The translations under genes were made by a program, and so were the position numbers. Positions 1 to 64,000 of a stretch of DNA of 64,000 nt are shown piece by piece. The stretch comes from Isoetes taiwanensis (lineage: Eukaryota > Streptophyta > Lycopodiopsida > Isoetales > Isoetaceae). The notes beneath the pieces were generated by a model. That model searched no databases. It was not told where the DNA came from and worked only from the letters and a program-made list of their open reading frames with translations. How positions within the stretch are numbered: the first letter of the stretch is position 1; each line of letters starts with the position of its first letter. The stretch spans positions 310,001-374,000 of the forward strand of contig JAJEKV010000075.1 in the NCBI GenBank assembly GCA_021234155.1, written 5' to 3'.

Positions 1-1118
1 TCTGTGGCAGCGGCTTCCAGGGATTTTAGGAGTCCGTGCTGCAGCGTCAACACCCCCACTCCCGTCAAAATCGCGGTGCAAGGTCCCGCCGAAATCGACA
101 AGGAGAGGGCCTCCAAAGCGTAAACCACCGTGGGTTGCCGGGTTCTAGAAGGGTTTGGCGTTTTGGGGGCGAGACTTGGTCTGTTGCACTTGGGACCTGG
201 CGGCTGCGGCCGAGATTACGGAGCAAGGGGAACCGGCCGGGCGGAGTTTGGGCCTGTCCTCCTCCCGATGTGGCAAGTAGAAGTGGGGGCGCTTTTGCGA
301 TGGCAAGACATTCATAAATTCGCAATTAATGCATTGTGCGAAAATAAATTCTGATTTTTTTGCCAGCTGGATTCCTAATCCATCTCCAGCACACAGCCCA
401 ATTTTCGAAATTTTGAGAGGGTCTAGGGTCAAAGGGTTAGCATTAGAGCGAGTGGGACAGCGGATTGCGGAACAACCGAGCTGGCACCCTTCCCCAAGTC
501 AAACGAGGCCAGGACCTTGCAGGATCCCTCACAAGAGGGGGAGAGTCCGGACCCCAAGAGGCGGGATCAAAAAGTTCTGAGGCGCTCCTTCCCAGCGGCT
601 CCCCCTGGTTGCACGCTAATGACCACCCTCCCGGGCCCTGTTCCCCTATCCGACCGTTGGATCCTCCATTCAGGGCCCCTCTTGAAAGGCCCAAAAGATT
701 CCAGATCGGTCGGAGAACTTGTCAAACCGCTGGGTCACGAGGTTAAATCCTTGTAGAAACCGCAATGTCTTGTCGTTCCGCACCTGGGAGGCTCGAATGG
801 CAAATCGACCACCGCCAAATCTCCGGAATGGCGAAATTACCCTGGGGAGCAAGTTACAAGGTCGGTTTGCAAAAGAAAGAAAACACACCACGCCCTCCAC
901 GGCCGTTATCCCGCATCCACATCTCGTGCCAATTGACTCGGCGTGATGGAAGTGAGCTACTTTAAAGCTTCTTGGAGGTCGGTGGTGGTCTCTCGCCCCC
1001 GGAACTTGGTCCCCGGGGCATTGTCAACGTTACGAGTCCATTGGCGAGAGCCAAATCGCCCGATTCGGAGAGGGAGGTCGCCCGTCCGTCCCGGGGCCTT
1101 GGGGAGAGAAATTGGGGC
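1..1118. repeat. GC-rich dispersed/tandem repeat, unit 1 (about 1.1 kb)
   Basis: The DNA from about 14 to 430 recurs at 1119-1540, a spacing of roughly 1.1 kb. Shared landmarks are the phrase around 'gcgtcaacacccccactcc', 'gggttctagaagggttt', and an AT-rich block at 311-360 ('aattaatgcattg'). The part from about 425 to 740 recurs in diverged form at 2390-2700. Short ORFs here are not conserved between copies, so I do not read them as genes. The family could be an LTR or other non-coding transposon sequence; I cannot name it. Confidence 0.6.
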
Positions 1119-1560
1119 AAGCAGCTTCCCGGGATTTTAGGGTCCGTGCTCTGGCGTCAACACCCCCACTCCATCGTCAAGTCACGCGCAAGGTCCCGCC
1201 CGACCGACAAGAGAGGGCCTCCAAAACGTAAACCCCGTGGGTTGTCGGGTTCTAGAAGGGTTTGCGTTTTGGGGGCCGAGACTTGGTGCAGTTGCACTTG
1301 GGACCTGGCCAAGAAGCCGGCCAGGAATAATCTGAACAAGGGGCCCGGCGAAGGCGAGTTTGGGCCTGTCCTCCTCCCGATGTGGCAAGTAGAAGTCGGG
1401 GGCGCTTTTGCAAAGTGGCAAGACATTCATAAATTAGCAATTAATGCATTGTACGAAAATAAATTCTGATTTTTGCTAGCTGGATTCCTAATCCATCTCC
1501 GGCCACAGACCCAATTTTCGAAATTTTAGGTGGTCTAGGTCAAAGGGTTAGCTAAGGTCA
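1119..1560. repeat. GC-rich repeat, unit 2 (partial)
   Basis: Second copy of the 5' part of unit 1, with many small indels. The AT-rich block with 'aattaatgcattg' lies at about 1435-1450. The copy stops being recognisable near 1560, where unrelated AT-rich DNA begins. Confidence 0.6.
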
Positions 1561-1649
1561 AAGGAATGGAGTTTGTGGGATCGTTGTACTTGGGGTTGAT
1601 CTTGGCTCATTTGGGCGTTATACTTGGTCTAAGATTGCATTGAGAATAT

Positions 1650-1735
1650 AAGCATCAAAACTATTAGAATGAAGATAAATGATTCTGAAAAAGCATCATA
1701 ACTACTAGAATGAAGATAAATGATTACGTAAAAGC
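1650..1735. repeat. Tandem duplication, about 40 bp x 2
   Basis: Two adjacent copies of a unit containing 'agaatgaagataaatgatt', at about 1667-1685 and 1707-1725, with a few substitutions. Confidence 0.6.
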
Positions 1736-1844
1736 AAAAGACTAGTGCGGGTTTGGGGGTTAGATTTGGTTGCTTGTGATGATGGTTGTGCTTGAGATCA
1801 AGGCATATGGATAGAGAGAATGCCCTTGTTCAACGGACTGCTCC

Positions 1845-2110
1845 CCTAAAGCTATTTGACATGGATGGCATAATTAACTTGTAATGAATCAATTGGGGCA
1901 AGCAACTTCCTGGGAGTTTAGGGTCCCGACTCACAGCGTCAACACCCCCACTCCATGTCAAGACCGCGACGCAAGGTCCCGACCAAATCTGACAAGGAGA
2001 GGGCCTCCAAACGTAAACCACGTGACTTGCCGATTCTAGAAGGGTTTTGTTTTTGTTTTTCTCGCTCCCTAAAGCTATTTGACATGGATGGCATAACTAA
2101 CTTGTAATGG
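1845..2110. repeat. GC-rich repeat, unit 3 fragment inside a 223-bp direct duplication
   Basis: The phrase 'cctaaagctatttgacatgg' occurs at 1845 and again at 2068, both followed by 'atggcata..taacttgtaatg'. Between them (about 1895-2060) is a third diverged copy of the start of the GC-rich repeat, including 'aacacccccactccatgtca' and 'ttctagaagggtttt'. Confidence 0.55.
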
Positions 2111-2254
2111 GTGGTTTTGTTTCTCGAAACAATTGTACCTTGTTGAAAGATTGCTTTCCAAGTGGAAATTTTTTAATGTGTCCGCCTTTTGTTGCCCCCG
2201 GTCAAAGACTTCGCCTTTTTCGATGCACACTCTTTTAGTTATGCATTTTATTGC

Positions 2255-2720
2255 ATTTATGGTTCATAAATTCGTAGTTAATGCATGGCATGGAATTAAA
2301 TTATGGTTTTTGGTCAGCTGGCTTCCATGGTCATCACCGGCCTCTGAGGAAAATTTCCAAAATTTTCAGGATAAGGTCCGGACCAAGCGTTGGGGTTAGA
2401 GCGGTCCGGGCAGCCGTTGTTGGGCAAGCATGGTAGCACCCTTCCCCAAGTCAAACAAAGCGAGGACTTTGAATGGCCACCTCGGTAGGGGAGAGTCCCG
2501 TCCCGAGGAGGACCCCAAAAACGTTCTCGGGCGGCTGTCTGGCGCCGCCCCCGAGGGGATCAGTATGCTAATGAACACCCTCCGGCTTCTCGTTCCCCTA
2601 TATATCCGACCCGTTGAATCCTCCGTTCAAGGATCGGCTCGAAACAGGACCAAAAAAATCAAAGATCGGTCCGGGAGAACTGTCAAACCCTGGCGTCTGA
2701 GCGGCAGTCCCCGAGGACGG
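2255..2720 (+). repeat. GC-rich repeat, second copy of the distal part, with TATA-like box
   Basis: Diverged copy of 311-740. It keeps 'cataaattcg..gttaatgca' (2264 onward), 'cacccttccccaagtcaaac' (about 2439) and a 'cctatatatccgaccc' motif (about 2597) that matches 'cccctatccgaccgttgg' of unit 1. The intact TATA-like box here suggests that the family carries a promoter, as an LTR would. This is an inference from motif placement only. Confidence 0.45.
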
Positions 2721-2867
2721 CGATTGACTTAGCTCATACAATTTTATTTGGTAGTAATAGAATCGGAATGTGATTATTTTGCATGCATGCCTCGGGAATT
2801 TGTTCAAATAAGCCTAGGGACAAACTTTAATGAGCATCACATTAAAAAAGATGCAAAAAAAAAAAAA

Positions 2868-3060
2868 TAACGTCGCTATAACAAAATACGTCGGCGGGGG
2901 CGTCGCATGCGGCGTAAGACCGTGTTTATCTGGTTTGAAATAACGTCGCGCGCATGCGGCGTGGCGTTATCGCATCGGCGGCTACGTAATATTTTGAACC
3001 AGCGGGCGACGGCTTTTCCGGAACTTCTTTTTGCCCTACTTCTTCGAGGTTCTTGGGCGA
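2868..3060. repeat. Left subterminal array of CACTA-like element
   Basis: CpG-rich block with 'cgtcgcatgcggcg' at about 2901 and related 'cgcgcatgcggcg' and 'cgtcgg' words, standing out sharply from AT-rich flanks. The same motif family dominates 9800-10310. In CACTA elements such repeats bind the element's own protein; that role is inferred here. Confidence 0.5.
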
Positions 3061-3106
3061 TCCGCGGCGCTAGTACCCTGATCTACCTGCAAGCAACTAT
3101 TCTAAG

Positions 3107-3976
3107 GTTAGTATATCATGTTTTTTAGATTGAATAGGTTTTTTGGATTGAATGGTGCATGCCCAACCTTCCTCTTTTTTTGGTTTCCTTTCCTTCCTCT
3201 TCTTCTTTGTTCTTGATTTTTTTTCTTCCCATTCTTCCATGCCTCATTCATTCTTCCTCCTTCTTTCTTCCTCATGCCTCATTTCTTCCTCCTTCTTCCA
3301 TGCTTCATTCTTTCCTCATTCTTTCTTCCCATATTTCTTCTTTCCTCATTTCTTTCTCATTCTTTCTTCCTCATTCTTTCTCATTTCTTTCTTCCTCATG
3401 CTTTCTCATTCTTCATTCCTCACTCTTTCTCATTCTTCCTCATTCTTTCTCATTTCTTGCTTTCTCATTTCTTTCTCATGCTTTCTCATTTCTTTCTCAT
3501 TTCTTTCTCATGCTTTCTCATTTGTTTCTCATTTCCATTCTTTCTCATGCTTTCTCATTCCTCATTCTTTCCCCTCCCTTCCCTCATTTCTTTCTTCTCT
3601 TCCCTTCCTTATTCTTCATTTTTTTTCATTTCTTATTCTTCATTCTTTTTAATTTCATTCTTCATTTGTTTCTTATTCTTCACATTTCTTCCTCACTTTC
3701 CATTCGATCATTTTCTTTCCCTTCCCTTATTTCTTCCTTCCATTCTATTCCCTTCCCTTCTCTTATTTCCTCTTATTTTTCTTCATTCTTTCTTGTTTCT
3801 TCTCTTATTTCTTCTCTATTCTATCCTTATTTCTTTCCTTCTATTCTCTTATTTCTTTCTCTTGTTTTATTTCTATCTCTTGTTTTCTATCCCCCCCCCC
3901 TTTTTTCCTTTCTTTCTTCTTCGATCTTTTTCTTCTTTGTTCTTATTCTTCTAATGCTTTGTTACTTCTGTTGCAG
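3107..3976 (+). other. Putative 5'-leader intron containing an ~800-nt pyrimidine tract
   Basis: From about 3160 to 3960 the plus strand is almost only C and T, built from irregular 'ttctttctcat' and 'cattcttcct' units. It ends in 'ttctgttgcag' at 3966-3976, a textbook 3' splice site. A matching donor, AAG|GTTAGT, lies at 3104-3112. A 53-nt candidate exon follows (3977-4029), then a strong donor G|GTAAGT. The long serine-, phenylalanine- and leucine-rich open frames here follow from the base composition and are not proteins. Confidence 0.5.
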
Positions 3977-4029
3977 CTTTCTATTACGATTTGGACCCGA
4001 CAGGATCTTGTACACGCGTCCTTATTTTG
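3977..4029 (+). other. Candidate 53-nt leader exon of the kinase-like gene
   Basis: Bounded by a canonical acceptor (ttgcag) and donor (GTAAGT). The next good acceptor in phase with a start codon is at 5065, just before the ATG at 5074. The exon is therefore probably untranslated. No transcript evidence is available. Confidence 0.4.
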
Positions 4030-4094
4030 GTAAGTAATTGATTGCACTTGCATTTTATTTTTATAGTTTTAAGTAGGTTAAAAAAATTGATGGA

Positions 4095-4435
4095 GTGGCT
4101 TGTTCAAGGGCACGGGTCGGCTCCACCTAGAGTGGGGAGGACCATGTACCCGGTGGCTTGTTCAAGGGCACGGTCGGCTCCACCTAGAGTGGAGAGGACC
4201 ACGTACCCGGGTTCAAGTCCACTTCCAGTTCCACTTGTTATTTTTTAGGTTTAAAATAAAATTGTAGTGGCTTGTTCAAGGGCACGGTCGGCTCCACCTT
4301 GCGTGGAGAGGACTAGGTGTCCGGGTCCAAGTCCACTTTTCTTCTCATTCTTAGGTAGATGTGGCTACGGCAAGGACATGGTCGGCTCCACCGCGAGTGG
4401 GGAGGACCAGGTGTTCGGGCCTTAGTTCACGTTTA
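4095..4435 (+). repeat. Four copies of a tRNA-like unit inside leader intron 2
   Basis: Units start at 4095, 4153, 4267 and 4371, each beginning 'gtggct' and holding 'cggctccacc' and a 'gtgg.gaggac' core. Units 2 and 3 end in 'gggttcaagtccac' and 'gggtccaagtccac', close to a Pol III B box (GGTTCRANTCC). Their first and last bases can pair (GTGG with CCAC). They could be degenerate tRNA-derived SINE monomers. An A box is not convincing. Confidence 0.4.
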
Positions 4436-4439
4436 TTGT

Positions 4440-5065
4440 CAGTTTTAGCTAGAGGTAGCTAGGGCTAGGTTAAGTTAACAGTAACTGGATGATTCCCTTC
4501 ACACCCGTGCTAGTTAAAAAAAAATAGGTTAGGCTAACTTAATGTAGTACTAATTCGCACTAAAAGCTTTGGTAAAAAAATAACTTAACTAATTAACTAA
4601 ATTATTTCGAACATGTCTAGTTAAGTTAGCCAAAGGCATAAAAAATTATATGTACAATTAACTAAACTTAAAGTGACCTCTATAGTGCTAATTTCTAATT
4701 TAGTTAATTTTTAGTTAATTTTGCTAACTAATCCGAACAAGGTGCGAAGATAAGTTTAGGTAGTGTTTTTGGTTAAAAAAGTTAACTAAATTTCGGGACT
4801 ATCTGCTAACTAATTAACTAGTAATACGAATGTAAATTGACCGTGGGTCTGAATACCCTAATCTAACCTATTTAGTTTTTCTTGTTTCTTCTTCCTTTTT
4901 TTCTTGCTTTTGGGACCGGGGGGATAGGATAAGGTATTAGTCGCCATAGGGCGTGTTATAAGTAATGATTATATGGTCTGCATACATGTTTGATATTGTC
5001 GTATTATGTTGCATTTACTTTGTGCATGCTTGGCTTTTGTATTCATTATTTTGTTTTGTTTGTAG
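4440..5065 (+). other. AT-rich rest of leader intron 2
   Basis: Rich in 'ttaactaa' words from 4460 to 4860. It ends in a pyrimidine-rich stretch and 'ttgtttgtag' at 5065, a plausible acceptor for the exon with the ATG at 5074. I see no coding signal in it. Confidence 0.4.
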
Positions 5066-6560
5066 GCATAAAAATGGCCTCAGTAAGGACAGAGATGCTT
5101 AGTGAAATTAGGCGCATCCTCATCAATCAAATATGCGCACAGACCGACCCGGAACGACATATGCAAACTGATGATCGAATTAACCGTTTTGTAGCATCAG
5201 TTGAGAAAGAATGTCGGTCTGAATTATGTGGGAGGTGGCCAGAGCATGAGTCTGAGTTGGAAGATATGATGAGAAAGAACTTAAAGTCTTGGGTTTGCAA
5301 TCCTGAGCCAGAATTGAGGATGCTACTTAAGTATAAAGTGCCACTTATGAGCCCCTATGCTGAGGCATACGTGGGACGATGGGCTAATTAAAAAAGCCGA
5401 AGTGCAAAGGTCCGACGCAAAAGATCACAAGATGGCCAATGCTTGTCTCAAAGATGAACAGGTGAAGGAGTTAGATAGTCTTATCCATGGTGGGAGCTCT
5501 ATTGGTGCAGGGGCTAGATTATCATTACATGCTCATGATAAATGTGCTGCATTTATTGACAAAGACATTCCCCGTGGATGCTTTGTTGGAGTTGTAAAGT
5601 GCATTGGTAGTAAACAAGACTGCCAGATATACCAAATCCAGATCTTGGGAACCCTGTACTTTAATCAAGATGATTATTATACTGGCATTGTGTGGAGAGG
5701 CCAAGATAGAGCTGCATCATGGTTGTTGGCTGACAAGTATATCCGTTTCAAGAGCCCAAGTCCAGCATTGGCCACACCCCTTGGACTTGCCCCTGAGGTC
5801 TTTTGTGGAGATGAGCCACAGGGACCAATGGTAGTCTTGCCATTCATGAATGGAGGAACCTTTGCAGAATTACTTGACCATCTTCCGAGCCAATTCTCTT
5901 CTTATAGGAGATGGTCAAATGCAATGCATAGTGCTCCAAGAAGGGCTGATATGAAGATAAGTGCGGAGTGGAAAGCCAAAATGAGACTCGTGTATAAGTA
6001 CGTCCCAGAAATAGCTCTCGCTCTTGCAGAAGGAGTCTATGCCATCCACGCTCCAGGTTGGACACACACAAAGCTCAATTGCAAAAGGCTCAAACTCCAT
6101 TTTGATGACTCCCTTACAAATGTGTGGGTGGCTATTGGTGATTGGGACATGGCCCTCTGTTTTTTTTGCAAGGAGCGAATGCCCAAATTGAAGAGCCGTT
6201 ATACACTACAAGATGGAACGGTGCGATATCCTTGGTGGGAGAAGAGAGTTTTTACACCATCATCAGATGACCAAGCATCATGGGGGCATGAGATATCTGA
6301 CATATATTCCCTGGGCTACATTTACGAGATGCTCCTTGATTTTGTCCAGGCAATGCGGCTTATGGGGTTGTGTGTTGAGATAAACCCAACCCAATAGATA
6401 CTCTAGCACATTGGACATCATCCAACATATGAAGGTCCAAATGATGATGGATAGAGAGCTGGTGCACATGGATCGCCCATCTATTGCTCGCGTCGTCGAT
6501 GTGTTCAAAAACAAAGGGGCTTTCTTCCGATATAGTTGTGAGAGAGAGAGCGACATATGA
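5066..6560 (+). pseudogene. Protein-kinase-like (pseudokinase) gene, two frame breaks
   Basis: The first exon frame starts with ATG at 5074 and runs to a stop at 5391. The reading continues in the next frame from about 5357 to 6397, and in the third frame to a stop at 6560. Without the shifts it would encode roughly 490 residues. Kinase-fold signatures appear in order: VVLPFMNGGTFAELLDHL (hinge and helix D, about 5830), an HTKLNCKRLKL catalytic-loop equivalent (about 6063), GDWDMA in the DFG position (about 6137), SDIYSLGYIYEMLLD (helix F, about 6297) and, after the second shift, MDRPSIARVVDVF (about 6470), the RPS..VV motif of subdomain XI. The catalytic Asp of HRD is Lys here and DFG is DWD, so even an unbroken copy would probably be inactive. 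The N-terminal ~100 residues (MASVRTEMLSEIRR...) resemble nothing I know. It lies inside the CACTA-like element, behind two candidate leader introns. Confidence 0.6.
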
Positions 6561-6780
6561 AGTGTGGTGATCCACTTGAGATGGCTAAGCTACTTTTGTT
6601 AAATGCTTGCAAGAAGTGATTAATATAATTTTGTCTTCCTATTTGAGGCTTGTTGCAACCAATAAATGTTTTTATTCAAAATTACTAATGAAAAAGTAAT
6701 TTATTAATCAAAAAAAAATTATTATTAATGGTAAATAAATTATTAATCATAACTTGTAGATAAAGTGTCGCTACTGACGC
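6561..6780. other. AT-rich spacer
   Basis: Contains A-rich runs and 'attattaat' words. I see no gene or structured element. It may hold the 3' end of the kinase-like gene, but no clear polyadenylation cluster stands out. Confidence 0.4.
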
Positions 6781-7020
6781 GTCAAACCCTAGGTTTTGTG
6801 CTACATCATCAAACCCTAGATTGTAAATGCCATGTGGCACAATCTAGGGTTTGATGATGTGGCACACTAAGCTAGGGTTTGATGACATGGCACTTACTAT
6901 GATGTGGCAATAGGAAGTCGCGACGTGACACAACCTAGGGTTTGATGATGTGCCACACGCAACGTAGGGTTTCATGATGTGGCACTAAAAATGCCACGTG
7001 GGATAATTTAGGGTTCGGTG
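6781..7020. promoter_or_regulatory. Telo-box-like repeats with a perfect 22-bp inverted repeat
   Basis: At least six copies of AAACCCTA or its complement TAGGGTTT lie within 240 bp, mostly inside a unit 'tagggtttgatgatgtggca'. Arms 6803-6824 and 6839-6860 are perfect inverted repeats separated by 14 bases. AAACCCTA is the known plant telo-box promoter motif. The block sits about 450-700 bp upstream of the coding start at 7468, so a promoter role is possible. A collapsed MITE is the alternative. Confidence 0.45.
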
Positions 7021-7208
7021 TATGACATGATACATGGCCTGATAATATGGCAACCTAGAGTTCGATATGCACCCCATACATATATACGAGATACTTTTCT
7101 AATATAAATAAGAAGATAAGAATATAAATTTAGGTATTTATTCAAAGACACTTGTTCAAAGCTTTTCTCTCGCTAATTCTCGTTATGTTCAAATTAATAT
7201 ATATAGTC

Positions 7209-7349
7209 ATGGCGGAGGCTCAATTCTTAGCGGTTTTCCTCATTGTGGCCCTCTTTCTGCTGATGCAATATTCATGGCGTTATGCGTCTCCCCCTCCGCC
7301 CGGTCAAGGCGGTCAAAGATCGGATAGAAGTCCGCCGGGGGCTCATTAG
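7209..7349 (+). CDS. Small ORF, 46 residues, one membrane helix
   Basis: ATG at 7209 encodes a peptide with a single hydrophobic helix (FLAVFLIVALFLLMQY) followed by a proline- and glycine-rich tail. TATA-like sequences lie at 7079-7110. It could be a first exon of the gene that follows or a chance ORF. I recognise no family. Confidence 0.25.
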   Translation: MAEAQFLAVFLIVALFLLMQYSWRYASPPPPGQGGQRSDRSPPGAH

Positions 7350-7467
7350 TGGCACATTTCGAACCATGAAAATACTATCATTCTATTATTGCAACCAATA
7401 TCATTCATGGTTATCAAATGTTTCTCTCACAATTTCTTTTGATCTAGGTGTGCTCTTTTTCTCGGCG

Positions 7468-9580
7468 ATGAATAGAGGTAATCGCAATCGTACGGAGAAT
7501 GAGCAAGGCGAAGGTAAGTATTTATATAGTTTTTATTATAAAATTTACCCTCTAATTAGGTATGTGAGTTTATGCATGGAGTTTTAATTTGTTGTGTAGA
7601 GGAAAGGGGCGAGTTTAGAGAAAATAGGAGGAGGACTCCACGAGGTAGGGGCAATCGTCTTTGATGTTCCTCCAAGACGCCAACCTCCACCTATCACTAC
7701 ACCAGCAGGTTTGGGTATTAAGATAGCTTTTTATAAAAATAATAAATAAATGAATTGTTTTTTGCATGATATTTGTGCTTCTGCAGCTCCTCCGCCGCTC
7801 CCCGCCTTCCTCGCAAACATGTCTCCCGCCGAGAGAGACCAAATTGCAGCATATTTTGCCTCTTTGACACCAACGCCCGGTTAAATGACCTCCCCGCTCC
7901 TATTCCCCAACGACATAGTGTTGATTATCGGCCCACCGTTCTCGCGAGAATATTGAGAACGCTAGACGTAGTATGGACTCCCGTTCTAGGCAAGAGACGG
8001 GAATAGATTTTTCTAATGCAAGGAACTTGGAGGAAGATTTCAACAGGTAAATATATATCCACTACGTACCAAACATTTCTTTGGTTGCAGCATGTTAAAG
8101 ATGCTCATTCTCTCATTACTTCCCAGGTCAAGAAGTAGTGGAGCAACGGACTCACAACGTTCAAGATCACGACGATCATCACAGGGTTCGGGATCCGAAG
8201 AACATGGTCGCCGCCGCTGACTTGGAGAGGGAAGGATCCCGACGACGCCCACGTGTCAAGAAGAAGCGTCCATTTAAGCTTTGTTTTAGACACGTAAGTC
8301 TGCGGGTGATTTGGCCCCGAATATACCCGACTATCATATTAATAATAATTTTTTGATGTAAGTTATGTGAACATATTATTTAAGATATCAACCTTAAATA
8401 TTAGTACTTTGTCATCTAAATTTGTTGTTTTGTTCATTCTCTTCACTTAGAATACATTGTAAAGTGCTCAAAAGGTTCTTAATCGGGACGGGATATGTAT
8501 ATTGACGGTGAACATAAACACGCTTTTTATATACCCACCATTTATGCTTCAGGGGACGCTCTTCCTAAGAAGGATGATGAGGGAAGTGTCTTTATACTAC
8601 TACGAGGGACGTTGTCACAAATAATATCTCTCGTTTATGGCCTCCCCACGGTATAGGGAGTGGCACAGCGCTTATGACCAACGCAAAAATAGAGAGCGTC
8701 AAAAATAAAATGAAACAGAAGTTTCCCGAGATAGAAAAAGCAAAGGCGTTTAACTGGAAGAAGCTCACTTCGATGATGGGCGAGCTTATACGAAAAAGGA
8801 GGTACATGACCTAGTCATAGTCTTGTTTTTATTATTTTGATATTGCGTTGATCTATCGATTTATGTCAAAGGCACCATGTGGTCAAGGAACTGAAGCAGA
8901 CTTGCGAAAAAGAAGGAGGCGATTGGTCAAAAGTCCCTAAACCACTTATTTCTTATTTTTTTTGTCATTCGTTCACTTTAACTTGTGATAATGTTGTGTG
9001 CCTTGCAATCAGATTGCATTCGAACGTGCAAAGGATCCAGAAAGCAAACATAGAGCTCGGACCGACAAAGCAACTAAAAGCACGCGAAAGCCGTCTCATT
9101 TGGGCTCCGGCGGTCGAAAAGGGTTTTTCCATAGATTCGTAAGAGCTATATTAGTTCACATTAATTTTAATAAGAACTTTAAATGTCACTAGCTAATACT
9201 CGTTATATTGTCATAGGAACATCTATACGGGTTTGCCCCTAACAAGCAGCACGTACAAGTAGCCACGGAACGTGGAGCTGTTTATCTGTATCAACAGTTA
9301 TACGACGAGGGAACTCTCCCACTTCGCGGGAATGCGGGGGTGCGTTGTAGAAAATTATTATAATTCTATGAACTACATTAACGCCATATTCTTTTGGTTT
9401 TTATAGGAAGCAGTGGCGGATATGAATGAAGGTCTAGAGCATGACATGGGGCTCGGGGGCGGCGAGGGATCTGCAAACATTGCTGGAGAGCCATCCAATC
9501 GCAACCGTGCGGCTGACGGTTCGAGGCGTCCTCTAACTACGTACTCGGATGACTACTCCACTGAATCTGAGAGAGATTAG
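7468..9580 (+). CDS. Transposon-borne split gene of unknown function (about nine exons, 5' half frame-damaged)
   Basis: Candidate exons with GT-AG borders: 7468-7513, 7600-7708, 7787-8046, 8127-8293, 8451-8801, 8872-8932, 9013-9138, 9217-9339 and 9407-9580. Introns are 67-157 nt, mostly 67-86. From 8581 to the stop at 9578 the joined frame is open and every junction keeps phase. It encodes a lysine-rich segment (KMKQKFPEIEKAKAFNW), then KHRARTDKATKSTRKPSHLG, then EHLYGFAPNKQHVQVATERG, and ends in an acidic tail (YSDDYSTESERD). The middle part recalls the basic 'NK.NR.K' block of Ptta/En/Spm-type plant transposon proteins (weak). The upstream exons are Arg/Ser-rich (SRSRRSSQGSG) and carry about three frame breaks. 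Position next to the CACTA right end suggests an element-encoded accessory or DNA-binding protein. Confidence 0.5.
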
Positions 9581-9795
9581 CTCTAGGCTAAAAGGGTGGA
9601 TACTCCTCTTAACGAGTCTTTTGTGATTATTTAAAAATATAAATACAATTCACTTTTGTGATTATTTAAAAATATAAATATAAAAATAATTTTGTGACTA
9701 TTTAAAAATATGAATATAAAAACACTTTTGTGATTATTTAAAAATATTTTTATATTTATATTTTTTATATAAATATATTTTTTATTTTTATTTTT
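9581..9795. repeat. AT-rich tandem repeat, about 45 bp
   Basis: Repeats of 'ttgtgattatttaaaaatat' at about 9620, 9655 and 9727, with a variant ('gactattt') at about 9692, then a (TA)-rich run to 9795. It separates the gene from the right subterminal array. Confidence 0.55.
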
Positions 9796-10315
9796 TTCCC
9801 CTACACGTCGCATGCGACGTATCCACGTGGCTTTTTTTTGCCACGTGGCTTTTCTATACGCGGATTTTCGAATTTTCCACGTGTATATTCCACGCCACGT
9901 ATATTCGCACGCGTCGCCACGCGTATATTCCACGCATATATCGCATCGCGGCTTTTCCACGCGCACGCGTGTATATTCCACGTGTATATTCCACGCGTAT
10001 CCACGTTTCCGTTCTGTCACGTCGCATGCGACGATACACGGCGTTTTTACAAAGACGCCAGCGTGGATTTTGTTGATGTTCCACGTGTATATTCCACGTA
10101 TATTCCACGCGTGTATTTTCACGCGTGTCACGCATGCATGCGACGCCTGCGCGACGTCTCGTATCGCGTCTGCGACGCGTCTGCGCTGACGCTCGCCAAC
10201 GTCGCATGCGGCGACGTCGCATGCGACGGCGTGTTTAAACGACGTCTGGCGGCGATGTCTGCGCGACGCCGTCAGACGTCGCGCAGACGTCGCTATAGAC
10301 GTCGCTAAATGACCC
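9796..10315. repeat. Right subterminal array of CACTA-like element
   Basis: About 500 bp of CpG-rich repeats: CGTCGCATGCGACG palindromes (about 9804, 10020 and 10200 onward), 'tattccacg' and 'ccacgtggctttt' words, and 'agacgtcgc' near the end. Open frames on both strands here (up to 166 residues) are Arg/His/Tyr-rich products of the repeats, not genes. It mirrors the left array at 2870-3060. Confidence 0.55.
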
Positions 10316-10574
10316 TTTTCTTGTTGTGTTTGCTGCTCTAGCGTGGGGGCTCAGAAAATTCACGAAAGGTCATCTATGAGCATATCGGCATAATCCTTTG
10401 CTGCTCATAATCCAATGCATAGCGAGGTATACAAGGAGGCTGCCAGTAGAAGGGTTCTAGCAGCCCGCCAAGCCAACCTACAGTAGAGTGGAAAGGTGAT
10501 CCGAGTCCGCCTCCTCATCTCTATTGTGCGTGCCTACCGAAAGTGGTTGATCAAATGTACATCCCGCCGGCTGA

Positions 10575-11290
10575 CTAATAGATAGTCCACCACACTAGAT
10601 CCTCCACCACGATTCTCTTGTCGGCAGTGCACTTTACGGGAGGAAGGCCACCGTGCGCCGTGCCATTACAAATTACCAAGTCAAAGACACCACATAGTAG
10701 AAGTAACCGCCTGGCCAAAGCGTGACGACTATCATCGATGTTAGGTGGCCAAAAGCCTCCGTGGAATGCAGGTAACAACATCCCGAGCCAAAGGATCAAG
10801 TCTCATGGGCTGCTCTACTTCTATCCGTGCATTGAAGTCCCCAAGGAGTACGACACTACCCAACCGTCTATGTTGCTGTATATCATCATATAGATCGACA
10901 TATGGAGCTAGCCCAATCCCACATCTGAGTGGGCATGGTAAAAGTTGCTTTCTGCATGTGGAAAGTAGCAAGCGCCAAGAAGAGAGGGTTGCCACTACAA
11001 TTCGCACCCGCACCCACAAGTACCGGTTGTGTCATCAATCTTGTGCGTGAAGACCGACCGTGCCAAAGACTCCGGTAATAACGGGCAACCCCTCCATGTT
11101 CCCTCTTGCACTGTCTGCGACTATTGAAGATCGAGAAATGTTGATAGCCTAAAAGATCGGGTAGCCTATGTCCCCGGCGTGCTCCCATGTCTCCATGAGG
11201 AAGATGAGATCCATACCGCAAAGAATGAGTTGAGACTATCCCCTTCCGCCATGGGAAACCTCGACAATTCCAGAGACCACCAAGGCACAT
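10575..11290 (-). pseudogene. LINE endonuclease/exonuclease/phosphatase (APE-type) domain, broken
   Basis: Pieces in order on the minus strand, in different frames: GLWNCRGFPW (start of domain, about 11280), MDLIFLMETWEH (catalytic Glu, about 11200), LAPYVDLYDDI and VVLLGDFNARIEV (catalytic Asp-Asn, about 10840), LLLLCGVFDLVICNGT (about 10690). This is the usual order of the AP-endonuclease-like domain of LINE ORF2, which nicks target DNA. At least three frame shifts break it. Confidence 0.65.
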
Positions 11291-12259
11291 TCCCTATTTG
11301 TTAGCAAAGCAGAGGCATGCGCAGATTGAGTTGTGGGGGAAGAGTGGGAAGCAAAGAGTGCATCGAGTCATGTGGGACAAAAGCCGGCAAGAGGGGTTGG
11401 GGCAGTGAGAAGCAGTAGGAGTTGGGGTGGCATATGACTGAGGAGTAGTGGCAGTGGCAGCAGGGCATGGGGCTGGAGCAGACGGTGGAGGAGCATGATC
11501 AGAGGAGGTGGGGGCTGCAGCTGAATGGCCCGGAGGGTCTGCAGCAACATTCGGTGAGCGAAAAATGTGCATCTTGCCTCGAACTAGTCCCGCAGCTCCT
11601 CCTTGACAGTGGATGCCTCGAACCTTAGTGAGCTCACGCCAAGGACTCTTATTGCGGCCAAGAGGTCTCGTCCACATACAAGGATGTTCCCTTCAATTGC
11701 TTGCCCTCGGCGCAGCATGGCATCCCGTACTTGCATATGCAAGCATCGTGAATATGACAATACGGTTTGTAGGCGCGACGCCGAGCACCATGACGGCTAG
11801 CTTCGAGCAATATGTACAGGCCGTGGCAATGTCATACGATGGATGATCTGCATCTGGAGTCGGTGAATGAGATTCTCTCCCTCTTCTTCCGGCAGGGCAC
11901 GGATCACCAAATTATGACCTCTCCGTCTGCGTTCACTAAGCTCACGTGGATCAACGTTTGCTGGGACAGCATGTACCGGTGGCCGTCACGTAAGTTGAAG
12001 GCGGACGTCCGATGTCCATGAGCGGAGGGTCCTGTTGGCGTGGAGGGAATGGTGAAGTAGGGCGTGTGGTGCCCGCCTAGACCCGACTTTCGCATGGGTG
12101 CTTGAGCATGGATGGCGGTGAGGTGCCCGAGATTGCCTCCGCTTACGGCCGAGGCTCGACTCTGCTTGAATTGTTTACGCCCGCTCAACTCGGATACACA
12201 ATTTTGCAAGGCCTCGTGTGCATTGGCATGGAGTCCTTTTCCCCTGTTGGATTGTAGCT

Positions 12260-13066
12260 TCAGAGCTCGTGTGCCTCTTGCTCTTGAACAAGGGAACGCT
12301 GTTCCAACTTCTGTATCCTAGAGGCAATTACATCATCTGTCGATGTGAAGGTGATCTCCATTGTGCTGATCCTGTTCTGAAGGGCCTGCTGTAGCAACTG
12401 ACTTTCGTTAGTTGCTATCTGAAATGCCCCCTGAGTGGCAATGACATCTGCAATGTCTAATCGAAGACGGGAGATATCAGTGACCATCTCCTGCTCAATT
12501 CTCTCCTTGTCCTTCATTATAACTTCATCTCTGGTAGACATGGTGTCTATTTGTGCCCGGAGGCCAGCAAGAGTCTGGCTATCCTGCTCCCTTTCAAACT
12601 GCAACAAGCGAATACTGTCAAGCAATTGTTGCACTTGGGTCTCAATGCCTGCAAACTGTTGCTTTACTATAGCCAGTTGCTTCTTAAGCACTTGGGGGAC
12701 GGAAGCATGTTGCTCTTCTGCCAGGTGTGAGATCTGAGTGGTGTGATCCTCAACCATCGCCTGTGTTTGTCTCCACCTCTCATGGCATGACTGGTGTGCC
12801 ATCCTTGTGGAATCAGCGTCTGAGGTCTGCAAAGCTGGGTCTGTCGACTGTGCTGCTGGCTGAGCTGAGCTTGCCGCCTAAGCCTTTGCACGAGCCTCCT
12901 TCTTCATGGAAGACGCTTCTCCCTTGGCCTGACTGCTAGGTCTAGGTCTCTTGCACGGTGGGCCGCCTGTATGCTCCTCCCAAATGGGCATGTCAGGCAG
13001 CTGTGTCTGAGTCTGGGTCTGGATCTGGTTCTCGAGTTGGGTTGGGGATGTCCTGAGAGTATCCAT
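12260..13066 (-). pseudogene. LINE ORF1-like coiled-coil protein with one in-frame stop
   Basis: Translation from ATG at 13066 runs to a TAG after 62 codons, then continues in the same frame to 12260, about 268 codons in all. The N-terminus is Gln/Thr-rich with a basic patch (CKRPRPSSQAKGEASSMKK). The rest is a strong coiled coil rich in Q, E and L heptads (QFAGIETQVQQLLDSIRLLQ...). This is the usual make-up of a LINE ORF1 RNA-binding protein, although no zinc knuckle is seen in this part. Decayed reading continues toward 11294. Confidence 0.55.
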
Positions 13067-13140
13067 GGGTACCTAGACAGATCTTGAATCAAACGGACCA
13101 ACAAATTAAAGCTTGCAAAAAATCAAAGCTCTAAACAGGC

Positions 13141-13350
13141 TGGCTAAAAAGCTTAGAAATAAAAACATAATCTTTTAGAGGTTTCAATTATTCCTTTGAT
13201 GCCAACTTCGAATGTTTATTGCATTAAAGTGAAGTCTTGAAAATAAGTTTTTACATGATTCTTAAAAACCAAATAAAGAAAATTAATATGCAATTTAAAA
13301 AAAGCCAATTCAAAGGAAGAATGAATTATAGCATCCAATTACAAGAATGT
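13141..13350. repeat. Dispersed repeat, copy 1 (second copy at 30630-30860)
   Basis: Shares with 30630-30860 the phrases 'cttttagaggtttcaat', 'aatgtttattgcattaaagt' and 'aaaaaccaaataaagaaaat', in the same order and spacing. Non-coding. Identity unknown. Confidence 0.65.
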
Positions 13351-14830
13351 TGCAAATATATAAGAAAATATGCACAAGAATGAGAAGCCTTCCTTTCTTT
13401 TGGATCATGTTCGTCTGTCCATCTGGAAGTCGAAATGTGAACAGTCCACTGTTAGTCAGGATGTCCTAGTTGCTCGGACTAATTCGAGATTCTGTCCCAT
13501 TCATTAATCGTTTGTTCTTCGCCTACTCTTTTCATATGTCTAACCCTCTTCTAGGTGGCACATTATTCTACTCCTCTTTAACTTCCACTAGGCATTTGTC
13601 ATATTCCACAACCCGATCTTGGTGGCGCGTCAGATTTGTTCCTCGGTTGTTTGACACTCACGGGGGGTCATCGTTGTGGGGCGAGGACAGCTTCAGCTGT
13701 TGCATCGTCTCTTGATGTCAGTCTCATAAGCGTTGATGCTTCACCTCATCTCATCATTGTTATGTTCTTCCTAGCATTGAGGAGCCCCTTACGGTCTCTC
13801 GTTGTTTCAGTGCGTGATTGTGTTTGAGGTTGATTCCTTTTTTTATCAGGTGTAGGACCCATCCCTCGATGGTTCTCTTCTTATTAGATAGGTAGGTAGG
13901 TAGATAGATAGTATATTTTACGTCATACTACAAGACAGCATCCCAGAGAGATCCTTCGTACAAAAAAGCTAAAAAAAAAACCTATACAGTATAACTTAGA
14001 TGGTTTCTATGGGACTTCTTATATAGAAGAAAACCATCGTTTTAGAGAAAGAGGCGCTAATTTAGGCTTCGGTTTTCCTTAGCTCTTATTTCCCATAAAA
14101 GCTATCTTGCTTCTTACATTCTTTATCAATGTTTCCCTTGAGCTGGACTTGTGTGTTTTTTAGTATCTGATTTTTCTCCCTCCTGCATTTTCCTTCACTT
14201 GGCATTAGCTTGTCGTACTTCTGTCTTGGATTGGATCCAAGGGGAATGATAGTTTGGCTGGGAAATTTGAAAAAGATTCTAGATCACAATCTTCAAATGG
14301 CTCTTCAAAGGACCATTGGATTGCTTTTGGATTACCTGCATCGCAAAAGTACTCTATGCGGTAGCATTTGACGTTTTGCGGTCGCATGTTGCAAATTTGC
14401 GGCCGTTGCATTTAGCGTCTGCATGTGTTCATTGGTTGCTTGCATTTTAAATTATATGCTTCTGCGCTATCTAGACGATGCAGCCGCGCTGGATTTTTTT
14501 TTTTTTTTTTCAAGGTATGAAACTGCAAAACATGCGTTCTATACTTCCAAAATATATTTTTTTGGAAAAATACGTACAAAAGATTTGAGAAAAATATCTG
14601 GAACCTATTCCTGAGATGTACAAGAAAAGTGGTTGGCAGTCAAAGTGACCCTGGCATCCATTAATTAGTATATGTGAATACTCTTTATCAATCAATAGAA
14701 AATAAAGGTGCAAGGAATTTAGTGCAAAGTAATATAATTTGAGTTGAATAGGATACTAAAAGATAATTGAAATGTCATTTAGCAGGGACATCATCTATAC
14801 TAATCTATTTATATTCGTTTGACCTAATTA
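13351..14830. other. No gene recognised; short microsatellites
   Basis: Holds a small (GGTA/GATA)n tract at about 13888-13910, an A-run near 13970 and a 20-odd-base T-run near 14496. Open frames of 60-80 codons lack any family resemblance. Confidence 0.4.
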
Positions 14831-14869
14831 GGCCTTGAAATGGTTTGAAAACTATGTTAAGGTACCAGT

Positions 14870-14992
14870 ATTTCCTAGTTTTAAAAGGGCAGGATATAAG
14901 GTTGTTGTACCCCTTTCTAGTGGTGTTGTAAGTTTTAGAAGGGCAGGGTATGGGGTTGTTGTAGCCCTTTTTGGTGGTGTTGTAAAGGTTTA
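14870..14992 (+). repeat. Tandem duplication, about 60 bp x 2, in an 85-codon ORF
   Basis: Two copies of a unit reading 'agggcagg.tat..ggttgttgta' then 'ggtggtgttgtaa'. The surrounding ORF (14835-15092) therefore has an internal repeat (RAGYKVVV / RAGYGVVV). I do not recognise the ORF and cannot say that it is expressed. Confidence 0.5.
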
Positions 14993-15099
14993 TGTGATGT
15001 TTTCGATTTCATTTGTCGATTTCTTGCATTTGGTTTCTTCTAAGAGCGATGATATGCGACCATTTCTTCCTCAGCATGTACAAGATTCATAATTAGGAC

Positions 15100-16505
15100 A
15101 TTTATATGTTGAGATGGAAGAATTGAATAGCTAGAGAAAGCATGTTGCACGAACAACAGCAACAAACATGTGGAAACATTGACGACAAGATTCTAGAAGC
15201 TATACAGCGTTTGAGAATTGAGAATTCGAGAGTAAGTTAGGATTGTAGATTGAAGCATGTAGATGATGAATCCATCAGTAGAAGACATGGTTGCTTACAG
15301 CTTCAATTGAAATTTTACTCATTCAACATTTTATTATCTCTACTACCTGAATTGATGTTTATTCTAGTAAGGCATACCACAAACTTCTTTACAGTAAAAT
15401 CTTGTATTAGAATTTATGGAACTCGTACATAGGAGACTTCAAACAACATCAAGCTAGAGTTTCCTTCATTTCCCTTCACATGAAAATTTGGATATAATAA
15501 TTTAGTTTGTCTGTTTGCCTTCTTCCAAATGATGCCATTTGCACATTAGGTTTAATGGGTAATAACATTATCTGAGAACAGGCTTGAGCTTTCTGAATAG
15601 AATGAAATATGTGTGTTTTGAGAAACATCTTTTGTTGTACTGCAGTCCATTTATCCCTGGACTTGATGCTAAACAATGGTAGAATATCATTTCATATTAG
15701 GATTTTGGTCTATGTCCATGAAGAGTTTATCAGATGCAACTTACTATAATTTTTGCTATTTTAGTTTCTACGCATCCATAAAGAACTAGTTTATGAAAAA
15801 TCTTCTATGTTATGACTGCATGCATTTTTATAGAGGTCCAAACAGTAGTTAGTAGTTAAATATTGCGGCCATCATTCATGCACTAAAAAGCATGATGAGC
15901 TGTTGCATTCTCAAGACGACTAATACCAGCTATTCATGTAAAAGAGAATCGAAGTTTCACTTAGATGGCTTCAGTATAGTTCAGATGGACAAACTAGCCC
16001 AGATTTGGTGTTGCATGATCAAGATGATGATCAAAGAAACTGGTGTAAGTACTGGTTTTATTGAATGCCGTCAGCCTGCAATCTCAAGCAGGTAATGGAC
16101 TTAAGAAGAGAATGCAGATTATAAATGCAATAATATATATTGACTCGAGAGGCTCAAGAGCTCCGGTATTCAGATTTAGAGAAAACAATAAGCAAAGCAA
16201 ACTCTTCTTGTCAACTGTTATGTATTAGCAACCAATGTTGATTTGTATTTGTGAAAAAGCATTTGAACATGATAAGGTAATCGTACAAAAATTTAATGAA
16301 GCGGAACAAATAAAAGAGGCAAGGAAGAGGCATGCCCTCTTTCAAGGTGTTGTTGATTATTTGTAACAGTGTTTAAGAGGGAAAGTAGAGTAGATAATGC
16401 ATCTTGAAGAACCTCGTCCAATCATAAAATAGTTCAGAAGGTGAAACAACAATAAGAATAGAGATAAAATGATTCTGGAGCTGTAGGCATGCATTTTGGA
16501 ACAAG
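15100..16505. other. No gene recognised
   Basis: AT-rich DNA with scattered stops in all frames. It is downstream of the minus-strand gene ending at 16511 and may contain its 3' untranslated region. Nothing else can be supported. Confidence 0.35.
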
Positions 16506-16510
16506 GAAGA

Positions 16511-19500
16511 TTATTTAAATGCATAGCATAGGAGAATTGGATTCTGGGTTGGCAAAAGCTTGTTATGCTTAAGACCGTTGGAGAATGTCACACCACATGT
16601 ATTTGAAACTCGTTTTGCACGATAGTTGTCCTGCATGTTCTCATAGTTGCCCTCCACAGTTGCATACCTGCAAGAAAGCAACTCAAAAGATGTTACAATC
16701 TTTTGTCTCAGTTGTGACTAAGTAATGAATGACCAATACCCCTACACGTTTTTAACACAACAAATTGGCACTCAACAATGTCTGCCTCAGGCACATGTTC
16801 AAAAAATTATAAACCAGAGTATTCAGACAGAAATATGCAGTTGGCATAAAGTTTTCCTATTAAAGGTTATCATGTATGTTCCATTCTAAAAGCACAAAAA
16901 GAATGCATAGTGAATTCTGTCACTGCTGTGGATCTTGCTATTACTCAAAAACTCCACTAAGAAACTGCAGGCATGAACAACATAAACCTACATTTTTTTA
17001 AATAATGTAGAAACTGCAATATTTCTTTGAATACTCTACAACATACTAGAAACAAAAACCTTCAAACTGGTTGCACCTTGAAACAACAAAGATGTGATGT
17101 CGTGCCACATATCTCATCACGATCCAACTGAGTACATTTGAAAGAGGAAAAGAGGCCAGAAGATTAGGTTCCAACCATTCTAGTTCTTGCTTTTTGTTCA
17201 CCTATTTTCCATTATTTCAACATTGAATTAAAATGAGACAGCAATGCCTATGTTTGAAACCCTACAACAAGCATTCCGTCCATGGGAAGTTAGGGTATGC
17301 TATAATTACGACTTAGGGTATGCTACAATTACAATTAAACAAGACTGAAATGGGTACGAAGACACAAAAAAGAGAAACTGCTTTCACACAGCCTTAAATA
17401 ATGTCTGTTGCCATCTCCGTAACTATTTTTATGGCCTTATCTAATTTTTGTGGCCATCGATCTCTTAATTCAAGATCTAAAGGTGAAAGTAACGCCACAT
17501 TTGTTTTTGTTGAGATGGAGGTGCTACGTGGATAGCCTAGAATTGCAAAGAAGGTTGTAGGCTTGGTTGCACTGGCGTGCTAAAAAGAAAAAAACTAGCA
17601 AAAGGCACACCAGAAGGCTTTAGCAAGGCCAAATTGGTTAAGGTAAGGTTATCGGTCTTTGCCTTGGCCATATATTTGTTGTACGTCCTCGGCCATATAT
17701 TTGGTACATAAGGCCTCGGCCTCGGCTTGGTAGTAGGTTTGGGTTGCACATATAAACAAGATAAAAATATGTTTTCAAGCATTAGGCTTTAGCAACATGT
17801 GAGTATAAGGTTTAGACTATATATATAAACAAGATAAAGATATGTTTACAAGCATTAGGCTTGAGCAACTATGAGTATAATATGTGATCAATCTTATATT
17901 TTCTTATGATTTTTGAATGGAGGAAATCAATATTTTTTTAGCATTCAATTAAAGCCACATGTGTTGGAAGGATCCTTCTGATATAGGAGCAAAAACATTG
18001 TAGAAATGCTAGTCCAATGGGGACTAAGCATTTGGTCTTGATTATAGCAAAATCAACGACGGGTTGAATGTGTGTCATTAAACCACTCAGACGAAAATGG
18101 GGTTGTTCTGACAAATGCAAACCCTTTATAAAAAAGAACTAGTAAACGTCTGCCCGGCGTTGCCGGGCTAATGTCCTGGCTTATGTTTTTACTTGGCATT
18201 TAATGTCCATATATCTGCAACTTCTATGAACATCACAGATTGATGGTTGCAAGATTGGACATGATTTGCTTATGTAAATATTCTTTTTGTCGAAATTGTC
18301 TAGTGGCAGTATCATCAATATATTAACTTTGCAGTTAAAGGATGCATTTTCAAAGTAAACGGGTGCACGGCATTGTTGCATATAAGTAGAGACGTCTTCA
18401 ATCTTAAATTGATTCTTAAGAGGAGTTGCTGCCATTCATGACTCGAGAATAATGATACATGGAGACAACAAACATACAATTTGCACGCACATATAAGAGC
18501 GGGCACATATGTTGCAATTAAGAGGTCTCTAAGTTCAATAATATTGACTATTAGTCTTCATATTAGGTTAACTTCTTAGCAAAAATACCAAAGTTTGCAC
18601 CCTTTGTTTGGCCAATAAATATGCACAGACTTGTGTGTGCATAATTAGAATCGAGCTGATAAATTGGCTGCGGGATCCAGCAAGGATCCCAATCAAATCA
18701 CATACCATATGCCAACATGAAAAGCCCTGATGCCTTACGCTCCTTGTCCAATGGTAACACAAGCAAACCACATTCCACTTTAACGCTTGCATCTCATATA
18801 TTTGCCTTAAAAGCAGAAAGTGTGTCTCTGAGGTTATTATTTTACCAGGTTATTAATCTTCGAAAAGCTGGTTAAACCATTTTCTTTCTCCTTTCCTCTT
18901 TTCTCTGTGAGGCCAAAATAGTGGCCAGATCCAGAATTCCTGTTATGAATCAATCAAATGCACTAGAAGGATTTCCATCTAGACAGCTTGGTATCAATAA
19001 CTGACTTCACGTCCAAGAATCAAAACCATTCTCATGAATTAGGTTCTCCCTCATGCATATGTTTCAAGGTCTGACAATGCTTTCATTCAACTAAAATTTC
19101 ATTTCCATATGGCCTCCCAAATCTACAACTTATGAATTATCAAAAACTTGAACCAAGCATTTGTATTGCAATGCTCTTAAATAAGTTCCTTGGAAATTTG
19201 AGCCAACATGATCCTACAACATGGTCCTACATCAGCAATAAAGTTCATAGATATGGGATGCATAGCCCTCTTAGCCCTTGGCGGATTTTACCTTTCTAAT
19301 CATAGCTCCACAGGTGTTATCCTTCAGCTACAAGTACCTCCAGCTTGTGCAAGCTGGTAGTTTAGTTCAGCTCTATCAAGTCACATAAATTCAAAACCTC
19401 CCTGAGTCCATTTTAATCTTTTCGCATGCTTCAATGTGACTAATTTCCAGTAACCCAAGTACCGTGCTAACGTTGTATATGAGAACCTATTTTCTTTTCA

Positions 19501-21148
19501 CAAATTTTACTATTGAATTTAAGATACTGATACTCAAGCCACAGTTCCAGACATGATTATTTGTCCAGGAAAATAATTCACAAATGTCTGGGCTCAAACC
19601 CATCCTTACTAGCTTATGATGCTAAATCACAATTCTAAGACATCTTATAAAACAAAAGCTGATAACTCAATAAAGAAAACTCTGGAAAATGAACTGAAAG
19701 AGAGATTGTTACCTGTTAAAGCGATTAAGATCATTGTCGAATTGCCTCTCATACTCCTCTTTGTCAAAAAGAACGTGATAGATTACTTTATAATTTTGGG
19801 CTCAAAAATAATAAAACACTGCTAGTGCAACGGACATTGACAAGAAACACCGACCAGCTACGTTACAGTAGCTTTTAGTTTGAATTGTAACTAATGAGAG
19901 AAGGAACAAAAAGAGGGACATGATTCCACCATTAATCATCACTCTGCAAATACGTTTCAGTTGAACCATGATCAGTAACTCATCCATCTATAATGTCCCA
20001 TAAATCTACACTTAATTGATAAAAAACTTGCCCACACCTGTATTCGTTGAATGGAGCCATTACACTTCGAAGCTTAAAAGCAAAATACAGAAAAATCGTA
20101 TAATATACAGGGACCAAACATAGAAGAACAATAGCAATTTCTTCATGGCCTTTGACTGTGCAGTCTCCTTTCTTAGTGGAGTCAGAAAAAGCGACAAATC
20201 TGCACACAGCATTGAGTTATAATGTTGCCATTAAAAAAGGTGTATTCCATCAGAAGATATGTTAAAGCCATGGCTCCATCAGAAACAATTTCCTACCAAA
20301 TAATATGCCACGCTGCTATCAGTTCTACTTACTTGCCAAGGAGTTGAGATTAGTGATGCAAGTTTCGTTAAATCCATAATTAAGGGGTTTATTTCAAGGA
20401 AAAGGAAATCCTGTCACATACTTGATTTGTGATCAAGCTGTCATTTGAACTGATTAAGTTCAAAGTTACATCTGAATTATTATTGTAAATATACTGGAAC
20501 TATACGTTTATGTGTTCAATTTGTATTAAAGCAAATCATAGAACTCGCACCGAAGTAAATTAATTGCACTTTAAGGTGGAGGCTTACTTGCTAGCATGGA
20601 GAAAGCTGGCAGATACGCACACAGCAATGACCGGCATCATATGCAATAAACTCCAGGTAATGTGCAAAGCATGCATGCATGTCAAAAATAATCAAGGGAA
20701 TATAAAAGCTCTACTAAGGGGAGGAAAAAACATCAAAAAAATGACTCTCTTTAGGACTACTGCAGAACTGGACCATTTGGAGAATGTACACCATTGAATT
20801 TCATGATCAGAGTGATACTCCTATCACAGAACTTGGCAAAGTAGAACACGGAAAGCACATCAATGGGCAGAAATTCGGGTTCTAACTTTCTACTATAAAC
20901 AGATATTTTACCTGAAATTGGAGTCCTCCAGTTTGGCTGTTTATCTAATAAAACAATAAAGAAAGAAGGCTAGTGCATGCAACAGTCTATTCATGCCAAT
21001 CTTAAAAGGATAAAGCTCCACACATAGATTTACCTGGCTTTGCCAGATGTTAATGGCCGTTGTTGCAATTCTGAAAAGCCAGATTATACAGGCAAGGATG
21101 GTCGGTAAATGATCGGCATACAGTTTGGAGACGGTTTTTATCCTTCTG
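16511..21148 (-). CDS. Split gene for a seven-helix membrane protein like the N-terminal half of plant RGS1
   Basis: Exons read on the minus strand: 21148-21034; a poorly bounded piece near 20920; about 20650-20588; 20199-20038; 19943-19713; 16667-16511. The last three introns have GT-AG borders and keep phase exactly (AA|A, AG|A, AG|G), and exon lengths fit the frames. The product has hydrophobic helices (LPTILACIIWLFRIATTAINI; MMPVIAVCVSASFLHASK; IAIVLLCLVPVYYTIFLYF; IMSLFLFLLSLVTI; CFLSMSVALAVFYYF). In Arabidopsis RGS1, the receptor-like regulator of G-protein alpha, helix 4 ends in a similar HATK and helix 5 is followed by FRFDELR; here these are HASK and FNEYR. No RGS domain follows; the C-terminus is about 80 residues ending LLCYAFK. 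One TGA (19804-19802) sits where the context suggests Trp. It is either a decayed gene or a true stop. The first exons were not found. Confidence 0.5.
17390..17600. repeat. Dispersed repeat, copy 1 (second copy at 21590-21805)
   Basis: Shares 'ccatctccgta', 'ggataG.CTAGAATT', 'gg.tgtaggc..ggt' and 'tg.tgtgctaaaaa'-type phrases with 21590-21805 in the same order. Probably a small non-autonomous transposon. It lies in the long last intron of the 7-helix gene. Confidence 0.5.
17748..17882. repeat. Tandem duplication, about 72 bp x 2
   Basis: Two copies of 'atataaacaagataaa.ata' followed by 'caagcattaggctt.agcaac' and 'gagtata', adjacent and 90% or more alike by eye. Confidence 0.6.
18139..18168 (-). 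mobile_element. Helitron 3' terminus (element extends to higher coordinates)
   Basis: On the minus strand the order is hairpin GCCCGGC-AAC-GCCGGGC (18168-18152), a 9-nt spacer, then CTAG (18142-18139), followed by host T. A short GC-rich hairpin just before a CTRR end, inserted next to T, is the Helitron hallmark. The same hairpin core ends the element at 54837. The 5' (TC) end was not located. Confidence 0.6.
18700..19690. other. No coding signal; intronic or Helitron-internal DNA
   Basis: AT-rich DNA between the Helitron terminus and the exon at 19713-19943. It belongs to the roughly 3-kb last intron of the 7-helix gene. I see no transposase or helicase motifs. Confidence 0.35.
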
Positions 21149-21589
21149 CTGCAAAATATCCAGTCAAAAATCTTGAGCCCTTTATTTACAACAAGCTTAT
21201 GCTGAATGCTTATCAATGCTATCAAATTAGATAGGTTGATTTCCTTCCAAATAGTTAGGAACCCAGCCTAAAAACGACAGAGTACCTACCACTACTCCTC
21301 CAAAAGACAATCCGTATGGCTATCAAAAACACTAGATATAAAGGCACAAGCACCGGACTAAGGCTAAAGGAAGACGAAAACGCGGTGATGCAAACCCTTT
21401 ATAAAAAGAATGCGATGCCGTTCTTTTAGAACGGGTTGCAAACAAGTCGAGGTTGTGCCTCCTCTCATCTCCGCAAGTATTTTCTTCTCATTTTCTAATT
21501 TTCTTTTCCAGTGTAACGGCACCTGTGGCGTCTCCTTCACAAAGTTAGTTCGATGCAGGGCACAACAAAGGAAGGACACAAGCCCGATG

Positions 21590-21805
21590 CAACAAGAAGT
21601 TATTTCTTTTTGACCCTTTCCATCTCCGTATCCAATTTTTTTCCGATTTTCTAATTTCCCTGGCCTTAGATTTGAGAAAGCAGAGATCCGATGGTGCAAA
21701 ATAAGCCACATCAGATTTTGATGACATGGAAATTACACATGGATAGGCTAGAATTTGAGGAAAGGCTGTAGGCCCGGTAGGGCTGGTGTGCTAAAAAAAA
21801 GAAAA
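21590..21805. repeat. Dispersed repeat, copy 2 (first copy at 17390-17600)
   Basis: Diverged copy of the 17390-17600 sequence. Both are linked to a 'gcaaaccctttataaaaa' phrase (18117 and 21388). Confidence 0.5.
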
Positions 21806-21916
21806 AGAAAAAGAAAAGGAAAAGGAAAAGGAAAAGGGAAAGGGAAAGGGAAAGGGAAAGGGAAAGGGAAAGGGAAAGGGAAAGGGAAAGGGAAAGGGAA
21901 AGGAAAAGGAAAAACA
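21796..21916. repeat. (AAAGGG)n / (AAAAGG)n microsatellite
   Basis: About 120 bp of hexanucleotide repeats. It creates spurious Pro-Phe and Ser-Leu repeat frames on the minus strand. Confidence 0.9.
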
Positions 21917-21919
21917 AGG

Positions 21920-23380
21920 TGACGGTGCAAACGCACTAATGACCTGTGGTGCAATTGCAGATTCCTTTTTCAAAAACACGTAAATTCGACAGTTTTGACC
22001 ATTTAAAAAAAAACAACTACCAAAAAATAAAGTCGCATTCCAAATATGGCCAATTTTAAAAGCGGGCGACAGATTTTGTGTTAAGACACACTAAGAAGAT
22101 GCACTTTCTTACGACACAAAAATACAAAGGAAAGGAAGAATGTCTATGCGCGCGTACAACAAAGTTATATTTCAATAATTCAGTACAATAATATAGGCAC
22201 TTAAAAAAAATGTTCTTTTTTAGCACACATTAAATATCAAGAGGAGGTAGGTGTTTGCTTCAACAAATGCAAATATAAATTCCTTGCTTTGCTTGTAAGT
22301 TTTAATTGGTGTACAAGCATTACCAAGTTGAATTTGCCGCATCTTTGCAAATAAAAGTATTTTCCAAATTCATAAACTATTAAACAAGGGAAGAATAAGA
22401 AACCAAAGCAAAAGAACTCATAGAGTAGACACAGACATGCCTATGCGTGCATAGAAACAATGAAGAAAACTAGATACCTGTCTATGCGTGCATGGGCCAG
22501 GAGTTTCTAAAGAGTACGTCCTGTCTATGAGCACATGGGCAAGCACCTACTTTTATAAAACGGTTAGAGGTTCAAGTTGCATTCCCCCTTTTTGGGCCCC
22601 TCTTTTTGCTTCGATACTCTTGCCTTTGTACAACACTTGTTCACTTTCTTATCTTTTTTGTGGTCCCATTTTTCAGTCTCTTCGGTTGTTGTCTCTTGTT
22701 GTCTCTGTGGGTTAGGTTACTTCCTTCGGGTTCACGTTAGTACCGTTTGTTTCAACATCTTAGGACTTCTTCTGTTGCCCTTGCTCCCTATATGTGTAGT
22801 TTCTGGATACTATTAATTTTCCACCTATTGGCCCGTCCTGTTTGGCACCAGATTAGTCATGTTTTTCTGGTCTCTAGCTCATTTTTGTTCACTCTCTGTT
22901 TGGCAATTTTGTTGACTTCTTTTTGCTCGTTTAGTTCCTTGTTGGTTCGTGTTTCTATCCTTCCTTTGGTTCCAGGTATTCATTTGTTCCGTGTGTGTTT
23001 TTTCATTGTTTATTCGTTAACGATGTGGATCATTGATTCCTTTTCTCCGTCCGCTTTTCCTGCTGAGTTTTATCCTCGTCCACCGCCTATTTTCTTAGTC
23101 GCCTTGTTTCCCATGCCACTATCCATTCTGGCTTTCACTTACCTGGCTCCTTTCTACTGTATTATGTTCCCATCAGCTCTTTCGATGTTCTGTCTGTTCT
23201 TGTGCCTTTGTTGTTGCCATTTTTAGATCCATTTTGTTCCGCCGTCCCATCAGCCTTATCTGTGCATTCTTTTCCAGTGACCCTTGTAGACTCGTTTCTC
23301 CCTTTCCTTATACTATATTTCTCTTTAGCTTCTCTTCTTTTCAGTCTCCATGCGGAGTAGTTTTTGAGTTTGTTCCTCTT
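21920..23380. other. T-rich DNA without a recognised gene
   Basis: The plus strand from 22560 is strongly T-rich, which gives long hydrophobic open frames (for example 22747-23226). They have no family resemblance and biased composition, so I do not call them genes. Confidence 0.4.
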
Positions 23381-23383
23381 CTA

Positions 23384-23424
23384 TCGGCCAGTGTATGCCT
23401 ATCATAGGACCCATCCTAGGAATG
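23384..23424. repeat. 41-bp direct repeat, copy 1
   Basis: Starts 'tcggccagtgtatgcctatc' and ends 'ccatcctaggaatg'; identical to 24507-24547, 1.12 kb away. Copy 1 runs directly into the hairpin at 23411-23468. Confidence 0.85.
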
Positions 23425-23468
23425 CCACGGTTCTATTGCGACAGCAATAGAACCGACATTCCTTGGAT
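23411..23468. repeat. Imperfect 58-nt hairpin
   Basis: The inner arms GGTTCTATTGC (23429-23439) and GCAATAGAACC (23444-23454) are perfect around a GACA loop. The outer arms 'ccatcctaggaatg' and 'cattccttggatgg' pair at 13 of 14 positions. The result resembles a small-RNA precursor or a recombination palindrome. Confidence 0.7.
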
Positions 23469-23764
23469 GGGGACGTCCCTTTGTCACTCCTCCTATTTAT
23501 TCAGCCTCTCTTCATTGTTCTATCATCGGCGTTCTCTTGAGCTAGATTTCTTCTTCTTCTCTATTCTATCAGTTTCCCTCACCCTCCCTCCCTTGATGGT
23601 TATTTGCATTTGATCGTGTCCATTATTTCCTTTCTTTTCTATGTCCTTTACATTTGCATTCTTTATTTCCTCAGTGTGGCTTTGTAGCCTCTAAGGCATA
23701 CTTATTAGTTTACTCTTTTTCGGCATGGCACTATATCTTCTGAGGCATAACTCTTTTTCATTTT

Positions 23765-24145
23765 CTCTCGGCGTGGCAACGTAGCCTCCGAGGCAGCACT
23801 AATCGGTTATTTTTCCCGCGAGGATCATTTTCCGCAGACGGTTCCCGATTGGTCGGCTGTTTCTTTCTCATGGCACTAGTATTTTATTTATTCATTCATG
23901 GTTTCTCTCGGTGTGGCATTGTAGCTGTTGAGTCAATCTTTATTATTCATGTTTTCTCTTGGCGTGGCGCTGTTGCCTCCGAGATCATATTTATTGTTTT
24001 TTCTCGGCGTGGCGCTGTAGCCTCCGAGGCAGCACTAATCGGTTGTTTTTTCCTGCGATGGTCATTCCGCGGACGGTTCCCGATTGGTCGGCTGTTGTTT
24101 CTTTCTCGGCGTGGCCCTGGAGCCTCCGAGTCTTCTTGCCTATGG
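23765..24145. repeat. Minisatellite with 'ctcggcgtggc..gtagcctccgagg' unit
   Basis: A unit of about 110 bp, including 'gaggcagcactaatcggtt' and 'gacggttcccgattggtcgg', occurs at 23767 and 24003. Shorter partial units beginning 'tctc/ttggcgtggc' lie between and after them (about 23910, 23957 and 24105). Each partial unit contains a small palindrome around 'cctccgag'. Confidence 0.75.
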
Positions 24146-24506
24146 CATCTAACTCATTGATGGGTTATTTTTCTTTCAGCCTTGATTCTGCAGGATTGTT
24201 TAAGGTCTTGTGGTTGCCATAGTGCGTGGGGTCGTGCTTCAACTATTTGCTTAGGTTTACTCAAAAACCTGAGAAGGCGTGGTTCTTCTTCCCGATGAGG
24301 AGCAGTCACCGAGTCTTCTCATCTTTGCATCGACCAAGTGGCGGATAAAACCATCTTTTATGTTGTATTCTTCAGTTTCATCATGCTCTCGATGATTGTC
24401 TAGTTTTGGAGCATTTAAAGTTCATATTTCCAAATTTATCTATCCCTAGTGAGGGATCCCTTTGTACTAAATGTTTTACAAAGCTCAATGAGAACACCAC
24501 TTCACT

Positions 24507-24547
24507 TCGGCCAGTGTATGCCTATCATAGGACCCATCCTAGGAATG
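24507..24547. repeat. 41-bp direct repeat, copy 2
   Basis: Identical to 23384-23424. The hairpin partner arm is absent here. Confidence 0.85.
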
Positions 24548-24966
24548 ATCTTTATCTCTGGTCAAATCAAAAGGATTGAACCTGGTTTTAGACCCCGGTC
24601 TTGGATTGATAGCTTGAATTATTCTTATTTGATCCATAAGGAATCCTTTGTGTTTAAAATTTTCCTATCAGGCCTATTGTGGAGCCTCAAATAAGTGTAA
24701 TCTGTTCACTATATAAGATACAGAGGAAAAATATTAGACTCCTGCCGTTGTGGGCCCTTTTATTCCCGCTTTGTTGTTGTTATGCAACCCACTCTTATTT
24801 GCCATGGCTCTCAATCTGGACTGGGTTATATGTCCCTCCTCGTCGTTCTGTTTCCCAACCTTCGCAATCCTTTCTCGTTGGTTTCATGTCATGCATATAT
24901 AGTCTATATCCCTCCCACGTTATAAGACACACAGAAGGACGGATGTTGTATACAAATGAGTAAAAG

Positions 24967-25540
24967 GGGACGGAACAAATTACGGGACAGAGAGGCTCAG
25001 CCTCCGCCGTATACCAAGATAGCGAGGACTGGACCCACCAACTGGTATCCCATACCACCATAAACTCTAAGGATACAGTGGAATATGATCCACATCAGCA
25101 TGATTGACACGTCAACAAGAAGACCACACCATGCTATGGACGGGGGGATTAAATCTCCATACATCGAGCAAAAGGCGGACGGGGGTAAGATAAGGGGCAG
25201 AGAGGCCCAGCCTCCGCCATACACCAGGATAGCGAGGGCAAGACCCACCAACTGGTAACCTGGACCACCATGAGCTTGAAAAACAATATATGAATGGCAC
25301 GGAATACAAGCCAAGCCAGAAGGGAATAGGATATAATATATAACTGCAAAGGTGTCAAAAAGGAGATTGGGATATGTTACGAGCAGAGGGCCCTGACATG
25401 AAAGGATATAATATAAAATGTAAATGTAATATGGTCAAAAAGGAGACTGGGGTACACTACGGACTGAAGGGTTTAACTCTCGCCGTAGGCCAGTATAGCG
25501 AGGGCACGACTGACTAACTGGTGGCCGGATCACCAAAATG
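24967..25540 (+). repeat. LINE 5' monomers (three copies)
   Basis: Units at about 24967-25066, 25176-25270 and 25456-25536 share 'cagcctccgcc.tatacca.', 'gatagcgagg.c' and 'cccaccaactggta'. Tandem promoter monomers at the 5' end are known from some L1 families. Here the position fits, but promoter activity is inferred. Confidence 0.6.
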
Positions 25541-25856
25541 ACTGATTAGCAACACAATAAATAACATCTCGGTAGACAGCTACCGAATATCGGTTTGTCT
25601 CAGAGAGGGTCACCCCCGGCCAATCAACGGGGATGGTAAGACGACGATTTGAATCAAATAATACGTGGCGGTGGGCAGAATAATTAATAAGTATGGCTAT
25701 TTCAAATTCAAATTCAGAATTAACGGTGTTTTGAATAAGAGATCGTTTAGAGACAGAATATATATATTACACGGAAGAGATACAGCTACTCCAACAGAAG
25801 AATTCCATTGCATTGACCTAGACGAGAATCGCCGCGACATACTGTATCCAAGAACG

Positions 25857-26537
25857 ATGGCGAAAAACACCGGCCTCAGCCATCAAAAGAAAGCAGATAT
25901 GGCAAGAACACCAGTAAGCCAGCAGGATCTCAAAGATTTCCTGGCCAAATGAACAAGCAGCTGGAATCTAGAATCCGGAGCATGGATGCACTCAACACAC
26001 TGGCGGAGATGGCCAACCGCAACAAAATAGCCATCTCCAGCATGGATATAAGGATAGGAGGGGTCGAGAGGACGAGCGAGGAGATGTAGCGAAGGATGAA
26101 GGAGATTGAAGAAGAAAACTAGGATCATGCAGAGGTTGGTAGAGTTAGAAAAAGCAAATGTTGAGTTAGATGCATGGGAATCATTTGATTAAATAAAGCC
26201 GCATATCATGGAATTTGAGGAGCAGAATAGAATTAAGCATGACATTAGGCTGATAGGGGTAGCCGAGAAACCTAATGAAGACTCATATCGAGTTACTGCA
26301 GAAATAATAGAGACAGTTTTCAAAGAATGCCGGAGCATCATCGTCAAAGCAGTGCGATCAGGCCAATGGAGGGGTCGGTCGAGGCACATAAACCTGACAC
26401 TCAGAGACATAACAGCCAAGGAGAGGATACTGCGCATGGGATCCAGACTAAGGAATGGGATCAAAGCACAGGAAGCACTAACGGTCATGCAACGTAGGGC
26501 AAGGTGTAATTGCACAAGAGGATCAGAGAGCAGCTAG
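25857..26537 (+). pseudogene. LINE ORF1: coiled coil plus RRM-like domain, frame-broken
   Basis: ATG at 25857 (MAKNTGLSHQKKADMARTP). A one-base shift at about 25950 leads into MNKQLESRIRSMDALNTLAE (helical), then two stops, then from 26208 a clean segment with HDIRLIGVAEKPNEDSYRV and RHINLTLRDITAKERILRMG. This matches the pattern of the L1 ORF1 RNA-binding domain (IRIIGVPE ... I..F.....K..IL). The protein would bind LINE RNA as a nucleic-acid chaperone. The CCHC knuckle seen in some plant ORF1 proteins is absent. Confidence 0.6.
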
Positions 26538-26851
26538 GACAAGAACAGAATATGGAGAGACCGGAGGCCACAAAGTCAATAGGGTTGGAGAAGGAGAATA
26601 CCAACCCCTTGGCGGTCATGGCAGCACAGGAAAGGAGGGCCTTGGGGGGAGCACCGATGGAGATGGCTCTATAAGCGATACAGCCCGGAGTAGCAGAAAG
26701 AAGCGAAAGCTGGGCCGGCAAAGACCGAATGCCCCAAGCCGGAAGCATGGGCCCAACCTCGATCACAAAAACCAGAGGACGACTGAGAAGAGTCGGCAAC
26801 GGGGCAAAACACATAGAAACCCCGAAAGAACAACCTCGAGGGAAGAGACGC

Positions 26852-27802
26852 TAACAATATGATACTGGAATTGCACCGGATACCCTTGGGATGATGGAGA
26901 GAGGCTTGAAGGAGCCCACAGCTGCGATATAATATGTCTGGTAGAGACATGGGAGCACAATATCAAACGGCTGCCAGAGGAAGAGGGTTACCACCTATTC
27001 ACATCCTGGAGGATTTTAAGATAGGAAGAGGGAGCTGCAGCTAGCCTGCTACCTGAAAGAGAGTGTAGCAGATAGTGCATGTATTTTACATTCGGATATC
27101 AATAAAAGATACATGATACTAAGTATTCAATTACAAAACAAAAAAGATTTAATTCTGATCATAGTGTATTACCCGCCAAACAGTGACAAACTAGAATTGC
27201 TAGACTTGGGGGAGAGTATGATGAAATGGAAAGACCAGAGACCAATGATTCTAATAGGGGATCTAAACGCCAGAACAGGTCAGGAACAAGCACAAATCAC
27301 GAGCATAGACGAAGTGAATGGGCAATGGACACATACTGCAAGATCACAGGATTGGAGAAGAAACACGGAAGACAAGACAGAGATCAATGCCAAAGGAGAA
27401 TTACTGCTTGAAGTATGCACGGCGACAGGGGTCATTATAGCTAATGGGATACAAAAATGGGAAGGATCTGGGAATTTCACGAGTCAGAATGTACACGGGA
27501 GAAGCATAGTGGAAAACGTCTCAAGCTTCGTGCTACTAGAATGGTCGACTGGGACGCGGGAGAGTCACAAACCCATTCAGTTAACATCCAAAGGGGGTGA
27601 GCAGACACAGGTTGATAACACACAGAAAGAATATAACGCGAAAATGAAAATACAATTCCAGGATAAGTATGCAGATACATTTGCACAAATGATCAGAGCA
27701 AAAATGGAAAACTGGGAATGGGGAGAGCATAGGGCAGACGAGAATGGGAATATGCTTAATGACATAATGGTGAAGGTGGCAACAGAGGTCTTCGGAAAAT
27801 GA
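26852..27802 (+). pseudogene. LINE ORF2, AP-endonuclease domain, frame-broken
   Basis: YWNCTGYPWDDGERLEG then DIICLVETWEH (catalytic Glu, about 26928) in one frame. From 27113, in another frame, come LILIIVYYPPNSD, MILIGDLNARTGQ (catalytic Asp and Asn, about 27260) and GVIIANGIQKWEGSGNFT. The order is normal for the domain that nicks the target DNA to prime reverse transcription. The C-terminal SVIDY-type motif is replaced by SIVENV. Confidence 0.75.
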
Positions 27803-27855
27803 AAGAGGCCCAGGAAGAGCAATGCTTTCAAGGCCTCTGTATGGTATGACGAGGA

Positions 27856-29044
27856 ATGCAGGGAACAAAAAAGAAGCATCTAGGCAGTCAAACAGAAAGG
27901 GCGGCATACCTAAGAATGCTGAAGTTAAAGCGCAAGAAAAGTTTGGTACAGAGCCAATGGGGTTTGGCTAAAATGCTGAAAAAGCAACCTCGGAATTTCT
28001 GGAAGGGATTTAAAGGAAAGGGAGAGGGGAATAGGAAAATGGAGAATACACAGAACAGTATTGGAGCAGCCGGATGGGAGAAATACCCTACTCTATAAGA
28101 CGGGGGCATCCCTAATACCAATACCCCCATTGCAGGAGATGGATAAACCGTGCTTCAGCATGCAGGAAATAATGATAGCACTAAATAGGATGGCAAATAA
28201 TAAAGCCCCAGATCTCTAGGGACTGACTGTGGAGTTACTAAAATGTGCTAATACAGTAATTGGGAGACAGGTTACCGACATTTTCAATGGCATAATCCAC
28301 ACAGGGCTCCCAGATAGATGGGCATACAACAGGGTAATACCTCTACACAAAGGGGGAAGCAGGGAAGAACCGGGAAACTATAGGACGATAATGGTGAGCT
28401 CTATCTTCGCGAAGTGGTTCGGAAAAGTGCTAGACAACAAATTAAAACAGTGGGCAGAAGAAGGAAAGCTGAGGGCACAAGGACAGGCAGGCTTCAGGCT
28501 GGAACACTCAACTACAGACCACTTAGTAAGCCTCAGAATACTAATAGAACATAGCAGGTCAAGGGGAAAGAAGATACTATGCTGCTTTGTGGATTTTAGA
28601 AAAGCTTTTGACACTGTACCGAGAGAAAAGCTCATACAGAGACTAATAGACATGCAGGCACCAGAAGGCATGGTAGGAGCAATTGCAAGACTATACCACT
28701 GAGTCTATGCAAAAATGGAACAGGAAGGACAGGCGATAAATTGCGATACGGGAGTCAAACAGGGGTGCCCTCTATCCCCGACATTGTTCGGCATATACAT
28801 ATATGCATTACAAGGTTTCATAGCAGGACAACAAGGGGATACGAACGCCCCCATGCTAGGAGACACCAAAGTACCCATTATGCTATATGCTGATGACTTA
28901 AGCATGATGGCCACAAAAAACAAGGGGATGCACAGATTACTAAAACTACTAGAGATCTTCTGCGAAAGAACATGGTTAAACGGTGAACCCCGCGAAAACC
29001 AAAATAGTCATTTTTGGAAACAGGAACAGACACTGATCGTTTAG
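27856..29044 (+). pseudogene. LINE ORF2, reverse transcriptase domain
   Basis: After a linker (KKQPRNFWKGFKGKG), the RT begins with LNRMANNKAPDL at about 28172. Motifs follow in order: YNRVIPLHKGGSREEPGNYR, RAQGQAGFRLEHSTTDHL, CCFVDFRKAFDTVPREKL (first catalytic Asp), VKQGCPLSPTLFGIYIYAL and MLYADDLSMM (YADD at 28886-28897). Internal stops fall at about 28217 and 28700, and a one-base shift near 28980 moves the NPAKTKIVIFG motif into another frame. The enzyme would copy the LINE RNA at the nicked target site. Confidence 0.85.
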
Positions 29045-29048
29045 GTAT

Positions 29049-30080
29049 ATGGGGACAGAATTAGAGGAATCAACAGAATACAGGTATCTGGAATATGACG
29101 CACACAGCACGGGAAAATGGGCTAAAGGTGCGGATGCCAGGTTCCAATCAGCCATTGGGAGCTACTTCAGTATGAAAATTTTCTGTAATAAAAGTAGAAT
29201 AATCGACTGGGAGATCAAGTGCTACTTATTCAGTGCAGTGGTTGTGTCGACTCAACTATATGGGGCTGAGGCATGGGGACCGGACCTGACAGATAAGAAA
29301 TGGGACAAACAAGAAGGGATCCTTAGACAATGGCATAAACAGGAGTTTAGGGTACGGGCAAACACACCCTTGACAGTCATGATATACGAGACAGGCCAGA
29401 AACCAATGGAAGTGAGAGCATGGGAAAGGGCTATCAGGTACCTAATGAAAGACAATGCAGGGGGTCATCCAAGGAAGCTGTCAAGCTTTGCAATCAACGA
29501 GTCAGCAAAGTACACATCATCATAAGCAGTGGATGGTTCAAGGATGTATGATATGGATCAGAGAAATGGAGATGAACCTGAGTGACCTAGTAAACAAAGG
29601 GAAATGGAATGAAGATTGGGCCGACAAGACTACACGAGCATGGCTGCAAAAACATACCGGACCCAAGACACTGTGGCTCACGACAGTTTTCAATCCAGAA
29701 CAACAGATAGGGCAACAGATGTACCGAGACAATATGCTAGGGAAGGCCAGGAGAGATGCCATGGCGAGATTTAGGATGGGGAACCACGATCTAAGAATTG
29801 AGAAAGACAGATGGAGGAAAATAGAAAGGGAGAACCAGATATGCAGAATCTGTGCAAAATCCGTGACACAGGAAAAGTAGAGGATGAGAACCACCTGCTC
29901 AACGAATGCCCAGTATATGGAGACATCAGGAACAAGTACAGAGACATAAGATGGGGACAGCCAGTGCACGCCCTGATGATAAGGGCAGACACAATGAAAG
30001 ACCTGGCAGATGCAATCTAGGAGATGATGACCAAACATCGAGAAGCACACAAAGAAAGAGGGCTTATAATATGAATCGCC
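29049..30080 (+). pseudogene. LINE ORF2, thumb/C-terminal region with zinc knuckle
   Basis: It begins with the YRYLEYDAHSTGKWAKGADARF region, equivalent to the 'YLG' segment. VVVSTQLYGAEAWGPDL then CRICAKS...ENHLLNECPVYGDIR follow. The last is the C-x2-C...H...C knuckle near the LINE C-terminus (about 29845-29925). Frame breaks occur near 29505 and 29878. The rest, to about 30080, is charged and unremarkable. Confidence 0.7.
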
Positions 30081-30310
30081 CAAGAGGTGAGACATGGAAG
30101 CCCACAAAATGCTCGGCTAAAAGCTGATTGATAACGATGCACCACCGCGCGGCCATGACGTCGATCAAAAGCGGGGTGCCGATACTAATAGAAACTAAGA
30201 AAACCCTTCAGAAAAGGCTACAATATACCAGCGTGATGTGCTAGTAGCGCCCTTTAGGGAGCTCGCCCATGCTACATCAGTCCAGGGGCCTCAGGGCACA
30301 AGGGACAATA

Positions 30311-30329
30311 ATTCTATTCTATTCTATTA
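30311..30329 (+). repeat. (ATTCT)n tail of the LINE
   Basis: 'attctattctattctatta' directly follows 'gggacaata'. The same pentamer follows 'ggacgataaaatcat' at 47246, which suggests a shared 3' end recognised by the same reverse transcriptase. Confidence 0.6.
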
Positions 30330-30350
30330 AAAGAAAAATAAAAATAAAGA

Positions 30351-30625
30351 GAATTGAATGGGAGCAACGAGTATCAATATCCCTCAAGATGACATGCAAT
30401 AATAACAATAACAATTCTAAATAAACAAAAAAAAAAAAAAAAAAGTAAAATGGATTAGCTTGTAAGAACGAGATGGTAACCTTAGCAATTATTAATGTAA
30501 GGTGGCATTTTCTAGAGTTTTTATTGTGGTGTGCTTGTGTCTTACAAGATCATATCGACTTCATTTCTATTAAATCATGATGTCCTATACCATGGTGTCG
30601 AGTGAACATAGATATAAAGGCTAGA
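30351..30625. repeat. Direct duplication, copy 1 (copy 2 at 31444-31725)
   Basis: Both copies hold 'gaattgaatgggagcaac', 'agattagcttgtaagaac'-type and 'gatgtcctataccatggtg' phrases in order, offset by about 1.09 kb, with several small indels and a different A/T run. Confidence 0.8.
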
Positions 30626-30629
30626 AAAG

Positions 30630-30860
30630 CATATAACTATAGAACATAATCCTTTAGAGGTTTCAATGTATGTAACATAAGGGCTAAAAAGCTTAGGGTT
30701 GTAGTTACACCTTTGATGGCAACTTCAAATGTTTATTGCATTAAAGTTAAGGCTTGAAAATAAGTTCTCACATAATTCCTAAAAACCAAATAAAGAAAAT
30801 TTGTATGCAATATAAAAGAAGCATTATACAACGATATACGTACAAGAATGTTCAAGAAGC
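30630..30860. repeat. Dispersed repeat, copy 2 (first copy at 13141-13350)
   Basis: See the 13141-13350 entry. It lies between the two copies of the 1.09-kb duplication. Confidence 0.65.
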
Positions 30861-30879
30861 CTTATAATAATGTGTAAGA

Positions 30880-31125
30880 AATGTTAAGGATCCCAGGGTG
30901 TTGGAATACCTCTTCAAGGATAAAATTGTTTGATCCTTACGATAATGTTTAAGATTTGAGGATCCAAGGGTGTTGAGGATCCAAGGGTGTTGCATCACCT
31001 CTTCAAGGAAAAGTCTGTTTAAGAATTGAGGACCCAAGGGTGTTGCATCACCTCTTCAAGGCTAAGTTTATTTAAGAATTGAGGATCCAAGGGTGTTGCA
31101 TCACCTCTTTAAGGGTAAGTCTATC
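30880..31125. repeat. Tandem repeat, about 54 bp x 4
   Basis: Unit 'gaggatccaagggtgttg' followed by 'catcacctcttcaagg' and 'taagtttatttaagaatt', repeated about four times. The first unit is diverged and a partial unit is inserted. Confidence 0.8.
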
Positions 31126-31339
31126 ACCCGGTTCCATGCGCAGCATCCTCGTAACTTCTAACCAACTTTGCATATGATTCAAAATCCATATTCATGATCA
31201 AGGGATTATAGATCTTGTGTTATTAACATGGTTGAACTATGTCATCAACATGGTTCAACATAGCAAGTTCAAGAATTGACTAGGGTTTTTAAAACCACTA
31301 GAGCTTAATAAAAGTTTGACAAAACCAGTTTGTTCTAGA

Positions 31340-31442
31340 AGAAAACGAGCACGAAGACAAACACGAAGACGAACACGAACACGAAAAAAGGAAAAGGAAA
31401 AGGAAAAGGAAAAGGAAAAGGAAAAGAAAAAGAAAAAGAAAG
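31340..31442. repeat. (GAACAC)n / (GGAAAA)n microsatellite
   Basis: Runs of 'gaacacgaacacgaa' followed by 'aggaaaaggaaaagg'. It yields only low-complexity frames. Confidence 0.85.
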
Positions 31443-31443
31443 G

Positions 31444-31725
31444 GAATTGAATGGGAGCAACAAGTATCAATATATCCCTCAAGATGACGTGCAATAATAA
31501 CAATTCTAAACAAACAAAATTTTTTTTATAAAGTAAAATAGATTAGCTTGTAAGAACAAGATGGTAACCTTTGCAAATATTAACGTAAGGCAGCATTTTC
31601 TAGAGTTATTATTGTGGTGTGCTTATGGCTTAAAAATCTTACGTCATATCGACTTCATTTGTTTGTATATAATCAGGATGTCCTATACCATGGTGTTAGT
31701 GAACACCACTACTTATATAAAGTTG
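31444..31725. repeat. Direct duplication, copy 2
   Basis: See the 30351-30625 entry. Confidence 0.8.
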
Positions 31726-31769
31726 TATAATTTCTGTTCTCACAAAATTTTAATATTTCTGGGCTGAGC

Positions 31770-32755
31770 GCAGCCCTGGCACTGACGCGTATGCTTATGC
31801 TCCTATTGCACTTCCAATTCCAAATGAGAAGAAAATCCCAAGCCCGCCATGTAACAGGGACAAACTTCCCTGTCTGCCTAATGACAATGCTGCAGGCTGC
31901 TGCAATAACTATAATAACTATAGTGCAGCCTACGGTTTGGCCTTGGATGTGCCTGCCTAGCGTTTGGCCTTGGATGTTCCTTACTGCAAGATTCCATTTA
32001 TGTTGGGTGCTATTCGTACATGGGTTTCATTGCTATCGGATCGATTTCAATCTGATCTAATATATAGCTTGATTACAATCTGATCTAACATAAATATATG
32101 AATCCAGTGGGAAGATACGTCCATTTATGGAAGCCTATTTGCCCCCTACAAATTCAAAGCTCCTTGTGTGCTAGTGCTACAACAGGAGGAAGCAAACATT
32201 CCATGCTGCCTTTGGTGACTGTATAAGCCAATTAGAACCAGCCCCAAAGAGGGCAAGAAGCGACTTATTTTCAGATCCACCCAGATCACGGGCGCTTGTA
32301 TTAGCTGCCGTTGATGGCTGGATCAACTGCTCAAGTGAGGACAATGGCATTCCTGGCAGTTACAATTTGCAAGTTGATGATATGTCTGCAATGGGTGATG
32401 ACCTCGGTGCCAATAATCCTGGGCCAACTGAAGTCTCTTTTGATGATTTGGGTTTGCCTGAAATTGATTTTGAATTGCCTAAACAGGTAAAATCCTTCCA
32501 GTTGGTAGATGATGCAGAAGAGCTGCATGATTTTGGAGTGATGCCATATATGTATTGGGCTACGACAACGTCCTTGTATGTAATGAATGTCCCTGTTTTG
32601 TTGGTGACGGGGAATTGGATGAATATGGTCGCTGTAAACGTTGTCTTAAGGAATGGGGAGAGGCTGCAAGTTTGCTGTGGATTCTGGACTGAATTTGGAG
32701 CTACTATAGATGACCATACAGAAGTACGATGATTTGAACAACAAATCACGAACAA
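31770..32755 (+). pseudogene. Broken coding fragment ending in a two-pair cysteine (zinc-finger-like) motif
   Basis: Protein-like reading appears in several frames in one direction. IALPIPNEKKIPSPPCNRDK and LPCLPNDNAAGCCNNYNNY lie at 31795-31920. FGDCISQLEPAPKRARSDLF (basic, NLS-like) lies at about 32210. An acidic stretch FDDLGLPEIDFELPKQ follows to about 32487. Finally VCNECPCFVGDGELDEYG and RCKRCLKEWGEAASLLWILD run to a stop at about 32690, giving a CxxC...CxxC motif. At least three frame changes separate them. A tandem 'gtttggccttggatgt' duplication interrupts the first part. I do not recognise the family; it could be a transcription-factor-like gene decayed or captured by a transposon. 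Confidence 0.45.
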
Positions 32756-32759
32756 AATA

Positions 32760-34470
32760 CATACCCGACTTGTAAGGGTAGCAATAATATATGCCAAATG
32801 AAATACGGCTATAACTTTATAAGATGCCAACTAACGCACATCAAATGAGAGCACTAGGGCCAATAGCAGCATCAGAATATGAAGTACAACCAACCTATTG
32901 AGCAAAGAGGGAGACAAGACAATCGTATCGCAAGACCAAATCAATCATCTAAAACATCGACACACAGAAGCAAGAGTAACATGGAGGAAAGAGTACCCAA
33001 GTGATGATCTTGTAAACCATTTGGAAATATAAAAACTGCTGACGAATGGAACAACAAACATAAAGATACAAGGTGCGAGGTGGAATAGAGATAATGGAAT
33101 TATATGAGCAAACGAGGCTAAAAAACAAATAGAGATAAATGAAGCAAATGACGAACGGATAGATCAAAATAACAAAAACAAGTTCACAGAAATGCAAAAC
33201 AATGAGAATAATGACATCAAACAACAAAGTGGAGTAACTTAGAACAAAGGACAGTTGTCATAAAAAAGACTAATCATAGTAATGGGATGCAAAAGATGCC
33301 GAGTGAAATAACTAGAACAAGGGTACAAATGGAGCTAGAGGGACCAACATAGCGCAAATGGCACAAACGGATAACATCACTATATGAAGCAGTCGTATGG
33401 GAACAAAGGATTAAATGAATTATTAAGGTCCTCGCATACAAAGAGGTCAAAAGAACTTATGAAAACTTGGAACAAGAGATAAGCAAACCAATGGGACAAC
33501 GGTCTAACGAAGTTGTCGGGGTGAAAAGGAACTCACCAAAAAAAGGGACCAAAATAGACCTATATGACCAACCTGACTAATTTTACTCTATGTGCTCTGA
33601 AGGCATATTGCAGGTGAGATAAATAGACTATTGCAATATAAATAGACTAAGTACACTTGAACCCTATGTTCAACAATCCATTTCATTTTTCTCTATTCTT
33701 TGAAGGCATATTGCAGGTGAGGTATGTAGTAATAACAATGTTTGCTTCTTGGTATTGCATCATGCTCTACAAAAACACCATAATACAGGCATGTATACAT
33801 AGTCTTCACAATACAGGCATGCATGCATAAGTACAATAAGTACAGGCATACATGCATAGCCTTAAAAAATGATTGTGCCAAACAGTTTTTGAAGGTGCCA
33901 TTCACCTTAATCCTCATCTATTATTCTCCATTTTCATGTGCTTGAGTAATTGCATGATTAATAATTACATATTCTTGCCAACTAACCTCATATTGATGCT
34001 TGCAAATGTCTCAAAATAATCTAGTTACAACAATGAAGGTTTCACCAAAATTCCATGATCCATAGATGACGTCCTTTGCTTTAGAGACTGCAAAATGACA
34101 AAGATAAATCCCTTGTTGCTTTGAAAGAGTAGACTGTAGCATTGCAAATGTTATAGGCTCTTGGGTATATCAAAGGACTATTATCTTGTTGCATCCTGTT
34201 TGCACTTGGTATACTGTATCATGTATCAGCACGATCAGCTTACCATGAACAAAATACCAATCCTATGCACCAACCACAACTTTGCAATTTTAGTTGCTGA
34301 AGCATCTATGCCGCGTACTGCAACATAACATTGCACTGTAGTTGAACTTTGACACCTGAAGCACGGCAAAGCATATTGTATTTTATCAAACCATATTGTA
34401 TTTTATCAAACATCTGGCAGTTTCTACTAAAATGAGCTAAAATAGAAGTGTGTCTCTGCTTTAACATTGT
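32760..34470. other. No gene recognised; small tandem repeats
   Basis: A-rich plus strand with many stops. A 'gaaggcatattgcaggtgag' word occurs at 33598 and 33702. A (tacaggcatgcatgcata)-like unit of about 30-37 bp repeats at 33783-33860. A 22-bp 'catattgtattttatcaaac' duplication is at 34371-34413. Confidence 0.45.
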
Positions 34471-34475
34471 AAAAC

Positions 34476-34751
34476 ATGGAAAAGAGTGAGATCAATATTT
34501 GGATGGATTGTTGCATCTGTTCAAATATATTAAACAGGAATCTCACATTACCTGACGAAATGAATTACGAAATGGTCCATTGCCTGGATGTCTGCCAGGC
34601 AGCCCGGATGTCTTTGGAGCAACTTTGTGCGACTTTGGAGCAACTGGCTATCAAGCACTCCTCTCTAGAGGCCCTGCCCACGAAGTGTTTTGTTCATAGT
34701 AGTAAACCTTCCTGGTTTTTTTGTATACGAAAACTTTTTCAGTTTGGCTGA
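34476..34751 (+). other. 91-codon ORF of uncertain status
   Basis: Encodes a Cys- and Leu-containing peptide with an amphipathic repeat (SLEQLCATLEQLAIKHSSLE). The repeat comes from a short DNA duplication ('ggagcaactttgtgcgactt' then 'tggagcaact'). No family is recognised and no splice context stands out. Confidence 0.2.
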
Positions 34752-34759
34752 TAAATGAA

Positions 34760-35495
34760 GGCGACACCATCAGTAGTCTACTAAATTGTTGGCCGGTTTG
34801 CGAGAAGCACACCAAATAGAGGCCAATTGGAAAGGCTGTTATCAAAAACGAAATTGCATTGTCCCCTTTCCAGCAAGTAACATTCATATTTGGTGATTTT
34901 AGCATCTTTATCAGCTGAATATCTATTGGTTTGTGTTTCCTTAGGATGGAGACTTGGAAAGGAAATAGTGTCTCTGTTCATGTCAGCAAATGCATCAAAA
35001 GCACTTGAGGATTCCCGTTACAACTTGGAGGCCTTTCTATGGATGTTTCTATAAGGAAATTGTGCCTTTGCCTTTGATGAAATCCACTGCATTCTTGGGG
35101 TGTCTCAATAAGCAGTTCCATGTTGCCAATTTAATGAACCATTGTCTCATAGACCCCAAAGTTCCTATTTATTACTGATGTCCCGTCAGGATAATGACCT
35201 GACCATTTTTGTAAACTGCCCATTTATTGGATTCTTCCTAGCTTCTCCAACCTACTGTAAGTATTTTCCTTTATGCATAAATAATCTCGTTAATCTCCTT
35301 GTGAGGCTTTTCACAATATCCATCTACTTGCTTGTTTCCTGTTAATGACTTTGTCTCTTCTCCTCTAATTGTCTTAATTGGCCAACTGATGATAGCGCAA
35401 CTTCGAAAGCTGTTCTAAGGAGGACTTGACGGCCTCAAACGAGCAACAAATTGGACAAAATTTTGGTTCCAATCTAACCCAGAGAATAATTCTAA
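34760..35495. other. No gene recognised (PPR 3' flank)
   Basis: Downstream of the minus-strand PPR gene. It holds only short frames and probably the 3' untranslated region. Confidence 0.35.
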
Positions 35496-35499
35496 GTGT

Positions 35500-37665
35500 T
35501 CATTCTCCTTTCCACAGCTTGCATATATTGGCCATTGAAATGTAAGCTGAAGCATCATTGTCGTTCAGCCCTATTCATGACTGTAAAGTAGGCCTTGCAG
35601 CTGCCATGTTGTCCCATCTTGGACAAACACTCAAAACTCTTGCCCATATCATCATATCAGGTTCAAATGGCATGTCCCTTGCCACAGCAAGTGTGTCATC
35701 CAGGAGGTTGCCTCGACCAAGAAGATCAACTATGCAAGCATAATGCTCGACTGTGGGAGTAATCATACCCCACATGCACATTGCCCAAAAGTACTCTTTC
35801 CCCCTGTCAATGAGACCAGAATGATTGCAGGCAGTGAAAATAGCCAGAAAGGTGATGTTGTCTGCTTCTTGAAGTTCTTCCACCATTATTGCAAATAGAT
35901 TAAAGACACGTTTGGTGTTTCCATGGTTGGCATATCCTGCTAGCAGCATATTCCATGTCACTAAGTCTCTTGTGGCCATAGAATCAAAGACATGCTGAGC
36001 ATCAACCATACTTCCACATTTACTATAGAAGTCAACCAAAGAGCTAGCAACCAGCAGGTCCTCCTGGAGCCCAACGTTGCGAATTTTGACATGTATCTGC
36101 TTTCCAATTTCCAAGGCTCCTAAACAGCTGCAGGCTTTCAGTACAGCAATATAGGTTAGAGCATTTGGTGAGAAACCTTCATTCACCATGCGGGTAAATA
36201 GTTGTAAAACCAGATTGTTCTCTGCACTATCAGCATACCCAAATATTATGGCATTCCATGACACTATATCGTGGTAATACATGCTGTCAAATACAATATG
36301 AGCATGCTCCATGCTCCCGCATTTAGAATACATATCCACCAGAGTGTTGGCCACAAAAATGTCCAACCCATATCCATCCTTTGAAAGTTGGGAGTGGATA
36401 GCTCTACCCTTTTCCAGATGCTCTACTTTTAATAATTTTCCTTCAAATTTATTGGCATCCTCTTTAACTGCAGATCCAGCACATGCTTTCAGTGCTGAAA
36501 CATATGTTCTCCCATCTGGCAAGAAACCTTCATTTTGCATTTGCTCAAACATCTGTAAAGCCAACTCATATTCCCCATTTTCTATATAACCGAATATCAT
36601 GGCATTCCAAGTCACCACAGAGCGACGCAACATCCTGTTAAAGATATCACGAGCATGCAGCACACTCCCACATTTCGCATACATATCAATCAGCATACTT
36701 GCAACAAAAACCTCCAACTCAAACCCATCCTTTGCAACTTCAGAGTGGATAGCCATACCTATCTCCAGAGATTGTCTTTTCACAATCTTCTCTTCCACTT
36801 TCTTGCCCTCTTCTGTTGCTGCACAAGTAGCACATGCTTTTAGTACAGCAACATAGGTGCGTGAATTTGGCTTCAAACCGTCATCTTTCATACGCAGAAC
36901 TAATTGTAGGGCCAAATCACAATCTCCATGCCGTGCATATCCAAATATTAGGATATTCCATGTCACCACAGAACGATGCGACATCTTGTCAAAGACCCTA
37001 TGAGCATGCACCATGCTTCCACATTTTGCATACATATCAACTAGGGTGCTCGCCACAAAAATATGTAGCTCATACCCATTTTTTTGAAGTTGAGAGTGGA
37101 TAGCTATGCCTTTTTCCAAGAACTCCACTTCCATAGATTTCTGCTCGATTTTGTTGCCCCCCCCTTCTGATCCACAACTGGCACATGCCTTCAATATAGC
37201 AACATAAGTTCGACCATTTGGCATAAAACCTTCATTTTGCATAGCTCCAAATAAACTAAAAGCAAATTCAGAATTTTCAATCCCTGCATAACCAAAAATT
37301 AGAGCATTCCATGAACCAAGGTCGTGATATTGCATGGCGTTAAATACTCGATGAGCATCCAAAATGCTCCCACATTTGGCATACATATGAACTAGCGTAG
37401 TAGCCACAATAATGCTCTTATCATTTGAACAGATCACGACAGCATGAATTCTAGTCCCATTCTGCAAATTATTTGAAATGGTGCATGCCTTCAATTCAGG
37501 AAGTAGGACAGAAACCTTCTCTTTGAACTTGTAACTAAAGGTAACACGCAAACGGGGGAGCTTCTTATCATCCCGGAATGCCTGTGTTCCTTCTTTCTTG
37601 TAATGAAGGCTTTGATGTTTTGACATACACATGAAGATGGAGTGTGGTGGAGCTGCCTCTAACAT
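35500..37665 (-). CDS. Pentatricopeptide-repeat (PPR) protein, P-L-S class, stop within E domain
   Basis: A 696-codon intronless frame from ATG at 37665 to TGA at 35577-35575. Five P-L-S triplets are visible, marked by 'LVDMYAKCGS..HAHRVF'-type, 'SWNALIFGYA'-type and 'TYVAILKACA'-type segments. A C-terminal segment follows (VEHYACIVDLLGRG, MPFEPDMMIWARVLSVC), the start of the E domain. The reading continues in the same frame past the stop for 24 codons (GLNDNDASAYISMANI, typical E-motif sequence) to a second TGA at 35502-35500, so the stop at 35575 looks like a premature nonsense mutation. No DYW deaminase domain follows. The first ~55 residues are basic and could be an organelle transit peptide. 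Such proteins bind plastid or mitochondrial RNA in editing, splicing or stability. It may be functional without E, or a recent pseudogene. Confidence 0.85.
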
Positions 37666-37669
37666 TTGC

Positions 37670-38130
37670 CTTAAACTTGAAACTTAAAATTCAGGAAGCA
37701 AGTGCTCACCTTGGCTTGACTTCTATCTGTGCCGGATTTTAGCTCTTGCCTTGTCATAGTAATTCTGTTTGTGGGCATCCTGCTCTACTAAACATTAGAA
37801 AACATCTCTACAGGTAGTGATGTTTTGTTACCTTCAGTCCTAGGCAAGCAACAGAGCAAATATAAGGTATGGATTCTCGAAAATCGTCCAATGGTTCTAA
37901 AGTTTTTTTTGCTAGCTTGAAGATCTTTGTTCCTACGCCAAAAAAGAAGTTATTCCCGTATATTTTCATCTCCAAAATTCTTGCTTCAAATATTAAAACC
38001 ACTAACTAACTTATTACTTTCACTGCGTGGATGGTCTTTGTCTGTAACCCATCTTTGTCTTGGGCTTGCCATCCCTTATATCTAATATCACATTTATTTT
38101 AACCAACTTTTAGGGGCCATGTGGTACTTC
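37670..38130. other. 5' flank of the PPR gene
   Basis: Contains the presumed minus-strand promoter. No clear TATA box could be chosen by eye. It is directly followed by the Harbinger-type element. Confidence 0.35.
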
Positions 38131-38424
38131 CTAAGGGCACTTTCAGACCATTGGTTATGTTATCTTAAAAAATAGATTTTAACCCCACTTTTATTATCTT
38201 AAATTAAGGTTAACATAATGCGTCTTACGCACTCTTGGTTATCTTAATATTAATCTAACGGATTCTGTTAAAACTGAGTACAGATTGAAACTGTTATGTT
38301 AATTTTTTAATATAACAGAATCCGTTAAGATGCATGCACACCTATTCAGTTATGTTATATAATAACATAACATAATTGGTTAAAAACGCATTCACACTAG
38401 ACATTTAGTCATAAAATCAAAAGC

Positions 38425-38525
38425 TCACGTTACTGTTGAAAGTCACGTTTTACTGTTCAATCACCTTACTGTTCAAAGTCACTGGCCCATTTTAGATACA
38501 CTTTCAACACACTATAAAAATCCTA
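38425..38525 (+). promoter_or_regulatory. Promoter-like block with TATA box
   Basis: Three spaced copies of 'ttactgtt.aa' (about 38431, 38451 and 38466) lie upstream of 'cacactataaaaatcc' (TATA box at about 38513), which precedes the captured coding fragments by 0.3 kb. The arrangement resembles a plant core promoter. Activity is inferred. Confidence 0.35.
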
Positions 38526-38754
38526 AGCATTCCTTTGCTGTATGCCAATTAACTCATCCTGTGTTCAAAAGTGCAGAAATGAAAGGCATTGCAATTGTCA
38601 TACCATAGCCAAATGGTTCGTCAAAATGCTGAAAGAGCATATAAAACTACATTCATTATGCAAACTAGTCAAGACTGCAATATGCAAGAAGTGCAGTTTA
38701 AAACCTTTTTGCACACAAAAAGAACTATTGTGAGTTTTCCTTGAGCATTAATAA

Positions 38755-38890
38755 GCCCCTACTCATATGGCCATGTTACTGCATATGGCCATGTTACTGC
38801 ATTTGAAGCCATCTCTACTCATATGGCCATCTCTGCATTTGAGCCCCTACTCATATGGCCATGTTACTGCATTTGAAGCCATCTCTAGCA
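38755..38890. repeat. Local tandem duplications at the edge of the BAHD fragment
   Basis: 'actcatatggccatgttact' and 'gcatttgaagccatctct' are repeated and shuffled two to four times. The last copy joins the intact coding fragment. Confidence 0.75.
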
Positions 38891-39279
38891 TGGCATGGAA
38901 GGCCATGACCGAAGCACGTGACTTGCCAAATCATGTCACCACAACATTCTGTTATCCTTACAATTTGAGAGTAAAAAATCGATGGAGCCCTCCTCTTCCT
39001 GAAAACTATTTTGGCAATGCAGCTCATATTGTATGCCTGCCAGCCACTGCAAGGGAAATCAAGTGTAACCATGTTTCCTACACTGCCAAGTTGATCCATG
39101 ATAACATTAAAAATATCACTCTTGAAGATGTGAAGTCGTCTATAGATTGGATAGAGATTCAACTTAGACAAAAGAGAGAGCTCAACTTTAACATTGATTA
39201 TTACTCAGGAGCTAATATTCATAATACCAGCCTTGTCAATTTCCCTACGTACAGTGTGGATATATATCTAGTAAGTTAA
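38857..39279 (+). pseudogene. BAHD acyltransferase C-terminal fragment captured by the transposon
   Basis: About 140 codons read GHVTAFEAISSMAWKAMTEA, then WSPPLPENYFGNAAHIVCLP, then a helical stretch (LEDVKSSIDWIEIQLRQKRE), then NTSLVNFPTYSVDIY. These match BAHD landmarks: the 'STFEALAAHVWRA' helix, 'R..PPLP..YFGN', and the 'TSW.R.P.Y..DFGWG' region, here without the FGWG. BAHD enzymes move acyl groups from CoA to alcohols or amines. The catalytic HxxxD half is absent, so the fragment cannot work as an enzyme. It stops at a GT-rich site (GTAAGTTAAT), possibly a remnant splice donor. Confidence 0.7.
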
Positions 39280-39489
39280 TGGTTAACTTAGGAAAGCCGC
39301 ATCCATTCGTTACTGTAAAATTCCAGCAATGTTTTTCTTGAAATGCTTAAAGAACTGAGGCCCCCATGCCATCCAGCTCAAAACATTCCATTGCTACTCA
39401 TAAAGACATGATTCAACTATAGTTCCAGGTCCTGAATTCAGATTTTGAAAATCAATCTTCTAGTCACTTTATGTGCTCAACGGTTATTT

Positions 39490-39860
39490 TATGCGCTGCC
39501 CATTACTTGATGCATTGCAGAGAGTTCATGTGCTGCTTTTGCACAATTTTCTGTACAATTTTTACCTAAGGGCCAATTTTCACCTAAGGGCCAGTCTATA
39601 CTTATCCGTGTCTCTCAATCTTGTGGCAGGGCCATCCAGTGTCTTCTGTATCTGTGGTTTGAGGCCAATAGCATAGTAAAAAACCAGACTAGATCTCACA
39701 TCTCATCCCAGATTATGTTGACGCGCTGACCTAGCTTAACATTATCATATCATTACTTGATGTTCTGCAGTGAGTTCATGTGCTGTCTTTGCACAATAAA
39801 GCAGCAGCCAGCATAAGGCCAATTTTTAACAGGGGGCCAGTCTATTCTTATCAGGGAATG
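39490..39860. repeat. Direct duplication, about 110 bp, inside the Harbinger-type element
   Basis: 39501-39610 and 39752-39850 share 'cattacttgatg', 'gagttcatgtgctg', 'tttgcacaat' and 'ggccagtctat' in order. Confidence 0.65.
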
Positions 39861-39987
39861 GAGGCAGAATGCAATGTGGAAGCTTCTTTCACAATTGAGT
39901 CTTAAAAATGTAAATGTGGAATAAATGTAAATACTGTAAAAATGTAAATACTGTTGTAGAAGATGAATCTTCACTACCATCATTAAG

Positions 39988-40107
39988 CTCAGTTTTTATG
40001 GGAGGGGATTATCAGGAATTGTTCCTGAAGCCCTTGGCTCCCTTAAAAATCTAACAGATCTGAGGCTTGGCGTACATAACCTTGTAGGCCCAATTCCTAC
40101 ATTCTGT
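39988..40107 (+). pseudogene. Leucine-rich-repeat fragment (LRR receptor-like) captured by the transposon
   Basis: One frame reads LSFYGRGLSGIVPEALGSLK, then NLTDLRLGVHNLVGPIP. This is one and a half plant-type LRRs (L.L....LSG.IP..LG.L..L..L.L..N.L.GPIP). The family consists of membrane receptor kinases and related proteins. Only about 40 codons are present, with no flanking kinase. Confidence 0.6.
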
Positions 40108-40459
40108 CTATCCTCTACATTCTTCTTGTTTCTTAAACACAAGGCTCTGAAACAGATGTTATGTGCCATGCCATTCTGATCTACCTATTGATCTACCTAT
40201 AGCTGATCAAATTCACTGATAGCAACACAAAAATACTAGCACTCTCACAATTTCAAACGTGCCCATTGTTTCCATTCAGTCAGGACCATACAACCTGCTT
40301 TGTAGAGTAAATTATCAGATTTGGCAATGAAGAGGATATCCAAAAATACCCAGGAAAATTACCACTTGCAACGCTTATGTTTATAGATGGAATTTGGCAT
40401 TTGGAAGATAAGATCAGAGTTTAGACTACAGAGAAGTAGAAGTACCATCAAAGCAAAGA

Positions 40460-40525
40460 AAAGGATTCAGAACATACCTATGGATAAATGCAAAGAAAAG
40501 ATTCAGAACATACCTGGAGACGAAA
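40460..40525. repeat. Tandem duplication, about 36 bp x 2
   Basis: 'aaaaggattcagaacatacct' and 'aaaagattcagaacatacct' with intervening 'atgcaaag', within a basic 102-codon frame (40387-40695) that I do not consider a gene. Confidence 0.6.
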
Positions 40526-40894
40526 ATAAGACAAAGAGAAGATTGAATGGCTGCAGAGATTCGGCCGGACCAGCTATTCCGTCGTCGCCCAGCTATGCCG
40601 TCGTCGCCATTGTCGCGGTTAACAGGCTTAACCGTGCTCGACACCGGGGGATAAATTCACAACAGATTTTGTTAACAATTTTAACATGCTGTTAGGGTTT
40701 AGCATAACCAAAACATGTATGCATCATGATTATATTAAAATTTAACCTAACCAGCTACGTTAAACCTTAACACCTTGATTTTAACAGAAATAATTAACCA
40801 AACCGGTGTGATTAACCAAACCGGTGTGAACGCCGTTATCTTAAAATTTTAACTTTTAAGCTAACATAACTATTGGTGTGTAATTACCCTAAGT

Positions 40895-42275
40895 TAGATT
40901 GGAATATAAATAAAATTTAAACCCAGCCTTATGTCCTAAAGTAAAGATCACTTAAGCAAAAGAATTGTATACCTTGTGAACTCAATTATGCCCACAAAAT
41001 GCTTTGCTAGTTTGGCATAAAGGAAAACTTAAGGTGAAGAAATCACTATGTTTATCTTCTGTTTTGACATGTCCAACCTTGTGATGGAGTTTTCATGATA
41101 AGGTTGGAGTTTTCATGATTCTATCATTATTGCTTAGATGTAAATTCGGATAGCAGATGATTGAAGGCTTGCCAAGATACAACTATCTTTAAACCATGGC
41201 AGCCCTTCGACCAAAATGGGTTAAATGAGGAACATGTCATCATGATAACCTCCCATAGTAGATCTGGCCGTTAATCAAAGGGATAAATGTGTCCAGCCTT
41301 CCGAGTTGACCCTCCTGGCAACTCAGGCTCTTGTCAAACTTGTTACAAGACTAATGCTAGGTTGGTAATAAAGAACTTTGCAAATAAGTTGGTGAAGAAT
41401 TGAATCTTCCTTTGCAATTGCAAATGAACCATTCTTATGAACCCAATATCATCAAATACAACACAATTTTTAAGGAAATATTCTCCACAGTACATGTAGA
41501 ACAAAACTTCGCAACTCAGACAAGAATCTTCTAGCTCATCCATGACCCCCAATTACACTGTTGACATTAGCCTGGCCACCGCTTTTGCTAATTCACTGCA
41601 TGGGGTTTGTCCTTGTGACTAAGTGGGGACTTATAAGTTGCATGCTGCATGGATGGGCATATCTTGGATAACAAAGAACATAAGCATAGACAAAGACACA
41701 AGATCCTATGTGAGTTAAGTGCTAGACAATGACGACTTTCAAATGAAATACAATACGTGAGTACTAGAAGCAAAGAATATAGCTAAACTACCAAAACATT
41801 ATGATGCATAGCTCCAGGACAACGGTTGAACTGCTACCTGTTGTAATAAGGATGAAACCTCTTCCATAGAGACAGGAATCACCCAATATGGATAAAGAAA
41901 TCCTTAGGATCAGAGCAGGCAAGAACTGGTAAGGGATTCCGGTTCAAATTGTCATGAACCTACGCAAGAACAAGAAAAATATATGAAAAATATGGATGGA
42001 TCGGCAAAGAATCTGATATATGAACAGGAATCAAGAGTACAATGGCCCGAAGGCAAGCAGGAACACGAGACAGATGCCTAGAAGGCTCAAGACTGGCGTT
42101 GAACCGGAATGGTTCGACAAAAAGGAGGTGCCTCATTATATATCTAGACCGACGGTCAGGATCGCGCCACTCCAATGGATGAGATCACGTCAAGTATCGT
42201 GCATGCATGTAGATTCTAGAACCTCCTGGGAACAGCCCTATATATGAGAAAGACATGAGCAAATGTCTTCAATAA
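40895..42275. other. No gene recognised
   Basis: Flank of the Harbinger-type element. A 19-bp 'ggttggagttttcatgat' near-duplication lies at about 41080-41120. Otherwise there are only short frames. Confidence 0.4.
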
Positions 42276-42280
42276 ATATT

Positions 42281-42430
42281 GGTAGCGCATTTGGCAAAGG
42301 TGCTTGACTCCCAACTAGAAGGTTGCTAGTTCAAACCCTGCTTTGTGCAACTATTTTTTTGCATTCGTGTGACGACCATATACAAGTTATAATACTCGTA
42401 TGATACGAATACCCGTATGTTCGTCACAAT
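42281..42430 (+). mobile_element. tRNA-derived SINE or tRNA pseudogene
   Basis: 'ggtagcgcatttggcaaagg' matches an A box (TRGYNNANNNG) with a 4-bp D-stem. 'tgctagttcaaaccctgc' matches a B box. The spacing and 'gactcccaac' anticodon-like loop are tRNA-like. T-stem and anticodon-stem pairing is broken, so it is not a working tRNA. A T7 run at 42354-42360 could end Pol III transcription. Next to it an inverted repeat (GTGACGA at about 42369, TCGTCAC at about 42421) encloses 'tcgtatgatacga'. Confidence 0.55.
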
Positions 42431-42489
42431 AGATAGATATTCAGACCTTCTTTCACTATTTTATTTCTCGATTGCAGGTTATAGTTCAT

Positions 42490-43370
42490 GGCTCAAATTT
42501 ATGGTACTTTCCATTGAAGCTTTGCCATCTTTCGTTTGTTGATGGCAGTCCAGATCGAACCTAAGATATATACTGGTTCATTCTAGATACAAAATTTTAT
42601 TACATGAATGTATGTTGTTAAGACCGGGCCTAACCGATATGTTTCTCTGTTGCAGGATTTCTTTTGGAGTTGAAGTTGCATATAGTTAGCGTCAAACTAA
42701 TTCCGAAACGTAAGATACTAAGTAATTTTATTAACTTAGGATACTCTTAAATTTCGGACTTACTGCTCATATTACTACATAGTAGTCCATGCACACATAC
42801 GAGATTCTTTCTTCCATCTCAAGGGGGCATGTTGGAAACACGTACTGGCTTGGGAGGCCTTGCAAAAGGTAAACTATTCCAAAGTCTTATTTGTAGAAGC
42901 CTTGGCATCTGGTGCTCTAGCATGTATTAAAAAGGTGGAAGTCTGTTTGATAGTGCATTACGGAATAAAGATACTATTTTTTTTAAAAGGAGCTAGATGT
43001 AGTTATTGAGCTACTGTGATTTTTTTATGTGAAAAATGTGACAGTGAGGGGATATCCACATTTAAGCAACTAGAGCTTGAAGGTCTAAGATCAAACAAGG
43101 TTATACCCTTGAAGCTTATGCCAATCTAAGATTCCTATGTGAAAGTAACTTGGTACATGCAAATGTTATCAAAGGTGTTATGGAGCATGTTATTGTAGTC
43201 CAGACTGTTGTAATTAAGGAAGTTTGGAATACATGTATGTTTCATTAACAAAGTGTTCTATCCGGACTGCCTTGCTAGGAATAAGAATTGTACGAAAATT
43301 GTGCGACTATCATTTGTGCAGGTAGTGCTACAAGATTTTTGTATAGTGGCTACTATTATTTTCTTTGCGA
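42490..43370. other. No gene recognised
   Basis: AT-rich DNA with frequent stops on both strands. Nothing structured seen. Confidence 0.4.
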
Positions 43371-43374
43371 AGAA

Positions 43375-43505
43375 AGAATGATTTTTATTGTCCACTGAGA
43401 CCAATCGGCCTATGGGACCCAGAAGGAGCGCATCAAACTTATTATTGTCTGGGTTAAAAAAATACCCCGCCCCGAAGGGTCTTCGAGGGAAAAACCGTGG
43501 CAGTA
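43375..43505 (-). mobile_element. Short retroposon 3' end, copy A
   Basis: On the minus strand: a GC-rich head (cgaagacccttcggggcggg), then 'gggtcccataggccgattgg', 'tctcagtggacaataaaa', then 'atcattctttcttc'. The core matches 47200-47270 and 44505-44645. It is best explained as a SINE or LINE 3' end with a variable short repeat tail. Confidence 0.5.
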
Positions 43506-44167
43506 ATAAGAATGCTGTCAAACTGTACAAGTATACATCATCATGAAATAAATGTATATATACATGTCAAGTATGTGCCTGAGGACATAGCTGATCTCGC
43601 ATGTCTATAACCTCATGAAGGTATGATCCCAGCACCCGTACGAAAGCCATGCTCAATGTCACATGTAGCGGCTGGCTAGGCCTGACCAACTCAGCATAGT
43701 GCGTCCGGATTTAATCATATATAGACAATTTTAACTGCAATCAGATGGTGCATCAAAGTCAACAAAGCATTTTCCAGATCTAAAAAATGCAGTTGTCTTG
43801 CGTTTTTGTTGAAACATATAAAAATTAGTAGGAGCCTATTGAGTACAAAAAACACCTAGATCACCTTGGAAGACTACAATTATGAAATATATGTGATCCC
43901 TTTCATAGACTGATGTCAAAGAATGCATTCTCTCGCGGAAGAAAATCAATACATGCAATATAGCAATCGTAATCAAAAGTTTGATCGTAAATTCAATCTG
44001 ATTTTTGAAGGGTATCATCTAGAGGTTTGTAATCTATATGAAATATCAATTATTTTAACTATAACATTTCAGGACATGTACACTTGATAAGGCATAGTTT
44101 TTTATGTTTGCACGATAAAATCAACTTGCTTTAGAATGCATAGTTAACTATATTTGCATGATTAACT

Positions 44168-44262
44168 GATTTGCAAGAGGAAAAAATTGAACATTTGGAG
44201 AAATTGAGTGATTTGCAAGAGTAAAAAGTTGAACATTTGGAGAAATTGAGCATTTGCTAATT
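44168..44262. repeat. Tandem duplication, about 47 bp x 2
   Basis: 'tgatttgcaagag.aaaaa' followed by 'ttgaacatttggagaaattg' twice, with one or two differences. Confidence 0.75.
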
Positions 44263-44497
44263 TCATGTAAGATTACATTCAATATTTCTTAATGACAAAA
44301 TCAATTAATTGCTAATGGCTAATAACTGAGTATTGAATGTAAGATTACACATTAATTTAATATTGTACTAATGGTTGCTTAATGGCTAATGTTGAATGTT
44401 TAATAACATATTGCATCTTACACGAACCATTTTCTCGTGGTTCCAACTCCTTGCCAAAGAGGCTTTATGTCTTTTAAATGAATTTCCACTCAAGAAA

Positions 44498-44498
44498 T

Positions 44499-44579
<81 letters not shown>

Positions 44580-44645
44580 GTAGGTAGGTAGGTAGGTAGG
44601 TAGGTTTTTTACGGTCCATGGAGACCGATTTGGTCATGGGATAGT
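44498..44645 (-). mobile_element. Short retroposon 3' end, copy B, with long (CTAT)n/(CCTA)n tail
   Basis: A perfect (GATA)n array of about 80 bp grades into (GGTA)n. It directly abuts 'acggtccatggagaccgatt' and 'ggtcatgggat', the complement of the 'cccat..c..a.tcggtctccatggac' core of copies A and C. The microsatellite is therefore probably an expanded retroposon tail. Confidence 0.6.
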
Positions 44646-44649
44646 AAGT

Positions 44650-46480
44650 CTAATGAAATTATTAGAATTTTTTTTAGAAATCTTAAGGGAACCTAAGCTA
44701 ATGGTTACGAATCACATGAAATCTTAAACTCCGTTACACTCCTTGAATCAGTTTGATGATGGTAACATTTTTCTCTTCTTTGGTAAAGGGATTTAGATTC
44801 TTTTGGTGTTGTCTCACAAATTAAAGGAAAGTAACGTTCGATTCAATGAAAATAACCAATTGTTAGAGGCTTGGAATCAAATTTGATGGTGATTGCAAGA
44901 AGGAGCTAAGATGGGATGTCAACTGAGCCTTGGATGGGATTATGGTCCCACCAAAGAAATTCAGGTTGAAGCTACAATATAGTTGTATAGTGAAGCTTGG
45001 TGTGTTGTCGAATGGCAAAACAAGGGGATGTATTCTTCGCCATGCGTCATTCACATGCATTCTACTGCAAATGTGAAAGTTCTTAAGCATCTTCTACAGC
45101 GATATGTTATTGATCACAATGCGGTCGTGACTTGCTAGAATGGATGAGCTGGAGACAATTGGTAATGACAATTGAAGAAAGTATTATCAAATTTCTTGAA
45201 AATTTGACCATTGATGTATGTTCAGGAAGTTCTCTATGGTAGAGATGCTTGAAAAGCATTCATTGCATGCTCCAGATTGCAATGTTGTTTTGTTTGCTTT
45301 TTTTTATCTTACAATCTCAATATCTAAGACATGTGATGCTTTTCTCACATTTCAAAGTGGTATGATTAGTCAATGTAGTTTGTTGTTCTTTTCTACGGCA
45401 TGCTAAAGACAATGTACATCAAACTACAATGTTTAGGCATTATGGACCAACTTGAATAGGCAATGAATTGGTCTTATACAGTCCTTAAAGCTTAAGTGGA
45501 ATGTTTTGCATTAGCTACCTTTCGCAGAGGGGCAACTTCACACAATTTGAACTTCACAATACAAGCCATGCTACGTGCTTGGAGGATCGCCATCATGGTG
45601 GCCATTTAGTGGCTAGGTGTTTAGGTTGGCGTGTCTTGTGTTTAAAACCCACTGGGCACCACTAGATGAAGAAGCGGGACGAGTGCAAGTCTCATCATGT
45701 GTAGTGTGCAATGAGACTGAAGTGGGTGAGTGTAAGTCTCATCATGTGTGGCATGTGTTTGAATATGGGTTGTCATATATCTTAGAAAGGATGTTGCCAG
45801 TGAGGTATGATGTTAAGACTACATTGAACTAACTTCCACTATTTTCATGAATTGACCGACACATGCAATCCCGACACATGCAATCCCTACAGGCGACTTC
45901 ATACCAAGCTAGTTTGGCCTTACATTTGACTTTAGGATTGACTTTGATACTTGGAATTAATTTTGACAGATAGGCATTTGTCTATGACTTTGACTTAGAC
46001 TTTTCTTTCCATTTTTGGAGTTGGTTGCATATAGTCGACTATGGACATTCCCTATATCAATCTTGTTCATTTGGGATTTTCCGATGTGGAAAAAATGTTT
46101 TTGGATTTTTTGTTAAGTGATTTCGCTAAGGTTTTACGGAATTTGGCAGCAGGAAAAGATTCCAGATTTTCCAAAAATCGGAGAAATTTTTTCCTTTGAG
46201 ATTTTGAGATTTGGAGTTTCCGATCTTTTCGACTGCTTTTTTTTTGCTCAATTGCAGATGGCAAGGGGATTGCATGCCACGATGCCTCGCCGTATAGTGA
46301 TTTTGGACTCCTAAGCTGAAGGTTTTTCGGCCAAGTATTCGGGCATCGGATTGCTCTTGCACTTTGACACATTCTTAGCTGGATATCGCATTAGATTGAT
46401 GCACTTTGTCTGGTGTTCTGCTTGATACTTCCAAAGTCTTCCACAGATTGATTAAACTGATTTTGTTTAGGTAAGTAGAA
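44650..46480. other. No gene recognised
   Basis: Includes a duplicated 'gtctcatcatgtgt' phrase (about 45690 and 45737) in a 71-codon frame. No family resemblance is seen. Confidence 0.4.
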
Positions 46481-46494
46481 TAGAATAGAGGTAA

Positions 46495-46596
46495 GTGGAT
46501 GATAATTAAGAAAGTTTGTGGTACAGTTATATTTATGCTGTCATTGTGGATGATAATTAAGAAAGTTTGTGGTACAGTTATATTTATGCTATCATT
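46495..46596. repeat. Tandem duplication, 51 bp x 2
   Basis: 'gtggatgataattaagaaag' to 'tatgct.tcatt'. The second copy starts at 46546 and differs at one position. A short 'agaatagaatagagg' run precedes it. Confidence 0.9.
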
Positions 46597-46660
46597 GTTG
46601 TTGCGATGTGCCACCTTTTAGAGATTGTGTACCGTGAGCTCTAAGAGAGCCCTTTGTTAG

Positions 46661-48715
46661 AAATAATGAACATCTTAATCTCAAGGCCAGTACAGATAAA
46701 CTCCAGTACGAGTTTTTGCAAATCATTGGTAAGATCTCTCTACATTCCATTTGCTATTTAAATATGGAAACACATGACAAAATATCGTCAAGCATAAATC
46801 TAAGCACTGTGTTCCTAAATTTAGGTATAAGTAATCCTCCTGGTGGCTTTCACTCATATAGTCTCCAGATTATAGTTTAGAATGTATATGTTTCAACAAA
46901 TACGATGGATATTGTCTCTACTGTTTTAAATTTTGCTCTCCATATTGTAGGTTAGAGCTTACATTTAAGTCCATTTTTCTACAACTGTATGTGTCATATT
47001 CTGATTCTTTTTTTCCTTACAAGCAAACTCTCAAGCTGTGGAAGTCCAATGATTTTAAACAATAATTTGGCCTCTTCCTTTCCAAGTTGTAATCCTTGGT
47101 TTATTTATTTTTTAGTTGTCTGTGCATGCATTGTTCAAGATTACAACAAATTTTGTCTCTATTGTCCTGGTAGTAATACGCCTGCTGCTCTCTCTCTTTG
47201 TACTTGGGTCCCATAGGCTAGTTGGTCTCCGTGGACGATAAAATCATATTCTATTCTATTCTATTCTAAATTTTGATCTTCATATTGCAGGTTAGAGCAC
47301 TCTGAACTGTTCGGAATAAGAGATCTTGCCAATAATGGAATGCAAAGCCTGACCAAGAGATGGACGGTAAGTAATAGACGTTTGATTGGTTTTTTATTCC
47401 CATATTTGTTGTAAATTAGTTCAGGATTTCTTGCCTTTTACAACTAATTTTGTTGACACCTGTTTGAAGCAAGAGCTAGAGGTTTTCTTATGGCACTTTG
47501 TTTTGCTTCTATCTCATGTAGATTTGTTTTCTCATCTTTGTTTTCAGCATGTAGGTCAAACATATTCTTCTTGCTTACAATTAGATATCTACTCAAGCAT
47601 GAAATAAAAGGTATATCATACATTAGAACACACCATTGTGTGCTTCTTTTTTATTCACATTGTCGTCAGAATGTGGAATCATCATAAAGCTTTTATTATC
47701 ATGTTAAATCAGGGTTATGTGACATATTGAACCTATCAAATAGTTTTTAAATGGCGGTCAAGATTTGCTATTGGTGTTAAAAGGTGGAGCTTGCCATGCT
47801 AATACATCCACCCGTTCTCATTTGTCTGAGTTCTGGATGTTAGCTTGCTTTATGTTCTATGCATGTATGTTTGATGATATGGTTCTCTTTGCAAATCGTT
47901 GACTGTATGTGAAACATGTGCAGGATTCTCGTACGTCCAGATCTATATAAAACATCCCATATTTTAAGCTCTTCAATGCCCTTCTTTTCTTCAACCTATT
48001 GCAATCACTAAATCCAAGTAATAAAATGTTTTAGGGAGGTTATCTTGCATATCCTACTTTTATGTTTATGTAGTTATTTGTAGCTTCATATATTTTGTTG
48101 TACACAATTCCGTAGTAAAGATCATAAACTAGAATTGGCACCAAGTTAGTGAGCTACATGGAATGTAAAGAAAGAATAAAAGGTAAACTGAAGATTTTCA
48201 GATGATTTAGGATATAGTTGCAAGGTGTGGATTTGTGAATGCGCCAGATAGTTTTCAATAGAATAGAATAGAATAGATAGTTTTCAATAGAAGGGAACGT
48301 TGCAAGTGTATCCGGAGTTGTTTAGCTACAAGAGAAACTACTTCTATCTTCTTAATTGCTCTCACCAATTATTATTTATCATGAAAAAGTCAACCAATAA
48401 AATTCAAGGCTTAAATTTTCGTTGCTCCACATTTGGCACTTCTTTTGCAAGAATGGGACATATTTGGCATGCCTTCTTCGTCCATGTAGTCCAATGTAAG
48501 GTAAATCCCAGATTGCAAGTGAGGCTGGCTTTATTTGTTCTCATCTTTTTGGATTACTTATGTTATATAAGCATTATAATATAATTTTTATGCTGTAGGT
48601 AGCGCATCCTATGACAAAATGGATAGCTGAGGAGGATTTGCCAGCTTTTCAAGTTTTTGTGCGCATGGAAGTTTTCTTTGCGGCAGATGCCTGGTCCATT
48701 TACATGATATATTGA
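46661..48715 (+). CDS. Three possible exons of an unknown gene
   Basis: Candidate exons 46661-46728 (NNEHLNLKASTDKLQYEFLQ), 47296-47366 (EHSELFGIRDLANNGMQSLT, then KRWT) and 48599-48715 (VAHPMTKWIAEEDLPAFQVF ... IYMIY, stop) have AG and GT borders. They join in phase (G|AG, then phase 0). Composition is protein-like and soluble. No domain is recognised and upstream exons were not found. The second intron carries retroposon insertions. Alternative acceptors (47291 and 47296) exist. Without transcripts this remains a weak model. Confidence 0.3.
47015..47110 (-). repeat. Copy 1 of a coding-like segment (copy 2 at 50335-50480)
   Basis: Shares 'caagctgtggaagtc', 'aaacaataatttggcctctt' and 'aagttgtaa' with 50340-50470, but lacks about 35 bp in the middle. 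On the minus strand it reads LGKEEAKLLFK, close to LEKEEAKLLFR in copy 2. Confidence 0.6.
47200..47270 (+). mobile_element. Short retroposon 3' end, copy C, with (ATTCT)n tail
   Basis: 'gggtcccataggctagttgg', 'tctccgtggacgataaaatc', then 'atattctattctattctatt'. Plus-strand counterpart of copies A and B, with the same pentamer tail as the LINE at 30311. Confidence 0.6.
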
Positions 48716-48719
48716 GCAT

Positions 48720-50330
48720 AGAATTGTCTTCACAGAAATGCAACCATTTATGTGATGTAACCCATTCTCATTCCTTATCTCACATGAACTCTAGAGGATG
48801 TCGTTTTCAAAAAGATAGTGCCCTTAGGGAAGCATATAGAACTTGCAAATGTACCTGTTTGCAAGATATGGAACTACGAAACTTTTAATACAAGTTCTAT
48901 TGGTAAAGTATTCAAGTAATCTAGAATTTAGTATATACTACTGAGAATATCACATTGACAATAGAAAGAAACACAATTACAAGTCCCAATTGTTAGAATC
49001 CAAAAAATGCTCTTGAAGGTTGATGTGCAAAAATATCTTATCTAAAATTGTTCAATCCTTTGTAATGACTTAAACTTCTAATGTCTTGGCTTAATTGTCT
49101 CTTGCTATGCAACAAAAACGTCGTTGTTAATAATGTAAGAGCTTCCTCTATTGTAATATACAAAAGTCTATAGCACCATTGCTCATGAGTCCTTAGAAAA
49201 CATTGTATGATAAACTTTTATTTGCTCAAAGAGAGAGCCACATTTTTGTACATCACAAACTACTTTGGAGGATGTTGTTGGAGGTATGTTGTTGGAGGTC
49301 GTTCGTTGCAATTGGGAGCAACGACCCAAAACACAAAAAAGAACAAATCATAGATTTTTCAAAGGAGCAACAACACAACTAAGATATAAGTGCATCAACA
49401 CAACTAAGGTCCAAAAAAGTACTTGGGGGCACATTTAAATTTGTCTTAGATAACCACTTCTACAATTCCATTGTCTAACGCCTGCTAACTAACGATGCAC
49501 TTGTTAATTGCATCTTGATAGATACTTGGTGCGGATTATTCTATTCTATTACATGTATTACATGTTAGAATTTTATAAGGATTTGCATTGCCTACTTTTC
49601 AAACGCTCTTGCCAGTGTGATGAGGTCATATTTGCACAAACATTGCAGAAAAAAAAATAACACTTTTTATAAAACCCTCACAATCCCATAAAACCCTTGC
49701 ACAGGCCGACCAGCGCTCAATCAGGGCAAGGACGGATGCATGCGTTCAAGGTTCAAGATACTTATTATGGATCACACCAATGAACCATACATTTTATATC
49801 CCTGAAAACCTTATTTAAAGCTTCTCAATCAATTCATGGTCTCCCAATCTGTAATCCATCCAGAATTGCTATATAATCCACAATCAAACTGTTAGCAATG
49901 ACAAAAGATCTCTATTTGAAACAAACATACAATATGAGTTACATGGATAACTCAGATTGGCCAAGCTTTAGTTCACCAAAACCAGAGCTAGCTTAAGATG
50001 CAATAACCAATGTATGATAGTTCACCACCCAATCGAGTCATTCGGTGCTAAGAATTGGCAGAATTATAGCAAGGCCTGACAATCAGCTTCCACTGGTAGC
50101 TCCTCCCTCGAGCTAGCAGCCCTCAATATAAGACACCAAGAGTTAGGCTCTAGGATAGTAACAGGCTATTGAATAAGAACAGCAGAAGCTCTAGGAAAAA
50201 AGTAATGGCTTTCTTAGAATCAGATTCAAGAGTGAATGTGTAGAGCAGTCTTCTTTGACCCCCTATCACTCTTCCGGCCATATCTCTCTTATTCTGATGA
50301 GTCACGGAAAGTGCCATCCTATGTGTCAGA
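48720..50330. other. No gene recognised
   Basis: AT-rich DNA. An (ATTCT)2 remnant lies at about 49540, a 'ggaggttgttggaggt'-type local duplication at about 49268-49300. Otherwise only short frames. Confidence 0.4.
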
Positions 50331-50334
50331 TTGT

Positions 50335-50632
50335 GATTCTTTTTTTCTTTGCAAGCAAACCCTCAAACTGTGGAAGTCTGCAGTGATATTGAGAACTTAA
50401 CAGACATTTCTCTAAACAATAATTTGGCCTCTTCCTTTTCAAGTTGTAACGCTTGGTCTATTTGATTTTCCAATTGTTCCAATAAATTGCAGGTACATAT
50501 CAGGCAGTTCCTTTGCTTCATTGGCAGAACCTTAGGCAGAACAAGTTCAAGAGAAGGAAAAACAATGTCCCATTTTGTATTACGTGCATGAGTTAAAAAA
50601 AATATATAATTTTCTGGCCCAAGGCCAACCAA
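50335..50632 (-). pseudogene. Coiled-coil-like gene fragment, duplicated
   Basis: On the minus strand the frame reads LLEQLENQIDQALQLEKEEA, then KLLFREMSVKFSISLQTSTV, a convincing helical, Glu/Gln/Leu-rich segment. It is followed by a PPR-unrelated stop. A shortened copy lies at 47015-47110. The duplication of a coding-like segment suggests capture by a transposon or a decayed gene pair. Family unknown. Confidence 0.4.
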
Positions 50633-50749
50633 TCAACAAATGGTACTTAAAAAACATACAATGTTTTCTTCAAGGCCTATGGAAAACAGTGTTCCATTTT
50701 GTATTACATGCATGAGTTAAAATATATAATTCTTTGGCCTTATTCCAAC

Positions 50750-50895
50750 AACAAAACCACCTCTCCACTTATTTGCAAATCATTTACAAACAAGAAAGGG
50801 CTTCTTTTATACTTCCCTATTACCAAGCTTCAAACTCATTTGGTAGATGTCTATCCAATGTTGTAATAACACACGCTAAGTAGAAAAGTAAATTT
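50750..50895 (+). repeat. Helitron-family-related segment (compare 54680-54805)
   Basis: Shares 'ctccacttattTgcaaatca'-like, 'catttacaaa', 'agggctt', 'cttcaaact' and 'ccaatgttgtaat.aca' phrases in order with the DNA just inside the Helitron 3' end at 54837. The hairpin and CTAG are missing here. Confidence 0.55.
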
Positions 50896-50899
50896 ACAG

Positions 50900-51200
50900 C
50901 CTTATCACTCATATATAATTCAGTATCCTTTTTTGTTTGACAATATTTATTTGAATCTAATTTGTTTGAAGCATCCTGGTGCTGACACATAAGTCAAACA
51001 TACCTGTTCGCATCTTATTTTGTTTGATGTATTTTGTTTGAACATGCTCTCTGCTTGACACGTGTTCTGCCTCCACTTCTGATTTATACTCCATATTTAG
51101 ATACGCCTTTATGGCGGGGAATATACATTTATGGCGGGTACCCAAAACTTTAAGGGGCAGATGATTTATTGCTCTGTAAACAATCCAAGCTCTGCTCGGC
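50900..51200. other. No gene recognised
   Basis: AT-rich spacer to the left of the hAT-type element; a 'ttatggcgggg/ttatggcgggt' short duplication at about 51110-51140. Confidence 0.4.
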
Positions 51201-51210
51201 TCTAATCCAT

Positions 51211-53223
51211 GGGTGCAAATATTCTTATCCTGGTTTTGGTGATTCCATCGCGGTGAATACTTTCCCATGGAATCACAGACCCTTCGGGAACGGGATCCGT
51301 TCCAGTGGCCCCGTTATTCGTATCTGACACCCAACAAGCGTACCTTCTGATGGATTCCAGCCATCTGTCTGTAGGGTCCATCTTGGCCGTCCATTTTATA
51401 CCTTCCGGCAGAATCACATCCGCAAAATACTGCCGGATGGAATCACTGCCCTTTTATTCCACGAGACAGAATCACCATTTGGAATATCCCAAGAAAAATC
51501 AAATTTTTTACGTCCTTTTCTTGTTGGAGGTTTTTCAGCCAGTGCCGTGCCGGCTATGGTGGCCGGCTCCGGGCGATCTTCCTTCTTTTCTTGTTATCTT
51601 CTACAGATCCGGAATGGTGGCTATGGCGGAAAACATTTCGTGCTTCATTTTTAAGGATTTGGGTCTTCTTAGGAAGCGCGTACCTTTCCCCAATTTCTTT
51701 TTCACCCATGGGAGGAGGAATGAGTCCGGCAGATAATATATGGGCAGCAGCAGGCCTTCAATCTCCGATGATGCGAGAGTTAACAGAGCTTGCGCTCATC
51801 GATCTAATTAAACCGGCTCAGGGCTGCATCATTCGCTTCATTTTCGAGCCCAACCATCCAATCCGCCAACGGACTTGTTAGCGCCAGGCATTGCCTCATG
51901 GGCTCCGATTTTGGCTTTAGCTCGTCATGGCATCTGCCTCCATAGCCATGCCATGCCATCTGCCTCCATAGCCATGGCACACAGCACCTTATTCTCTCTC
52001 TTCCTCTTCTTCGCCCCTATTTTCTTTTTTCACGCTTCCTCACGCTTGCTTCATCCCCCTGACGTCCCTTTTTCTAGCCATTACCGCGTAAATTGGGGAC
52101 ATGATCATGTTTGAGATTTTCTTTTTGCGGATCTATTTGATTATTTAGGTCTTGCTGGACTTTTTTCTAAGCTTGATGATCAGTTACAGGGTTTTCTGCC
52201 GGTCTTGTAGTTCCGGAGGCAATTAGCTCTTCCAATGCCATACCTGATCTGTGTCAGGGTTTTCTGTCGGTCTTGTAGTTGCATTTTATGTAAGTTCTTG
52301 CTGTGATATAAGCATTACTGTTCTATAGCGAAATTTTAACTACAAATAGCCTCTTTCTGTCCACGTTATTGTTTTATAGCAAAATCACAAGCAATGGGTT
52401 ATTTTGTCACATTCCTGGATCTGCACACTCGTTCTGAGCAAAATACCTTGTTCTTGCTTGAAAATACCTTGTTCCTTGTTTTTTTTTCTTGCTTTAAAGC
52501 GGCCATGGCATTGCCAATATTGGCAAGGGGTTCAAATTCCCATCCATAAAAATTCTGGGCAGTGCATAGAATAACAATGGACAGGCACACAAAAAATGGA
52601 GTAGCACAAGTTTATATTTTCTTCCAATTCAATCCACCCTGCTTGCTTTTGCAAGCAAATGTAGCAAGCAAATGTAAGTTATACCTTGAGAATCTGCCGC
52701 TCATCTGCATAAATTGAAAATGGCAAACATTGGGCTTCTCCAGGTGATTCCTTCCCGAAGAATAGTACGCGGTGATTCTACGGAGGAGAATATTATCGCA
52801 GTGATTCCACGGGGGAGAATATTTACGTGGTGATTCCACGGGGGAGAATATTATCGTACGCGGTGATTCCACGGGGGAGAATATTACGGTATGCGGTGAT
52901 TCCACCCCGCAGGATCAATTCCATGTGATTCTGCCCAGCGGGATATCATCTACAAGATTCTGTGCCGTGGAATCACTGGCGGGTGATTCCATCCGGCAGA
53001 ATCAAGGAAATTGATTCCATCGCGTGGAATAATTACGTGGTGATTCCGTCCGACGGTATTCTACCGTTGTGATTCCGCGGGGAAGTATAAAATGGATGGT
53101 CGTACTGTCAGGTACGGATAACGGGGCCTCCGAAACGGATCCCGTCCCGGAGGGTCTGTGATTCCACGGGAAAGTATTCACCGCAATGGAATCACCAAAA
53201 CCAGGTAAGAATATTTGCACCCC
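51211..53223. mobile_element. hAT-type foldback/non-autonomous element, 2013 bp
   Basis: The ends are GGGTGCAAATATTCTTA and its complement TAAGAATATTTGCACCCC. The 8-bp direct repeat TAATCCAT lies immediately outside both (51203-51210 and 53224-53231). 8-bp duplications are typical of hAT elements. The inverted arms stay similar for about 250 bp (for example 'ggttttggtgattccat' and 'gtgaatactttccc' in both). No hAT transposase frame is visible inside. Frames up to 143 codons (51305-51736) overlap the arm and look fortuitous. Confidence 0.8.
52735..53080. repeat. Tandem 'gtgattccacgggggagaat' repeats inside the hAT-type element
   Basis: At least six units of 27-36 bp, with 'attccac' or 'attccat' and a G/A-rich spacer, on the right side. 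The left arm carries related 'ggaatcac' units in inverse orientation. Such subterminal motifs are typical transposase-binding sites. Confidence 0.7.
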
Positions 53224-53234
53224 TAATCCATTGT

Positions 53235-54675
53235 AAGAAATTGTGGCGCAAAATCGTACGGATTCGAAAAGGAAGCAAGGGCAAAAAAATAGATGAGCAA
53301 CAACTGCCCCTGCCATAGCTAAACCAAAACAGAGGATTCTTTTTACTCTGGCGAAGAAAAAACAACCGCTCTAAGGCCAGATTTAAGCCATAGCAGGGTG
53401 ATAAAAGAAAGCTTTTTATAGTTTTGGTATTCCTTCAACCCATACGAAGATTTCAGAGAATTCATAATAGAAATGATCGCACAAAAAGAATTTGGCCAAG
53501 ATGGAGCTACGTGATTTATTGCTTTGTTTTCTGTCTCTCGATTCACTGAAGTATCAGAATTTGATCATCGCTACAAGATAATTTCTCTTGCTTTATAACT
53601 ATGGACTTCAAGCCAGGGAAACTGAATCCTTGCTGTTTGTCATTCTTAACGTCTCAGAATCACTCGGGCTTTATCCACGTCTATATAACTAGAAGCTATT
53701 TTAGCTAATCTCTGCATTCAATCCAAGAACAGGAATTTACCTTGGTTTACCTTGTGCAGTCTGATAAAGCAGTGATTTAGTCGACGTTGATGTCTTTTAC
53801 CTCGCTTCTTAAACCTTGGATTTCCAGCCACGAACACAATCGAGCCCGAAATTTTAGAAAAAATTTCCTAGCTGCATGGTGATGGAAATTCCGTCCTTGC
53901 TGCTCCTTTTCAGCTCCTTCGCAGATGCCATAGCCGAGCTTTCTTCGCTTTTGCAAGGGGTAATGGTCTAATTCTGCCATAGCTAGAGCTCAGGGTGGAG
54001 CTTAGTACCAAATGACACTAGGTTTTTGTTATTTGCCCCTCGTCACTACAAGAGCCCTATACTTCAATCCAGCAGTTAGAAGGGCTGGCATTTCTCATAA
54101 AAATTTAACCTTTCAAATATTTGAAAGAAATAGACGTCACAACATTGGTTTGAACTACCTAATTTTTTTATATTAGAAATGGAGGTTCTACCTATTTGCT
54201 TCCAGGAAGAATTGGTGCCTTGGAAAATGCTGAGACGCTAAGACATAGATCCTTCAACCTTAGCTTTTTTTTACAGTGAGCATATTTTCTTCCCCATCTT
54301 GCTTGCTAACCCTATCTTCCCTAGTGCTAGATCCAGGAAGAAAAGGCCGATGGCTTCAGTAATCGCTACTTTTCCTTCTAGATATTACTTTTGGTCTGTA
54401 AAAACCACATTCTGCAATTTCTGCTTGCAGCATGTACTGTGTATATGTTTTTCATTGTTAATCTTATTATAAAGAATTGTAAAATTCTTATAAATGAAAC
54501 TCATCTACATAATTGTTAACATCAAATTCGGATACAATCTTGAGGATATAAGGTAATTTGGGCCATTTTTCCTTCAACATCGTTCATGACATTTCTATAT
54601 TGCACCAAGGTCAATATTGCACCAAGTATCTTCTACATAGAGCCGCCGCGATAAATTTCTTGTAATATAAACAAA
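53235..54675. other. No gene recognised
   Basis: Flank of the hAT-type element up to the Helitron 3' region; may be Helitron interior. Short frames only. Confidence 0.35.
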
Positions 54676-54679
54676 ACTC

Positions 54680-54837
54680 CTTTTCCACTTATTGCAAATC
54701 ATTTACAAATGCAAAGGGCTTTCTATGCTTTCGTATTATCAAACTTCAAACTGATACTTTTGTAGGTATTCCATGTTGTAATGACATGCTCTTCAAGTTG
54801 TTTGCTAAAGCCCGGCAACGCCGGGCACCATAACTAG
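54680..54837 (+). mobile_element. Helitron 3' end with hairpin and CTAG
   Basis: Hairpin GCCCGGC-AAC-GCCGGGC (54810-54826), 7-nt spacer ACCATAA, then CTAG (54834-54837) followed by host T. The same hairpin core is at 18152-18168. The 5' TC terminus was not found, nor any Rep/helicase frame, so the length of the element is unknown. The preceding ~120 bp recur at 50750-50895. Confidence 0.65.
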
Positions 54838-54839
54838 TA

Positions 54840-56320
54840 TAAGTTGATAAAGTTCCTATATATGGCTATGACTTTGTATTTAACTTTCAATTTGGAGTTG
54901 ACTTTTGCGTTTGGAGTTCTTTTTAATGGGCTAGCCCCTACAGTCTACTATCTACATTTCCTGAAATAAATAGAGCCATTTGCAGAATCTCAATGAATAC
55001 AAGTCTAACTATACAATATCTCAAATTTAGCGTAGGAACTTTGCACTATACAGTCGGCCATATACAGTCCTTAAATAACAAGAGACTTGTATATCTAATA
55101 ACATATATAACTATGTTAGAAATATGCTTTTAGAATATTCCTATTTGATGCTTTCTTAGGTTTCTGAGGAAAAAAATAGGGCTTTAAAAGAAAATATAAG
55201 AAAAAGAGCAAAAAAAAGGAGAGATGGATTTAGCGGGCGCCCTATATTGCCGCAGGATTTGGCAACGCTGCATCCCAGAGCCACCGCCATCGCCGGAGCA
55301 GGGTAACATTCTGGCTATGGCAATGTTTCTACTTAGGTTCTTCTAGATAGAATATAGCCCTTTGTCCAGACATATATCTCCGGCGATGTTTCTACTTAGA
55401 ACATTATGGCTATGGCGCCATTACTAAACCGGGCTATTCTGGCCATGGCTGAGATAAACGGTCGAGATCCAGCTTGCTAACCACACACACACTTGTCATA
55501 CAGGTTCATCAGATTTATGCTTCCATGATCATTTGCACATCTTTTGGCTTGCCTACCATACTACCTTGCTCCCATTTCTTGCAAAAACGCATGTTGCCAA
55601 CCATTCTTCCATATTGGCAACCATGAAGAACTTTTGAGAACTCATATGAAGAGCTAGAGGCTGGGGGACCAATCTATCCTTTTTTGTTTGGCATGATGCT
55701 GCCGCATTTTGACAGCAAAGATGAGCCATGCAAATAATGTGCACATTTTGGCTAACATTTGACTAGTACATGTGTGCATGAGCTAAAAGTTTGAAGACTT
55801 CCATCTTTGAAGAGTCCAAGGTGACACCTATGATGAAGAACAAGGGAAGGACATTCATTGGACATCATACAAGTATGACAAGGAGGTTGAGATTCAAGCA
55901 AGAAGAATTGAGCTTAAAGTTGAAGGCCCTTTTGCTAGAGTTTGGAAGACCCCTCAAGATTCATTGGTATGTGGCTAGATCCAAGTTATTTTGGCATGAA
56001 TCCTATTTCCCAAAGACTTCCTTCATGTTCCCACCATCTTGATCCTATCCATGAAACACCCTTCATGCTTCATAATTCCTATCTCCATGCCCCATCACCA
56101 TATTCCCTAGCCAAAGTTGGAAAAAAGTCTTTTTTCCAATCAAAGCACATCACACACCCATCATTCATCCATTATCTTGAGAAAATGCAAAAATCTTCAT
56201 CAAATTTGGCTATTCCTATGGTCCAAGAGAATTTTCTCTCTCGAAAAGTAAAACTAGAGAGAGAGAGTGCACATTTTTTCCAAACAATTTTGAAGAAACA
56301 AATTGTCCAAGTCATTGTAT
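54840..56320. other. No gene recognised
   Basis: AT-rich DNA. Two overlapping frames at 55791-56322 (83 and 126 codons) look peptide-like but share no known motif and differ in frame, so neither is called. Confidence 0.35.
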
Positions 56321-56339
56321 AAAGTTCTAATGTGTATGT

Positions 56340-56600
56340 GCACAAGTGCCAAACATGATGCCAAATCATCCACGTCATCTTCAAAATGTCGAATATCATC
56401 CACATCATCACCCAACTACACCCACATCACCATACACGTGTCATCCACCTCCTCACCACTTCACAAAAAGTTTTGACTAAAAAAAAAAATCATTTTGCCA
56501 CCTTGCTTGACACATCATCACCTCATTGTGCCATGTCATCACCGATTTGCCACATCACTCCATAAACTTTCCACCTCATCAAAATTAGCCTCATTTTTAG
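56340..56600. repeat. Degenerate 'ccacatcatcacc' repeats
   Basis: About 20 copies of CATC/CCAC words (for example 'cacatcatcacctcattg' and 'gccacatcactcc'). Low-complexity, similar in flavour to the 'gatgatgtggca' units at 6850-6990. Confidence 0.5.
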
Positions 56601-56799
56601 CCAAAAATCAAGATGCTCTTTGTTGCAAAAAAATCTCCTATCTTGTAGAGCATCAAAAAAGATTCAATGTGGAAAAAAGAATTTTTGAAAAAGACCTTGT
56701 TACAACCCTCATATTCCATTTCTTGGGATTCGTGCCAAATTTGGGAAAATAAATCCTATCTACTCCCCTTGGCCTAGTCACTCACTCTTTCCCCCAATC

Positions 56800-57142
56800 A
56801 CTCACTCACTCGATACTGAGAATAAATCGCATAAGGTTTGCTGGGGTCTCCCTTTTCTTGATTTGGGAAAGCACTTCTAACTCAAAATTTAAGTTTTTTC
56901 TTTGCAATCTTTTTGCGTAGATTGGTTGTCTGAAGCAACCTGGAGGTTTTAAACCACTGAGGTTGAAGGTTTGCCAAGAACCCTCAACAATGACTACATC
57001 TAATATTTACTCTTATGCTTAGGCAGGTTGCTTCACTCGGTGGGTCTCTGCTTATCCGCTGAGATTTTATTCCTGTCTCTGCATTTATACTTGTATTTGA
57101 CTCTTTGATTGAATAAAGTCTGACGTCCTTCAACAAAAAAAA
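56800..57142 (+). other. Retrocopy-like or LTR-like 3' end with AATAAA and short A tail
   Basis: 'ttgattgaataaagtctgac' (AATAAA at 57112) is followed 16 nt later by a run of about nine A (57134-57142). This looks like an inserted polyadenylated transcript end. The upstream ~300 bp are unrecognised. Confidence 0.35.
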
Positions 57143-57149
57143 TAACTAC

Positions 57150-57960
57150 ATCTAAGATTTAAGGCATTCGTTATTAAGGCATGGCACCTTGTCAATGTCT
57201 TGGACTAATAAAAGTAGGACTCCAAGGATAAGACAACCAAATGCTTGTGTAAGTGCATTGTGCCCTTTGCTAGTTTCAAAAGTATCCAATAGTGCATTAG
57301 TCTCATTTCTACATTCAAACAGATGGACAATGGCACTCTCACCAAGATCAGAATATTGCATGTGCATGTATTAACCTTCCTAGATGATTAGATCTCATGC
57401 AATTGATATCTTCCATCTAGATTTGTTAGAGACAACATTTCTCCACATAGTTTACCACCATGCCAATGGCATTTTGTAGAACTTTATTTCTGAAACAAAA
57501 CTGGAGGCTTAGTTAGGATGAAGTTGATCTAGTCTAGCACTAGACCTGTCCCGTGACGGACCGTTAAAGGGCATTTTGAAGGTTCACAAAAAAAATCATA
57601 TAAAATCGAGGGCACAAAAACTAGCGAAGCCCTTTCTAGAAGCTCATATATAGCAGTCATGTTTCACATGAAAAATTCGCAAAAACATATCAGCTTCCAT
57701 TCTTGTGAGTTATGCTCTAGCAAACCCAAAGGGTTTTAGTGCCAAAGCTTCATGTTCATACAAAGTAAAACTATCTTGATGAAAAGCTTTTTTTGGTTAT
57801 AATGTTATTTTTCTAGACAAGATATAGAGCAAGGCACAAAAAACTGCATCTCAATTCGAAGTCTGTGAAGGAAGATAAAGCAATTCAAAAAATTCAGGGT
57901 CAAAACTATCTTCTACCTTCTGAGACCTAGAACTGGTTCCCATAAAGCAGTTGTGATATA
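57150..57960. other. No gene recognised
   Basis: Contains 'ctagcactagacctgtc' at about 57535, whose complement recurs at 61061 ('gacaggtctagtgctag'); probably the edge of a dispersed repeat. Otherwise short frames. Confidence 0.4.
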
Positions 57961-57967
57961 AAAACAA

Positions 57968-58949
57968 GGGAAAATTGTAAAAATGCCTTTGTATTTTCTT
58001 GTAATTATTGAAATGCCCCTGTATTTTCATTATTTGTCAAAATACCCCTTTAGCGAACCTGTTCCCTGTAGCAACCCCTGTAGCGAACCTGTTTCTTATA
58101 CTCGTCGTTTCTTACTTCTGCACAAATTGATTACTTCCTCTCTTTTGTGTGCTCTAAGTTACACCATAAGCTTCAACAGAGTAGCAAATTTTAGCAAATT
58201 GTAGCACCATTCCCAATGCTTGAAGGAGCAACAAATTTCAGAACTCAAACTCTTGGAGACCGAATTACGGCTAAGGAGAAATTCCGCCAGATACGTCAGG
58301 AGGAAGACTCTTCAGGATACCCAGTACAAATGGGCAGATTGAGGTTCTCAACTACGACAGTATAATTTAGGCCTCTAAGGATAGAATTGCAAATTCAAAG
58401 AGCAGATTCCTGCAGGACTTATGGCAAATCCGAATTAAAGAATAGATTTTTCTGCAAATTTCTATTCGACTTTATGGGCATTAAATGGACTCGTTTGAAG
58501 TACTTTGCATTAGGATAACTTAGAATCCACAAAGGACAAACTTCAGGAATGCCTTTTTTTCTTCAATTGGATCATCATAACTAGTTTTAATCTCTGTTAT
58601 TCTTGCAAACCAAATGCTTAAAGTGTCGGATTTGATAAAATACAGTGTCGATTTTACACAAAAATAGGATCCAAATATGAAGCTCGAATGCTTGCTAATG
58701 AAGAACACGAGTACAACTCAAGCATTTAGATTCTAAGCAACCATATCGATTATAGAATGAGATCGATTATAGAATAAGAACAACGAAGAACCAGGCAAAT
58801 TTGACAATTAAACAAGTTTGCTACAGGGAACAGGTTCGCTACAGGGGTTGCTACACGGAACAGGTTTGCTAAAGGGGTATTTTGAGAAAAATGAAAATAC
58901 AGGGGCATTTCAATAATTACAAGAAAATGGGCATTTTTACAATTTTCCC
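57968..58949. mobile_element. Mutator-type MITE (or small Pack-MULE), 982 bp
   Basis: Terminal inverted repeats of about 140 bp begin GGGAAAATTGTAAAAATGCC, a common plant MULE end. They include 'tgtaattattgaaatgcccc', 'tcaaaatacccctttagc' and 'ctgtagc.aacc' on both sides. The 9-bp flanks TAAAAACAA and TAAAAATAA differ at one base, fitting the 9-bp Mutator duplication. The interior (58130-58800) has a short coding-like stretch (EQQISELKLLETELRLRRNS, about 58225) that could be captured. No MURA transposase is present. Confidence 0.8.
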
Positions 58950-58959
58950 TAAAAATAAC

Positions 58960-61900
58960 AACTTTCAAAAGGAGATTAATTTTGAGTTCAAATTTGGCAT
59001 ATAAGTAGTTCACGAGGTTCTCCATCCTAGAAAAATGTTTGTTGAGTTTGAATTTGATGTTTTGACTTTTACTTCTATTTTCAATTTTTAAGAATTTATA
59101 CAAATGGATAACATTGCTACATATGACTCTAGATTATCCTACAAGAAATCATATTATGAAAGTTTATAAGGATGTGAAACCAATGCAAAAACAATCTCGT
59201 GAAAAGAGCAAAAGGCATGATAAAAAAGAAATAAAAAACAATATCTATACCTGCCTATTATTGGTCCATAGTTCACTCAAAAATCAATAATCTCCTTATG
59301 TTAGTCCATTATAAGTTGAGTTTTGGGACACAAGTAACTCCTAGACCACTTTGTTCACAAAAAATATTTGTTGCTCATTATCTTGAGGATTGTACTAGAA
59401 TAGATAGCATCAATTATATTATGTCTTCCATGTTTATTCTAGATTTGTACCTTAAAGTGTGATTTTACAAAATCACATCCTCAAAATATCTCATATCAAG
59501 AAACCAATTCAAAAAGAACCAAGGAAAAATATGAAAAACTTTTACCATAAAAAATCAAGATAGACCGCTATCTGTAGTCCAGTTGCAGACCATCATTGGT
59601 CCAAATGACTGAAAGTTTAAAAATCACTAATGCCGCCACCTTAATCCATTTTGATCTCAACTTTTGCATGTAGTTTACTCGTATGATTCTCCATGGGACA
59701 AAATTATTTGATTAGGTTAGCTTGTATAATTTAAGGGTAAGGTTGAAGCACAAAGAATTGAGAATTTATGGGGTACTTATGGCCAATTGAACCTACATGG
59801 ACTTTCACTTACACCTTTCAAAAATCATGTGATCGAAGCTAAAAAACCATAGTATCATTCTATGGGGCAAAATGGATAAGACTAGTGAGAGATATATGCT
59901 CTATACAATTGGTCATGGACCATAAATGGTTATGCGTGCTTATATAAATTAAAACCTTAGAAATAACATGCAACTAGAGATTTCTATTGCTAAGAAAGGT
60001 TCACATCCATGAAAAATATAATATACATGAAAGATAACCTATGTGTAACATTATTCTACTAAGACGACAATGCTTTATAGCAGTAACACAGATATGAAGT
60101 TTAGGCTAGTAAGAAATAAGCAGATTTCTTGGTATTTTTTTTCAATAAGACCATACAACCTATATAGGAAATCTCTATATATGTCATTTCACATATTGTC
60201 AACTATTTTAAAGGCTTATTTAGGGAAAGGTAGTGTCTCTTTCTATGAAACAAAGAAGCATATATGAAATGCCATATGGTCTATTTATATATTGTCATGG
60301 CTAAAACTTCACAACGTCCACTTGAAATCATCAATAAACATCACTAACTATAATCATTGTGGAGTTTTGAACCTATAATTGTGGAGTTGACTCAACGTTT
60401 TATGCTCTAATATGTTAATCCGGCTGCTGTACATCATGCTTGAAGTCCAAAAATTGCATGGTTATATCCTAATCACACTATATATAAGTTGATAAAAGTT
60501 ATATTCTATGTAGATATAAGTAGAACGCATCATTTATTACCCTCATGGTATTATGAATGGTTGTTATTGGAGCATTTTAACATATACTTTTGTCCAGAAT
60601 TCTGTATAATAGATTCTTTTAGTAAATATTGAGGTTAACATGACTTATGAACACTCCAAACAATCATGAAACTATATCTCGTATAGTTAGCAACTCATGG
60701 CCACAAGAATTAAGTCAAAACTTGTTATAATAAGAGAGGAATAATTCTTGAACCTCAAACAGACTTTTTGACCAAAATAGGGTTTGGCGTTTTCCATCGA
60801 TGTTAGATGATAGCAAAAAAACATGGGAACATAAAACTCAATGTATTCTATCATAAACAGGCAAATACCTCCACTCTAATGTTTGAGCAGTCACCACAAA
60901 GTATAGGTGATTTTGAAATTCTCAAAGATCATTATGAAACAAGTGAAGACTCAAATGGTTGCGGTTACAAAATTGATTTTTTTTTTTTGTGAATTACATG
61001 GATTTAAGTGGCAGAGGTCATGTGGGCCAGTTCTGGTCCATGGATCAGGAATGGTCCCAGAGACAGGTCTAGTGCTAGAAGAATTTAAATCATGTGCCAG
61101 CTATCCAAGTTCCTTTTCTATGGCTAGTTTGCTTACAAATTAAGCATGAAACACATACTCGTGTGAACATAAATTTACCCTGATTGATCATCTCTTACAA
61201 GCATCAAATCTCCATTCTCATCCCCAATGTAAGAACATAATCAGAGCCATTACCTAAACTTGCTTTGCTATGGATCAGAAACTTATGTTTATCATGTACA
61301 AATGGCCGAAATATAAGTGTACATTGCACAAGACATGCGGGCCTCATTCAAGCTGAGAGCAAGGAGTTAACTTTGCAAGAGCATCAAGCTTGCCTATGTC
61401 CTTACAACTGCATCCAAACAAGATGGTCGCAATAGCTTAAGAAACCCACATCTATTTAACAGTTTGTCAGTGGAGAAATTTAGGGGCCTATACGCTCAAC
61501 TTGAAAAATACAAGAGCCATAACTTTTGCAGGATGTAAAGGTAAAGGTACACGAATTGTTTATGGATATCTTCAAGCTTTGAACGAAGTGCCAAAAGTAG
61601 AGTGACGTGCAAAAAGATGTATCTCACTTTGGTAAAATCCGAAGTCAGTCAGCAACTCCTGTGGGCTTGAACATGTGCTAAAACATCAAATTCGGCGGAA
61701 CCTGCCGAAAATGTTAATGATCAAATCACATGAGCAACTCTGTTGTATTGCCAATGGCAGCTACAACAGACGGTCCTTGCAATTGTTCCATATTTACCAC
61801 TGGGAGCTTTCCCAATACTACAACCTCCGCATGGATGCTCATTATTTGCCTGCACAATATGCATAAGTTTCTATGTTCCATTAATACTGCAAGGCAACAA

Positions 61901-62340
61901 GAACTAACTAACTATTGCAATGTTAAATCAGATTCCTTAAAATAAATTCTATATCTAGCATTTTGACCTAATATCATATGATACAATGGAAGGTAGGAAG
62001 AGTAAGATGAAAGAACAGAGTTGAGTGACGCAAACCTCAGTAGCAGCTAACTTAAATTTTTAAACAAATTTGCTAACCACTCCAGGTTCTTCATAAGTGA
62101 AAAATACATGTCTTATCAAATATGATGCATTTCACCTGGAAGTGAATAAAAAATATTAAAAAGCTGTCGTCCAGAAAAGCTATAAATTGCAATAAATTTC
62201 ACCTTCTATGCACTCTCAAGTGAGTGCCCATCCTTGACCAAGATTCCTTGTGCTACACCTTCTCCCAGTAGCCAACCATAACAACAATTACCAGAACTGA
62301 GATGCCAAATTGAAATGCAAACTCAAACTCATCCATTAAA
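58960..62340. other. Long gene-poor stretch
   Basis: AT-rich, stops in every frame. At 61735-61849 on the minus strand two frames are open after a 'tattgtgcag' acceptor-like site, but neither is recognisable. No repeats longer than about 18 bp were noticed apart from the 'gacaggtctagtgctag' word at 61061. Confidence 0.4.
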
Positions 62341-62435
62341 ATCAGAATCCATGATTTAGGGTATGAGCATTTTTTTCCGGTTGTGTACCATGCCAACCAC
62401 GATGGTTTTTTCTACGCCCGATTTGGGTTGGGCTC

Positions 62436-62850
62436 CAATGGAAACCTCCCCAACTTTCCCTGGAAACCTCCCCAATTTTCCCTGGAAACCTCCCCAACTT
62501 TCTCTGGAAACCTCCCCCACTTTCCTGGAAACCTCCCCAACTTTCTCCATATTAGAAAACAGGGGAGGTTTCCATGGAAACCTCCCCAGCTTTCTTGGAT
62601 GACCTGGGGAGGTTTCCAATTAAGAAAACAGGGGAGGTTTCCAGGGAAAGGTGGGGAGGCTTCCACAAAAGAAAAAAAGAAAAGGCTCTTTAATTTTGCA
62701 CGAAGACCAAGACTAGCCCCCGTGCATCTCGATCCTCGTGCGTTGCAGTCCATCGGTGGTTGCCAACATTAATGACTATTTTTTATTTTTTTAAATATTT
62801 TATGGAAAGCTCCCCAACTTTCCAAAGAAACTAGGGGAGGTTTCCACAAA
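62436..62850. repeat. Minisatellite 'tggaaacctccccaactttc' in both orientations
   Basis: Five forward units (22-24 bp each) at 62436-62545 are followed by a mixed region where the unit appears as 'ggggaggtttcca' and as its complement around 'ggtttccatggaaacc' (about 62569). More inverted units run to about 62665 and a separate pair lies at about 62800-62845. The whole can fold back on itself. Confidence 0.85.
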
Positions 62851-62947
62851 ATGTATGTTCTCTCTTGTTTGGAAAATATGATACTCTAAACTTCTTAACT
62901 TCATATAGCACAATGACACCATAGATTAGCCAAAGAAGGCTTTCAAA

Positions 62948-63100
62948 AAAGATATTTGTGTTGGTAGCAGTCTGATAGTCATGTATTTGAAATGTGGATC
63001 ACTTACAGAGGCAAATTATCTGTTTGATCACCTGGAAGTTCAAGATGTTGTATCATGGAATGCATTAATTTCAAGATATGTTGAGCATGAAGCTGCATAC
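62948..63100 (+). pseudogene. PPR gene fragment
   Basis: The frame reads VGSSLIVMYLKCGSLTEANY, then LFDHLEVQDVVSWNALISRY, about one and a half PPR motifs. These match the 'NTLVDMYAKCGS...A..VFD.M..RDVVSWNALI.GY' consensus. The reading then runs into a 52-bp tandem duplication and a stop at 63232. It is unrelated in position to the PPR gene at 35.5-37.7 kb, so it is a separate truncated copy. Confidence 0.75.
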
Positions 63101-63204
63101 ATGAAGCTGGTGATCATGCAATTGTCATACATTTTTGCAATACCAAGGTCACATGAAGCTGGTGATCATGCAATTGTCATACATTTTTGCAATACCAAGG
63201 TCAC
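63101..63204. repeat. Tandem duplication, 52 bp x 2
   Basis: 'atgaagctggtgatcatgca' through 'aataccaaggtcac', twice without visible differences, immediately after the PPR fragment. Confidence 0.9.
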
Positions 63205-63234
63205 ATGGATTACGTCTACATTGCACCTCTGATA

Positions 63235-64000
63235 ATGTTCATTCTCGAAAATAGGAGAATTAAGATGGATGGGTAATCACAATAAACTGTTCCATTCAAC
63301 TGTGCCTCAACTGAAAGGCATTTGAAAGGCCACAAACATAGATTCGCCTGTCATTTTTTCCTATAGTCCATATTATATGTAATACTTTATACTTGTATTT
63401 CTACTATAACATTGTGTATAGAAATAGTTAAGGTCCACATTATGGTAATGGTTAACTTAATGAATATGCTTTCTTATCGTCAAAATTTAATACTTGTCAA
63501 CCATCAACGAGTATATCCAAAAAATTTTTGAATACTTCTTCAATGCATTCTGTATACACGAATTTTTTGGGCAGGGAAGAGAGATCTCATCTCAAACCTG
63601 TGCTGAGTCGATTCGCATTGCTGAGGCTATCAAAAACCCTTTTGATCTTTCAATCAAAAGACCCTTGACCCGGATTACAGTAGCAGAGCATGTCCAGATG
63701 TCGGATAACTCAAGCCCAGAGATTGGATAAGTCAGATTACAGTGAGAGCAGGCCCAGTGGATCGTTGGCTCCATAAACCGAGACCAAAGGTTACAGCCCA
63801 GAGAGCAGGCGCAGAGGATCCATACCCAGAGATCGTTATCCCATAAACCCGGGTAGCATGAGCTGAATGAAATGAATCTGAATTTTAAAGCTGAATCCGA
63901 AATATGAGATCCCAATTTCCGGCATATAATTGCGAATCTGACAACAATTTCAATGGATCGCTGAAAAACCATCCAAAGCTGTAATCCGGCACAAATTTGA
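63235..64000. other. No gene recognised to the end of the window
   Basis: Contains 'cagcccagag' and 'gcaggc.cag.ggatc' words repeated at 63712-63825. A 126-codon minus-strand frame (63592-63972) spans them and has no known motif. Confidence 0.4.

Follow-up and report, generated by a model that had tools for sequence, protein, structure and literature searches.

A large CACTA/EnSpm transposon family of Isoetes taiwanensis with a SET gene, a transposase, a tandem array and a kinase-resembling gene

The window, which is the whole 64,000-nucleotide stretch of Isoetes taiwanensis DNA analysed here, begins with the right part of the internal tandem array of a large element, in units of about 1.1 kb (positions 1–2837, plus strand). 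The array meets the genes of the element at a junction (2838–3060, plus strand) with a CGTCG-rich block, evident from its motif density and recognised as internal by upstream homology in 11/11 aligned copies. A pyrimidine-rich leader with short direct repeats and putative leader introns (3061–5073, plus strand) precedes a decayed family-A copy of a kinase-resembling gene, which lies in two frames with stops (5074–6616, plus strand). A second split gene follows (7134–9577, plus strand), with open reading frame pieces conserved in the copies L043–L045. The right side is formed by a subterminal block rich in CGTCG and CGACG (9795–10328, plus strand), identified from its motif density and from the shared end of its genome matches. 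The block closes with a terminal inverted repeat (TIR), CACAACAAGAAAAGGGTCATTTAGCGACG, which is exact over 29 bp (10300–10328, minus strand), and the base triplet after it, TTT (10329–10331), is presumed to be the right copy of a 3-bp target duplication. The preliminary description had seen in 2838–10328 a 7.5-kb CACTA-like transposon; what lies there is the right portion of a single, decayed copy of a large CACTA/EnSpm family in this quillwort.

The right terminus at 10328 is a true CACTA end, as had been proposed, with its exact 29-bp TIR and its CGTCG-rich subterminal block. At no more than three mismatches, CACAACAAGAAAAGGGTCATTTAGCGACG has a sole match in the window, where none is expected by chance. 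The ends are also repeated in the genome: the TIR occurs at 294 sites (153 + 141) at no more than one mismatch, and the reversed control gave 0. When the right block was used in a DNA search, 39/40 main rows stopped at its final base. The matching GC-rich arrays reported near both claimed ends were recovered as well. All ten window matches to ACGTCGCATGCGRCG at no more than two mismatches (0.01 expected) fall within 2900–2915 or 9805–10229. The density of CGTCG/CGACG is 22/kb at 2838–3060 and 32/kb at 9795–10328, compared with 1.2/kb between the two blocks and 0.3/kb in 10329–64000.

The left terminus placed at 2838 did not hold, as this is an internal block and not a TIR. Bases upstream of CACATTAAAAAAG are common to all 11 aligned copies, and the homology extends up to about 1.7 kb upstream of 2838. 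This upstream sequence is the tandem array, for which self-BLAST gave units of about 1.11 kb; a repeat search with long units in copy L047 returned none. Array traces, interrupted by inserts, can be followed leftward from the window over about 28 kb (from C1084:282002), and in this stretch of array and inserts the window copy's own left end, SET gene and transposase were not found. Among genome matches to 2838–3060, 38/40 begin at the first base of the query because the query was cut there. The flanks of the claimed unit differ, with CAT before 2838 and TTT after 10328, and therefore form no duplication. As the left boundary is wrong, the size of 7.5 kb and the idea of a carrier devoid of transposase are wrong too. 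The block at 2838–3060 may instead be a promoter-proximal block of the kinase-resembling gene.

Complete copies elsewhere in the genome insert as a single unit with a 3-bp duplication. Both ends were recovered in only 3/7 copies tried, and the 3-bp flanks match in all three: C1103 (19,566 bp, ACT/ACT), C1019 (25,848 bp, TGA/TGA) and C907 (36,824 bp, GAT/GAT). Left TIRs are present in C41, C76, C1031, C907 and C1103, and the one in C1019 is devoid of its first six bases. The C1103 element has empty sites in paralogous retroelements. When its flanks were joined with a single ACT, 40/40 scored places matched across the join at 85–96% identity. Duplications thus exist for these large copies and not for the pair 2838/10328. 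Another element occupies the expected right-end position in C41; no right end was found in C76 or C1031, and neither end was found at the predicted place at C1056:8178991. Two candidate pairings were rejected. At C1025, a right end flanked by GGA is no partner for the three left-type ends, whose flank is CTA, and the flanks of the C919 pair are inverted 12-base sequences rather than a duplication.

In complete copies, the order is TIR, SET, tnp2 (Transposase_21), array, kinase-resembling gene, second gene, CGTCG-rich block and TIR, and the number of array units differs between copies. Between the two ends of C1103, the same strand carries SET, Transposase_21 and the kinase-resembling gene, so that here a paralogue of the window gene does lie between TIRs. 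The lack of a transposase noted earlier is correct for the 7.5 kb alone and not for the family: full copies have SET upstream, and Transposase_21 likewise stands upstream in the C1103, C41 and C930 copies, with a Pfam Transposase_21 match of 3.4e-57 for the C930 piece and PF02992 inside C1103 and C41. No transposase was among the matches listed for C907 and C1019. With CAC-type TIRs, 3-bp duplications, Transposase_21 and dense subterminal repeats, assignment to the CACTA type was borne out.

The kinase-resembling gene occupies at least 120 genome places; all genome counts are lower bounds drawn from the best-scored candidates. Among the matches listed, SET lies upstream of the transposase on the same strand in 41/42 pairs within 20 kb, and the kinase-resembling gene has SET upstream in 30/36 pairs and the transposase upstream in 12/16 pairs, both within 60 kb. 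Relative to this gene, again among the matches listed, the junction block is upstream in 14/14 cases and the right end downstream in 11/11. The order count left out 10/130 kinase-resembling matches (second pieces), 17/167 transposase matches and 6/155 SET matches. Pairing with the transposase was found 8 times in 103 places, compared with a mean of 0.44 and a maximum of 3 in 1000 runs of a random control. A second family, B, whose protein is about 50–51% identical to that of family A, keeps the order in 16/18 pairs among the matches listed; its pairing was found 14 times in 70 places (control mean 0.28, maximum 3), in a count that left out 41/150 rows taken for family-A SET copies and 5/89 second pieces. 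An order kinase, SET, tnp2 for the family-B copy at C1056 was rejected, because a further SET match lies 13 kb upstream of it and those 16/18 pairs follow the usual order. The suggestion of a lineage-specific gene family sitting in CACTA elements is thereby upheld. The idea of an unusual whole-gene capture is not, since the kinase-resembling gene belongs to the family as a standing part, with at least 120 places in the genome, and a second family has the same order.

Catalytic SET domains have a catalytic tyrosine and an NH motif that usually reads INHS. The SET pieces of the element read INSS at the position of this motif, and further contain GDELFINY in four rows of family-A type and GDELFIQD in the single family-B row. 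Pieces of family-A type score 25.2–32.1 bits with Pfam SET, above the curated cut-off of 22.4 bits, and the family-B piece scores 17.3 bits, below it. Searched against the PDB with E ≤ 1, a profile built from five SET pieces retrieved no SET chain. The second gene does exist, as its short open reading frames are kept in three other copies; in the window they include 7134–7346, 7264–7512, 7600–7746, 7925–8047, 8581–8811, 8992–9189, 9217–9360 and 9407–9577. It has no Pfam match at E ≤ 1, and it would occupy the place of a TNPA-type gene.

The window copy of the kinase-resembling gene is frameshifted, and open copies exist elsewhere in the genome. One of these, with 505 codons (L017, on C1037), encodes a protein that matches the window in two frames, at 5074–5421 and 5390–6616, with stops. 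The dN/dS between families A and B is 0.18–0.24, with dS near saturation (1.9–2.5), and within family A it is 0.49–0.70. Conservation in two families with dN/dS near 0.2 implies a selected function. Of the two catalytic motifs described as absent, HRD is lost and replaced by HTK in 9/9 members, whereas DFG is partly lost: its position reads DW[D/E] in 9/9 members, with only the D kept. The kinase-like order of motifs was confirmed, but the kinase fold received no support from any sequence comparison (Pfam, PDB profile, hhalign, HMM against shuffles). The Pfam HMM search returned 0 kinase families in 9/9 members, tblastn in phages gave no match, and a scan of viral contigs gave no relative. A 44-residue match in Methanolobus (L075), the sole one in a genome contig scan, was taken for chance.

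Several readings of these data have to be weighed. That 2838–10328 is a compact, non-autonomous CACTA element of 7.5 kb which captured two host genes is hardly credible any longer. Its left side does begin with CAC, the CGTCG blocks match, and the spacing from junction to right end is 6.6–7.2 kb in 4/5 paired copies. However, the junction, with upstream sequence common to all aligned copies, is never a border, the two positions have no duplication, and complete copies with duplications span 19.6–36.8 kb, so that this reading is refuted for the copies examined. Only slightly less improbable is a chance adjacency or nesting of two families, an autonomous CACTA with SET and tnp2 and a separate element with the kinase-resembling and second genes. 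The variable-length array separates the two halves, and among the matches listed 84/120 kinase-resembling places have no SET and 104/120 no transposase within 60 kb. Against this stand the single-strand order in most pairs, in two diverged families, and the C1103 copy, in which one TIR pair, a matching duplication and empty sites enclose all three genes. A single large CACTA family with SET, tnp2, array and kinase-resembling gene is very probably the best explanation of the whole.

A different doubt concerns the protein itself, which, with a likelihood a little short of even, is unrelated to kinases: a lineage-specific accessory that might, for instance, bind DNA or chromatin, and whose motifs resemble those of a kinase by chance. 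This is consistent with the lack of any match in Pfam, NCBIfam, PHROGs or the PDB, by sequence and by profile, and with hhalign and HMM scores against four kinase domains that are within or below those of shuffles. On the other hand, inspection by eye finds VVLPFMNGGTF (hinge-like), a helix, HTKLNCKR, D-W-D and D-[IV]-Y-[SA]-L-G in the order of a kinase, and in A1 there is little or no variation in the first three of them. The helix and strand order of a single-sequence structure prediction would fit a kinase, but at a mean pLDDT of 31.4 the model is uninformative and proves nothing.

If the family works as a plant CACTA element, tnp2 would cut and paste it, and the second gene would encode a protein of TNPA type whose binding sites are the CGTCG/CGACG repeats of the two ends and of the internal block at 2838–3060. 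Bound in this way, the internal block could serve as a promoter block for the right-hand genes. The SET and kinase-resembling proteins may have been retained because they aid the element, either by opposing the host's chromatin silencing or by working within it, which would give the two genes an anti-silencing role. It is a tentative and rather unlikely extension that SET and a catalytically impossible kinase-like adaptor form a fixed module, older than the split of the approximately 50%-identical families, that manipulates host chromatin or silencing, with the CGTCG block and the array giving the right half a second transcription unit under the control of the element.

Plant CACTA/EnSpm elements include Jozin of Chenopodium (PMC8978399) and a soybean element of 20.5 kb (PMC2613891), and in the available parts of these reports they share CAC-type TIRs, 3-bp duplications, dense subterminal repeats and Transposase_21 with the Isoetes family. 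A DUF4216-like piece, below cut-off, adds to the likeness. For ORF2 of plant CACTA elements, the accessible text of PMC8978399 reports the extra domains Transposase_24 and Peptidase_C48; Pfam gave no Transposase_24 match in the Isoetes element. Unlike elements such as Jozin, as far as that text describes them, the present family has SET upstream of the transposase and the kinase-resembling gene past a long array. HarbingerS and MuDR families of Phytophthora, according to the portion of PMC12730594 that cites them, encode SET methyltransferases and are thus also DNA transposons with a SET-domain gene; here, the superfamily (plant CACTA) and the host are different, and SET is paired with the kinase-resembling gene. 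Excerpts of the same paper describe fungal EnSpm, Plavaka and IS3EU elements with TET/JBP, IS3EU also with an alpha-kinase gene. They resemble our family as DNA transposons (CACTA-clade or other) with a constant epigenetic accessory gene, but the gene here is SET, and the alpha-kinase of IS3EU is likened by description and not by sequence. In those excerpts, transposon-borne chromatin enzymes (fungal TET/JBP, oomycete SET) are regarded as a defence against silencing. The combination of SET and kinase-resembling genes as a fixed set in a plant CACTA lineage would be a new variant, as the literature searched on the subject showed none. It would offer a lycophyte case for testing transposon anti-silencing, with a many-copy SET gene and a conserved, probably enzyme-dead gene. 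It would also account for a large gene family of recent spread, which annotation could misread as host kinases or SET proteins. Finally, CACTA elements can contain long internal tandem arrays and reach at least 36.8 kb.

The terminus claimed at window position 10328 is borne out by a terminal inverted repeat (TIR) that recurs in the genome and by the way in which matches to the adjacent block end there. The 29 terminal bases before 10329, CACAACAAGAAAAGGGTCATTTAGCGACG in inward reading, are single in the window (≤3 mismatches) and have 294 genome sites at ≤1 mismatch versus 0 for the reversed control. The block preceding this TIR is dense in CGTCG/CGACG, and 39 of the 40 main genome matches to 9795–10328 terminate at its last base, beyond which the bases vary between the copies readable in that orientation. 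The right end is an ordinary CACTA terminus.

The left terminus placed at 2838, which made the element 7.5 kb long, is not a border. Genome matches to the junction block (2838–3060) start at its first base in 38 of 40 cases because the query was cut there; the sequence upstream is common to 11/11 aligned copies, and homology was seen to reach up to ~1.7 kb. This upstream sequence is a tandem array. In the 7.9 kb left of the copy on contig C1030, self-comparison gives matches of 83–86% identity at offsets of 1109, 2212, 3335, 4443 and 5568 bases, and the copies on contigs C41 and C930 hold about three units and little over one unit, respectively. At the window locus (C1084:310001–374000), array pieces run from C1084:282002 to the window and are split by inserts at ~284.6–295.9 and 302.3–309.4 kb; consequently, the left end of the window copy was not met in the array walked leftward to C1084:282002.

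Both ends were searched for in seven copies (C907, C1103, C1019, C41, C76, C1031 and C1056:8178991). They were found in C907 (36,824 bp, flanks GAT/GAT), C1103 (19,566 bp, ACT/ACT) and C1019 (25,848 bp, TGA/TGA, with a left TIR without its first six bases), and were not recovered together in the other four. The C1103 element is one inserted unit, since its flanks, joined with one ACT, match across the join in 40/40 scored genome places (85–96% identity); its host site is a repeated retroelement, judged by an integrase read by eye. One strand of C1103 holds SET, Transposase_21 (the CACTA transposase tnp2) and the kinase-resembling gene. Along C41, a left TIR with its first base altered is followed by a SET-like frame, then tnp2 frames, the array and the beginning of the kinase-resembling gene; the right part of this copy is broken by another element. 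By Pfam, SET scores 25.2–25.6 bits (cut-off 22.4), Transposase_21 reaches 3.4e-57 in C930, and a DUF4216-like match in C930 lies below the cut-off. In 6/10 PF02992 loci, a SET piece directly precedes tnp2 within the 1.5 kb flank looked at.

The same order is seen genome-wide in matches to family A, to which the window copy belongs. These counts rest on the best matches listed (at least 120 kinase-resembling places, 150 tnp2, 149 SET, 40 junctions and 40 right ends). Among them, SET is upstream on the same strand in 41/42 SET–tnp2 pairs closer than 20 kb. SET and the kinase-resembling gene are paired at up to 60 kb in 36 cases, with SET upstream on the gene's own strand in 30, downstream in 1 and on the opposite strand in 5. 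For tnp2 there are 16 such pairs, with tnp2 upstream on the gene's own strand in 12 and on the opposite strand in 4; the junction block is upstream in 14/14 pairs and the right end downstream in 11/11. Random placement gave a mean of 0.44 tnp2 pairings and a maximum of 3, versus 8 observed in the same 103 places.

The family-A protein search also gave places with 51–63% identity and long open frames. One such family-B kinase-resembling place had at least 84 scored places in the genome, and a SET piece near one had at least 150 matches. Among the matches listed, a family-B SET lies within 60 kb at 18/84 places: it precedes the kinase-resembling gene on that gene's strand at 16, follows it at 1 and lies on the opposite strand at 1. 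Random placement gave a mean of 0.28 and a maximum of 3, versus 14 observed in the same 70 places. At the sole downstream case, on C1056, a further SET match lies 13 kb upstream of the kinase-resembling place. The families are 51–52% identical in the kinase-resembling protein and 52% in the SET pieces; thus, the two genes keep one order in two diverged families. The family-B SET copies on C1056 (C1056:11806500–11807900 and C1056:11789008) lie on either side of a single kinase-resembling place, much as in a head-to-tail arrangement of two elements. At 578–916 of the former, the family-B SET piece reads GDELFIQD versus GDELFINY in family A, so that the usual tyrosine position differs.

The kinase-resembling gene (window 5074–6616) is a dead copy; an open copy on C1037 has 505 codons, and stop-free cover of ≥300 of the 330 query residues occurs at 12/120 places among the matches listed. 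By eye, the motifs follow kinase order: first a hinge and a helix, then stretches that resemble the catalytic loop and DFG, and finally D-[IV]-Y-[SA]-L-G. HTKLNCKR and the D-W of D-W-[D/E] are invariant in nine aligned members. Of the HRD and DFG described as lacking, the former is indeed replaced by H-T-K, while the D of the latter is retained. Because of this replacement, usual kinase catalysis would not be expected. No library or profile searched gave a kinase match, hhalign against four kinases scored 6.6 (shuffled alignments up to 20.8), HMM scores against kinases fell in the range of shuffles, and a single-sequence structure model had a mean pLDDT of 31.4. For this reason, the name "kinase-resembling" was kept. 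The dN/dS values of 0.18–0.24 between families (dS 1.9–2.5, near saturation), 0.32–0.45 within B and 0.49–0.70 within A are consistent with selection acting on the active lineage while dead copies decay.

The ORF pieces of the second gene (7134–9577) are conserved in three other loci (L043–L045), best in the last exons and with frames disrupted in places. Tested singly and joined, they matched no Pfam family; from its position, we infer a TNPA-type partner. Between the two genes, at 6782–7075, direct and inverted repeats of 25–28 bases surround CTAGGGTTTGATGATGTGGCAC.

In CACTA transposons, tnp2 excises and reinserts the element. It would do so here as well, and the duplications and empty sites agree. 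The CGTCG blocks at both ends are probably binding sites of the second protein, and the block with the same motif at 2838–3060, right before the kinase-resembling gene, could allow the element to control a second transcription unit beyond the array. In the simplest reading, SET and the kinase-resembling protein would be helpers against silencing, by analogy with the role suggested for other transposons that bear SET or TET (PMC12730594). In that paper, SET genes are cited in HarbingerS and MuDR families of Phytophthora, TET/JBP genes in fungal EnSpm, Plavaka and other elements, and an alpha-kinase gene in IS3EU. PMC8978399 describes a gain of Transposase_24 and Peptidase_C48 domains by CACTA elements of angiosperms. 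No plant CACTA with SET plus a kinase-like gene was found in the literature searched, which lay outside most subscription papers and Repbase reports.

Several other arrangements were seen. At C1032:12365455–12370545 (−), a left terminal region lies ~3.3 kb from a kinase-resembling place, which is too close for tnp2 and the array, so this is probably a deletion derivative. Three exact left-type TIRs on C1025 (10456750, 10462946 and 10469162), spaced ~6.2 kb apart with the identical 12-base flank AATAGCAATCTA, are a tandem duplication taking in flanking DNA. Two TIR ends on C919 (20231168 and 20285772), 54.6 kb apart with mutually inverted outer 12-base flanks, reflect either a duplication in inverted orientation or a feature of the assembly. 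Elsewhere in the window, frames at 27020–29880 (+) look by eye like a LINE, with pieces of endonuclease and reverse transcriptase, and an open 702-codon frame at 35575–37683 (−) looks like a PPR-repeat protein, again by eye.
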